A stretch of DNA of 51,282 nucleotides from an uncultured Desulfomicrobium sp. (GTDB taxonomy: Bacteria; Desulfobacterota; Desulfovibrionia; Desulfovibrionales; Desulfomicrobiaceae). Positions within the stretch are counted from its first letter, which is position 1. Every line of letters starts with the position of its first letter. Positions 1-51,282 of the stretch are shown here, piece after piece. The position numbers were made by a program, and so were the translations under genes. The DNA lies in contig CALMTS010000167.1 in assembly GCA_937872685.1 (NCBI GenBank), positions 1-51,282 on the forward strand, in the 5' to 3' direction. Under the pieces are notes generated by a model that saw nothing but the letters and a program-made list of their open reading frames with translations, was not told the origin of the DNA and made no database searches.

Positions 1-477
1 GTTTTCGACGGGCACCCCGTCGTTGGACAGGGCGACGCAGCCGGCCCGGGCCAGCTCCCCGGCCATGGCCAGTTCCTTGCCGTGCAGGCCCGCCGTGAGC
101 GCCCCGACAGGCCTCACCCAGGGCCCCTGCGGAAAGGCCATGGACGCCTTCTGCAGCATGAAGCGGGTTACGGAGGCGTTGTCGTTGACGGGGTTGGTGT
201 TGGCCATGGCCATGACCTGGCCGAAACCGCCGCCGGCCGCCGCGGACAGGCCCGAGGCGATGTCCTCCTTGTACTCCTGCCCGGGTTCGCGCAGATGCAC
301 ATGGGCGTCGATGAGGCTCGGCAGGAGGGACAGGCCGCCGCCGTCCACGACCTGGACGCCCGGCACTTCGGCCGCGCCAGTCTCAACCAGCTCCACCACC
401 TTGCCATTGCCGATGAGCAGGTCGCAGTCGCGGTCCTGCCAGGAAACATTGCGTATCAGGAAATCAACGTGTGCCAT
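1..477 (-). CDS. pyrC: Dihydroorotase, N-terminal part (truncated by window edge)
   Basis: This is the start of dihydroorotase, which cyclises N-carbamoyl-aspartate to dihydroorotate, the third step of UMP synthesis. About 159 residues are visible before the window ends. The amidohydrolase metal motif [10 protein letters not shown] lies at residues 57-66 (His59 and His61 as zinc ligands), and MANTNPVND follows near residue 91, as in class I bacterial enzymes. The ATG at 477-475 is preceded by GGAGG four bases upstream. It lies 14 bp after the pyrB stop, so pyrB and pyrC are one operon catalysing consecutive steps. The remainder of the gene is outside the window. Confidence 0.93.
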
Positions 478-491
478 GGTGCCTCCGCCGC

Positions 492-1424
492 TTATGCCGA
501 GACCCGGGTCCGGGTCAGATAGAGGTGCAGGAGGGTCATGCGCACGGCCACTCCCGAGGCGACCTGGTCCAGGATGAGGCTCGAACCGCAGTCCGCCAGT
601 TCCGAGCTGATCTCGAGGCCGCGGTTCATGGGGCCCGGGTGCATGATCTTGACGCCGGGGTTGGCCTTGTCCAGATGCCTGGCGGCCAGGCCGTAGGTGC
701 AGGCGTATTCGCGCAGATCCGGCAGCAGCCCGGCCTGCTGGCGCTCCAGCTGCAGGCGCAGGCAGATGACCGCGTCCACGCCTTCGCACGCTTTGCCCAC
801 GTCGGAAAAAACCTCCACGGGCCAAGTCGAAACCCTGGCCGGCAGCAGGGTGCGCGGAGCGCAGAGCCGGACCCGCGTCCCGAGCATGGTCAGCAGCTCC
901 ACATCGGAGCGGGCCACGCGGCTGTGGGCGATGTCGCCCAGGATGCACACGGTCTTGCCCGCAAAGGAGTCCCAGACCTGATGCAGGGTGAACCCGTCCA
1001 GCAGGGCCTGGGTGGGGTGGGCGTGCCAGCCGTCGCCGGCGTTGATGATGGAGCACTCGAGGCGCTCGGCCAGAAACCGCGCCGCGCCGCTGTCCCAGTG
1101 GCGGATGACGATGGCGTCGGGGTTCATGGCCTGCAGGGTCAGGGCCGTGTCCTTGAGGCTTTCTCCCTTTTGCAGCGAGCTGCCGGACTTGGTCAGGCTG
1201 AACGTGTCCGCCGACAGGCGCTTCCCGGCCATGTCGAAGGAGGTCTTGGTGCGCGTGGACGCCTCGGCGAAGAAGAGAACCACGCTCTTGCCCTTCAGTA
1301 TGGGCACCTTCTTGATGGGCCGCCGGTTGACCTCGGCGAACCGGGCCGCGGTCTCGAAGACGTGGCCTATCTCTTCCCTGTCCAGTTGGGATATTTCAAG
1401 CAGATCCTTGTGCCGCCAATTCAT
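492..1424 (-). CDS. pyrB: Aspartate carbamoyltransferase catalytic subunit
   Basis: This enzyme condenses carbamoyl phosphate with aspartate to form carbamoyl-aspartate, the committed step of pyrimidine synthesis, in the cytoplasm. The 310-residue protein has the usual catalytic-chain length. It shows the carbamoyl-phosphate motif STRTKTSF, the HPTQALLD motif and HPGPMNRG near the C terminus. The ATG at 1424 was preferred over one seven codons upstream because GGAGG sits 8 bases before it. The start overlaps the stop of a possible leader ORF (ATGA). No pyrI regulatory subunit is next to it; pyrC follows directly. A terminator-like hairpin in the leader suggests attenuation (inference). Confidence 0.95.
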
Positions 1425-1540
1425 TTCGCCAGCCTCCAGGCCCATGTGGGGGTTTCAGTCATGCGGCCAAAAAAAAGGGACCCGGCTACCCGCCCGTCCC
1501 CTGTTGCTGCATTCCGCACGGTCTTTCGTCCACGTTTCAT
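1421..1540 (-). CDS. Possible 39-aa leader peptide ORF upstream of pyrB
   Basis: A short ORF beginning MKRGRKTV starts at 1540, reads straight through the terminator-like hairpin at 1469-1500, and ends in a TGA that overlaps the pyrB ATG as ATGA. This resembles the arrangement of enterobacterial pyrBI, where translation of a leader peptide (PyrL) controls an attenuator. The ribosome binding site is weak (AGGG about 8 bases upstream) and the ORF could also start further upstream in the same frame at 1654. There is no homology evidence; the call rests on position only. Confidence 0.3.
1469..1500 (-). terminator. Intrinsic terminator / candidate attenuator in the pyrB leader
   Basis: Read on the minus strand, a GGGAC arm (1500-1496) pairs with GTCCC (1481-1477). 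An inner GGC/GCC helix closes a GGGTA loop, and eight T follow immediately (1476-1469). It lies 45 bp upstream of the pyrB start, after gyrA already has its own terminator, so it is in the right place to act on pyrBC transcription. Confidence 0.7.
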
Positions 1541-1609
1541 GCATTGGGCCCTTACACGACAGGAGCCCGGGCGTCCAGTGCCGCCATGCCCGTCCGGCCG
1601 GCCGACGCG

Positions 1610-1639
1610 AAAAAGGCGCAGCCCCTGGAGGCCGCGCCT
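1610..1639 (-). terminator. Intrinsic terminator of gyrA
   Basis: On the minus strand AGGCGC (1639-1634) pairs with GCGCCT (1619-1614) around a GC-rich inner stem, followed by five T ending at 1610. It lies 26 bp after the gyrA stop codon. Confidence 0.8.
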
Positions 1640-1665
1640 GTCGTATCCGTTCATTGCGTCCGAAA

Positions 1666-4185
<2,520 letters not shown>

Positions 4186-4218
4186 CTCAGTTCAGTGTAA
4201 AAATCTATTGAATTCGCG

Positions 4219-6654
<2,436 letters not shown>

Positions 6655-6670
6655 TTATCGTCCTGCGGAA

Positions 6671-7825
6671 CTAAAGTTCCTCTTCGCTGTAATAGGTGTC
6701 TTCGGTGATCTCCACGGGCATGGTGATGATCATGTAGTTCGGGTCGTCCTTGCCCGTGATGCGGCAGGGCTCGGAGGGGCCCACGAAGGAGAAGGTCAGG
6801 GAGTCGGACACGAAGTGCCCCAAAATCTCGAGGATGACCTTGGTCGGCAGGGCGATCTTGGCCAGCTCGCCCTGGTACTGGCAGCTGATGAGTTCCGTGC
6901 CCTCGCCGATATCCTGGCCCTGGCAGTAGAGGGAAAGCTCCTCGGGGCCGAAGTCGAAGAAGGTGGCCTTGTTGGCTTCGGTGTTGAAGACGAAGATACG
7001 GTCCAGGGCGTCGGTCAGCTCATGCCGGTCCACCGTCAGATTGGACGTGAAGCGGTCCTTGTACTGATTGATGAAATTCCGGTAGTCCGCAAACACGTAA
7101 GCCTTCAAGGGCAGGCTGAAGGCTTCCTTGCGGTTCTCGGTGCGCAGGAAGAGGCGCTTGTCCGAGAGGCTGATCTCGATTTCGTCGTTGGTCAGCCACT
7201 TGCGGATTTCAAGCAGGTACTTCTTGGAGATCAGGAAGCCGTCCTGGCCCAGAACGGCGCGGATGTCGGCATTGGTGAAGCGCAGCAGGCCGAACTGGTG
7301 CCCGTTCAAGCCGCAGATCTCCACGTCCTCGCCTTCCACGGGCGCGAACTTAATGCAGTTCATGCTCGTCAGGTCCTCGTCGTCGGCGATGCAGAAGGCG
7401 ATGCGGTCGATGATTTCCTTGAAGTAATCACCTGACCAGAGCACGGCATTCTCGGCGGGGAAGGGGTTGAAATCCTGGAACCAGGAGGCTTCGTTGGCCG
7501 GAAGCTTGTACTTGCGGCGGCCCTGCTCCACGTGCAGGTGCTTGCCGGCGGCGTCGAGCTTCATGGTGATCTCGCCCGGGGGCAGGCGGCGCATCAGCTC
7601 GCAGAACTTCTTGCCCTGCACGCCGACCAGGCCGCCGTCGCTGATGACGGCAGGATAGACACCCACGAACTCGATGCTCGAATCCGTGGCCAGGATGGAC
7701 AGGCTGTCCCCCTCGGCCTTGAGCCAGACCGTGCGCAGATAGGCGGCCCCGGTCTTGGACGGGATAATGTTCGCGGCCTTGAGCAGCCCGTCAATGACAT
7801 CTTCCTTACGCACTTTCAAAAACAT
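6671..7825 (-). CDS. dnaN: DNA polymerase III beta subunit (sliding clamp)
   Basis: The beta clamp is a ring-shaped dimer that tethers DNA polymerase III to DNA. The 384-residue sequence fits the family from the start (MFLKVRKEDVIDGLLKA) to a C-terminal segment ending MPVEITEDTYYSEEEL; the acidic tail is slightly longer than in many clamps. AAGGAG lies 6 bases before the ATG. It is 21 bp downstream of dnaA and 22 bp upstream of gyrB, so the four genes look like one operon. The recF gene that often follows dnaN is absent here. Confidence 0.97.
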   Translation of the reverse strand: MFLKVRKEDVIDGLLKAANIIPSKTGAAYLRTVWLKAEGDSLSILATDSSIEFVGVYPAVISDGGLVGVQGKKFCELMRRLPPGEITMKLDAAGKHLHVEQGRRKYKLPANEASWFQDFNPFPAENAVLWSGDYFKEIIDRIAFCIADDEDLTSMNCIKFAPVEGEDVEICGLNGHQFGLLRFTNADIRAVLGQDGFLISKKYLLEIRKWLTNDEIEISLSDKRLFLRTENRKEAFSLPLKAYVFADYRNFINQYKDRFTSNLTVDRHELTDALDRIFVFNTEANKATFFDFGPEELSLYCQGQDIGEGTELISCQYQGELAKIALPTKVILEILGHFVSDSLTFSFVGPSEPCRITGKDDPNYMIITMPVEITEDTYYSEEEL

Positions 7826-7846
7826 CGCCGACTCCTTGTTCCGCAG

Positions 7847-9127
7847 TTAGGCTGGGCTCGTTTCGTTCATGGCCAGACATTTTTCGGTCAGGGCCTGTAA
7901 CATGGATTTTATGCTTTTATCATCTCTTTGTAATTGTTCGATTTTTCGACAGCTGTAGAGGGCGGTGGAATGGTCCCTTCCGCCAAAGGCCCTTCCCAGC
8001 TCCGGAAAGGACAGCCCGAGATGCTTGCGGCAGAGGAACATGGCCACCTGCCGGGCGAAAACGAGCTCGTGCCTGCGCCCCGCCGAGAGGATTTCTTCCT
8101 GGGTCAGGCCGAAATGCCCGCAGACCGCGTCGATGATCTGCCCGGCGCTCAGGCTCGTCACGGAGCGGTCGTCGAGGTAGTTGAGGATGTTGTCGAACTC
8201 CTCGTCGGAAATGTGATCGTGCACCAGCTCCCTGTACGCCCAGAACTTCAGCAGGCACCCTTCGAGGTTGCGCAGGTCCGGAAAACGCTGCGCCAGCAGG
8301 AGGATGCGGTCCTTGGACATGTCCAGGCGGCGTTCCCGGCAGCGCGATTGGGCGTACTGGGTACGGATGTCCAGGTCAGGCGCCTTGAGGGTCACGGTCA
8401 GGCCCCACTCCAGGCGCGACTTGAGCTTGGGCGTGAGAAAGGAGAACCCAGCCACCTTGCCCGAACAGGCGAAGACCATCTGCTTGCGGTGCAGATGGAA
8501 GTGGTCGAAGAGCGCCAGCATCTCGCCTTGCAGATACGGGTAGCGCTCGATCTCCTGCAGGTCGTCCACGGCCAGGAAGTGCATGGACATGAGGAATTTC
8601 CGCGCGTCGGACCGGGAACTATAGAGTTCGTGCATATCCTCGATGCAGGCCACATGGATTCCTTCCCGGCCCTGTTCGCTCCTGGCGTTGGCGATGGCCC
8701 GCAGCAGAAAGGATTTGCCCGACCCGCTCTCGCCGCAGAGCACGAAGGGGTTGTAGGGGGCCTGGCTGCTTTGGGCCACTTCCTGGGCCGAGGCCAGGGG
8801 GAAGTAGTTCTTGTTGTTGACCAGAAAGTTGTCGAAGATGAATTCGGCCCCGAAAGGCAGGGGCTGGCTGGCCGGCCGGGCCTCGCGCACGATGCGTGAG
8901 CGCTTGCCGTCGCGGCATTCGTAGGCCAGATCCAGGCCCGTTCCCTTGAGGGCGTCCTCGAACCGCTGGCGGGCGTGGCTGTCGAACCAGTCGGCGAAGT
9001 ACATGTGCGGGAAGCGCACCGTGAGGACGCCCCCCTCCACGCTCATCCCGAGGGAAGAGCGCCACCTGCCCAGCTCTTCGGCGGAAAAGGCCCGCTCAAG
9101 GGCTGCATCGACATGATCCCTGTTCAA
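7847..9127 (-). CDS. dnaA: Chromosomal replication initiator DnaA (divergent AAA+ domain)
   Basis: This is the AAA+ ATPase that binds DnaA boxes and opens the replication origin. The protein has 426 residues, shorter than the usual 440-470. A domain I-like region (residues 1-75) is followed by almost no linker, Walker A GESGSGKS (131-139), Walker B LAVDDLQ (185-191), a box VII-type arginine in SRLEWGL (Arg238), a sensor II-like DLRNLEG, and the domain IV signature GGRDHSTALYSCRKIE. The stretch between Walker A and B, which carries the initiator-specific helices, is short and unlike typical DnaA. The start is TTG at 9127 with GGGAG about 5 bases upstream. The position before dnaN supports the call; a second DnaA elsewhere is possible. 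Confidence 0.88.
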   Translation of the reverse strand: MNRDHVDAALERAFSAEELGRWRSSLGMSVEGGVLTVRFPHMYFADWFDSHARQRFEDALKGTGLDLAYECRDGKRSRIVREARPASQPLPFGAEFIFDNFLVNNKNYFPLASAQEVAQSSQAPYNPFVLCGESGSGKSFLLRAIANARSEQGREGIHVACIEDMHELYSSRSDARKFLMSMHFLAVDDLQEIERYPYLQGEMLALFDHFHLHRKQMVFACSGKVAGFSFLTPKLKSRLEWGLTVTLKAPDLDIRTQYAQSRCRERRLDMSKDRILLLAQRFPDLRNLEGCLLKFWAYRELVHDHISDEEFDNILNYLDDRSVTSLSAGQIIDAVCGHFGLTQEEILSAGRRHELVFARQVAMFLCRKHLGLSFPELGRAFGGRDHSTALYSCRKIEQLQRDDKSIKSMLQALTEKCLAMNETSPA

Positions 9128-9244
9128 ATCCGCTCCCGGTTGTGCGCGGTTCGCCGCGGCGGCCGGTTTACTCCGGCGTGCAAATCAGACATAGTCGAGC
9201 CTTGCGGACCGGCAGCGGCCCGATACCATATTTGGAGGACACGC

Positions 9245-10417
9245 ATGAGCGCCCCACTGAAAGTCCACAGAACCATCGCCGAAATCAACGAGAAAATCCG
9301 GCAAGGAAAAGCCGTCGTCCTCAACGCCAGCGAAATGACAAGCCTAGTTCGCAAGGAAGGCAAGGTCAAGGCCGCCCGGCAGGTCGATGTCGTCACTACC
9401 GGAACATTTTCACCCATGTGCTCCTCAGGCCTGCTCTTCAACATAGGCCAGCAGCCCCCGACCATCAAAACCGCGAAAGTCTGGCTCAACGGCGTGCCCT
9501 GCTACGCCGGCCTGGCCGCAGTGGATTCCTACCTCGGCGCAACCGAGCCCACGGAAGAAGACCCCCTGAACAAGGTCTACCCCGGGCACTTCAAGTACGG
9601 CGGCGGGCATGTCATCGAAGACCTGGTCAAGGGCAAGCGCGTGCACCTCAAGGCCGAGGCCTACGGCACGGACTGCTATCCACGCAAAGCCATTGAAAAG
9701 AATGTCTCCCTGACCGAGCTGCGCAACGCCATCCTTTTCAACCCCCGCAATTGTTACCAGAACTACAACTGCGCAATCAACCGCACGGGCAAGATAAAAT
9801 ACACGTATATGGGCCCCCTCAAGTCCAACATCGGCAATGCCAACTATGCCACAGCCGGAGAGCTCAGCCCTCTGCTCAATGATCCGTACTTCCGGACCAT
9901 AGGCCTGGGGACGCGCATCTTCCTCGGCGGGGGCGTCGGCTACGTCATCGGCGAAGGCACCCAGCACGTGGCCGAACCCAAGCGCACCGAGCGGGGCGTC
10001 CCCATGAGCGCCTCGGGCACCCTCATGGTCAAAGGCGACCTGAAGGGCATGAACGCCCGCTACCTGCGCGGCGTGAGCATCGTCGGCTACGGCTGCTCCC
10101 TGGCCGTGGGCCTGGGCATCCCCATCCCCATCCTGGACGAGGAGATGGCCTGGTTCACGGGTGTTGCCGACGAGGACATCTTGGTGCCCGTGGTCGATTA
10201 CGGCGAGGACTATCCCAACGGATACCCGTCTTCCTACGGGCACGTCAGTTTCGCGGACCTGAAGAAGGGCGTCATCTCCATAGAAGGAAAGGACGTGCCG
10301 ACCACCCCCCTGACCAGCTACACCCTGTCCCTGGAAGTCGCCGAGGAGCTGAAGCGCTGGATCATGGAAGGCCGCTTCATGCTGAGCGAGGCCCAGGAGC
10401 CCATCCCGGCGAGGTGA
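9245..10417 (+). CDS. DUF39 homocysteine biosynthesis protein (aspartate-semialdehyde sulfurtransferase type)
   Basis: This 390-residue protein is the DUF39 type linked to homocysteine formation from aspartate semialdehyde and reduced sulfur in methanogens and sulfate reducers, which lack the acyl-homoserine route. Recognisable features are the TTGTFSPMCSSG segment (Cys59), several further conserved-looking cysteines (86, 144, 170, 176), and glycine-rich stretches such as IFLGGGVGYVIGEGTQH. No C-terminal CBS domains are present, unlike some archaeal forms. GGAGG lies 6 bases before the ATG. The next gene starts two bases after its stop and carries two ferredoxin-type clusters, a plausible electron or sulfur partner (inference). 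It is divergent from dnaA across a 117-bp gap. Confidence 0.85.
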   Translation: MSAPLKVHRTIAEINEKIRQGKAVVLNASEMTSLVRKEGKVKAARQVDVVTTGTFSPMCSSGLLFNIGQQPPTIKTAKVWLNGVPCYAGLAAVDSYLGATEPTEEDPLNKVYPGHFKYGGGHVIEDLVKGKRVHLKAEAYGTDCYPRKAIEKNVSLTELRNAILFNPRNCYQNYNCAINRTGKIKYTYMGPLKSNIGNANYATAGELSPLLNDPYFRTIGLGTRIFLGGGVGYVIGEGTQHVAEPKRTERGVPMSASGTLMVKGDLKGMNARYLRGVSIVGYGCSLAVGLGIPIPILDEEMAWFTGVADEDILVPVVDYGEDYPNGYPSSYGHVSFADLKKGVISIEGKDVPTTPLTSYTLSLEVAEELKRWIMEGRFMLSEAQEPIPAR

Positions 10418-10419
10418 CC

Positions 10420-11529
10420 ATGTCCGAACCGGTGTATTTCTGGAATCTGCGCGCCTCTCGCAAGGCGCCCTATGAAGCCAAGGTCAAACGCCTGCTCAAA
10501 CTGGCCGGCCTGGGCGCGGAGCTGCGCTCGGGGGACCTGACGGCGGTCAAGCTCCACTTCGGCGAGGGCGGGGGCACGGCCCACATCCGGCCCCTGCAGC
10601 TGCAGCCGATCCTGGCCTTCATCCGCAAATGCGGCGCCAGGCCATTCCTGACGGACACGAACACCCTCTACGTGGGGCAGCGCGGGGAGTCCGTGTCCCA
10701 CGGCCTGCAGGCCGCTGCCCACGGGTTCGACCCCAATGTCCTGGGCGCGCCGGTCATCATCGCCGACGGCCTGAAAAGCGGCAACGAGCGTGCCGTGCCC
10801 TGCCCGGGAAAACACTTCGACACCGCCTATCTGGGCGGGGATATCGTGGACGCGGACATGCTGGTCACGGTCAGCCACTTCAAAGGCCACGACCTGGCCG
10901 GGTTCGGCGGGGCCATCAAGAACGCCGGCATGGGTTGCGCCACCCGCAAGGGCAAGATGCAGCAGCACTGCGGCCTCGGTCCCACGGTCCACCCCGACCA
11001 TTGCACGGGCTGCGGCCAGTGCGTGGAAGTCTGCAGCCACGGAGCCCTGCAACTGGACCTGAACGGGAAGATCCGGATCGACCGCGACAAATGCGCCGGC
11101 TGCGCGGCCTGCTTCCTGGTCTGCCGCAGCGGAGGGCTGGAGGTGGACTGGCGGGTGGACGTGAACACGTTTCTGGAGCGCATGGCCGAATACGCCGCAG
11201 CGGCACTGCTGACCCGGCCGCGCAGGAGCCTCCACCTGAGTTTCATCCAGCAGGTCAGCCCGGGATGCGACTGCATGGGCTATTCCGACGCGCCGATCTG
11301 CCCTGACCTGGGCCTTCTGGCCTCCTGGGATCCGGTGGCCCTGGACCAGGCCTGCCTGGACCTGGTCAACCAGGCCCAGCCCCTGCACCCCAGCGCCCTG
11401 CCGCCAGACATCCGGCCCGGTGAAGACAAATTCGAGGCCATCCATGGCCATGTTCGGGCACGGTACTTGCTTGAATACGCTCAGGATCTGGGCCTCGGTT
11501 CACGGGAATACACGCTGACGCCGGTCTGA
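10420..11529 (+). CDS. DUF362 protein with two [4Fe-4S] ferredoxin motifs
   Basis: A 369-residue cytoplasmic protein of the DUF362 type. The family domain (SHFKGHDLAGFGGAIKN, residues 152-168) is followed by two four-cysteine motifs: C195-x2-C198-x2-C201-x3-C205 and C225-x2-C228-x2-C231-x3-C235, typical of a 2[4Fe-4S] ferredoxin. The ATG at 10420 is chosen because GAGG lies 5 bases upstream; a GTG at 10414 overlapping the previous stop is the alternative. Coupling to the DUF39 gene suggests it delivers electrons or handles sulfur for homocysteine synthesis. The better-known partner of DUF39 carries a NIL domain, which this protein lacks, so the role is inferred from context only. Confidence 0.8.
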   Translation: MSEPVYFWNLRASRKAPYEAKVKRLLKLAGLGAELRSGDLTAVKLHFGEGGGTAHIRPLQLQPILAFIRKCGARPFLTDTNTLYVGQRGESVSHGLQAAAHGFDPNVLGAPVIIADGLKSGNERAVPCPGKHFDTAYLGGDIVDADMLVTVSHFKGHDLAGFGGAIKNAGMGCATRKGKMQQHCGLGPTVHPDHCTGCGQCVEVCSHGALQLDLNGKIRIDRDKCAGCAACFLVCRSGGLEVDWRVDVNTFLERMAEYAAAALLTRPRRSLHLSFIQQVSPGCDCMGYSDAPICPDLGLLASWDPVALDQACLDLVNQAQPLHPSALPPDIRPGEDKFEAIHGHVRARYLLEYAQDLGLGSREYTLTPV

Positions 11530-11555
11530 ACCCCGAATCCGGCCCACATTGAGGC

Positions 11556-11583
11556 TGGACAAACGACGTCGGGCTATTATATG
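11556..11583 (+). promoter_or_regulatory. Possible sigma-70 promoter for the small basic protein and fmdB
   Basis: TGGACA (11556-11561) is separated by 16 bases from TATATG (11578-11583), an AT-rich island in an otherwise GC-rich gap. It sits about 50 bp before the ATG of the next small gene. The match to consensus is moderate. Confidence 0.35.
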
Positions 11584-11633
11584 TGCCCAAGCTTTGCACC
11601 AGTAGAAATTTCACCCCATTGGAGGATTGCATA

Positions 11634-11744
11634 ATGGCTCACAAGAAAATCGAACGCATGAAAGAAATCGACCGCCGCCGCAAGCGCCGCGCCGAACGCA
11701 TCAAGGAACGCATCAAGGAAGCCAAGGCCGCTGCCAAGAAGTAG
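11634..11744 (+). CDS. Very small, highly basic helical protein (36 aa)
   Basis: A 36-residue protein starting MAHKKIERMKEIDRRRKRR. It contains nine lysines and eight arginines against six acidic residues, arranged so that E and K/R alternate at i, i+4 spacing (for example ERIKERIKEAK). This predicts one long charged alpha helix and nucleic-acid or ribosome binding. A strong GGAGG lies 8 bases before the ATG and a candidate promoter lies upstream. The gene sits 25 bp before an FmdB-type zinc ribbon gene, probably co-transcribed. I do not recognise a named family; the function is unknown. The strong start signals and sensible neighbour spacing argue that it is real. Confidence 0.7.
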   Translation: MAHKKIERMKEIDRRRKRRAERIKERIKEAKAAAKK

Positions 11745-11769
11745 GCCCTGTTTTTTGGAGGAGGTGAAC

Positions 11770-12018
11770 ATGCCCATCTACGAATATTGCTGCGAAGACT
11801 GCCGTCAGATCTTCGAGGAATGGCAGAAGGATTTTCAGGACAGGGAAAAAATCTGTCCGGTCTGCGGGGGCACGTCCCAGAGGCTTATCTCCAACACGTC
11901 ATTCGTGCTCAAGGGAGGCGGCTGGTACGCCTCCGGGTACAGCAAGGAGTCCGGAGGCAACGGAAAGAAGAAGGAAACTTCTTCCCCGGCCTCGGACACG
12001 ACCTCTTCGGCGTCCTGA
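11770..12018 (+). CDS. FmdB-family zinc ribbon protein
   Basis: An 82-residue protein with the FmdB/CxxC regulatory-type zinc ribbon: MPIYEYCCEDC gives the first cysteine pair (Cys8 and Cys11) and CPVCG the second (Cys29 and Cys32). The remainder is a low-complexity tail rich in G, S, K and T. Members of this family are often encoded as small stand-alone proteins of uncertain function. The start is set by GGAGGAGG 6-8 bases upstream. It follows the 36-residue basic protein and is followed three bases after its stop by a strong terminator, so the two form a small transcription unit. Confidence 0.85.
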   Translation: MPIYEYCCEDCRQIFEEWQKDFQDREKICPVCGGTSQRLISNTSFVLKGGGWYASGYSKESGGNGKKKETSSPASDTTSSAS

Positions 12019-12020
12019 CC

Positions 12021-12044
12021 AAGGCAGCTCCGGCTGCCTTTTTT
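12021..12044 (+). terminator. Intrinsic terminator after the zinc ribbon gene
   Basis: AGGCAG and CTGCCT arms enclose a short CTCCGG loop region and are followed by six T. It begins 3 bp after the stop codon. Confidence 0.9.
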
Positions 12045-12222
12045 CATGTAAAAATTTATGGCATGGTCTCAGCCGTCGGAAGCAGGGCGGCGGGAATGAC
12101 GCGACCGCAGCACGGCCCGCGGCGCCAACCAGGCGAAGCCGCGATTCTGCGCACTCCTTGACCGCGACACCCTTTTCGGCCCGGACTCCGTCCAGGCCCG
12201 AACATCAACCCCCCTCACCACC

Positions 12223-13515
12223 ATGATCGATCGTTACACACGCAAGGAAATGGGCGAGATCTGGACCCTGGAACAGAAATTCCGGGTCTGGCTCGAAGTC
12301 GAACTGGCCATCTGCGAAGGCTGGCATGCCATGGGCGTCATCCCGGCCGAAGACATGGCCGTCATCCGCGAGAAAGCCGATTTCGAGCTGGACCGCATCC
12401 TGGAACTGGAGGAGACCACCAAGCACGACGTCATCGCCTTCCTGACGGCCGTGGAGGAGAAGGTCGGCCCCTCGTCCAGGTACATCCACCTCGGCTGCAC
12501 GTCCTCGGACATCGTGGACACGGCCAACGCCGTGCTTCTGACCCGCGCCGGCAGGATCATTCTGACCGACCTGGACCGGCTCCTCGGCACCCTGCAGAAG
12601 ATGGCGCAGACCCACAAGGGTCAGCTGTGCATGGGCCGCACCCACGGCATCCACGCCGAGCCCACCAGCTTCGGCCTGAAGATGGCCGTGTTCCACGCCG
12701 AATTCCAGCGCCACCGCGAGCGCTGGGTAGCCGCCCTGGAGAACATCCGCTTCGGCAAGATCTCAGGCGCAGTCGGCACCTACGCCCAGCTCGAACCGGA
12801 GCTGGAGGAGAAGGCCCTGACCATTCTCGGCCTCGAAGTGGACCCCATCTCGACCCAGGTCATCCAGCGCGACCGTTACGCCCAGTATTTCACCGCCCTG
12901 GCCCTCATCGCCGGCGGCATCGAACGCATCTGCGTGGAACTGCGCCACCTGCAGCGCACCGAAGTGCTGGAAGTCGAGGAAGGGTTCGGCAAGGGCCAGA
13001 AGGGATCATCGGCCATGCCGCACAAGAAGAACCCCATCTCGGCCGAAAACCTGACGGGCCTCTCCCGCCTGGTGCGCACCAACGCCGTGGCCGCCATGGA
13101 AAACATGGCCCTGTGGCACGAGCGCGATATCAGCCACTCCTCGGTGGAGCGCGTGATCATGCCCGACTCCACCATTATGGTGAACTACATGCTGAACCGC
13201 CTGAACGGGCTGCTGGCCAACCTGCGCATCATCCCCGAGAACATGCAGCGCAACCTGATGGGATCCTACGGCCTGTTCTTCTCCCAGCGCGTGCTGCTGG
13301 CCCTGGTCGAAACCGGCCTCGAACGCCAGAAGGCTTACGAGATGGTCCAGGCCGTGGCCATGGCCTGCTGGCGCGACCGCACCTCCTTCGAGGAGGCCGT
13401 GCGCGCCAATGCGGACATCACGGCCCGCCTTGACGCCGCCCGGCTGGACCAGGCCTTCGATCTGAACTACTATCTGCGGCACGAACAGACCGTGTTCAAC
13501 CGCGTCTTCAAATAG
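12223..13515 (+). CDS. purB: Adenylosuccinate lyase
   Basis: PurB removes fumarate from SAICAR and from adenylosuccinate, acting twice in AMP synthesis. The 430-residue protein opens [15 protein letters not shown] like other members and has the fumarase/aspartase signature [11 protein letters not shown] (residues 261-271) with the flexible-loop catalytic serine. The THGIHAEPT motif with a catalytic histidine lies near residue 140. No clear Shine-Dalgarno sequence precedes the ATG; the upstream 180 bp after the fmdB terminator show no other gene. It is followed 10 bp later by pyrE, so purine and pyrimidine steps share this operon. Confidence 0.96.
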
Positions 13516-13525
13516 AGGTAGGACA

Positions 13526-14089
13526 ATGCTTGAACTGAAAAAACGCCTGGCCCGCCTGCTCATCGAGAAGTCCTATCTCGAGGGTGACTTCACCCTGACC
13601 TCGGGCCAGAAGAGCGACTACTATTTCGACTGCAAGCACACGGCCCTGCACCCCGAGGGCGCGTGGCTCATCGGCAAGTTCTTCCTGGACATGATCCGCG
13701 CCAAGGGAGGCGTGCAGGGCGTGGGCGGCATGACGCTGGGCGCAGACCCGCTGGTCTCGGCCGTGACCGTGGTTTCGCACCTCGAAGGCTATCCCCTGCC
13801 CGGCTTCATCATCCGCAAGCAGCCCAAGGGACACGGCACCAACCAGTATCTGGAGGGCCTCAAGAACTTCTCCGCAGGCATGAACGTCTGCCTGCTGGAA
13901 GACGTCATCACCACCGGCGGCACGCTGCTGAAGGCCGTGGACCGCGTTCGCGAGCAGGGCCTCAACATCGTGGCCATCATGGGCGTCCTCGACCGGGAGC
14001 AGGGCGGCCGCGAGAACATCGCAGCGGCCGGATTCGAACTGCAGACCATCTTCACCCGCAAGGAGCTGGTCGAAACCGCAAAGCTCTAG
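13526..14089 (+). CDS. pyrE: Orotate phosphoribosyltransferase
   Basis: PyrE transfers the phosphoribosyl group of PRPP to orotate to make OMP. The 187-residue protein carries the PRPP-binding motif CLLEDVITTGGT (residues 122-133, Glu125 and Asp126), with a basic flexible loop around RKQPKGHG (97-104). GAGG lies 8 bases before the ATG. It is 10 bp after purB. The pyrB-pyrC pair at the left end supplies earlier steps of the same pathway. Confidence 0.95.
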   Translation: MLELKKRLARLLIEKSYLEGDFTLTSGQKSDYYFDCKHTALHPEGAWLIGKFFLDMIRAKGGVQGVGGMTLGADPLVSAVTVVSHLEGYPLPGFIIRKQPKGHGTNQYLEGLKNFSAGMNVCLLEDVITTGGTLLKAVDRVREQGLNIVAIMGVLDREQGGRENIAAAGFELQTIFTRKELVETAKL

Positions 14090-14105
14090 GGAGGCTCCGG
14101 CCTCC
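14090..14105 (+). other. Perfect hairpin between pyrE and the L,D-transpeptidase gene
   Basis: GGAGGC (14090-14095) and GCCTCC (14100-14105) pair perfectly around TCCG, starting one base after the pyrE stop. No T-run follows, so it is not a canonical terminator. It buries the only good GGAGG upstream of the next ATG at 14118. Confidence 0.5.
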
Positions 14106-14117
14106 CTCCCCCCAACC

Positions 14118-15350
14118 ATGGGCACCCGCACATTTCTCCTGCTCGCGACGCTCCTGCTCGCCGTGACCGCATCCCAGGCCCTCTCCGAAGGCTGGAATCC
14201 CTCCCTTGCCCCGCGCCCCCATCTGCCGTCCCTGTTCATGGCCGTGGACATGAATCTCCAGCGGGCGTTCCTGGTCCGCAGCCAGGACGGAACGCTCAGG
14301 AAAATTCAGGACATGGCCTGCACCACAGGCATGCGCAACGGCGGCAAGCTGCTCGAAGGCGACCGCAAGACTCCCGAAGGCGTCTATTTCCTGCAGGGCA
14401 AGGTCACTTCCGGCCTGGACTTCGACAGCTTCGGCAACACCGCCTTCCCCCTCAATTACCCCAACCCCGCGGACCGGGTTCTGGACAAGACCGGTGACGG
14501 AATCATGATCCACGGCCGCGGACGCCGTTTCGGCCCGCGCCAGACCCTGGGCTGCGTGGTCCTCGAAAACGACGCTGTGGACCGGCTGGACAGGTACGTG
14601 CGCCTGCACTCCACCCCGGTCATCATCGGCGACGGGCTGCGCTGGTCCGAAGCCCGGAAATACGGCCCCCCACCCGAGATCATCCTGGGCACCTGGGGCT
14701 GGGCCAAAGGCAGGGAACGGCGGGAGAACGCCTTTTTCGAGATTTACGATCCCAAGCGCTTTGAAAAATCTTCAGGGATGAGCTTTGCACAATTCAGGGA
14801 AAAGACCCTGCGGGAATTCTCGCAGTACGAATGGGTCGACATCCGCATGGAGGACATCCAGGTCCTCGAAGGGCCCGGGTACATGGTTTCGACCTTCGCC
14901 CAGCGGACCATGCCCGGCGGAGAGGAAGGCTGGCGGCGGCTGTACTGGATGCGCAAGGTCGAATTGTGGAAGATCGTGGGAGAGGAATGGATTCCGCAAC
15001 GCCTGGGCAAACGGCCGGACTACGCCGCGCTGGCCGGCGGCGAGATCCGCGATCGGCTGAGCGAGTGCGCCCAGGCCTGGGACAGGGGGGACCTGAAGTC
15101 ACTGTTGCAGGCTTACGACCGCGCGGCCAGCAGGGGAGAAGAACGCGGCCGGGAGGCCATCGGCGAATCGATCCGGCGCGAAATGGATGAAAAAAAGCCG
15201 AATCCCTACCGCGGCGAACCCGAAGTGCGGATAGCGAAACGGGGAGTGGAGGTCCGGCTGCGGCCGGCCGGGGGACACGCCCGCAGCCTTTTGTTCCTGC
15301 CCGGAAATTTCGATACCTGGCTCATCGCGCGCGAAGAGGCGGCCCCCTGA
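14118..15350 (+). CDS. Exported L,D-transpeptidase (YkuD) with extra C-terminal domain
   Basis: A 410-residue exported protein. Residues 1-23 look like a signal peptide (hydrophobic LLLATLLLAVTAS then a polar ALSEG). The YkuD domain (about 38-165) has HGRGRRFG with His132 and TLGCVVL with Cys146, the usual catalytic dyad; the normal S-x-G-C is T-L-G-C here. Such enzymes cross-link peptidoglycan or attach proteins to it. The C-terminal 240 residues contain two segments resembling NTF2-like folds seen in periplasmic L,D-transpeptidases (inference). The gene follows pyrE by 28 bp across a hairpin and precedes a TIM-barrel gene by 2 bp. Confidence 0.87.
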   Translation: MGTRTFLLLATLLLAVTASQALSEGWNPSLAPRPHLPSLFMAVDMNLQRAFLVRSQDGTLRKIQDMACTTGMRNGGKLLEGDRKTPEGVYFLQGKVTSGLDFDSFGNTAFPLNYPNPADRVLDKTGDGIMIHGRGRRFGPRQTLGCVVLENDAVDRLDRYVRLHSTPVIIGDGLRWSEARKYGPPPEIILGTWGWAKGRERRENAFFEIYDPKRFEKSSGMSFAQFREKTLREFSQYEWVDIRMEDIQVLEGPGYMVSTFAQRTMPGGEEGWRRLYWMRKVELWKIVGEEWIPQRLGKRPDYAALAGGEIRDRLSECAQAWDRGDLKSLLQAYDRAASRGEERGREAIGESIRREMDEKKPNPYRGEPEVRIAKRGVEVRLRPAGGHARSLLFLPGNFDTWLIAREEAAP

Positions 15351-15352
15351 TC

Positions 15353-16135
15353 ATGGCCTTCGTCAACCTGCCCCTGCGCTACATCGAGGAACATCCCGAC
15401 TATCTGGAACTCTTCCTCACCCGCGGCCTGAACCCCGAGCTGGGTTTTGACGCCCAGGCCCTGGAAGCCTTCACGCCGGACCGGCACGAAAACACCGCTC
15501 GCATTTTCCACGAGGCCGGTCTGAACTGCGCCGTGCATCTGCCATTTTTCGACCTGCATCCGGGCAGCCTCGACCCGCTGGTGCGCAGGGCCTCCATCGA
15601 CCGCCTCCTGAGCGCCCTGGACGCGGCCCGAATCTACAGACCCGCCCACTTCATCGCCCATCTGGGCTACAATCACCTGACCTACGCCAACTTCCGGGAA
15701 CAGTGGCTGGAAAACTCGCTGAACACCTGGAGCCTGATCCTCGAACACGCCTGCGCCCCCCTCTTCCTGGAAAACGTGTTCGAACAGGATCCGTGGCACC
15801 AGGCGTGCGTCCTGGAATCGCTGCAGGGGAAAGTGCGGGCGTGCCTGGATCTGGGGCACTGGCATTGCTTCGCCAGGGGACGGGAGCGGGGCAATCTGCA
15901 GGAATGGCTGGAGGCGCTCGATCCATTTCTGGGACATCTGCACCTGCATGACAACGACGGGGAAACCGATCAGCATCTGGGCTTGGGGCAGGGCTCCATC
16001 CCCTGGAGCGAGCTCTTTGCCTTCCTCGAAAAAAGAAAGACCCCGGTCACCGTCACCTTCGAGCCCCACACGAAGGATGATTTCCTGGCGACCGAGGCCT
16101 ATCTGGCCGGACACCCCGGGCGCTGCCCGTTCTAG
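15353..16135 (+). CDS. Sugar phosphate isomerase/epimerase-like TIM-barrel protein
   Basis: A 260-residue protein of the xylose-isomerase-like / AP-endonuclease-2 TIM-barrel superfamily. Metal-binding positions are visible on successive strands: His62 (AVHLPF), His103 (AHLGYNH), Glu140 (FLENVF), Asp166 and His169 (CLDLGHWH), His199 (HLHLHDN) and Glu237 (FEPH). The substrate cannot be read from sequence. It starts 2 bp after the transpeptidase stop. Its stop codon shares the palindrome CTAG with the stop of the convergent glycosyltransferase gene. A distant relative in the same window (36393-37103) is the putative cobamide phosphodiesterase. Confidence 0.8.
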   Translation: MAFVNLPLRYIEEHPDYLELFLTRGLNPELGFDAQALEAFTPDRHENTARIFHEAGLNCAVHLPFFDLHPGSLDPLVRRASIDRLLSALDAARIYRPAHFIAHLGYNHLTYANFREQWLENSLNTWSLILEHACAPLFLENVFEQDPWHQACVLESLQGKVRACLDLGHWHCFARGRERGNLQEWLEALDPFLGHLHLHDNDGETDQHLGLGQGSIPWSELFAFLEKRKTPVTVTFEPHTKDDFLATEAYLAGHPGRCPF

Positions 16136-17688
16136 AAGGTCGAACTCTCCTGAACCGGCCACTCGCCCTTGTATCCCCGGCAGAGGAACAGGGTGAAGGT
16201 CTGGCCCGCGCGATCGCCCTGCATGGTGGTCACAACCTTTGGTTCGTCAACGCTCTCGAACAGATCGATCACCCTTTGGGGAATCCTGCTCTTCTCTCCC
16301 TTGACCACGAAGACCGCATTCTGCGCAGCCGGATCCGGGGACGGCCAGAAATCGTACTGGTTCATCTTGCGGTCGCCGGCAAGGCAGAAGGCGCGCTTCT
16401 GTCCCGGCACGTAAAATGACAGCTCCGCCGTGACCCCGTACTCACTCGAGAAGACAAAGGCCGACTCCATGCCGCCCAGCTCCTCCCGGGCCTGGTCCAC
16501 CTGGACGCCCAGATCCTGCCAGCCGCGCAACCGGTGTACGGGGTTGCGGGGCCCATCAAAGGGGAGGAAGGCCTGCAGGTGCAGCAGCAGGAAGAGGACC
16601 GCCCCCAGCGTGGGCCAGAGAAAGGGCCATCTGGGACGCGGGTCGCGATGGACGAAGCGTTCCACGGCCAGCGCCGCGAGCATGATCCCGGCCGGATACG
16701 CCGTGGCCGACCAGTTGGCCTCGACCTTGGTGTGCAGGCTCCAGAACAGGAAAAAAAGCCACACCGGCCAGAAGAACACCGTCAGGATGATGGCCAGGGA
16801 GCGGGGCAGCCAGGGAAAGGCCGGTTCGGCCTGCCGCCGCAGGAGCTGGCGCCCGACCAGCCAGGCGCCGATGAGCAGGAAAACGAACCACCACGGCGTG
16901 ACCACGCCGAGTTGGCTGCCGAGGTATTCCGGAAACTTCTTCAGCTCGAAAAAGACCTTGGCCTTCTCGCCCGCCATGGCCCCGCGGTAGAGAACATGTT
17001 TGATGCCGACCCAGCCGTTGGTGGCGTTCCAGACCAGGATGGGCAGCATGCCGGCGGCGCCGCCGATGGCCAGGGTCCTGAGCAGCCGTTTCCAGAAAAG
17101 CGCGGGCAGTTCCTGTCCCCGGCCGATCCAGAACCCGGCCCCCAGGGCCAGGGGGATGAAGAGCGCCATGGTGTATTTCGCCGTGATGCCCAGGGCCAGG
17201 AAAAGGCCCATGAAGATGAAGGCAGCCAGGCTCCCCTTGTCCACGGCGACGCTCAGGCAGACCATACCCAGAATCCAGAATACCAGGAGCGGGTTGTCCG
17301 TGGTCATGAGCAGGCCGCCGGCCATGAAGAGGAGCGTCGTGTTCAGGACGACGAGGGTCCAGAAGGCCGTGCGGATGCGGCCCAACCCCAGTCCGACCCA
17401 GCCAAGCACGGCCACCTGCATGAGCGCCGCGCCGACCATGGCTCCGGCCCGCACGCCCAGTTCCGTGGCGCCGAGAAAGGCCGTGCCGATGAAATTGATG
17501 ACCGCGATGAGCGGCCCCTTGGAATAGTAGGACCACTGCAGGGTCCGGCTCCAGTCCCAGTACTGGGCTTCGTCCGGGGAGAGGTTCAGCTGTCCCGTGG
17601 CCACGAACCAGTATCTGGCCCAGGTGGTCAGGATGATGACGAAAAGGCTGAGAGCCCAGTACATGGCGGCTGATTGACGTTCGGTCAT
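16132..17688 (-). CDS. GT39-family membrane glycosyltransferase (ArnT/PMT-like)
   Basis: A 518-residue integral membrane protein with roughly ten hydrophobic segments. The first loop holds SPDEAQYWDWS (residues 37-47); Asp39 and Glu40 match the catalytic acidic motif of lipid-linked sugar transferases of the PMT/ArnT group. These enzymes transfer a sugar from a polyprenyl phosphate donor to lipid A, protein or other acceptors on the outer face of the cytoplasmic membrane. The acceptor is unknown. The start codon overlaps the stop of the upstream pseudouridine synthase by 4 bp (ATGA), so the two are translationally coupled, though no functional link is obvious. Confidence 0.85.
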   Translation of the reverse strand: MTERQSAAMYWALSLFVIILTTWARYWFVATGQLNLSPDEAQYWDWSRTLQWSYYSKGPLIAVINFIGTAFLGATELGVRAGAMVGAALMQVAVLGWVGLGLGRIRTAFWTLVVLNTTLLFMAGGLLMTTDNPLLVFWILGMVCLSVAVDKGSLAAFIFMGLFLALGITAKYTMALFIPLALGAGFWIGRGQELPALFWKRLLRTLAIGGAAGMLPILVWNATNGWVGIKHVLYRGAMAGEKAKVFFELKKFPEYLGSQLGVVTPWWFVFLLIGAWLVGRQLLRRQAEPAFPWLPRSLAIILTVFFWPVWLFFLFWSLHTKVEANWSATAYPAGIMLAALAVERFVHRDPRPRWPFLWPTLGAVLFLLLHLQAFLPFDGPRNPVHRLRGWQDLGVQVDQAREELGGMESAFVFSSEYGVTAELSFYVPGQKRAFCLAGDRKMNQYDFWPSPDPAAQNAVFVVKGEKSRIPQRVIDLFESVDEPKVVTTMQGDRAGQTFTLFLCRGYKGEWPVQESSTF

Positions 17689-18605
17689 AATGCCCCCTCC
17701 TTGGCGGGAGCCTTGGCGACAAGATCGTTGATGGACCTGGACAAACCGGGCGGGACCCGGAAATCGCCGGTCCAGGGCGGCAACGTAAAAAATTCATGCC
17801 CGGGCCAGGACAGGTGGGCGGCGTGCAGGAGCAGCCCTCCGCCACGCCCGTATTTGGGATCACCCACGATGGGGTGGCCCTGGTCTGCCAGATGGACCCG
17901 GATCTGGTGGGTGCGGCCCGTGCCGAGCACCACCAGCATGAGAGTCCTCCCTCCGGCCGCAAGAAGCGCACAGACATGGGAAACAGCCCGCCGGCCCTGA
18001 CCCGACACGACCTTCTCCCCTTCATCGTCACGGGCCTTGGCCAGATCCGAGACGATGGTCCTCCACCCGCCGGGAGTCCAGGTCCCTTCCACCCAGCACA
18101 GGTAGGCCTTGGTCGCCGAGGACCAGGAGGCGTGCATGGCGCGCAGGAAATCGTGGGTTCTGGCGCACAGGAGCAGGCCCGAGGTGTCGCGGTCCAGGCG
18201 GTGAACCGGAACGGGCGTGAAGACCTGGCCGGGAAAGCGGGAGCGGAGCCGGTCATGCACCGAATCGGTCCACCCGGTGCCAGCGTGGACAGGCAGGCCG
18301 GACGGCTTGTTGACGACGATCATGTCGCCGTCCTCATAAACGATGTCCAGGCCCGGCAGGGCCTTTGCGCTTTCTTCCCTGCGCTCGATGCTGACGGGCG
18401 GAATGCGCACCTTCTGGCCCGTGGAGACCCGGTCGAAGGGTTTGCAGCGGTGCCCGTCGATGCGCACCTGTCCGGTGCGCACCAGGCGCATGAGAAGACC
18501 CGGCGGAAGATTTCCCAGCCTGGCCTCCAGAAAGGTCGTGAGCTTGCGGCCGTTCTCCTCCGCCCCGACTTCCACCACCTGCACCGCCGTCCTGACCGAC
18601 TGCAT
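17685..18605 (-). CDS. RluA/RluD-family RNA pseudouridine synthase
   Basis: A 306-residue enzyme converting uridine to pseudouridine, probably in 23S rRNA. An S4-like RNA-binding region lies at residues 18-75. The catalytic motif HRLDRDTSG is at 135-143 (Asp138), and the later GRTHQIRVHL is typical of the family. The reading frame stays open far upstream, but the ATG at 18605 is the only start with GGAGGT (3 bases away) and fits the family length. The site specificity (RluC or RluD type) cannot be decided. It overlaps the downstream glycosyltransferase by 4 bp and is divergent from an rRNA methyltransferase gene. Confidence 0.9.
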   Translation of the reverse strand: MQSVRTAVQVVEVGAEENGRKLTTFLEARLGNLPPGLLMRLVRTGQVRIDGHRCKPFDRVSTGQKVRIPPVSIERREESAKALPGLDIVYEDGDMIVVNKPSGLPVHAGTGWTDSVHDRLRSRFPGQVFTPVPVHRLDRDTSGLLLCARTHDFLRAMHASWSSATKAYLCWVEGTWTPGGWRTIVSDLAKARDDEGEKVVSGQGRRAVSHVCALLAAGGRTLMLVVLGTGRTHQIRVHLADQGHPIVGDPKYGRGGGLLLHAAHLSWPGHEFFTLPPWTGDFRVPPGLSRSINDLVAKAPAKEGAL

Positions 18606-18617
18606 CGGACCTCCGCT

Positions 18618-18646
18618 TTGACAGGCCCTTTCTTGATGGCTACACG
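18618..18646 (+). promoter_or_regulatory. Sigma-70 type promoter for the m5C methyltransferase gene
   Basis: A perfect TTGACA (18618-18623) is followed after 17 bases by TACACG (18641-18646), 32 bp before the methyltransferase ATG. A second TTGACA on the opposite strand (18658-18653) makes an inverted repeat TTTGACA/TGTCAAA, so the 72-bp gap may serve both divergent genes. Confidence 0.5.
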
Positions 18647-18677
18647 GGCTCTTGTCAAATGGCCCTGACAACCCCCT

Positions 18678-19922
18678 ATGAAAAATACTCCCCGCTCCTT
18701 TCGACTGGTGTGCACCGAGGAACAGATCCCGGACGTGGAAGCCCTGCTTCGGGCGGAAGGTTTCGGCTTCGAACCCGAACCGTTCTTCTCCCTGGCCCGC
18801 ACCCTCACAGCAGAGCCAGTACCCCTGGGCCGCAGCATCGCCGCACGATTCGGCTATGTCTACATCCAGGACAAGTCGTCCATGCTCCCGCCCCTGGCCC
18901 TGGCCCCCGAACCCGGAGAGCGGGTGTTGGACTTCTGCGCAAGCCCCGGCAGCAAGACAGGCATCCTCTCCCAGCTGGTCGGTCCCGCGGGGCTTGTTCT
19001 GGCCAACGAGCCGAGCCCCGACCGCCTGGCCACCCTGCGCGTGAACATGCGCCACCTGGGCTGCGTCAACGTCGCCACCTGCAAATACGAGGGACAGGCC
19101 CTGCCCCTGAATGGGGACTCGTGGCCCTCCATCCTCCTCGACGCGCCCTGCAGCGGTTGGGGCACCGTGGACAAGAACCCCAAGGCCGCGCAGATGTGGG
19201 CGGGGGAAAAGACCGCCCCCCTGGAGGCCCTGCAGCGCGAACTGCTGACCAAGGCAGCGGAGCTGCTGGCCCCGGGCGGACGCCTCCTGTACTCGACCTG
19301 CACCACCAATGAACGCGAAAACGAGGCCCAGGTCCGTTTCGCCATGGACCATCTGGGCCTTTTGCCCACGCCGCTGCCAGAGTTTCCGTCCTTCCGCTTC
19401 GCCCCCTCCCTGCCCGGCTGCCTGCTTGTGGACGGAGAAGGAAGCGCGGCGCAGGGCTTCTTCCTGGCCGGGCTGACCAAACCGGGACACGCCGGCGGGG
19501 CCATCGGCACGACACCCAGCCGCCTTCCCGGCGACACCGTCTCCCAAAAGGAATTTTTCACGCGCACGGGGCTGGACACGAGCTGGCTGCCGGAGCACAG
19601 TTTCCTGCGCGTCGGCGGCCGCATCTACCTCATCATGGAGCAGGCGCGGCAACTGCCCGCGGAGTTGCGCTGGCAGGGATTCGCCGTGGGCAAGTCCGCC
19701 GGGGATTCCATCCTGGCCGACGCCACCCTGCGCATGTTCGTCCCGCCCGGCCCCGAGCCCCAAAGCCTGGTCCTGGAAGACGCCGGGACCATCCGCAGCC
19801 TGCTGACGGGGCAAAGCCTGTCCTGGCAGGGAGGCGGAAAGCGCCGGGCCTTCTATTACCGGAGTCTGCCCCTGGGATTTCTGACGGTCAAAGGCAATCG
19901 TTGCCTGTGGTCGGATCGATAA
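18678..19922 (+). CDS. RsmB/RsmF-type RNA cytosine-5 methyltransferase
   Basis: A 414-residue SAM-dependent m5C methyltransferase of the NOL1/NOP2/Sun family. The SAM-binding motif VLDFCASPGSKTG (residues 83-95) is followed by motif IV LLDAPCSG (Cys158) and motif VI YSTCT (Cys208), the two cysteines used for base activation and release. The C-terminal 150 residues resemble the extra RNA-binding part of RsmF-like enzymes. No Shine-Dalgarno sequence is visible before the ATG. A TTGACA promoter lies just upstream. A class I aldolase gene follows after 17 bp. Confidence 0.9.
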   Translation: MKNTPRSFRLVCTEEQIPDVEALLRAEGFGFEPEPFFSLARTLTAEPVPLGRSIAARFGYVYIQDKSSMLPPLALAPEPGERVLDFCASPGSKTGILSQLVGPAGLVLANEPSPDRLATLRVNMRHLGCVNVATCKYEGQALPLNGDSWPSILLDAPCSGWGTVDKNPKAAQMWAGEKTAPLEALQRELLTKAAELLAPGGRLLYSTCTTNERENEAQVRFAMDHLGLLPTPLPEFPSFRFAPSLPGCLLVDGEGSAAQGFFLAGLTKPGHAGGAIGTTPSRLPGDTVSQKEFFTRTGLDTSWLPEHSFLRVGGRIYLIMEQARQLPAELRWQGFAVGKSAGDSILADATLRMFVPPGPEPQSLVLEDAGTIRSLLTGQSLSWQGGGKRRAFYYRSLPLGFLTVKGNRCLWSDR

Positions 19923-19939
19923 CGCACGAGGAGAACACC

Positions 19940-20698
19940 ATGATCGGATACCTGCGCAAGGCTGCCCGACTCTTTCACCCCGAGTCCAAAAGGACCATCA
20001 TCCTCCCCCTGGATCACGGCCTCTCCGAAGGCAACATCCCGGGCCTGGAGGATCTCGGCAGCCTGTTGCGAGGCGTGCAGCGCCTTTCCGTGCAGGGCGT
20101 GATCATGCACAAGGGCATGGTCATGGCCAATGCCGGGGAAGTCCGCCTGGACCAGTCCCTCATCGTGCACCTTTCGGCCGGCACCCGGCACGGCCTGCCC
20201 TCCTACAACAAGGCCCTGGTCTGCTCGGTGCCCGAAGCCCTGCGCCTGGGAGCGGACATGGTTTCCATGCACATCAACATCGGCAACGATCTCGAAGACC
20301 GCATGCTCTCGGATCTCGGCGCCTGCGTTGAAGAGGCACACCAGCTGGGCCTCCCGCTTCTGGCCATGATCTACGCCCGCGGCGGGCAGATCGTGAACGA
20401 AAACGACCCGACCCTGGTGGCCCACAGCATCCGCATCGGCGCCGAACTCGGCGCCGACGTCATCAAGGTGCCGTCCTGCGGCAACCACCCGAGCTTCGCC
20501 CGGGCCGTGGCCGCCTGCCCCGTGCCGGTGGTCATCGGCGGCGGCCCGCGCAACGGCGAATTCCGTTTCTTCCTGCGCACCGTGCGCGAAGCCCTGGACT
20601 CCGGCGTGGCCGGAGTATGCATCGGCCGCAACATCTTCCAGCAGGAAAATCCGCCCAAGGCCCTCGAAGAAGTCTGTGCCCTGGTCCACGGAAAATAG
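19940..20698 (+). CDS. DhnA-type class I aldolase (FBA or AroA'-like)
   Basis: A 252-residue Schiff-base aldolase of the DhnA / archaeal class I fructose-bisphosphate aldolase family. The expected catalytic pattern is visible: PLDHG (Asp25), IYARGG (Tyr145) and DVIKVP with the Schiff-base lysine Lys176. The phosphate-binding loop GGGPRN lies at 200-205 and GRNIFQ at 229-234. Family members act either as fructose-bisphosphate aldolase or as ADTH synthase of the alternative shikimate entry route used in methanogens and some sulfate reducers; sequence alone does not decide. GAGGAG lies 6-11 bases before the ATG. Confidence 0.85.
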   Translation: MIGYLRKAARLFHPESKRTIILPLDHGLSEGNIPGLEDLGSLLRGVQRLSVQGVIMHKGMVMANAGEVRLDQSLIVHLSAGTRHGLPSYNKALVCSVPEALRLGADMVSMHINIGNDLEDRMLSDLGACVEEAHQLGLPLLAMIYARGGQIVNENDPTLVAHSIRIGAELGADVIKVPSCGNHPSFARAVAACPVPVVIGGGPRNGEFRFFLRTVREALDSGVAGVCIGRNIFQQENPPKALEEVCALVHGK

Positions 20699-20701
20699 CG
20701 C

Positions 20702-20737
20702 AAAAAAAGGCCGGACCGCAGTTCACGCAGTCCGGCC
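20702..20737 (-). terminator. Strong intrinsic terminator between convergent genes
   Basis: Arms GGCCGGAC and GTCCGGCC form a long stem. On the minus strand it is followed by seven T (20708-20702), ending the methyltransferase-ilvD transcription unit. On the plus strand it starts 10 bp after the aldolase stop and is followed by a weaker T-rich stretch, so it may act in both directions. The 99 bp between this hairpin and the methyltransferase stop hold nothing recognisable. Confidence 0.88.
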
Positions 20738-20836
20738 GTTCATTTCATTCCCGTCAAAATCTCTCGCAACAACTCAGATTTCCAATATCCATACTCCACC
20801 GTCAGGGAGTTCCGGAAAACTTGCGGGGCGAAACCG

Positions 20837-21562
20837 TCACATCGTGGGTTCCGTCTTCCATGCCATGAGCGGAGTCCTGGCGGGAGGTGCGGTCAGATCG
20901 ATGCGCACGGCCGTGACGGCGCCCATCCAGGGAAAAAGAGGGACGCTGTTCAAATGGCGTATGACCGGGAAAAGGTTCCAGGTGCAGGAGGGGCCCACCA
21001 GGATGGATCTGGCCGTCATGGTGCCGGGCGTGAGGTTCTTCTGGATCATTGACCGCATCTCCGGCCAGGTGAACCAGCGCGCCCTGGCCAGGGAGGAATG
21101 CTGTCTGCCCAGGCGGACGGACAACCCGTAGAGCGAGAGGCGGTTCAGAAACGTCACCAGTATCCCCTTGCGGGCCACCCGCGCCGCCTCCCGCAGGACC
21201 AGACCCGGGTCGTCCACGAATTCCAGCACGGTCATGATCGAGGCGTAGTCGAACTCCCGGTCCTCGAAGGGCAGGTGCTCGGCGCTGCCAAGGTGCAGAT
21301 CCGCCCGATGCCCGATCTTCTCCCGGGCGCTGGCCAGCATGTCCGGGCTCAGATCCATTCCTGTCAGGTCGAACCCGCAGGACCAGAAGAATTCCAGAAA
21401 GGTTCCCGTGCCGCAGCCGATGTCCAGAAGCTTCTGCTTGCGTCTGGGCCAGGGCGCAATGATGCCCTGCAGCAGCCTTTCCTCCTGCCGCAGGGCGAAG
21501 CTCCCGCAGGTGCTCTTGGCCCATTGGTCGTAGCGGGCCGCGGTTTGGGCATCCCAGGACAT
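20837..21562 (-). CDS. Class I SAM-dependent methyltransferase
   Basis: A 241-residue methyltransferase (Methyltransf_11 type). Motif I LLDIGCGTGTF is at residues 45-55, the acidic residue of motif II is in GMDLSPDML, and motif IV-like DYASIMTVLEFV follows. The substrate is unknown; the C-terminal half contains hydrophobic and tryptophan-containing segments seen in small-molecule or quinone methyltransferases, but no specific call is justified. Its ATG overlaps the ilvD stop by one base (TGATG), so it is translated by coupling with ilvD and is last in the operon. Confidence 0.82.
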   Translation of the reverse strand: MSWDAQTAARYDQWAKSTCGSFALRQEERLLQGIIAPWPRRKQKLLDIGCGTGTFLEFFWSCGFDLTGMDLSPDMLASAREKIGHRADLHLGSAEHLPFEDREFDYASIMTVLEFVDDPGLVLREAARVARKGILVTFLNRLSLYGLSVRLGRQHSSLARARWFTWPEMRSMIQKNLTPGTMTARSILVGPSCTWNLFPVIRHLNSVPLFPWMGAVTAVRIDLTAPPARTPLMAWKTEPTM

Positions 21563-23232
21563 CAGATTTTTGTCACCGCCCCTTTGGCCGCGGACGAGGC
21601 CATGCGGCTGTAGCGGCGCAGGATGGATGACTTGATTTCCTTGGGATAGGGTTTCCAGTCCTGGCGGCGCTTCTCGAGTTCCGCCTCGTCCACCAGAAGT
21701 TCGAGCTGCCTGGCCGGGATGTCGATCTTGATGCGATCCCCTTCCCGGACCAGGCCGATGATGCCGCCTTCGGCCGCCTCGGGGCTGATATGCCCGATGG
21801 CCGCGCCGCGCGTCCCGCCGCTGAAACGGCCGTCGGTCAGCAGGGCAACCTCCCCGCCCAGGCCCAGGCCGGAAATGGCCGACGTGGGGGTGAGCATCTC
21901 GCGCATGCCGGGCCCGCCCACGGGACCTTCGTTGCGGATGACGACCACATCGCCGGCCACGATCTTTCCTCCCAGAATGGCGGCCACCGCCTCGTCCTCA
22001 CCCTCGAAGACACGGGCGATGCCCGTGCGCTGCATCATTTCCGGGGCCACTGCCGACTGCTTCACCACCGCACCGTCCAGGGCCAGGTTGCCCTTCAGAA
22101 TGGCGATACCGCCTTCCTTGGAATAGGGATCGGCCAGGGTGCGGACCACTTCCGGCCTGCTGATGGCCGGCTTCAGTGCGGCCAGGTTCTCACCCAGCGT
22201 CCGGCCCGTCACGGTCATGACGTCCAGATCGATGCGCCCCCCGCCGGCCAGTTCGTTCATGACCGCGGGGATGCCGCCGGCTTCGTGCAGATCGGCGATA
22301 TGATGCGGCCCGGCCGGGGAAAGCCGGCAGAGGTTGGGGGTCTTGCGGCTGATGGCGTCGAAGATGTCCAGGGTCAGGTCGAGCTCGGCCTCGCGGAAGA
22401 TGGCGGGCAGGTGCAGCACGGTGTTAGTGGAGCAGCCCAGGGCCATATCGACGGTCACACCGTTGGCCACGCTCTTTTCCGTGACGATGTCGCGGGGGCG
22501 GATGTTCTTCTCGACCAGGCTCATGACCTGCATGCCGGCCTCTTTGGCCAGGCGGATGCGCGCACTGGTCGGGGCCGGAATGGTCCCGTTGCCGGGCAGG
22601 GCCAGGCCCAAGGCTTCGGACAGGCAGTTCATGGAATTGGCCGTGAACATGCCCGCGCAGGAACCGCAGCCCGGACAGGCGCACTCTTCCATGCGTTCAA
22701 GTTCCTCTTCGCTCATGCTGCCGCTTTTGACCTTGCCCACACCCTCGAAAACCGTGATCAAATCCACGGTCCTGCCGTCGAACTTGCCCGGCAGCATAGG
22801 GCCGCCGCTGACGATTATGGAAGGGATGTTCAGGCGCAGCATGGCCATGAGCATGCCCGGCACGACCTTGTCGCAGTTGGGGATGAACACGAGCCCGTCG
22901 AAAGGCACGGCCGTGGCGGAAATCTCGATGGAGTCGGCGATGAGTTCGCGGCTGGGCAGGCTCATCTTCATGCCTTCGTGGTTCATGGCCAGACCGTCGC
23001 ACACGCCGATGGTCGGGAACTCCATGGGCGTACCCCCGGCCATGCGGATGCCGTCCTTCACGGCCTGGGCGATGATGTCCAGGTGCATGTGCCCGGGCAC
23101 GATCTCGTTGGCCGAATTGACCACGCCGATAAGCGGTCGCTTCATCTCCTCGCGGGTCATGCCGAGGGCGAAGAGCAGGGAACGGTGGGGGGCCTTTTCC
23201 AGTCCTTTGGTCATCTTATGGCTACGATTCAT
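21562..23232 (-). CDS. ilvD: Dihydroxy-acid dehydratase
   Basis: IlvD dehydrates dihydroxy-isovalerate and its homologue in valine, leucine and isoleucine synthesis. The 556-residue protein has [11 protein letters not shown] (Cys120) and [16 protein letters not shown] (Cys192), cluster and metal ligands of the family. The position that is cysteine in [2Fe-2S] types is Gly48 here (NEIVPGHMH), as in the E. coli enzyme, suggesting an oxygen-labile [4Fe-4S] cluster suitable for an anaerobe (inference). The ATG at 23232 is chosen because GAGGA lies 6-7 bases upstream; the frame remains open further upstream into ftsX. It lies 20 bp after ftsX, an unusual neighbour. Confidence 0.95.
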
Positions 23233-23252
23233 GATTTTCCTCGATATTTTTT

Positions 23253-24125
23253 TCAATTGCGAAGGGCGACGAGGGAGCTCAGGACTCCCACTGCCGCCAG
23301 TATTGCGACGATGGCAAGGCTGTACATGGGCGGAATAAACGAGATGTTCATCCACAGCGGCGGGACGTTGAACATCTCCTCGATGCCGTTATGCAGAAGC
23401 TTCAGGAGCCCCAGGGCCAGTCCGGCCCCGAGAATTCCCTGAAAAGCCCCCCCCACGAGCAGTGGGAACTGGATGTATGCCCGGCTGGCGCCCACGAAGC
23501 GCAGAATCTCGAGTTCCTCCCGGCGGGCCAGCAGGGCGAGCTTGATGGTGTTGCCGACCACAAGGGCGACCACCACCAGCAAAAAGCCCGTCACCGGCCA
23601 GAAAGCCATCCTGGTCAGCCCGACCCAGGAGGTCAACAGGTCAACCTGCAGGGGGTTGAAAGTCACTTTCTCCACCCTGGGCAGGGACTGGAGGCGCTCC
23701 ACCATGGCCGCAGCCCACTTCTTGCCGTCCTCCGCAGGAAGTTCACATTCCACAAGGGCCGTGGGCGGAAGAGGGCTGCGCCCTTTCATCCACTCCAAAT
23801 CAACGCTCTTCTGAAAGGATTCGGCCAGCACTCCCAGGGCCTGGTCCGGGGTGAAGGTGCGCACGTTGACCACTCCTTCCATGGCCGACAGTCCGGCCCA
23901 CACGTCGCGCACCTCTTCGGGCTTGACCTGAGCATCCCAGAAAACCTGAAACTGGACGTTCCCCTGTCTGGCCCCGATCTGCAGGTCGAGGTTGTGCACC
24001 AGCATGAGAAATGCCCCGCCCAGAAAGGAAACCAGAGTGATGGCGGCAATGGTCATGCACAGGGACCACGGCGCCCGGAACAGGTCACGGATGCCCTGGC
24101 CAAGCAGCTGGAAAAAGACGTTCAT
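23253..24125 (-). CDS. ftsX: Cell division protein FtsX (permease-like)
   Basis: FtsX is the membrane partner of FtsE; the complex activates peptidoglycan hydrolases at the septum. The 290-residue protein has the expected topology: a cytoplasmic start, one membrane segment at about 22-44, a large periplasmic domain to about 165, then three hydrophobic segments (about 172-195, 215-240 and 262-285) and a short C-terminal end. Its ATG overlaps the ftsE stop by 4 bp (ATGA). The next gene downstream is ilvD. Confidence 0.93.
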
Positions 24126-24802
24126 AGATCGCCTCCCGGCTCCACGCAGCCCTCGTGCATGGTACCGTCGTGCAGGGTCACGACCCGCGCCCCGGCCATG
24201 CGCTCCATGATCTCACGGTTATGGGTGGCTATCATGATCGATGTCCCGAATTTGTGGAATTGCTGGAAAATATCCATCATGCGCATGGACAGCTCATGGT
24301 CCAGGTTGCCCGTGGGCTCGTCGGCCAGAAGCAGCTTGGGCTTGACGACAACGGCCCGGGCCACTGCCACGCGCTGCTGTTCTCCGCCCGAGAGTTCTTC
24401 GCACAGCGACAGCGCCTTCTGGTCCAGATGAAGACTCCTGAGCACGGCCCTGACCCGCTTTTCGATGATGTGCCTGGCGATGCCGCGGACCTTGAGGGGC
24501 AGGGCCACATTGGCGAAGACCGTCTGGTTGGTCAGGATCTTGAAGTCCTGAAAGACCACGCTCACGTCCCGGCGCAGCAGGTGTTTGCGGCCCTCGGGCA
24601 GGGTGTTCAGGTCGTAACCGGCCACATCGACCTTGCCCCGCTGCACGGGCAGGGCGCCGTGCAGAATGCGCATGAAGGTCGTCTTGCCCGCTCCCGAAGG
24701 ACCGCACAGGAAAACGAATTCACCCTGCTTCATGCAAAAATTGACATCCTTCAGGGCCAGTTGCCTGCCAAAGGAGTATGTAAGCTTGGAAATGGTGATC
24801 AT
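24122..24802 (-). CDS. ftsE: Cell division ATP-binding protein FtsE
   Basis: FtsE is the ABC-type ATPase of the FtsEX complex. The 226-residue protein has Walker A GPSGAGKT (residues 34-41), a Q-loop in VVFQDFKIL, signature LSGGEQQRVAVARA, Walker B LLLADEPTGNLD and the H-loop ATHNRE. The ATG at 24802 was selected over one nine codons upstream because GGAGAGGG sits just before it and the protein then starts MITISKLTYSF, like other FtsE proteins. It follows a receiver-TPR gene by 23 bp, which is not a standard ftsEX neighbour. Confidence 0.95.
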   Translation of the reverse strand: MITISKLTYSFGRQLALKDVNFCMKQGEFVFLCGPSGAGKTTFMRILHGALPVQRGKVDVAGYDLNTLPEGRKHLLRRDVSVVFQDFKILTNQTVFANVALPLKVRGIARHIIEKRVRAVLRSLHLDQKALSLCEELSGGEQQRVAVARAVVVKPKLLLADEPTGNLDHELSMRMMDIFQQFHKFGTSIMIATHNREIMERMAGARVVTLHDGTMHEGCVEPGGDL

Positions 24803-24825
24803 AAACCCTCTCCGGGACGTCCGGG

Positions 24826-25989
24826 TCAATCGGACTCGTGGACATGCGCCTTGTTGATCTGGTCCAGCAGGGCCTTGGCCCGTTCGAAGCCGGGATCATT
24901 GCCCAGGGCGCGGGCCAGAAGCTCTTTGGCTTTCATGTGCTGTTTGCGGTTCACGTAGGCCACGGCGGCGTTGAACAGTATTTTCGCGTTGTCCGGCTCC
25001 TTGGACAGTGCCGTGCGGTAGATCTCCACAGCCCTGTTCAGCTCACCCTTGCGCCTGTAGGCGACGGCCATGTTGTTCAGGGTGTCGCAGGTGAGCGAGG
25101 AAAAAATATACGCCCCGAAATCGCGCTGGACCTCGTCGACCATGTCCAGGTTGACGTAGGCGTTCCAGATGTCCTGCTTGATCTGGTCGTTCTTGCGGTC
25201 GATGTTCAGGGCCGTCATGAAACTCTTGCGGGCCTCGTGCAGGTCTTCGCGGTGCAGATTGATCGTTCCGCGGAGGACGTGGTTGCTGGCGTTGTTGGGG
25301 CTGATGGATATGACCCTGTCCGCCGCCCCGAGAGCCTGCTCCAATTTCCCCTGTCTGGCCTGCAGGGTGGCCAGCGTCTCCCATGCCTTGGTGAAAAGCG
25401 TGTTGGCGGAAAGAATTGCGCACAATTCCTCCTCGGCCTTTTCGAGCTCGGAAAGATCCATCAGGAGATGCACCAGCTCCAGACGTATGCGGGGCGCATG
25501 ATCCGGGTGCAGGCTTTCGAACCGGCGCAGCTTCTCCCTGGCCTTGTCGTTCTGCCCGGAAGCACGCAGGGAACAGATCTCGTTTTTGAGAATCTCGAAA
25601 TCCTGTTCGAAGTTGCTTCCGAACACCGTATCGAGCGCTTCGGACAAGGCCTTGATGGTCACGGGCTTGACCATGTAGGCCGAAGCGCCGCCTTCGGACG
25701 CCAGCGCAATGTCCTCCATCTCGTACTTCGACGTCAGGAAGACGAAGGGGATGCGCCGCCCTCCCTCAATGCCGCGCACGGCCCGCAGGAGCGCCAGGCC
25801 GTTCATCTTGGGCATGTTCCAATCCGAGATGATGAGACCCGGTGAAAACGTCTCGATCTTCTCCAGGGCCTCCGCGCCGTTCTCGGCTTCCACGAACCTG
25901 CTGAACCCCAGGGCCCGCAGGAGATGAATGACCGTCTCCCGGGCCGAGAGGATGTCTTCCACCACCAGCACGGTGATATTCTTATCCAT
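24826..25989 (-). CDS. Response regulator with receiver domain and TPR repeats
   Basis: A 387-residue cytoplasmic protein. The receiver domain (1-120) retains phosphorylation Asp56 (ISDWNMPKMNG), the acidic pocket (VVEDILS), Thr86 (FLTSK) and Lys108 (VKPVT). No DNA-binding output domain follows. Residues about 130-380 form tetratricopeptide-like helical repeats (for example LNNMAVAYRRKGELNRAVEIY), suggesting output through protein binding. It overlaps the upstream histidine kinase gene by 8 bp, so the two should be a cognate pair, and it precedes ftsE by 23 bp. A link between this pair and FtsEX is an inference from synteny. Confidence 0.88.
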   Translation of the reverse strand: MDKNITVLVVEDILSARETVIHLLRALGFSRFVEAENGAEALEKIETFSPGLIISDWNMPKMNGLALLRAVRGIEGGRRIPFVFLTSKYEMEDIALASEGGASAYMVKPVTIKALSEALDTVFGSNFEQDFEILKNEICSLRASGQNDKAREKLRRFESLHPDHAPRIRLELVHLLMDLSELEKAEEELCAILSANTLFTKAWETLATLQARQGKLEQALGAADRVISISPNNASNHVLRGTINLHREDLHEARKSFMTALNIDRKNDQIKQDIWNAYVNLDMVDEVQRDFGAYIFSSLTCDTLNNMAVAYRRKGELNRAVEIYRTALSKEPDNAKILFNAAVAYVNRKQHMKAKELLARALGNDPGFERAKALLDQINKAHVHESD

Positions 25990-27292
25990 GGACGTTTCCT
26001 TCCGGAATAAAAAGAATGACGCAGAACCGGCTGCCGTGCGGCAGGGCGTCCTCGACCCATATCCTGCCCTGGAACATGGTCACGATCTTGCGGCAGACGA
26101 AAAGGCCGATACCCGTCCCCTTGATGCCGCTTTCCACGGAGTTCTTCGTGCGCACGAACTTGTCGAAAATGGATTCCTTGTAGTGCTCTTCGATGCCCTC
26201 ACCGTTGTCCTCCACCCAGAATTTGAGCACCGTACGGCTTGGATCCTCGGTCCGGCGCGACTCCCAGCTGTCCATCCCAAGGCGGATGCGGCCGTTTGCC
26301 GGCGTGTACTTGATGGCGTTTGATATCAGGTTCTGCACCAGGTGCCCCAGAAGCATGGGGTCGCCCAGGACATGGACATCGAACTCGCACCCATTCTCGA
26401 TGCTGATACCCTTGTCCCTGGCCAGGGGCATCAGCTGATCGAGCTGCCGGTGGACCAGAGGCAGGAAAGGAACCGCCGTCGGACTGAAACCACGCTCGTG
26501 CAGTTCGTCCACACGGGCCACATGCAGAAACTCGTCGATCATCTCCAGAAGCTTCGAAGCCCCCTTGAAGGCCGTTTCGATGATGGGCTTCTGGGATTCG
26601 CTCGGTCCGAGATAGTTCAGAAGATCCATGTTGGATATGACGGCCGAGAGAGGACTCTTGAAATCATGCACCACCATCTGGACCAGCTCGGCCCGCTCAG
26701 TGGACGCCATGATCAGCTCCTTCTGCTTGATCTCGAGCTCCTGGGCCAGTTCCCGGTAGCGCTCCTTCTCCTTTTCCAGCCTCTCCTGCACGGACAGGGT
26801 GTCGATAAGCGGCGTGATCCAACCTGCATACTCCAGCAGGACGCTGAGCTCCGTTTCCGTGAACGCCCCGCCGCCCTCCTTGTCCGAAACATTGATGACC
26901 CCGATGACCTGTCCCTGTTCCGAGAGCAGTGGCACGGACATGAGCGAGGCGGTCCTGTATGCCGCGTTGCGGCAGCAGAACCGCCCGTCGGCGGTGATGT
27001 CCGTAATGAGCAGAGGCTCACGGTACGTGCAGACATAGCCTGAAACGCTGCAGGGAGACAGGGGCTGCGTCAGCCCGACGATCTCAGGCCTGCTCGCGGC
27101 CACGACCTTGAGCTCCTTTCTGTCTTCGTCAAAAAGCATGACTGACGCCTGGGAGCTCCCAAGCCTCTCCTGAATGAGCACGCCGCCGTGATGCAGCTTT
27201 TCGGCCGGACTCTCGGACCTGCTGGCCAGGATGGCCATCATCTGGCGCAGGAACTGTCCGAGGTCCGACTCGATCCCGTTAGGCAGGTGCAT
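25982..27292 (-). CDS. GAF-domain sensor histidine kinase
   Basis: A 436-residue soluble histidine kinase with no membrane segment. A GAF domain spans about 15-168, with a cysteine pair FCCRN at 105-109 and Cys81/Cys88, which could bind a ligand or metal. A coiled-coil linker (168-200) leads to HisKA with the phosphorylatable His209 in VVHDFKSPLSAV. The catalytic domain shows N-box NLISNAIKYTP, G1 EDNGEGI and G2 GTGIGLF. It overlaps the receiver-TPR gene by 8 bp. It lies 12 bp after nrdJ, so all may be transcribed from the nrdJ promoter. Confidence 0.92.
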   Translation of the reverse strand: MHLPNGIESDLGQFLRQMMAILASRSESPAEKLHHGGVLIQERLGSSQASVMLFDEDRKELKVVAASRPEIVGLTQPLSPCSVSGYVCTYREPLLITDITADGRFCCRNAAYRTASLMSVPLLSEQGQVIGVINVSDKEGGGAFTETELSVLLEYAGWITPLIDTLSVQERLEKEKERYRELAQELEIKQKELIMASTERAELVQMVVHDFKSPLSAVISNMDLLNYLGPSESQKPIIETAFKGASKLLEMIDEFLHVARVDELHERGFSPTAVPFLPLVHRQLDQLMPLARDKGISIENGCEFDVHVLGDPMLLGHLVQNLISNAIKYTPANGRIRLGMDSWESRRTEDPSRTVLKFWVEDNGEGIEEHYKESIFDKFVRTKNSVESGIKGTGIGLFVCRKIVTMFQGRIWVEDALPHGSRFCVILFIPEGNVHG

Positions 27293-27304
27293 GCCCCGTC
27301 CCCG

Positions 27305-29539
27305 TCAGCCGCATTTGGTAAAGCCGCAGGAGGGGCAGACGAAGCATCCTTCCTGGAAAACAAGCTCCGTGGAGCATTCAGGGCATTCCGTCTTGGACAG
27401 CGACTTGTCGAAGCTGCGGGGCGCGCTCCCCTGCATGTACCTGTTTTCAAGCACCCAGGACACGGCGTCCGGGATGGAGAGGAGCATGCCTTTCTTCTGG
27501 AAAACGGGATGCTCGCCGCCGATTCCCTTGAGCTGCTTGACGATTTCCCTGACATGCACGCCCGAGCGCAGGGCCAGGGACACGAGACGGCCGATGGCCT
27601 CGGCCTTGGCCGTGATGGAGCGGCCCGAGCGGCCGATGGTGGTGAACACCTCGAACGGCTTCCCATCGATCTCGTTCACGGTCAGATACAGATCCCCCAG
27701 GCCCGTGCGCACCTTCTGGGTGAACCCGTACACGATATCCGGGCGGTCCATGGGCCGGGTCTCTTCGTCCTTCTTCCCTTCCTTGCTGCCATCGCCGGTG
27801 CACAGGACCTGCACGCTCTTGCAGCCGTCGCGATAGACGGTGACGCCCTTGCAACCTTCCTCGTAGGCCATCCAGTAAATCTTGTAGATATCTTCCTGGG
27901 TGGCGGAATTGGGCAGGTTGACGGTCTTGGATACGGCATTGTCCGTATGTTTCTGGAAGGCGGCCTGCATCTTCAGGTGCCACACGGGGTCGATGTCCAT
28001 GGCGGTGACGAAGACGCTGCGCAGGTCGTCGGGCAGAAACTCCATGCTGCGCACCGTGCCCTTCTCCACGACTTCGGACATGACCTTTTCGGAATAGCAG
28101 CCCGCATCATGCAGGGCCTGCACGAAAAAGCCGTTCGCCTCGGTCAGCTTCTCCCCGTCCATGACCTGGCGCACGAAGGACAGGGCAAAGAGGGGTTCAA
28201 CGCCCGAAGAACAGCCGGCGATGATCGACAGGGTGCCGGTAGGTGCGATGGTCGTGGTCGTGGCGTTGCGGTAGGGCCCCAGGTTCTGGTCATGGTACAC
28301 GGACGTTTCGTAGGACGGGAAGGGCCCGCGCTCCTTGGCCAGCTCCGCGGACGCAGATTTGGACTCCCGTTGCAGGAATTCCATGAGCTTCTCTGCCAGC
28401 ACTATGGCGCGACGGCTGCTGTAGGGCAGGCGCAACTGGTACAGCAGGTCCGCCCAGCCCATGACGCCGAGGCCGATCTTGCGGTTGCGCCGCACGGTCT
28501 CGGTGATCCTCTCCAAGGGGTACTCCGAGGCGTCGATGACGTTGTCCAGAAAGCGCACGCTCAGATGGATGACCTCGCGCAACCTGTCCCAGTCCACATC
28601 GGGGCTGCCGTCTTTCTCGACGACGAAGCGGGACAGGTTGATGGAACCCAGATTGCAGGCCTCGTAGGGCAGCAGCGGCTGTTCGCCGCACGGATTCGTG
28701 CTCTCGATCTCGCCCTGGTCGGGGTTTGGGTTGTCACGGTTGATGCGGTCGATGAAAATTATGCCGGGATCCCCGCTTTCCCAGGCCTTGCGCACCAGAA
28801 GCTCGAAGACTTCGCGGGCTTTCAGGCGCTCGATCACCTCTTTGTTCTGCGGAGCGATCAGCGAGTATTCCTCGTCCTTCTCCACGGCCTGCATGAATTT
28901 TTCGGTCAGGGCCACGGACAGATTGAAGTTGTTGAGATCGCCCTCGCGCTCCTTGGCCCGGATGAACTCCAGGATGTCGGGGTGGTCGACGCGCAGGATG
29001 CCCATGTTGGCCCCGCGCCTGGTGCCGCCCTGTTTGACCTGCTCCGTGGCGGTGTTGAAGATTTTCAGGAACGAAATGGGACCGGAGGCCACGCCGCCGG
29101 TGGATCCCACCCGGCTATCCTTGGGCCGCAGGCGACTGAAGGAGAACCCGGTTCCGCCGCCCGACTTGTGGATCAGGGCGGCGTGCTTCACCGCGTCGAA
29201 GATCTCGTCCATGGAGTCGCCCACAGGCAGAACGAAGCAGGCGGCCAACTGGCCCAGGTCGGTGCCGGCGTTCATGAGCGTGGGGGAGTTGGGCAGGAAG
29301 TCGTATTCGGTCATCAGCGTGTAGAAGGTGCGGGCCAGGTCTTTCACCTTCCATGTGGAACCGGGGTAATTGCCTTCCATGGACGCAATGCTGGCGGCCA
29401 CTCTCCAGAACATCTCCTTGGGACTTTCGATGGGGGTCCCATCGAGTCCTTTGCGCTGGTAGCGCTTCCTGAGCACCAACTCGGAGTTGGAATTGAGGGT
29501 GACCTCGGGCAGGTTCGCCGGCATTTTCATAACGTCCAT
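27305..29539 (-). CDS. nrdJ: Adenosylcobalamin-dependent (class II) ribonucleotide reductase
   Basis: NrdJ reduces ribonucleotides to deoxyribonucleotides using a radical generated from adenosylcobalamin, independently of oxygen. The 744-residue protein has the catalytic NPCGEQ motif (near residue 285), the first redox cysteine in GQLAACFVLP, the IAPTGTLS motif, and a C-terminal zinc-ribbon tail with CPEC and CPSC pairs. The start MDVMKMPAN is preceded by GAGG 5-6 bases upstream. It is preceded by a 374-bp AT-rich gap. B12 dependence ties in with the cbiR-like and cobU genes at 36393-37605. Confidence 0.95.
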   Translation of the reverse strand: MDVMKMPANLPEVTLNSNSELVLRKRYQRKGLDGTPIESPKEMFWRVAASIASMEGNYPGSTWKVKDLARTFYTLMTEYDFLPNSPTLMNAGTDLGQLAACFVLPVGDSMDEIFDAVKHAALIHKSGGGTGFSFSRLRPKDSRVGSTGGVASGPISFLKIFNTATEQVKQGGTRRGANMGILRVDHPDILEFIRAKEREGDLNNFNLSVALTEKFMQAVEKDEEYSLIAPQNKEVIERLKAREVFELLVRKAWESGDPGIIFIDRINRDNPNPDQGEIESTNPCGEQPLLPYEACNLGSINLSRFVVEKDGSPDVDWDRLREVIHLSVRFLDNVIDASEYPLERITETVRRNRKIGLGVMGWADLLYQLRLPYSSRRAIVLAEKLMEFLQRESKSASAELAKERGPFPSYETSVYHDQNLGPYRNATTTTIAPTGTLSIIAGCSSGVEPLFALSFVRQVMDGEKLTEANGFFVQALHDAGCYSEKVMSEVVEKGTVRSMEFLPDDLRSVFVTAMDIDPVWHLKMQAAFQKHTDNAVSKTVNLPNSATQEDIYKIYWMAYEEGCKGVTVYRDGCKSVQVLCTGDGSKEGKKDEETRPMDRPDIVYGFTQKVRTGLGDLYLTVNEIDGKPFEVFTTIGRSGRSITAKAEAIGRLVSLALRSGVHVREIVKQLKGIGGEHPVFQKKGMLLSIPDAVSWVLENRYMQGSAPRSFDKSLSKTECPECSTELVFQEGCFVCPSCGFTKCG

Positions 29540-29913
29540 GTATACCTCACTTTCCTTGAATTTGTATGAGACATATTGAAATAATTGGTTCTTCTTGATC
29601 GGTTGTTTTCTGTACTGGAGAAGGCTGAAGACTTCAATGTTGAGAAAAGGAGCACACGCCGGAATTCCTCTTTTTTTATAAAAGAAGTTTGAGAAGAGGT
29701 TGTTGGGATTATTAAGGTGGCTATTATGTGCCTAATTGATTCAACATATCGAAATAAAAATATTTTTTTAGAATAGTGACTGGTTTTAACCGGACCTTTG
29801 GTCGCGTTTGAATCTTGTGTTGGATCAGGAAACGAACAAAGGAAAAAGTTTGGAACATTCTTTTCCACATGTGTTCACATAACATGTTAAACTTTGAAAT
29901 AATTATATTTAAT
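29540..29913. other. AT-rich intergenic region upstream of nrdJ
   Basis: This is the only stretch over 300 bp without a convincing gene, and it is clearly AT-rich next to GC-rich neighbours. On the minus strand a weak promoter (TTGAAG at 29637-29632, 17-bp spacer, TACAGA at 29614-29609) lies about 70 bp before nrdJ. A TTTTCCACA at 29861-29869 fits a relaxed DnaA-box consensus. CCTCTT/AAGAGG arms flank 29667-29699. No cobalamin riboswitch motif was found. A 113-codon ORF here has no credible start or composition. The branched structure at 29845-29895 is listed separately. Confidence 0.55.
29845..29895. other. 51-nt perfect three-way junction sequence downstream of rfbA
   Basis: Three helices stack with only one unpaired base at the junction. 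AAAGTTT (29845-29851) pairs with AAACTTT (29889-29895). GGAA (29852-29855) pairs with TTCC (29863-29866). ACATGT (29867-29872) pairs with ACATGT (29882-29887), and T29888 is the only free junction base. It lies 18 bp beyond the rfbA stop. On the minus strand the outer stem runs into TTTTT-CC, so it could be a branched terminator for rfbA. It could also be a structured RNA or a protein-binding DNA element. Confidence 0.5.
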
Positions 29914-30780
29914 TTATTCATCGGAGATTTCGAGGAGGTATTTCCCGTAGTCGTTCTTGGCATATTTCATTGCCAGCGTTTTCAAATGTTCGGAACTGAT
30001 GAATCCTTTCCGGAAGGCGATCTCCTCGATGCAGGCTATCTTGAAACCCTGTCGCTCCTGAATGGCCTGTACGAAGCTGCCCGCTTGCTGGAGAGATTCG
30101 TGGGTCCCGGCATCAAGCCAGGCGTAGCCGCGGCCCAGCAACTCCACGTGCAGTGATCCGCGACGCAGGTATTCGCGGTTTACGTCCGTGATTTCGAGTT
30201 CTCCCCGCGGTGAGGGGCGCAGGTTTCTGGCGATGTCGACGACGTCGTTGTCATAGAAATAGATGCCCGGAACCGCATATTTTGATTTGGGTTTTTCCGG
30301 CTTCTCCTCGATGCTGACCACACGCCCCGAATCGTCGAATTCCACCACGCCGTAGCGCTGGGGGTCCTTGACCGGATAGCCGAAAACGATGCCGCCCGTG
30401 CTGAGGGTCACGCAGCTGTCGAGCACCTCGGAGAGTCCTTCGCCGTGGATGATGTTGTCCCCGAGGACGAGGCAGACGCTGTCCGTGCCGATGAATTCCT
30501 CGCCCAGGATGAAGGCCTGGGCCAGACCGTCCGGTGAGGGTTGTACTATATAGGTGAAGCGTACGCCGAGCTGGCTGCCGTCCCCGAGCAGGTCCTTGAA
30601 GCGCGGCAGGTCATTTGGGGTCGAGATGATCAGAATATCCCTGATCCCAGCAAGGAGCAGGATGGAGAGGGGGTAGTAGATCATGGGCTTGTCATAGACC
30701 GGGAGAAGCTGCTTGCTGGTGCCCAGAGTCAGGGGATAAAGGCGGGTGCCGGATCCTCCGGCCAGAATGATTCCTTTCAT
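29914..30780 (-). CDS. rfbA: Glucose-1-phosphate thymidylyltransferase
   Basis: This enzyme joins dTTP and glucose-1-phosphate to make dTDP-glucose, the entry to dTDP-rhamnose and related sugars of surface polysaccharides. The 288-residue protein has the nucleotidyltransferase start [16 protein letters not shown], then [23 protein letters not shown] with the metal-binding aspartate, and [16 protein letters not shown] lies 4 bases before the ATG and a promoter at 30811-30839. The other rml genes (rfbB, C, D) are not adjacent, so it is a stand-alone copy. Confidence 0.95.
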
Positions 30781-30810
30781 GTGCCTTCCTTGCGGTTGAT
30801 TTAAGAAAAA

Positions 30811-30839
30811 ACTGTATCCAAGAGCAGGGCCACGGACAA
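30811..30839 (-). promoter_or_regulatory. Probable sigma-70 promoter of rfbA
   Basis: On the minus strand TTGTCC (30839-30834) is followed after 17 bases by TACAGT (30816-30811) and an AT-rich stretch, 30 bp before the rfbA ATG. The spacing is ideal and each hexamer matches 4 of 6 consensus positions. Confidence 0.5.
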
Positions 30840-30921
30840 GGGGTGCGGCTCTGCGGTAATGACAACCTGGACGCCCTTTGGTACGCAGCATGGGTCCGGA
30901 TACGAAAACAAAGGGGATGGG

Positions 30922-31671
30922 ATGCGCATAACCTGGAAGAACGCACAGTCCGCCGGGACTGTGGTCATCGGCGTGGGCTCCGGTCATGTTTTGGCGCACG
31001 GCTGGATCGACGCGGCGGAATTGCGGGTCGGCGATGTGATCGCCGACGGGAATTGCAGGGTTCAGCTCGAGAGCAGAATCCGCCTTTGCCGGGAAGACGG
31101 GCTCTGCCTTCCGGCGTGGGTCGGCCAGCAGACAGGGGAGGCGGCCGCGGGCGATCGCCAATGTTCCGTTTCCCGCAGGGGTTTTTCCCTGGCCTGGATC
31201 ACCCTGAGCGACAAGGGCTCGCGGGGCGAGCGTGTGGACGCCAGCGGTCCGGCGATTCGCGACACCGTCGGCGAGGCCATGGAACTGGGCCTTGCCAGGG
31301 GGATGATCATCCCGGACGAGCCTCTCGTTCTCAAGGCCGCACTGGTGGACTGCTGCCTGCACCAGGGTTTCGATCTGGTTTTCACCACCGGCGGCACAGG
31401 CGTGGGTCCCCGTGACATCACACCCGAAGTCACTCTTCCCCTGCTGGACAAGCGCCTGCCCGGCTTCGAACGGGCCATGACCCAGGCCTCCCTGGCCAAG
31501 ACCCCGCATGCCGTCATATCACGAGCGGTGGCTGGCACCATGGGCCTCTCCCTGGTGGTCAATCTTCCCGGGAGTCCCAAGGCCGTGCGGGAAAATCTGC
31601 TCGCCATCCTTCCCGCCCTCAAACATACTGTGGAAAAATTGCAGGGGGACCAAAGGGATTGTGGACAATAA
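30922..31671 (+). CDS. MoaB/MogA-like molybdopterin-binding domain protein with N-terminal extension
   Basis: A 249-residue protein. Residues about 85-245 form a MoaB/MogA domain ([16 protein letters not shown] is the molybdopterin-binding signature), used to adenylylate molybdopterin during molybdenum cofactor synthesis. The first 85 residues are an extension I do not recognise, with [16 protein letters not shown] near the start. The ATG at 30922 follows a GGGGA-containing purine stretch. The gene is divergent from rfbA, and its last 11 bp overlap the start of a membrane histidine kinase gene. That is an unexpected partner for cofactor synthesis. Confidence 0.82.
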
Positions 31672-33307
31672 CCCGGAACTGACCCCTTCCGCAGAATTCA
31701 AAAGCTTTTTCATAAAATTCTCCGTGATTCGCCTGGGGATCATGGTGTTTCTCCTGATGCTCGCCTTCTCCGAAGCCCTGAACCTCTCGGACCGGGGCAT
31801 GCGGCTCGAGTTCTACCGCGAGACGCAGTACATCCTCTTTTTCGTGTCAGGCTTCTTTCTGAGCATCGTCTACCTGGTGGCCGCGAAGCGGTTCATCAGG
31901 TCCATGGCCCTTTTCAGATTCCAGCTGATCGCGGACCTGACCCTGACGACATGGTGGGTGCTGCTGACGGGTGGCTCCTTCAGCGCCTTCGTCTTCCTCT
32001 TCCTGCTCTGCCTGTTTTTTTACGGTCGCATCGTCGGATTCCAGACCATCGTCGTTTCCTCATTCGCCGTCTGGGTGCTTCTTTTCCTGATTTCCTGCGT
32101 GCAGTTCTATTATCCGCAATATTGGGGACAGATTCATGTCCGCGGCTCGGATCTCGCCTACAACTACAGCCTGCTCACCCTCGCGCTCATTCTCGTCAGC
32201 TCCCTGGTCAGGTTGAGCCGCACGGCCGAGAGCCGGCTCCTGCACCGACTCATCGAGCAGGAAAGCGCCCTGCGCAAGGCCGAGGAGCTCAAATACCGCG
32301 TCTTTGACTGGATCGACGCCGGCCTGCTTGTCGTCGACGGTCAGAAGAGGATCACGAGCATCAACCAGCGGGCCCTGGACTGGCTCGAAGGGTACGACCG
32401 CAGCTGGGTCATCGGCGCGTCCTTCGATTCGTTCTTCCCGGAATTTCTTCCTTTCTGGAAGGATCGCCAACGGTTCCTCTCGCTTCGCAACATGGTCGTG
32501 AGCAAGCGCCGCGATCTCGTTTTCGGGTTCAAAATGACCGAATTGCCCGAGAACGAGGGCTGGATGATCATTTTTTCCGATATCACCGAAGTGCAGAGGA
32601 TGGAGCGGCAGATCAAGGAGATGGAAAAGATGGCCAGCGTGGGTGAACTGGCCGCCGGCCTGGCCCATGAAATGAAGAATCCCCTGGCCGGGATCAAGAC
32701 GAGCCTGCAGTTGCTGCTCTCCGAAGACCTGGAAAAGGATTTTTCCGAACGGCTCTCCAAAGTCATCCTGCGGGACATCGACCGTCTCGATTTTCTGCTC
32801 AAGGACTTTCTGATCTTCGCCCGGCCCCAGGCTCCAAATCCCGAGCCCCTGGACCTGGCCGCGGAGATCGAGCATGTGCTCTTGCCTTTGCGGCTGCAGC
32901 ACCCTCACGTCAGGATACGCGTCGACATCAGGGACGAACCCTTCAATTTCGACCGCAACCAGTTCCACCAGGTGCTCATCAACCTGCTGGTCAACGCCTT
33001 CCAGGCCCTGGAGGGAAGGGACGATCCCTGGATCGTCATTATCGAGACCCGCGAGAACGGGAAAAGGGCGCTTTTCATCTCCGACAACGGCCCGGGCCTG
33101 GCGACGGATGTCGCCGACAGGTGCTTCGACCCCTTCGTCACCACCAAACCGGTGGGATCGGGTCTGGGGCTGGCCATTGCGCGCAGGCTCGCGGCTCAGA
33201 ACGGAACGTTCATCGAGCTTCGCGACAACCCATCAGGAGGGGCCAGGGCCGTCCTGGTCCAGGATGAATCATTTTTCCGCGCACGAGCGGATCAGGATGC
33301 ACCGTGA
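31661..33307 (+). CDS. Membrane sensor histidine kinase with PAS domain (NtrB-like)
   Basis: A 548-residue kinase. Six hydrophobic segments (about 18-37, 56-76, 86-105, 106-122, 127-148 and 167-184) form an integral membrane sensor with very short loops, suggesting sensing within the membrane. A PAS domain (about 210-312) and coiled coil lead to HisKA with His336 in GLAHEMKNPLAG, then the catalytic domain with NLLVNAFQAL, DNGPGL and GSGLGLAIA. The E-x-K-N-P-L pattern is NtrB/ZraS-like. The GTG start at 31661 with AAGGG upstream avoids a long overlap. It overlaps the MoaB-like gene by 11 bp and the helicase gene by 4 bp; no response regulator is adjacent. Confidence 0.88.
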   Translation: MDNNPELTPSAEFKSFFIKFSVIRLGIMVFLLMLAFSEALNLSDRGMRLEFYRETQYILFFVSGFFLSIVYLVAAKRFIRSMALFRFQLIADLTLTTWWVLLTGGSFSAFVFLFLLCLFFYGRIVGFQTIVVSSFAVWVLLFLISCVQFYYPQYWGQIHVRGSDLAYNYSLLTLALILVSSLVRLSRTAESRLLHRLIEQESALRKAEELKYRVFDWIDAGLLVVDGQKRITSINQRALDWLEGYDRSWVIGASFDSFFPEFLPFWKDRQRFLSLRNMVVSKRRDLVFGFKMTELPENEGWMIIFSDITEVQRMERQIKEMEKMASVGELAAGLAHEMKNPLAGIKTSLQLLLSEDLEKDFSERLSKVILRDIDRLDFLLKDFLIFARPQAPNPEPLDLAAEIEHVLLPLRLQHPHVRIRVDIRDEPFNFDRNQFHQVLINLLVNAFQALEGRDDPWIVIIETRENGKRALFISDNGPGLATDVADRCFDPFVTTKPVGSGLGLAIARRLAAQNGTFIELRDNPSGGARAVLVQDESFFRARADQDAP

Positions 33308-36300
33308 ACACCTACATCGCCGACCTTCACATTCACTCCCGGTTCTCAAGGGCCACGAGCAGGAACCTGACCCCGCGGAACCTGGTGGCCTGGGCCGCCG
33401 TCAAGGGTATCGACGTTCTGGCCACCGGCGATTTCACCCATCCCGGCTGGATGGAGATGATCTCCACGCAGCTCGTGGCGGGGGAAGACGGCCTCTTCCG
33501 CCTGAAGGAAGACAGGGGGCTTGAAGAGGAACTCCCCTGGTACTCCGGAAATCTCAATGTCCAGGGGATCAGGTTCGTGCTCTGCACGGAGATCAGCTCC
33601 ATCTACAAGAAGGGCGGCAAGGTCCGTAAAATTCACAACCTCGTCTTCATGCCCGGTCTGGAAGCGGCCCTGAAATTCAACACGCGCCTGGCCCAGGTCG
33701 GAAACCTGGCCTCGGACGGACGCCCCATCCTCGGCCTTGATGCCCGCGACCTGCTGGAGATGGTGCTGGAGACGGACCCTTCGGCTTTCGTCATCCCTGC
33801 GCATATCTGGACTCCCTGGTTTTCCCTGTTCGGCTCAAAATCGGGGTTCGACCGCATCGAGGACTGTTTCGGCGACCTGACCGGAGAGATTTTCGCCCTG
33901 GAGACAGGCCTGTCCTCGGACCCGGAGATGAACTGGCTGTGGAGCGCTCTGGATCGCTTCACCCTGGTTTCCAACTCCGACGCGCACTCCGGCGAGAAAC
34001 TCGGGCGCGAAGGCAATGTCTTCTCCGGGGAGATGTCCTATGCAGGCATGCGCCGCTCCTTGCGCCGCGAGGAGGGGGCGACGCGCTTTGAAGGTACCCT
34101 GGAGTTCTACCCGGAGGAAGGGAAATACCATCTCGACGGCCACCGCAAATGCGGGGTCATGCTGGAACCCGAGGAGACGGCGCGGCACAAGGGAATCTGC
34201 CCCGTGTGCGGCAAGCCCTTGACCATCGGGGTCCTGAACCGGGTGTTTGCCCTGGCCGACCGTGCGGCACCGGTGAGGCCGGAGTGTCAGCCTTCGTTTT
34301 TTTCGCTGGTGCCGTTGCCGGAAATCCTTTCCGAGATTCTCGGCGCTGGACCGGGAACAAAGAAGGTGCAGCGCATGTTCAGCCAGCTCGTGCGGGACTT
34401 CGGCTCGGAGTTCAACATCCTGCGTTCCGTGCCGGTCGAAGATCTGCAGCGCTCCTCCAGGGTGCTGGCCGAAGCCCTGCGCAGGATGCGCCAGGGACTG
34501 GTGCACAGGCATTCCGGCTATGACGGCGAGTTCGGCCGTATTTCCATGTTTTCGCCCCAGGAGCTCCTGGAGTTCAAGCACGGCCGCATGCTGTCCATGG
34601 CCGCTCCGGCGGCCGAAGCCGAGGAGCCGGGCCAACGCTGGCGCAAACCTCAGGTCAAGGCTGCCGGGAAGCGCGAGGAACCACTGCTGGCGCCCAACGA
34701 GATGCAGCTTTCGGCCATACTGGCGGGTCCGGGCCCGGTCCTGGTCCTGGCGGGGCCCGGCACGGGCAAGACCCAGACACTCATGGGCCGCGTGCGGCAT
34801 CTGCTCGACCAGGGTGCGGACCCTGCCCGCATCCTTATCCTGACCTTCACCCGCAAGGCGGCGCGGGAACTGAAGGACCGCCTGCAGCGGGCCTGTCCGG
34901 CAGGGGCCGTGCTGCCCAAGGCCGACACCCTGCACGCCCTGGGGCTGGAATACTGGGCCTCGGTCATGGGCGAACCGCCCATCCTGCTCTCCGAGGAAAG
35001 CAGCCGCCGCCTTTTTGCGGCCGCCAACCCGGATCTGCAGGGCAAGGCCCTGAAAACGGCCTGGAACGACCAGTCCCTGGCGCGCGAAAACGGGGTCCGC
35101 ATTCCGGGCGAGCACACCCGGAGGTACCTGGACCACAAGGCGCGCTTCAATCTGGTGGACTACACCGACCTTCTGGAATTCTGGCTCGAGCACCTGGAAC
35201 TCGGTCACTACGCCCCGGCCTTCGATCACGTCCTGGTGGACGAGGTGCAGGACCTCTCTCCCCTGCAGCTCGCCCTGGTCACGGGCCTCAGCGGGGAGAG
35301 GGGGCGCGGCTTTTTCGCCATCGGCGACCCCAATCAGGCCATTTACGGCTTCCGTGGGGCCGTGCGGGACATCGAAGGCAAGCTGCGTGGCGTCTGGCCG
35401 GAAACCCGGCGCGTCAGACTCGTGCACAACTACCGGTCGTCCCAGCAGATTCTCGATCTGTCCGCACACCTGTTCAGCGAGCGCGAAACTCTCGTGGCCA
35501 GGAAAAGCATCGCCGCATCCATGACCCTCTTCGAGGCCCAGAGCGCCGATCAGGAGGCGAACTGGATCGCGTCCCGCGTGCGTGAACTCCTTGGCGGCAC
35601 GGGGCACTGGCAGGCGGACGCCCAGGGCGGCGGCAGCCTCTCTCCGGGCGACATAGCGGTCCTCGTACGCCTCAAGGTCCTTATCCCGCCCATCGTGAAG
35701 GCCCTGGAAAACGCGGGTATCCCCGTGTCCGTGCCCGAACAGGAGCCCTTTTTCACGGACCCCCGGGTGGAGGTGGTCCTTGGTATCGCCGGCAACGTGC
35801 TCGGCATGCCCGATGCCGTGGAGCAGGAACTTCCCGTCTGCCCCGAGGGGATCGTGGAGAAGGGGCCTCTGGCCATGGCCGTACATTTCTCCGAGACGCC
35901 TCCCTTCGACGCCCTGTTTTGGAAGAGCCGGCCTTTCCTGGACCTGGTCAAGGCCCATCAGAGCTTTGGCGGTTGGCGGGGCCTTCTGAATATGGTGCGC
36001 CTGGAGACGGAACTCTGCGCCATCCGGGCCAAGGCTCAGAAGGTGCAGGTCATGACCATGCACGGCTCCAAGGGCCTGGAGTTCGAAGCCGTGTTCCTGC
36101 CGGGCCTGGAGGAGGGCATCCTGCCGTTCGCGGGCATGGACATGCTTCTGGGCAAGACCGTCGAGGACGGGGTGGACCTTGATGAGGAGCGCCGTCTCTT
36201 CTACGTCGGGCTGACCAGGGCCAAATCCATGCTGTTCCTGAGCCACTGCGCAAGCCGCCGCATGTTCGGCAAGGCCTTCAAACTCGGTTTGTCCTCGCTG

Positions 36301-36387
36301 GTGCGCCGCCTGCCCCAGGACATGCTGCGCAAGAGCGCCATCCGCCGCCATGTGCGGCGCAACGAACGCCAGTTGAGCCTGTTCTGA
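33304..36387 (+). CDS. PHP phosphoesterase - zinc site - UvrD/Rep helicase fusion
   Basis: A 1027-residue fusion. Residues 1-230 form a PHP domain with an apparently complete metal site: His9 and His11 (DLHIHS), Asp43 and His46 (GDFTHPGW), Glu96, His111, His167, and Asp226 and His228 (SNSDAHS). A probable zinc site follows (Cys283, Cys299, Cys302 in CPVCG, plus a histidine). Residues 455-1010 are a superfamily 1A helicase: Q-motif Gln468, Walker A GPGTGKT (Lys489), VDEVQD (646-650), GDPNQAIYGFRG (674-685), NYRSS, MHGSKGLEFEAV (His920) and FYVGLTRAK (Arg972). The start is GTG, overlapping the kinase stop by 4 bp. A combined nucleic-acid nuclease/phosphatase and helicase role is likely but unproven. 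Confidence 0.87.
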   Translation: MNTYIADLHIHSRFSRATSRNLTPRNLVAWAAVKGIDVLATGDFTHPGWMEMISTQLVAGEDGLFRLKEDRGLEEELPWYSGNLNVQGIRFVLCTEISSIYKKGGKVRKIHNLVFMPGLEAALKFNTRLAQVGNLASDGRPILGLDARDLLEMVLETDPSAFVIPAHIWTPWFSLFGSKSGFDRIEDCFGDLTGEIFALETGLSSDPEMNWLWSALDRFTLVSNSDAHSGEKLGREGNVFSGEMSYAGMRRSLRREEGATRFEGTLEFYPEEGKYHLDGHRKCGVMLEPEETARHKGICPVCGKPLTIGVLNRVFALADRAAPVRPECQPSFFSLVPLPEILSEILGAGPGTKKVQRMFSQLVRDFGSEFNILRSVPVEDLQRSSRVLAEALRRMRQGLVHRHSGYDGEFGRISMFSPQELLEFKHGRMLSMAAPAAEAEEPGQRWRKPQVKAAGKREEPLLAPNEMQLSAILAGPGPVLVLAGPGTGKTQTLMGRVRHLLDQGADPARILILTFTRKAARELKDRLQRACPAGAVLPKADTLHALGLEYWASVMGEPPILLSEESSRRLFAAANPDLQGKALKTAWNDQSLARENGVRIPGEHTRRYLDHKARFNLVDYTDLLEFWLEHLELGHYAPAFDHVLVDEVQDLSPLQLALVTGLSGERGRGFFAIGDPNQAIYGFRGAVRDIEGKLRGVWPETRRVRLVHNYRSSQQILDLSAHLFSERETLVARKSIAASMTLFEAQSADQEANWIASRVRELLGGTGHWQADAQGGGSLSPGDIAVLVRLKVLIPPIVKALENAGIPVSVPEQEPFFTDPRVEVVLGIAGNVLGMPDAVEQELPVCPEGIVEKGPLAMAVHFSETPPFDALFWKSRPFLDLVKAHQSFGGWRGLLNMVRLETELCAIRAKAQKVQVMTMHGSKGLEFEAVFLPGLEEGILPFAGMDMLLGKTVEDGVDLDEERRLFYVGLTRAKSMLFLSHCASRRMFGKAFKLGLSSLVRRLPQDMLRKSAIRRHVRRNERQLSLF

Positions 36388-36392
36388 AAGAC

Positions 36393-37103
36393 ATGCATTT
36401 CCGTCTGGCGGCGCCCTCCTGCGTCATCCCCGACAGGGTCGGGCCCAATTGCCGGGCCTTGTCGCCTCTTGTGCGGGAGGTCGGGCTCATGCTCTTGGAA
36501 ACGCGGGGCTGTCAGGATTACGACGATCGCGACCTGCCGCCGGACCTCCCCGCCCTGGGTCTGGCATATCATGCCCATCTGCCCCTGGATTTGCCCTGGG
36601 AATCCGGAATTCATGCGGTCTGCGGGGCGATTGCGGCCATCGAGCAAAAAATTGCCTTTCTCCACCCCTGCGGGTATGTGCTCCATCCGCCTCCGCGGGG
36701 GGAACTGACGCGCCTGGTGCGGATGCGGCCGGATCTGGCGCCGCTTCTCAGACTCGAAAACACCCGGGAGAGCGACCTTTCAGACATCTGGACGGAAATC
36801 GAGACCCTGGATCTGGGCGTGTGCCTGGATGTGGGGCATCTGGTCAGCTATGGCCAGGAACGGATTTTGCAAATTCCCGGTTTTCTTGACCGGGTACGCA
36901 TGCTGCACATTTACGGGGGAGAGTCCGACCGCGGTCATGCCGGGCTTGAGCACCTGCCCGACCCCGGTCAGCTGCGCGGAATTTTGCGCGAAGTGCGCGG
37001 AGACAGCGTGCTGGTGGCGGAGGTCTTCCGTTTGGAGGAACTCCGGCGTTCCCTGGACCTGCTTCGCGCCTGGCTTTCGGAATGGGGTATGGATCATGAT
37101 TGA
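36393..37103 (+). CDS. cbiR: Putative cobamide-remodelling phosphodiesterase (CbiR-like)
   Basis: A 236-residue TIM-barrel protein of the AP-endonuclease-2 superfamily. Metal-ligand-like residues are His60/His62 (YHAHLP), His98 (VLHPP), Glu122 (LENT), Asp146 and His149 (CLDVGH), His172 (LHIYGG) and Glu210 (AEVFR). The family includes CbiR, which hydrolyses the nucleotide-loop phosphoester of cobamides so the cobinamide part can be rebuilt with another lower ligand. The call depends on the next gene, cobU, which overlaps it by 8 bp and acts on the product. Sequence alone would allow other TIM-barrel functions. The Shine-Dalgarno sequence is weak, so the start is tentative. Confidence 0.68.
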   Translation: MHFRLAAPSCVIPDRVGPNCRALSPLVREVGLMLLETRGCQDYDDRDLPPDLPALGLAYHAHLPLDLPWESGIHAVCGAIAAIEQKIAFLHPCGYVLHPPPRGELTRLVRMRPDLAPLLRLENTRESDLSDIWTEIETLDLGVCLDVGHLVSYGQERILQIPGFLDRVRMLHIYGGESDRGHAGLEHLPDPGQLRGILREVRGDSVLVAEVFRLEELRRSLDLLRAWLSEWGMDHD

Positions 37104-37605
37104 ACTGGTGCTGGGCGGCAACAAGTCCGGCAAGTCCGACTTCGGCCTGGAATTGCTCACAAGTGGACCGGGCCCCTGGACCCTGGTGGCCACGGGCAAG
37201 TCCCGGGACATGGCCTTCCGGGAGCAAATCCGGGCCCATCGCCGCGATCGCGACTCCGTCATAGCGGTGCGCGAGGTGGACACGGATCTGACCGGCGCTC
37301 TTCGCGAACTGTCCCCCCGGGGAGGCGGCGTCCTGGTGGACAGCCTCGATTTCTGGATGTTCTCCCTGGCCGCTCTCGGCCCTGCGGCCAGGCGGGACAT
37401 GCAGGAGGAATTCCTGGCGGAGCTCGCCGTCTGGAGGGGGGGGAGGCTGGTCCTCGTCTCCACGGAAATGGGGCTCGGGCCTCTGGCCTATGACGGAACC
37501 GTGCGTGCTTTCGCGCGGGATCTGGGACAGCTCAACCGTGAAATTGCCAGGGCCAGTGCAAGCGTGTATCTGGTGGTTGCCGGTCTGGCCCAAAAACTCA
37601 AGTGA
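37096..37605 (+). CDS. cobU: Adenosylcobinamide kinase / adenosylcobinamide-phosphate guanylyltransferase
   Basis: CobU phosphorylates adenosylcobinamide and then attaches GMP, activating it for the final cobamide assembly step. The 169-residue protein has the P-loop GGNKSGKSDFG (residues 8-18), VATGKSRD (31-38), the guanylylated histidine His48 in IRAHRR, LVDSLDFWMFSL, and the VSTEMGLG segment followed by LNREIA and VVAGLAQKLK at the end. It is slightly short and the usual HW pair after His48 is not kept. It overlaps the cbiR-like gene by 8 bp, supporting a cobamide salvage module that could serve NrdJ. Confidence 0.87.
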   Translation: MIELVLGGNKSGKSDFGLELLTSGPGPWTLVATGKSRDMAFREQIRAHRRDRDSVIAVREVDTDLTGALRELSPRGGGVLVDSLDFWMFSLAALGPAARRDMQEEFLAELAVWRGGRLVLVSTEMGLGPLAYDGTVRAFARDLGQLNREIARASASVYLVVAGLAQKLK

Positions 37606-37612
37606 GAAGGTC

Positions 37613-38638
37613 ATGGCATATTTTCGAAAGCTGGATCCGAAGCTGGCCAAGCTTCAGGAATTGCTGAACAAGAACGAGCGTTGGCTGATCCTCATCAATG
37701 CCGACCCTGACGCCCTGGCCTCGGCCATGGCCTTGAAGCGCATCCTGGCCGGCCGTGTGGAACAGGTCGCCATCGCCCACGTCAACGAGATCACCCGTCC
37801 CGACAACCTGGCCATGATCAGGCTGTTGCGCATCGCGACCAAGAAGCTGACACCGCCCCTGGCCGCCCAGTACGACCGTTTCGCCCTGGTGGATTCCCAG
37901 CCCCACCACCATCCCGATTTCGCGAACATCAATTTTTCCGTGGTCATCGACCACCACCCCAAGGTAGCCGGAACGCCGGTCAAGGCCGACTATGTCGAGA
38001 TCGTGTCCGAGTACGGATCCAACTCGACCATCATGACCGAATATCTCTACAACCTGGGCCTGCGGCCGGGAAAACTGCTGGCCACGGCCCTGCTCTACGG
38101 CATCAAGACCGACACCCAGAGCTTCGAACGCGAATTCCACGACAACGACATGAAGGCCTTCCGCTACCTGTCGAAGTTCTACAGCAAGCCGCTCCTGCAC
38201 AAGATCATCCGTTCCGAGTTCCGCCTGGAGTGGCTCAAGTACTTCACCCAGGCCTTCCGCAAGATGCGGGTCATGGGCAAGACCATCACCATATTCATGG
38301 GCAAGGTCGATTCAGCCGACATCCTGGTCATCCTGGCCGATTTCTTCCTGCGTGTGCACGGTCTGTCCACGACCATGGTCAGCGGCATCAGCGAGGACAA
38401 GCTCGTCGTGGTCTTTCGCGGCGACGGCCTGCGTCGCGACATGGGCAAGTTCGCCAAGCGGCTCTTCGGCGACGTGGGTTCGGCCGGCGGGCACAAGTCC
38501 ATGGCCCGGGCCGAGATCCCCATGGAGAAGCTCGGCTGCCATCACGCCAGCCAGTTCATATGGGAGCGCCTGCACGGGAGTACGGAAGCCAAGAAGAAGA
38601 AAAAGGAGCCGGAAAACGCACCAAACTGCGGCGCGTAG
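37613..38638 (+). CDS. DHH-family phosphoesterase (NrnA-like)
   Basis: A 341-residue DHH/DHHA1 phosphoesterase. Metal motifs are visible: NADPDALASA near residue 30, a histidine-rich DSQPHHHPDF near 94, and DHH within VVIDHHPK near 107. The GSAGGHKSMAR motif of the DHHA1 domain lies near residue 291. Relatives degrade short oligoribonucleotides (nanoRNase) and pAp; oligonucleotide or cyclic-dinucleotide turnover is likely, the exact substrate unknown. The ATG at 37613 has AGAAGG just upstream. It begins 7 bp after cobU. The tail is lysine-rich. A terminator-like hairpin follows, inside the start of polA. Confidence 0.85.
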   Translation: MAYFRKLDPKLAKLQELLNKNERWLILINADPDALASAMALKRILAGRVEQVAIAHVNEITRPDNLAMIRLLRIATKKLTPPLAAQYDRFALVDSQPHHHPDFANINFSVVIDHHPKVAGTPVKADYVEIVSEYGSNSTIMTEYLYNLGLRPGKLLATALLYGIKTDTQSFEREFHDNDMKAFRYLSKFYSKPLLHKIIRSEFRLEWLKYFTQAFRKMRVMGKTITIFMGKVDSADILVILADFFLRVHGLSTTMVSGISEDKLVVVFRGDGLRRDMGKFAKRLFGDVGSAGGHKSMARAEIPMEKLGCHHASQFIWERLHGSTEAKKKKKEPENAPNCGA

Positions 38639-38671
38639 ACCGACATCAGCTCCCACACAACCGGAGGGTGC

Positions 38672-41257
38672 ATGAGTTTGCAGACAAGGCTCGGGCTCAG
38701 GACCGAGCCCCTTTTTTTGATCGACGGCCACGCCTTCATCTACCGCGGCTTTTACGCCTACCCTGATTTCAAGCGCTCCGACGGGTTTCCGACCAGCGCC
38801 ATGTACATCATCTTCAAGCTGGTCTTGCGCCTCCTGCGCGAGGAAAAGCCATCCCATCTGGTTTTCATCACCGACGGCCGCGGGCCGACCTTCCGCAACG
38901 AACTCTACCCGGACTACAAGGCCAACCGCCCGCGCATGCCCGAAGGGCTGTCCGTCCAGCTCGATCCCCTCAAGGCCGGCCTGCGCCTCCTGGGCATTCC
39001 GGTGCTGGTAGCCGAGGGCGGCGAGGCCGACGACTGCATCGCCTCCCTGGCCGCGCGCTACAAAGGCCGCCGCAGCGTGGTCATTGTTGGCGCGGACAAG
39101 GATCTGCGGCAGTGCCTGGACGAGAACGTGGTCATGTGGGACCCGGCCCAGGGCAAGGAAAAGATCGTCACCCTCGATACGTTCGTGGAGGAGACGGGCC
39201 TGCGGCCGGAGCAGTGGGCCGACTATCAGGCCATGATCGGCGATTCGGCGGACAACATCCCCGGCATCCCGAAGGTTGGTCCCAAGACGGCCATGGGGTT
39301 TCTGCGCCGCTTTCCGAGCCTGGACCTGCTCAAGGCAAATTTCGACCGCCTGACGGCCAAGGAGCAGACCCTGCTCGGGCCGCACATGGAACAGGCCTTT
39401 GTCTACCGCAGGCTGACGACGCTGCGCACGGACATGTGCACGGAGTTCGGTCTGGACGACCTGGCCCTGGGGCCCATCGACGGGTCGGCCCTGGAGTATT
39501 TCAAGGAATACGAGTTCCGTTCCCTGCTCGCCGAGTTCAAGGCGCTGGCCCCGGCGGCTCCGCGGGTATCCGGCGGAACGGAGCGGGAAGGGGAGAAGCC
39601 TTCCGACGCGGTGCCAGGGCAGGATGAGCCGGCCGGGCCGGTCCGTGTCGAGCCCCGCATCGTTTCCGATCTCAAATCCATGGCCGGGCGGGAAGTGGGG
39701 CTGCACGGCGAGTCCGGGCGCTGGATTCTGGGCATGGACGACAGCGAACTGCTCTTCATGGGGCGGGACGCGGAACTCAGCCGGGCCCTGGCCGGGGCCA
39801 CGGTGCACATGACTTCCTACAAGAGCGTGCTGGAGCAGGATCGGCTGGACCTCTCGGGCTGCTCCGAAATCTTCGATATCGAGCTGGCCGCCTACCTCCT
39901 GAGCCCCGAGGAGCGGAACTATTCTCTGGAGCGCATCCGCGACGGGCTGGGAGAGGAAGTCGACGTGCACCCCGAGAACCTCGGGCAGACCGTGCTGGCC
40001 GTGGGCCGCCTGCTGCGTTCGCGCCTGGCGGGCTCGGAACTGCTCCAACTGCTGCGGGGGCTGGAACAGCCTCTGACTGAGGTATTGGTGCGCATGCAGA
40101 AGCGCGGCATCCGCATCGACCAGACCAGGTTCCGCGAATTCCTGGACATGGTCCAGACGGAACTCGACCGCCTGACCCGCAGGATCCACGAGCTGGCCGG
40201 GGGGGAATTCAACATCCGCTCCAGCCAGCAACTGGCTGAAGTTCTTTTTTCGAAACTGGGCCTGTCCAGCAGGCAGAAGACTCCCGGCGGCGCCCAGTCC
40301 ACGTCCAGCAGCGTGCTCGAAGGCCTGGCCGGGCAGCACCCCATCATCGAGGACATCCTCGAATACAGGATGTACGAGAAGCTGCGTTCGACCTACCTGG
40401 AACCCATGCCGCAGCTGGCCGACGCCGGAGGGCGCATCCACACGACGTTCAACCAGCTGGCCACGGCCACGGGGCGGCTCTCCAGCAGCAACCCCAACCT
40501 GCAGAACATTCCCATCCGCGGAAGCCTGGGACCCCGCATGCGGTCCTGCTTCGTGGCCGCTCCGGGTTCCCTGCTCGTGGCCGCGGACTATTCGCAGATC
40601 GAGCTCCGGGTGCTGGCGCACATGTCCGGGGACCCGACGCTGCTGGACGCCTTTGCCGCGGGCGACGACATCCACGCCCGCACGGCCGGAATCCTTTTCG
40701 ACAAGACAGAGGTCAGCGCCGACGAGCGGCGCAAGGCCAAGACCATCAACTTCGGCCTGCTCTACGGCATGGGGCCGCAGAAGCTGGGCAGGGAGCTGGG
40801 CATCAGCCTGAAGGAGGCCAAGGAGTTCATCTCTGTCTATTTCAGCAAGCTTTCGCGGGTTAGGGAGTTCTACGAGGAGATCGAGGAGGGCGCCAAATCC
40901 CTGGGTTACGTGACCACTCTGGCCGGGCGCAGGCGCATGCTGCCCGAGATCAACTCCCGCAACGTCAACCTGGCCCAGCAGGCTCGGCGCATGGCCATCA
41001 ACACCGTGGTCCAGGGCTCGGCCGCGGACATTATCAAGAAGGCCATGCTCGAAGTGGACAAGAGCACGGTTATTGGCGAATTAGGCGCGAGCCTGATCCT
41101 GCAGATTCACGATGAACTCCTGCTCGAGGCCCCGCAGGCCGAAGCCCGGAAGGTGGGGGAGGCCGTCGCCTCCGTCATGGGTTCGGTCTACGCCCTGTCC
41201 GTGCCTCTGGCCGTGGACTGGGGCGTCGGTGCGGATTGGAGCGAGGCCCACAAATAA
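38672..41257 (+). CDS. polA: DNA polymerase I
   Basis: Pol I fills gaps and removes RNA primers. The 861-residue protein has an N-terminal 5'-3' exonuclease (LFLIDGHAFIYRG, GGEADDCIA, GDSADNIPGIP) and a C-terminal polymerase with motif A DYSQIELR, motif B RRKAKTINFGLLYG and motif C IHDELLLE. The middle 3'-5' exonuclease region is shortened: the expected DxE motif is LHGES and the NxxxD motif is absent, so proofreading is probably lost. GGAGG lies 6 bases before the ATG. A full intrinsic terminator sequence spans codons 6-16. Confidence 0.96.
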   Translation: MSLQTRLGLRTEPLFLIDGHAFIYRGFYAYPDFKRSDGFPTSAMYIIFKLVLRLLREEKPSHLVFITDGRGPTFRNELYPDYKANRPRMPEGLSVQLDPLKAGLRLLGIPVLVAEGGEADDCIASLAARYKGRRSVVIVGADKDLRQCLDENVVMWDPAQGKEKIVTLDTFVEETGLRPEQWADYQAMIGDSADNIPGIPKVGPKTAMGFLRRFPSLDLLKANFDRLTAKEQTLLGPHMEQAFVYRRLTTLRTDMCTEFGLDDLALGPIDGSALEYFKEYEFRSLLAEFKALAPAAPRVSGGTEREGEKPSDAVPGQDEPAGPVRVEPRIVSDLKSMAGREVGLHGESGRWILGMDDSELLFMGRDAELSRALAGATVHMTSYKSVLEQDRLDLSGCSEIFDIELAAYLLSPEERNYSLERIRDGLGEEVDVHPENLGQTVLAVGRLLRSRLAGSELLQLLRGLEQPLTEVLVRMQKRGIRIDQTRFREFLDMVQTELDRLTRRIHELAGGEFNIRSSQQLAEVLFSKLGLSSRQKTPGGAQSTSSSVLEGLAGQHPIIEDILEYRMYEKLRSTYLEPMPQLADAGGRIHTTFNQLATATGRLSSSNPNLQNIPIRGSLGPRMRSCFVAAPGSLLVAADYSQIELRVLAHMSGDPTLLDAFAAGDDIHARTAGILFDKTEVSADERRKAKTINFGLLYGMGPQKLGRELGISLKEAKEFISVYFSKLSRVREFYEEIEEGAKSLGYVTTLAGRRRMLPEINSRNVNLAQQARRMAINTVVQGSAADIIKKAMLEVDKSTVIGELGASLILQIHDELLLEAPQAEARKVGEAVASVMGSVYALSVPLAVDWGVGADWSEAHK
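38688..38718 (+). terminator. Intrinsic terminator sequence inside the polA 5' coding region
   Basis: GGCTCGG (38688-38694) pairs with CCGAGCC (38703-38709); an alternative register GGGCTC/GAGCCC also works. Two C and seven T (38712-38718) follow. It lies 50 bp after the DHH-gene stop and within codons 6-16 of polA, so it could end the upstream operon, attenuate polA, or both. Confidence 0.65.
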
Positions 41258-41279
41258 CCATCATTTTCCTGGATACGAC

Positions 41280-42452
41280 ATGCTGAACAAACTTCGACTG
41301 CTGACTCCCGGGCCGACTCCGCTGCCCGAGGAAGTGCGCCTGGTCCTGGCCCGGGACATGATCCATCACCGCAAGCAGGACTTCGTGCGCGTCATGGAGC
41401 GCATCCAGCCCGGACTGCAGTACCTCTTCGGCACCAGCCAGCAGGTCCTGCCTTTGTCCTGCTCGGGAACCGGCGCGATGCACGCGGCCGTGACCAACCT
41501 CTTCGCCCCGGGCGAGAAGGTGCTGGTCATCGAGGGCGGAAAGTTCGGGGAGCGCTGGCGGGAGATCGCCCAGTCCCAGAAACTGGAAGTGGTCTCCCTT
41601 GTGCTGGAGAACGGCCAGGCCGTGACGGCTGAGGCCGTGCGGGAAGCTCTGGCCGCGGACCCTGCCGTGCGCGGCGTGCTGGTCCAGGCCTCGGAAACCT
41701 CCACCGGCGTGTTGCACCCGGTCCACGAACTCGGCGCCGTGACGCGGGACAGGGACGTTCTGCTTGTTGTCGACGGCATCTCGGCCGTGGGCATATCGCC
41801 CTGCCCCATGGACGCCTGGGGCATCGACTGCCTGCTGACCGGATCGCAGAAGGGACTCATGCTTCCGCCCGGCCTGGCCCTGCTGGCCCTGAGCGCGCGG
41901 GCCTGGGACAAGGTGCGCGCGGTCGGCCCGGCCAATTTCTATTTCAACCTGCTGGCCGAACGGGACAAGAGCCTCGTGCATCAGACCCTCTTCACCTCAC
42001 CCGTCAACCTGCTGCAGGGCCTGGCCGTGAGTCTTGACCTGTTCCGGGAAGCGACGCTTGAGGGCGTATACCGCAAGCAGTGGGCCCTCACCGCCATGGC
42101 GCGGACCGGCGCGGCGAGTCTGGGCCTCGACCTTCTGGCCAGAACGCATTTCACCTGGGGCCTGACCTCCATCCGGCTGCCCGCCGGCATCGACGGTTCC
42201 CTGGTGTTGAAGGCCGCGGCCGAGCGCTGCGGGGTGATCATGGCCGGAGGGCAGGGGGAGATGAAAAAAAGCGTGATCCGGCTCGGCCACATGGGACATG
42301 TGGACTGGAGCGACGTCCTGGCCGGCCTGCATGCCCTGAAGACCGGGCTTGCGGCCGCGGGCGGATACTCAGCGGCCAAATCCTACATGGAAGAGGCCGT
42401 GCATGCCTATGAAGAGGCCCTGGACGGGGGTTATCCCGAGATGCGGGCCTAA
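41280..42452 (+). CDS. Class V PLP aminotransferase (alanine/serine-glyoxylate type)
   Basis: A 390-residue PLP enzyme of the class V family. It starts LRLLTPGPTPLPEEV, has the PLP-phosphate-binding CSGTGAMHAAV (61-71), the PLP aspartate in LLVVDGISAVG (Asp165), and the Schiff-base lysine in TGSQKGLMLPPG (Lys191). This pattern fits serine/alanine-glyoxylate aminotransferases and related soluble hydrogenase 42-kDa subunit proteins; substrate pairs cannot be assigned. The ATG is 22 bp after polA with no strong Shine-Dalgarno sequence. A DUF1844 gene follows after 9 bp and argC after that. Confidence 0.87.
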   Translation: MLNKLRLLTPGPTPLPEEVRLVLARDMIHHRKQDFVRVMERIQPGLQYLFGTSQQVLPLSCSGTGAMHAAVTNLFAPGEKVLVIEGGKFGERWREIAQSQKLEVVSLVLENGQAVTAEAVREALAADPAVRGVLVQASETSTGVLHPVHELGAVTRDRDVLLVVDGISAVGISPCPMDAWGIDCLLTGSQKGLMLPPGLALLALSARAWDKVRAVGPANFYFNLLAERDKSLVHQTLFTSPVNLLQGLAVSLDLFREATLEGVYRKQWALTAMARTGAASLGLDLLARTHFTWGLTSIRLPAGIDGSLVLKAAAERCGVIMAGGQGEMKKSVIRLGHMGHVDWSDVLAGLHALKTGLAAAGGYSAAKSYMEEAVHAYEEALDGGYPEMRA

Positions 42453-42461
42453 GGAGAGAAC

Positions 42462-42767
42462 ATGAGCGAAGAAAAGAAGATGGCCGAGGAATACGAGGAA
42501 CTGTCCTGCTCCTGTCCGGAGCTGCCGCAGCTGGATTTCGCCACATTCGTCCTGTCCATGAGTTCTTCGGCCCTGGTCCATCTGGGCGAGGTGCCGGAAC
42601 CCGAGAGCGGGCAGATCATGGAGAACGTGCTTGCGGCCAAGCAGACCATCGACATCCTGTGCATGCTCGAGAGCAAGACCAAGGGCAATCTGACGGCCCA
42701 GGAATCCCGCCTGCTGCGGGACATGCTCTTCGAACTGCGCATGAAATACGTGCAGAAGGCGAAATAG
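42462..42767 (+). CDS. DUF1844 family protein
   Basis: A 101-residue soluble protein matching the DUF1844 pattern: an acidic start, then LDFATFVLSMSSSALVHLGE followed by a helical half with AKQTIDILCMLESKTKGNL and a basic end. Its function is unknown. AGGAG lies 5-6 bases before the ATG. It lies between the aminotransferase and argC with short gaps, so it is part of this operon. Confidence 0.85.
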   Translation: MSEEKKMAEEYEELSCSCPELPQLDFATFVLSMSSSALVHLGEVPEPESGQIMENVLAAKQTIDILCMLESKTKGNLTAQESRLLRDMLFELRMKYVQKAK

Positions 42768-42778
42768 GAGGAGCGGGC

Positions 42779-43828
42779 ATGGCATATCGCGTCGGATTGG
42801 TCGGTGTGACCGGCTACACCGGAATGGAGTTGACCCGCATCCTGCTCGGCCATCCGGACCTGCGTCTGACCCAGGTTACCTCCCGCAAGGAGGCGGGCCA
42901 GCCCCTGCAGAAGATCTACCCGTTCCTGCAGGGTACGGAGCTTGGCGAACTGGAGATCACGGTTCCCGACAGCGCGTTTCTGGCCGCGAACTGCGATCTG
43001 GTCTTCCTGGCCGTCCCCCACGGCACGGCCATGGAGATGGCCGCCGAGTTGCGGGATAAGGGGGCGCGGGTCGTGGACCTGAGCGCCGATTTCCGCCTGC
43101 GCGACCGCGAAGTCTACGAGAGCTGGTACGGCGTGACCCACACCCGCGCGGGCCTGCTGCCGGAGGCCGTTTACGGGTTGCCGGAACTGTATGCCGACCG
43201 TATTGCGCAGGCCTCGCTGGTGGCCAACCCCGGCTGCTATCCGACGTCGTCCATCCTGGCCCTGTACCCGGCCCTGCAGGCCGGCCTCATTTCAGCCGAA
43301 GACCTGGTCATCGACTCCAAATCCGGCACTTCCGGCGCCGGTCGCAAGGCGGGCGTCGGGACCCTCTTCTGCGAAGTCTCGGACACGTTCCGCGCCTACA
43401 ACCTGACAAAGCACCGCCACACTCCGGAAATCGAGCAGGAGCTTGGCCTTGCCGCCGGCCGGGACATCCGTCTCTCCTTCAATACGCACCTGCTGCCCAT
43501 CAACCGGGGCATCCTGACCACGGCCTACGCCAAGCTCGCGCCGGGCGCCGGGGCGGATGAGATCCGCGCGTGCTACGAACGTTTCTACGCGGGCAAGAGG
43601 TGGGTGCGCCTGCTGCCTGCCGGCACCCTGCCGGAAACACGGTGGGTGCGCGGAACCAATTTCTGCGACATCGGCCTGATCACGGATCCGCGCACGGACC
43701 GGCTCATCGTGGTTTCGGCCATCGACAACCTCTGCCGGGGGGCTTCGGGCCAGGCCGTGGCCAACGCGAACATCATGCTCGGTCTGGGCGAGGATGTCGG
43801 CTTGCCTCGGGCTGCGCTTATGCCGTAA
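42779..43828 (+). CDS. argC: N-acetyl-gamma-glutamyl-phosphate reductase
   Basis: ArgC reduces N-acetylglutamyl phosphate to the semialdehyde, the third step of arginine synthesis, with NADPH. The 349-residue protein shows the dinucleotide motif GVTGYTGMEL (residues 9-18), the catalytic cysteine in NPGCYPTS (Cys153), SGTSGAGRK, and the histidine in FNTHLLPINRG. AGGAGGAG lies 6 bases before the ATG. Other arg genes are not adjacent. The EAL-HDOD gene begins 8 bp after its stop. Confidence 0.96.
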   Translation: MAYRVGLVGVTGYTGMELTRILLGHPDLRLTQVTSRKEAGQPLQKIYPFLQGTELGELEITVPDSAFLAANCDLVFLAVPHGTAMEMAAELRDKGARVVDLSADFRLRDREVYESWYGVTHTRAGLLPEAVYGLPELYADRIAQASLVANPGCYPTSSILALYPALQAGLISAEDLVIDSKSGTSGAGRKAGVGTLFCEVSDTFRAYNLTKHRHTPEIEQELGLAAGRDIRLSFNTHLLPINRGILTTAYAKLAPGAGADEIRACYERFYAGKRWVRLLPAGTLPETRWVRGTNFCDIGLITDPRTDRLIVVSAIDNLCRGASGQAVANANIMLGLGEDVGLPRAALMP

Positions 43829-43836
43829 GGTCTTTT

Positions 43837-45084
43837 ATGTCCGAAAAAGAACCCGAGAAGCTCTACGACAAGATTTTTGTCGCGCGGCAGCCCATTTTCA
43901 GCGAGGAGATGAAGGTCTGGGGCTACGAGCTTCTCTTCAGGCACGGGGAGACGCAGGCGGCCTCCTTTGCCGACGGCGACCAGGCCACGACGCAGGTCAT
44001 CGCCGACGGGTTCACCCTGGCTTCCCGGGGCATGCGCAAGGGAACCAAGGCCCTGGTCAATTTCCCGCGCAACGTGCTCGTGGGCGATGCCCCCTACGTG
44101 CTTCCCCCGGAGCGTTGCGTGGTGGAGATCCTGGAGACGGTCCTGCCCGAAACCGATGTCATGGAGGCCTGCAGGGCGCTCAAGAAACGCGGTTACATCC
44201 TGGCCCTGGACGACTTCGTGGGGCAGCCGGGATTCGAGCCCCTGTGCGAGATGGCGGACATCATCAAGGTCGACATCCTGCACAAGACGCCGGTCGAGGT
44301 CATGGACATCGTCAGGGGCTTGCGTGGCTACAAGGCCAGCCTGCTGGCAGAAAAGGTCGAAAATCTCGACATGTTCACGGTTTGCAAACGGCTTGGGTTC
44401 GCCTATTTTCAGGGATACTTCTTCAGCAAGCCCGAAATCATTCCCGGCCGCAAGCTCTCTTCCAGCCAGACGACGAAAATCAAGCTCCTGAAGGAACTGA
44501 ACGAGCCGGACACGGAACACGACAGGCTCGTCGAGATCATTCAGACGGATCTCTCCATCTCGTACCGCCTGCTGCAATATATCAACTCCGCCAGTTTCGG
44601 CCTGCGGAGCAGGATCGAATCCATCCAGCGGGCCGTGAACATGCTCGGCCGCCAGAATCTGCGCCAGTGGCTGCAGGTCATCATCCTTTCCGACATCAAC
44701 AGCACGGACAAGGCCCAGGAGCTTGTGCGCATCTCCGTGAGACGCGGCCGTTTCCTGCAGCTCCTCGCGGCGGACTGGCCCACCCCCTTCGGTCCCGACA
44801 GCATGTTCCTGCTGGGTTTTTTTTCGGTGCTGGACGCCATTTTGGACCAGTATATGGATCAGCTGCTCGAGGAAATCTCCCTTGCTCCCGACATCAAGGC
44901 CGCATTGACCGATCCGCGCAATCCGAATGCCGTATGGTGCGAACTGCTTGCCGAACTCGATCGCGGCAACTGGGGCCGGCTCGAGGTCAAGGCTGCGGCC
45001 ATGGGCATGCCCATGGAACTGGTGGACCGGGTTTCCATTGAGGCGGAGACCTGGGCCGAAGAGGTCATGAGCGCGGCTGTTTAG
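43837..45084 (+). CDS. EAL-HDOD signalling protein, copy 1
   Basis: A 415-residue protein with a compact EAL-like domain (about 10-205) and an HDOD domain (about 205-390). EAL motif equivalents are YELLFR (Glu31), VNFPRN, VEILE, LALDDF, IIKVDIL, AEKVE and YFQGYFF. Most catalytic acidic positions remain, but the loop DDFGTGYSS of active phosphodiesterases is DDFVGQ, so c-di-GMP hydrolysis is doubtful and binding may be the role. HDOD domains are HD-like domains without the full metal site and mediate signalling. A closely related copy lies immediately downstream. AAGG lies about 7 bases before the ATG. Confidence 0.9.
   Translation: MSEKEPEKLYDKIFVARQPIFSEEMKVWGYELLFRHGETQAASFADGDQATTQVIADGFTLASRGMRKGTKALVNFPRNVLVGDAPYVLPPERCVVEILETVLPETDVMEACRALKKRGYILALDDFVGQPGFEPLCEMADIIKVDILHKTPVEVMDIVRGLRGYKASLLAEKVENLDMFTVCKRLGFAYFQGYFFSKPEIIPGRKLSSSQTTKIKLLKELNEPDTEHDRLVEIIQTDLSISYRLLQYINSASFGLRSRIESIQRAVNMLGRQNLRQWLQVIILSDINSTDKAQELVRISVRRGRFLQLLAADWPTPFGPDSMFLLGFFSVLDAILDQYMDQLLEEISLAPDIKAALTDPRNPNAVWCELLAELDRGNWGRLEVKAAAMGMPMELVDRVSIEAETWAEEVMSAAV
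44799..44824 (+). other. Terminator-like hairpin with T8 run inside EAL-HDOD copy 1
   Basis: CAGCA (44799-44803) pairs with TGCTG (44810-44814), followed by GG and eight T (44817-44824) within the coding sequence for LGFFSV. The paralogous gene has the same hairpin but its T-run is broken by C. It could cause partial termination or slippage. Confidence 0.4.
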
Positions 45085-45097
45085 CCGGCTGTTTAGC
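45074..45097 (+). repeat. Exact 12-bp tandem duplication across the stop codon of EAL-HDOD copy 1
   Basis: CGGCTGTTTAGC occurs at 45074-45085 and again at 45086-45097. Because the unit is 12 bp it keeps the frame, so the TAG stop is followed four codons later by another in-frame TAG. It looks like a small slippage event. Confidence 0.85.
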
Positions 45098-45162
45098 GGG
45101 AGCGGCGGCATCTGGTTGAAAATGGTTCCGGTGAACTGTAAGGAGATTTCTGGACCCCTCTC

Positions 45163-46404
45163 ATGGAAGAAACGTACCCGGAACAACTCTACGACAAAAT
45201 ATGCGTCGCCAGGCAGCCCATCTTCACCGCGGACATGCAGGTGTGGGGGTATGAGCTGCTTTTCCGCCACGAGGACGACATGCATTCCGCCGTGTTTACG
45301 GACGGCGACCAGGCCACCAGCCAGATCATTGCCGACGGGTATGGCCTGGCCGCGCCGGGGCTGCGCAAGGGCTCGCGGGCTCTCATCAATTTTCCGCGCA
45401 ACGCGCTTGTCGGCGCGGCCCCGTTCGTGCTGCCTCCCGAGCAGTGCGTAGTGGAGATTCTGGAGACGGTCAGGCCGGAGCCCGAAGTCATCCAGGCCTG
45501 CCGGGAACTGAAGAACCGGGGGTACATCCTCGCCCTGGACGACTTCGTCGGGGACCCCGGGTTCGAGCCCCTGTGCGAGCTGGTGGACATCATCAAGGTC
45601 GATATCCTGCACAAGAACCCGACCCAGGTCAGGAACATCGTCGAGGGCGTCTCCAAGTACAAGGCTGCGCTTCTGGCCGAAAAAGTGGAGACCCACGAAG
45701 TGTTCAAGGTCTGCAAGAATCTCGGCTTCACCTATTTCCAGGGCTTTTTCTTCAACCGGCCCGAGATCATTCCCGGCCGCAAGCTCTCGGCCAGCCAGGT
45801 CGCCAAGCTGAAGCTCCTCAAGGAACTGAGCGCGCTGGACACCAATCCCGACCGGTTGGTGGAGATCATCCAGACGGACCTGTCCATCTCCTACCGTCTG
45901 CTCAAATACATCAACTCCGCCTTTTTCGGCCTGCAGGTCGAAGTCACCTCCATCCCGCGCGCAGTGGCCATGCTGGGGTGCCAGAACATGCGCCAGTGGC
46001 TGCAGGTGGTCATCCTGTCCGACATGAACACCACGGACAAGGCCCAGGAACTGGTCCGCATCTCCGTACAGAGGGCCCGCTTCCTGCAGCTTATAGCCAT
46101 GCGCCACCCCGTGCCCTTCGACCAGGACAGCATGTTCCTGCTGGGCTTCTTTTCACTGCTCGACGCCATCCTGGACCAGTCCATGAAGACGGTCCTGGAG
46201 GAGATTCCCCTGGACCCCGGGATCAAGAGAGCCCTGGTCGATCCGGCATGCGACGATGCGGTCTGGATAGGGCTGCTTGATGAAATAGACCGGTGCAACT
46301 GGATCAGGCTGAACGCCAAGGCAGCCCGGATGGGGCTTTCCATGGCGCTCATCAGCAGGCTCTCGGCCGAGGCCACGGCCTGGACGAACGAGGTCATGGC
46401 CTGA
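45163..46404 (+). CDS. EAL-HDOD signalling protein, copy 2
   Basis: A 413-residue tandem paralogue of the preceding gene with the same order of EAL-like and HDOD domains. The motifs are nearly identical (VARQPIF, VWGYELLFRH, INFPRN, VEILETV, LALDDFVGDPGFEPLCE, KVDILHK, AEKVE, YFQGFFF, PGRKLSASQ). The loop is DDFVGD, again not DDFGTG. AAGGAG is about 19 bases upstream, unusually far, but an in-frame TAA leaves no other ATG/GTG/TTG start. It is followed by a prepilin peptidase gene, so surface motility or adhesion is one plausible output (inference). Confidence 0.9.
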   Translation: MEETYPEQLYDKICVARQPIFTADMQVWGYELLFRHEDDMHSAVFTDGDQATSQIIADGYGLAAPGLRKGSRALINFPRNALVGAAPFVLPPEQCVVEILETVRPEPEVIQACRELKNRGYILALDDFVGDPGFEPLCELVDIIKVDILHKNPTQVRNIVEGVSKYKAALLAEKVETHEVFKVCKNLGFTYFQGFFFNRPEIIPGRKLSASQVAKLKLLKELSALDTNPDRLVEIIQTDLSISYRLLKYINSAFFGLQVEVTSIPRAVAMLGCQNMRQWLQVVILSDMNTTDKAQELVRISVQRARFLQLIAMRHPVPFDQDSMFLLGFFSLLDAILDQSMKTVLEEIPLDPGIKRALVDPACDDAVWIGLLDEIDRCNWIRLNAKAARMGLSMALISRLSAEATAWTNEVMA

Positions 46405-46452
46405 ACCCCAACCTGTCACGTTTCCATCGCGTGCCTCATGCCCGGGAGCCCC

Positions 46453-47235
46453 ATGTTTGATCCCCTGCTTCCCCCCGCGTTTTTTTCCTTCGCCGCCCTG
46501 GTCCTCGGCTTGTGCCTAGGCAGTTTCTACAATGTCTGCGTTCACCGCTACCTTGTCGGCCAGTCCGTGGTCAGCCCGGGCTCCCACTGTCCCGCATGCG
46601 GGCATGTCCTGTCGTGGTGGGAGAACATCCCGGTCCTGTCCTACATCCTGCTCGGGGCGAAATGCCGCTCATGCAAGGGGAGGATCCACTGGCGCTACCC
46701 TGCCGTGGAACTCCTTTCCGGAATCCTCGCCCTGCTCTTCGCCATCAAATTCGGCCCTACCCTGCAGTGGGCCGTGTACATGGCCTTTCTGGGCATCTTC
46801 CTGGTGGCCAGCTTCATCGACCTGGACTCCTTCATCCTGCCGGATGTCCTGACCTGGCCCGCTGCGGCCCTGGCTTTGAGCACGCCGCTCTATCTGCCTG
46901 TGGACTGGGCCGAGACCCTGCTCGGGAGCCTCTGCGGAGCCGGAATTTTCCTGCTGCTGCAGCAGGCCTATCTGCGCCTGCGGGGCCTCGATGCCCTGGG
47001 CACCGGCGACATCAAGCTGATGCTCAGCCTCGGCGCGCTGGTCGGCCTCACGCGTCTTCCGCTCATGATTCTGCTTGCGGCCCTCTCGGCCCTGGTGGTG
47101 GCCGTGGCCTACATGCGCCGTCCGGACGCACAGGGGATGCGAACGGCCGTGCCCTTCGGCCCCTTTCTCTGTCTGGGAGCCGTCCTGACCCTGCTTTGGG
47201 GCGACGAGCTGTTGAACCGTATCATTGGGTTCTGA
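46453..47235 (+). CDS. pilD: Type IV prepilin peptidase / methyltransferase
   Basis: This membrane aspartyl protease cleaves the leader of type IV prepilins and pseudopilins and methylates the new N terminus. The 260-residue protein has two cysteine pairs in the cytoplasmic loop (Cys46/Cys49 CPAC and Cys71/Cys74 CRSC) and the two catalytic aspartates in FIDLDSFILPD (Asp123) and GTGDIKLM (Asp186). About seven to eight membrane segments are visible. The ATG at 46453 has GGGAG 4 bases upstream and is preferred over the ATG at 46438. No pilin genes are in the window. The 71-bp gap after it has no clear terminator. Confidence 0.93.
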   Translation: MFDPLLPPAFFSFAALVLGLCLGSFYNVCVHRYLVGQSVVSPGSHCPACGHVLSWWENIPVLSYILLGAKCRSCKGRIHWRYPAVELLSGILALLFAIKFGPTLQWAVYMAFLGIFLVASFIDLDSFILPDVLTWPAAALALSTPLYLPVDWAETLLGSLCGAGIFLLLQQAYLRLRGLDALGTGDIKLMLSLGALVGLTRLPLMILLAALSALVVAVAYMRRPDAQGMRTAVPFGPFLCLGAVLTLLWGDELLNRIIGF

Positions 47236-47306
47236 TCTCCGTCAGGAAGCGCCGGATGGCTGTTCTTGCGGGCCAGAGCCGCAGGATTCGCGGGGTGCGT
47301 CTTTTT

Positions 47307-48122
47307 TCAGGGCAGGTAGGCTTTGGCGATGAGGTAGAGGTCGCCGAAAGGCACGCCGGCCTTGATGGCCGACATCATGTGCATGGACAGGTCCATCTTC
47401 ATTTCCGTGGCTTCCAGGATTTCCTTTTTCACCAGATTCAGCCTGAACTTGACGAAGTCGTAGTCGAAGCCGTCGCAGATCAGCGTCAGGCCGTCCTTGA
47501 AGTACTGGGAGGAGATGTATTCCTGGTAGTCCAGCAGGGAGTCGGTCCCGCTGCGCCGGGCCAGCATGCAGTAGAAGATGAGATTGATGATCAGGGCTTC
47601 GATTTTGAGCTTGTGATCGATATTCAGGAACTTGGCCTTGTTGAGTTCGGAGTTGTCCAGGTTCTTGAGCATGACCTGGGCGACCTCGAAGACCTGCTTC
47701 TCGAAGATGGGCGCGATGTGGAATTTCGACAGGAAGCGGATCATCACCTTTTGAGGGTTTTCCTTGGACACGATGCCCAGAAGCCCGATGGCCATGAGCA
47801 CATACTTGCGTTGCAGCTCGGCCAGGATGTTCTTTTTCCGGACCTGGGCCAGTTCCTCGCAACGCGAGGGGGGGAAGGACGAAGCCGCCAGTTCGAGCAG
47901 GAAACGAACGTGGGGTTCGCGCGTGTGGCGGGCCTCTTCGAGCAGGAATCCGTCGCCCTTTTTCCTGGAATCCAGGGTTTTCTTCACGGAAAGCCAGAAA
48001 GCGGCCACGCCTTCCAGCGGCATCTCCATCAGGTCGAATTCCTTCGGAGTGTCGAGGGAGCGGGCGCTGGCCCCGAGGAGCAGGTGCGCGACCTGGTCGT
48101 TGATGTTTCCTGCGCCGCCCAT
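47307..48122 (-). CDS. Hypothetical protein encoded after cheX
   Basis: A 271-residue soluble, mainly helical protein that I do not recognise. The first 100 residues include TPKEFDLMEMPLEGVAAFW and a basic linker. Residues 115-190 are rich in alternating hydrophobic and charged residues (for example KYVLMAIGLLGIVSK). The end reads GDLYLIAKAYLP. There is no signal peptide, membrane segment or metal motif. It starts 4 bp after the cheX stop with no Shine-Dalgarno sequence of its own, so it is probably translated by reinitiation after cheX and may share its signalling role. Confidence 0.75.
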   Translation of the reverse strand: MGGAGNINDQVAHLLLGASARSLDTPKEFDLMEMPLEGVAAFWLSVKKTLDSRKKGDGFLLEEARHTREPHVRFLLELAASSFPPSRCEELAQVRKKNILAELQRKYVLMAIGLLGIVSKENPQKVMIRFLSKFHIAPIFEKQVFEVAQVMLKNLDNSELNKAKFLNIDHKLKIEALIINLIFYCMLARRSGTDSLLDYQEYISSQYFKDGLTLICDGFDYDFVKFRLNLVKKEILEATEMKMDLSMHMMSAIKAGVPFGDLYLIAKAYLP

Positions 48123-48126
48123 GGGT

Positions 48127-48585
48127 CTAGTCGAAGCAGAATTCGAGGGTGAAGGTCCCGGCCTCGCAGGAAAAGGGGATGGCGATGGCCAGGGCCGAGG
48201 TCATGTGCGCGATGGTGTGGTTGTCGCCCATGATGACGGACGGTGTGGAGCCCTGGAGCTTGAGGCCCATGTCGACCAGGCCGACCCTGGCCTGGCCAGA
48301 GATCATGTTCGTGATCTCTCCGACGGCGTCCTGGACGTCCTGCATGATGTCCTCAATGGCGTCCCCGAGCATCTGCTTGACGATATGCACGGCGGTCTTG
48401 CGGTCGAAGGAAATGGAGAAGGTGCCGTGTTTGTCGCCGGTGATGCCGATCACTGCCGAAACATCGCCCCGGGCCATCTTGTCCTTCTTGACATAGGGCG
48501 TCCCGGCGACGACTTCGAGGGCGGCCATGGCGGCGAGCACGTCCTTGGTGGCTTTGATGAAAGGCTTGGCCAATGCTGGGTCCAT
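48127..48585 (-). CDS. cheX: CheX-family chemotaxis phosphatase
   Basis: CheX-type proteins dephosphorylate phosphorylated CheY-like receivers. The 152-residue protein contains the active-site motif VGEITNMISGQAR with Glu90 and Asn93 in the E-x2-N arrangement of the family. The ATG at 48585 is chosen because AGGAG lies 8 bases upstream; the frame is open 19 codons further up without support. An unknown gene follows after 4 bp. A stand-alone Hpt gene faces it across a 185-bp gap with inverted repeats. No cheA or cheY is in the window, so the receiver it serves is unknown. Confidence 0.88.
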   Translation of the reverse strand: MDPALAKPFIKATKDVLAAMAALEVVAGTPYVKKDKMARGDVSAVIGITGDKHGTFSISFDRKTAVHIVKQMLGDAIEDIMQDVQDAVGEITNMISGQARVGLVDMGLKLQGSTPSVIMGDNHTIAHMTSALAIAIPFSCEAGTFTLEFCFD

Positions 48586-48657
48586 CTGGTTTCTCCTTGG
48601 GTGGCGTGCGAACTGGAAAAACTTCACACCGTGGAATTTCATAAGGACAATTCGTGT

Positions 48658-48707
48658 CCGGGGTCAACTCCCCGGCGTGCGGCGGAGAGGCTATCAAGGA
48701 GTTGACC
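48658..48707 (+). repeat. Competing inverted repeats between cheX and hpt
   Basis: GGTCAACTCC (48662-48671) is exactly complementary to GGAGTTGACC (48698-48707). The same left arm also lies inside a local hairpin CCGGGG-TCAACT-CCCCGG (48658-48675). The two foldings exclude each other, as in a leader switch. Alternatively, the dyad may be an operator for the divergent genes. Confidence 0.5.
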
Positions 48708-48770
48708 GGGACGCGCCCGCTGCGCAAAGGTCTGCCCTGGCGGAATCTTCCGCTGAAAGGGGAATATGCC

Positions 48771-49091
48771 GTGGAAAAAAGTTTGGAGCAAAGGGTCAGG
48801 GAGCATCTCTGCCGGGTTTACGGACTGGGCATGGAGGACGTGCAGGAACTTTTCGAGATCGGACACGGGACGGTCAAGGATACGCTGCTCCGGCTCGACG
48901 AGGCCTTTGCGCGCGCGGACATGGAAAAACTGGCCGATGCCGGCCACATGCTCAAGGGGACCCTCTTCAACATGGGGCTGATGGAACTGGGCGAGACGGC
49001 GCGGGCGTTGGAGCTCGCCGGCAAGAGGGGGGACGTCGCGGAGGCCCGGTCCCTGTATCCCGGACTTCGGGAAATCCTGTCCACGTTCTAG
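48771..49091 (+). CDS. Stand-alone histidine phosphotransfer (Hpt) protein
   Basis: A 106-residue single-domain Hpt protein that passes phosphate between receivers or from a hybrid kinase. The four-helix pattern includes the phosphorylatable His59 in AGHMLKGTLFNMG (the H-x2-K-G motif). The start is set at GTG 48771, preceded by AGGGGA; this gives the usual Hpt length, while an upstream in-frame ATG at 48654 would add 39 unlikely residues. It is divergent from the cheX pair, and a DEAD helicase gene converges on it from the right. Confidence 0.78.
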   Translation: MEKSLEQRVREHLCRVYGLGMEDVQELFEIGHGTVKDTLLRLDEAFARADMEKLADAGHMLKGTLFNMGLMELGETARALELAGKRGDVAEARSLYPGLREILSTF

Positions 49092-49152
49092 GACGTCTGG
49101 CGATCGGCCACTTGTGTCGGCCGAGTCTGTGCACTTCAGCCCGATTCCGGAG

Positions 49153-49191
49153 CAAAAGAAGAGCCCGGATGGAATGCGTTCCATCCGGGCT
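49153..49191 (-). terminator. Intrinsic terminator of the DEAD-box helicase gene
   Basis: A 13-bp perfect stem (AGCCCGGATGGAA with its complement, 49162-49191) with a four-base loop is followed on the minus strand by CTTCTTTT. It begins 24 bp after the helicase stop. It also lies 70 bp beyond the hpt stop on the plus strand, but no T-run follows there. Confidence 0.85.
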
Positions 49192-49214
49192 ACGGGGAAC
49201 CAGGAAGCCTGTCT

Positions 49215-50678
49215 TCAGGGCTTGCGCCGGGGCCTGGAACCCGCGGGCTTGGGTTTTCCCCGGCGAAGCGGGGTGGAAGGCGAACCTGCGGGAGTGGAGC
49301 CGGGTGCGTCGGAGCCACTGCGGCCTGCCGCCGGCTTGGGGCCCGGCCCGGTTTTCTCCTTGCGGATGCCGCTGTCGACCGCCGGATGCCGTCCCTGGCG
49401 GGGAGCCTCCCGGTGCGCCTTGGGCCTGGGTTCGGAAGCAGGCAGTCCGGGTTCTTTTTCCGAACGGGTTTTCCCTGCCAGCTTTCCGGTTCCGGTTTTT
49501 CGAGGGCCGTATTTGCGGGGCGCAGGCGCCAGGGCTTGCGCGTTTTCGTCCTCTGCCCGGGTCAGGGCTCCGCGCACCAGGCGCACTGCTTCCATGACTA
49601 TGCCGAGTTCTTCGGCATAGCGTCTGGCCAGTCGGCTCTCCGCTTCCGTCATGAGGGAGAGCACGAGCCCGGCGGCGCCGGCCCGGCCTGTGCGCCCGGC
49701 GCGGTGCAGGTAGTCCCGGCTCTGGCTCGGCACGTCAACGTTGACCACCAGTTCGACCTCGCTGATGTCCAGGCCGCGGGCGGCGATGTCCGAGGCGATG
49801 AGCACGCGGGCCTTGCCTTTGCGGAAGCTGTCCAGGGCGGCCTGCCGTTCGAATTTGTCCCGGGCGCCGTGCAGGTCGGCCACGGCCAGCTGATGGTAGT
49901 CGAGGCGTTCGGAAATGCGCTCGGCGCTGGCTCCGCGGTGCACGAAGACAAGGGCCCGGCTGGGATCGAGCCCGCGCAGGGCCTTGCGCAGCCATTCGAT
50001 CTTGTCCCGCTCCTCGCAGACCAGGTAGCAGTGCCGGATGGCGGAACTGATGCCGGTCTGAACTCGCACGAACTCCAGGTTCGGGGCCAGGCCCCGGGCG
50101 ATGCGCGTTGTGGCCGGCCCTTCGGTGGCGGAGACGAAGACGAAGCGGGTCTCGGGGCCGAGATCCCCGGTGATGCGCCGTATGTGCTCCAACCCCTCCT
50201 CCACGAGCAGGCGGTCCGCCTCGTCCAGGACCAGCCATGTCGCGTCCCGCAGTTTGAGCTTCCCGAGGTCCATCAAGTGGGTGATCCGCCCGGCCGAGCC
50301 GATGACCAGATGCGGCTTTTTCTTGAGGCCTTCGATCTGGCGGCTGACGGCCGCGCCGCCGATGAGGGACTGGACCCGGACGCCGAGGCCGGCCTCCTTG
50401 GCCAACTCCGTGGCCACGCGGTGAATCTGCATGGCCAGTTCGTGGGTCGGTGCCAGAACCACGGCCTGCACGTGCGGGCGCTCCGGGTCGATGCCGGCCA
50501 GGATCGGCAGGAGATAAGCCAATGTCTTGCCCGATCCGGTGCGGGAGATGATCATGGCGGATTTTCCGGCCATGAGCACGGGCACGGCTGCTTCCTGCAC
50601 GGGCAGGGGGGAGTGCAACCCGCGTGCGTTCAGGGTCTGGGCCAACGTGTCGGGCAATCCGAACGGTTCGAATGTCAT
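49215..50678 (-). CDS. DEAD-box ATP-dependent RNA helicase with basic tail
   Basis: A 487-residue RNA helicase. Motifs in order are: Q-motif region (PLPVQEAAVP), motif I SRTGSGKT (Lys51), motif Ia APTHELA, motif II LDEADR near residue 167, motif III VSATEG (threonine kept, usual S-A-T), then in the second domain VFVHRG, SDIAARGLD and HRAGRTGRAG. Residues from about 380 are a low-complexity tail rich in K, R, P and G, likely for RNA binding. The ATG at 50678 has AAGGA 6 bases upstream. Relatives act in ribosome assembly or RNA decay; the substrate is not known. Confidence 0.92.
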   Translation of the reverse strand: MTFEPFGLPDTLAQTLNARGLHSPLPVQEAAVPVLMAGKSAMIISRTGSGKTLAYLLPILAGIDPERPHVQAVVLAPTHELAMQIHRVATELAKEAGLGVRVQSLIGGAAVSRQIEGLKKKPHLVIGSAGRITHLMDLGKLKLRDATWLVLDEADRLLVEEGLEHIRRITGDLGPETRFVFVSATEGPATTRIARGLAPNLEFVRVQTGISSAIRHCYLVCEERDKIEWLRKALRGLDPSRALVFVHRGASAERISERLDYHQLAVADLHGARDKFERQAALDSFRKGKARVLIASDIAARGLDISEVELVVNVDVPSQSRDYLHRAGRTGRAGAAGLVLSLMTEAESRLARRYAEELGIVMEAVRLVRGALTRAEDENAQALAPAPRKYGPRKTGTGKLAGKTRSEKEPGLPASEPRPKAHREAPRQGRHPAVDSGIRKEKTGPGPKPAAGRSGSDAPGSTPAGSPSTPLRRGKPKPAGSRPRRKP

Positions 50679-50749
50679 AAATTTCCTTGAGAAGCGGCCC
50701 GCGGCCGGCAAGAGGGGAATTCGTCCCGCGCGTGGCGAGGGCGAATCGG

Positions 50750-51282
50750 CTATTCGGGCGCCGTGTCGTTGGCCAAGGTCTGGTCGGGCGTCCAGACCCG
50801 GGCCTGGTTTCGACCCGAATTTTTGGCCTGGTACAGGGCCTGGTCGGCCTGTTCAAGCAACAGGTCCATGCCTCCGTCACCTTCCTCCGGTGAAGGAACA
50901 GACGTGACCAGCCCGATGCTCAGGGTTACATGGGGCGCGGCTATTGAGCTTGCGTGCTCGATGCGCAGGTCCAGCACGGCCTGCCGCAGCGTCTCCGCCA
51001 TGTGCATGGCGCCTGCGCCATCGGTGCCCGGCAGGATCACGGCAAACTCTTCGCCCCCGTACCGGGCCAGCAGGTCGGCCGGGCGCTGCATGTGCAGCTG
51101 CATGACCGCAGCCACGCCGATGAGGCACATGTCCCCCTGCTGGTGACCGTACGTGTCGTTGTATTTCTTGAAGTGGTCCACATCGGCCAGCAGGACGGAC
51201 AGCGGGCTTCTTTCCCGCATGGCCCGCCGCCATTCCTGCTTGAGGTAGGCGTCGAACATGCGGCGGTTGGCGATGCCGGTCA
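50750..51282 (-). CDS. GGDEF diguanylate cyclase, C-terminal part (truncated by window edge)
   Basis: The visible 177 residues are a GGDEF domain that makes cyclic di-GMP from two GTP. The active-site GGEEF is intact (LLARYGGEEFAV), and an inhibitory I-site R-x2-D (RPAD) lies exactly five residues before it, so product inhibition is expected. The usual LLADVDHFKKYNDTYGH and LSIGLV motifs are also present. The N-terminal sensor region lies outside the window. The stop is followed by the DEAD helicase gene on the same strand. Confidence 0.93.
   Translation of the reverse strand, partial: TGIANRRMFDAYLKQEWRRAMRERSPLSVLLADVDHFKKYNDTYGHQQGDMCLIGVAAVMQLHMQRPADLLARYGGEEFAVILPGTDGAGAMHMAETLRQAVLDLRIEHASSIAAPHVTLSIGLVTSVPSPEEGDGGMDLLLEQADQALYQAKNSGRNQARVWTPDQTLANDTAPE

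Follow-up and report, generated by a model that had tools for sequence, protein, structure and literature searches.

The polA gene of the window (the whole 51,282-nt stretch of Desulfomicrobium DNA analyzed in this study) is an 861-codon ORF on the forward strand (38672-41257, ATG at 38672) whose product was identified as DNA polymerase I (NCBIfam, 869 bits against a cut-off of 720). A Shine-Dalgarno-like GGAGGG (38663-38668, +) lies 4-9 bases before the start codon. The genes upstream of polA were described in the original prediction as a cobU-DHH pair, and Pfam agrees with that assignment: a DHH-family phosphoesterase (37613-38638, +) is the immediate neighbor of polA and is itself preceded on the same strand by an ORF with a CobU domain at residues 93-257 (36829-37605, +), the true start of which is likely further downstream than called. 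The C-terminus of the DHH protein includes a run of five lysine codons (38591-38605, +) about 70 nt before polA, and a lysine-rich DHH end was also seen in the genus members examined. A ribosome slowing at this lysine run could become uncoupled from RNA polymerase before the terminator-like element described below. Further upstream, positions 33304-36387 (+) encode a 1027-residue protein in which an N-terminal part resembling TIGR00375 (residues 105-413, 172 bits, under the family cut-off) is fused to a UvrD/PcrA-type helicase, a combination that we take to resemble an endonuclease Q-helicase fusion.

A terminator-like element, made up of a G+C-rich 7-bp hairpin followed by a run of seven T, occupies 38688-38718 (+) in codons 6-16 of polA. 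The coordinates and the description given in the original prediction both hold, as does its statement that the hairpin and the protein share the same sequence, with the start codon upstream of the element and the element inside the DNA polymerase I ORF. The 5' stem arm (GGCTCGG, 38688-38694, +) covers codons 6-8, the 3' arm (CCGAGCC, 38703-38709, +) covers codons 11-13, and between them is an 8-nt loop, GCTCAGGA (38695-38702, +), that varies between relatives. A spacer of two bases (CC, 38710-38711, +), a detail absent from the earlier description, separates the stem from the T-run (CTT TTT TTG, 38712-38718, +, codons 14-16), in which the transcript would be released. Intrinsic terminators are expected to have at least five G+C-rich stem pairs with a short loop, and the polA element has seven pairs, six of them G-C, with a loop of 8; they are also expected to have a U-tract, which is represented here by T7 past the 2-nt spacer in all 15 genus genomes with polA. 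A consensus terminator scan of positions 32000-45000 returned 16 sites against a shuffle mean of 9.5 (sd 3.9), and the polA element, with its six G-C pairs, ranked first among the 16 in these 13 kb. The 32 nt of 38688-38719 fold with an energy of -14.7 kcal/mol (z -3.03; 3 of 200 shuffles were equally good), and the folding energy of the 101-nt context (38640-38740) is ordinary (z -0.72), with no competing structure detected there in simple folds. Membership in a known Rfam family was rejected, as positions 38500-38900 gave only two matches, both with E of 3 or more and far under the cut-offs.

Within the genus Desulfomicrobium, polA is present in 15 of the 16 genomes, the one without it being 63% complete, and all 15 have the 7-pair stem followed by exactly T7, in a gene whose identity between genus members is as low as 62%. 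The pattern named in the original prediction as damaging to it, that is, relatives that keep the amino acids with a broken hairpin, was absent among these 15 genomes. The 5' arm is the same in all of them and the 3' arm in 13; in the remaining two (L014 and L015) the 3' arm reads CCGGGCC, which gives a U-G pair. The same two genomes have a DHH-polA gap of 130 nt versus 21-33 nt in the others, and the embedded element is unaltered save for that pair. Sliding windows, column invariance, codon draws, the geometry of the element, the Shine-Dalgarno comparison and pair covariation were based on 11 representatives, which are the 15 genomes minus L003, L006, L010 and L015, each 95-98% identical to one that was kept. 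In all 11 the stem starts at +17 of polA and the T7 ends at +47, and the GGA of the Shine-Dalgarno-like sequence is invariant.

The codons of the element are constrained at sites where the protein leaves a choice. Across the 15 genomes, all seven synonymous-capable sites of codons 6-16 that fall in the stem or T-run are invariant, and all six of the others vary. If the sites are exchangeable, such a split has a chance of 1 in 1716, a figure to be read with the fact that the sites were chosen after the alignment had been viewed, the two classes being set by the structure and not by the variation. For comparison, the invariance of the same codon choices elsewhere in polA was 0 of 19 columns for Arg with third-position G, 1 of 22 for Glu with third-position G, 0 of 44 for Leu CTC, 0 of 44 for Leu TTR, 0 of 59 for Leu or Ile with third-position T, 1 of 12 for Phe TTT and 8 of 122 for small residues with third-position C. 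This synonymous constraint opposes base composition in both directions: a genome with a GC3 of 0.90 retains the rare, T-rich CTT TTT TTG, and L016, with a GC3 of 0.43, retains CTC, which makes up 3% of its Leu codons.

Residues 10-12 vary between species (RTE, KTE, GSE, KAG, QSE) with pairing retained, once through U-G. Six of the seven stem pairs never vary and the seventh changes from U-A to U-G in one of the 11 representatives, so no two-sided compensatory change was found in any stem pair of this set, and the case rests on synonymous constraint. The original prediction had looked to relatives for a stem and T-run kept by compensatory changes; they are kept in 15 of 15 genus genomes, but through synonymous constraint instead. 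Sliding windows of codon identity placed 8- and 12-codon windows from codons 9-11 in the top dozen, not first, and no 4-codon window of the element region was among those listed by codon identity. That the region is not singled out by such windows is expected because constrained and free sites alternate within it. The first base of codon 6 and the third base of codon 13 form a stem-extending pair in none of the 15 genomes (chance about 0.009 by a hand count over the 11 representatives, rising to about 0.07 when the four closest species are counted as one), which is only suggestive of a stem held at exactly 7 bp by non-pairing flanks, as if its strength were tuned. On these sequence comparisons, it is very likely that the start of polA contains a conserved RNA-level element.

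The composition of the protein was taken into account with a codon-draw null, in which the amino acids were fixed and codons were sampled from each species' own polA usage (200,000 draws). For the polA of the window, none of the 200,000 draws gave the stem together with T7; over the 11 representative species, the number was 0 to 246 per 200,000. By itself the stem is not unusual (0.3-6% of draws), as RLGL-TEP favors the repeat; what is rare in the GC-rich members of the genus is the T-run. It is unlikely that hairpin and T7 came together in polA by chance. As a baseline, 20 stretches of a close genome (its own polA included) were pooled with the window, 451 kb in all; this sequence carried 350 called ORFs, and its terminators with at least T7 numbered 28. 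Two of these were the polA element, three others were at a called ORF start, and two lay in the interior of a same-strand ORF. On inspection, two of those three had an ATG just past the terminator, which in our judgement is the true start, and the remaining ORF looked spurious. We therefore judge polA to be the only one of the 350 baseline ORFs with a T7 terminator truly inside the gene start.

Within the order, 70 polA starts were aligned and anchored, 15 from the genus and 55 from outside it (the L020 sequence is cut at codon 5 of polA). None of the 55 outside starts has the stem, and four have a loose terminator-like match; similar polA N termini lacking the element are common outside the genus. 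T7 without the hairpin occurs at the same polA codons (PVFLID) in three genomes of another family (L025, L095 and L099), so T7 by itself is no proof of a terminator. In L030, from another family, a weaker GGTC-GACC-type hairpin (-9.4 kcal/mol) followed by TTTTTCTT was observed at the same polA codons and is possibly an independent weak counterpart. Among distant polA starts (55 of 56 loci were examinable) there was one weak match and no strong one, and this, along with the absence of the stem from the order outgroups, rules out a general feature of polA. Loci L002-L031 represent five families of the order, and the DHH gene adjoins polA in 29 of these 30; the remaining one, L020, begins inside polA. 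An older intergenic terminator that was later relocated was also rejected as an origin, as the DHH-polA interval of 14 outgroup loci yielded no convincing one. As far as sequence comparison within this sample goes, the DHH-polA gene order predates the element, which is a genus-specific innovation.

Our preferred reading, which we consider probable, is that the start of polA contains a functional intrinsic terminator, which dates from the genus ancestor, arose in a pre-existing DHH-polA pair and acts as a fixed partial attenuator. Polymerases that transcribe the CobU-DHH genes, or that start at any promoter before the polA start codon, would reach the hairpin and T7 at about 47 nt of polA. Some transcripts would end at about 38716-38718, which would provide a 3' end for the upstream genes, and the remaining ones would read through to become polA mRNA, so that the brake would cap polA relative to the genes before it. 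Since the element comes after the start codon, no promoter position bypasses it and any polA mRNA must pass it. If the terminator works, polA depends on read-through, and each polA transcript probably has to get past a built-in brake. The position of the element early in the gene, +17 to +47, is that of an attenuator, and the stem and T-run are retained together, as a terminator requires. With a 7-bp stem, an 8-nt loop and a 2-nt spacer, the terminator may be a modest one. A released RNA would carry the polA ribosome-binding site and start codon with no stop codon, and an initiating ribosome would need rescue. A tmRNA scored over the cut-off in 13 of the 16 genus genomes, so rescue is available. 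Nevertheless, a non-stop RNA is a cost that needs a benefit, and this counts against the terminator reading. Termination in vivo, its efficiency, the share of read-through and the fate of the non-stop RNA are all things that we infer.

The original prediction went further and proposed that translation of polA prevents termination. Such a translation-dependent attenuator, in which a ribosome on polA, or one reinitiating after DHH, would hold the hairpin open so that polA transcription goes on only with prompt translation, seems unlikely. The geometry gives it some appeal, as the ribosome-binding site and start codon are just upstream of a stem that begins at +17 in all representatives, +17 is roughly the edge of the footprint of an initiating ribosome, and, given that edge, one or two translocation steps would invade the stem. 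Pause sites, as in pyrBI, can couple transcription and translation (discussed in PMC4824070). That ribosomes hold intragenic terminators open is documented for E. coli (PMC5021804). However, according to the E. coli data described in PMC4824070, translation lowered the efficiency of a terminator 30 bp past the AUG by only about 10%, which the authors attribute to RNA polymerase passing before the first ribosome arrives, and this leaves the claim of the original prediction unsupported. The distance from the start codon to the T7 is only 47 nt, which gives the first ribosome little time, and no pause site or alternative structure showed in simple folds. The same source describes E. coli terminators as fully efficient when more than about 27-30 nt separate them from the stop codon before them (PMC4824070). 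At polA, the distance from the DHH stop codon (38636-38638) to the stem is 49 nt, beyond this range of repression by ribosomes. Together, the DHH stop codon at 49 nt, the stem at +17 and the E. coli data favor a fixed partial attenuator over a translation switch, although pausing could alter the timing. A regulated, dual-coded gate is likewise an unlikely reading; here polA transcripts would escape termination with the aid of a ribosome or some factor, the supply of Pol I would track translation capacity or growth rate, and the failed RNAs would be non-stop and cleared via tmRNA.

Alternatively, the element might be a coincidence of coding, built by the residues RLGL-TEP-LFL and the codon preferences of start sites and then kept by common descent. 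The frequency of the stem alone in codon draws and the three outgroup genomes with T7 and no hairpin are what this reading would expect, but a preference for A/T near starts does not account for the invariant G/C wobble sites of the stem, least of all in L016, and neighboring synonymous sites drift freely. With the lack of the stem in all 55 order outgroups and of a strong element in all 55 distant polA starts as further counter-evidence, this reading is very unlikely. Another possibility is that a regulator of polA binds the inverted repeat, either as an operator in the DNA or as a protein site in the RNA, and that the T-run is incidental; GGCTCGG-N8-CCGAGCC is indeed a perfect palindrome in 13 of the 15 genus polA genes. 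However, 14 of the 16 genus genomes contain the exact palindrome at a single site each, 13 of them in polA, and a sequence that occurs once per genome is not a shared operator. The T7 is as strictly kept as the palindrome, and L014 and L015 break the DNA symmetry but keep the RNA pairing by U-G, which makes such a site highly improbable. The sole exact palindrome of the genome G005 is outside polA, at C75:39880-39901, and its polA has the U-G form. Hairpin-stimulated transcriptional slippage on the T7, which would yield frameshifted polA messages, is extremely improbable even though the layout of a hairpin with a U-run is that of stem-loop-mediated transcriptional slippage sites, reportedly described by Penno et al. 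in 2015. One extra T would give 17-112 residues; with one T fewer, 10 of 11 species would have a stop after 15 residues and the other one after 106. The T-run is 7 long in all 15 genomes; the shifted frames are not conserved, which rules out slippage into a conserved second frame.

The fixed partial attenuator favored here has partial counterparts in known systems. In the trp and pyrBI leader-peptide attenuators, the ribosome is positioned on the same short RNA segment that holds an intrinsic terminator, but at polA no separate leader peptide was seen and the hairpin is within the structural gene. The engineered early-coding terminators described by Li et al. (PMC4824070) are alike in lying in the first 100 bp of a gene, in producing an RNA with no stop codon and in showing little translational repression; those terminators were built, whereas the polA element is natural and its synonymous sites are conserved throughout a genus. 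Premature 5' terminators or attenuators, as described in PMC2965389, similarly put an intrinsic terminator between upstream transcription and a gene body and may limit expression, as may the ispU terminator of E. coli with its 6-bp stem and eight U (PMC7815308). The elements described in those two sources precede the start codon or sit in 5' UTRs, whereas the whole polA element follows the start codon, and neither the fold of 38640-38740 nor Rfam revealed a sensing structure at polA. The arfA gene of E. coli and the brfA gene of B. subtilis also have a terminator inside the gene and a message without a stop codon, and the brfA terminator could be broken by synonymous mutations (PMC8012679). 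However, the arfA and brfA terminators are near the 3' end, whereas the polA element is at codons 6-16 of 861. The truncated arfA and brfA proteins work and are controlled by trans-translation, whereas only 15 codons precede the end of the polA element, and it is unlikely that a 15-residue PolA fragment is functional. By analogy, the polA element would be an intrinsic terminator in kind, nearest to 5' attenuators in effect and nearest to arfA and brfA in its dual coding. A search of open-licence papers (titles and abstract openings) for attenuators, conserved intragenic or gene-start terminators and transcript ends of the order found no report of the polA element.

Predicted terminators in coding regions are usually dismissed as chance occurrences or as silenced by ribosomes, and here genus-wide synonymous conservation says that one has been kept. 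The kept element sits in a gene for DNA replication and repair, at a place where no arrangement of promoters can avoid it. It thus provides a natural and compact test of whether early-coding terminators set expression, how cells tolerate non-stop RNA and whether read-through may limit a replication enzyme.
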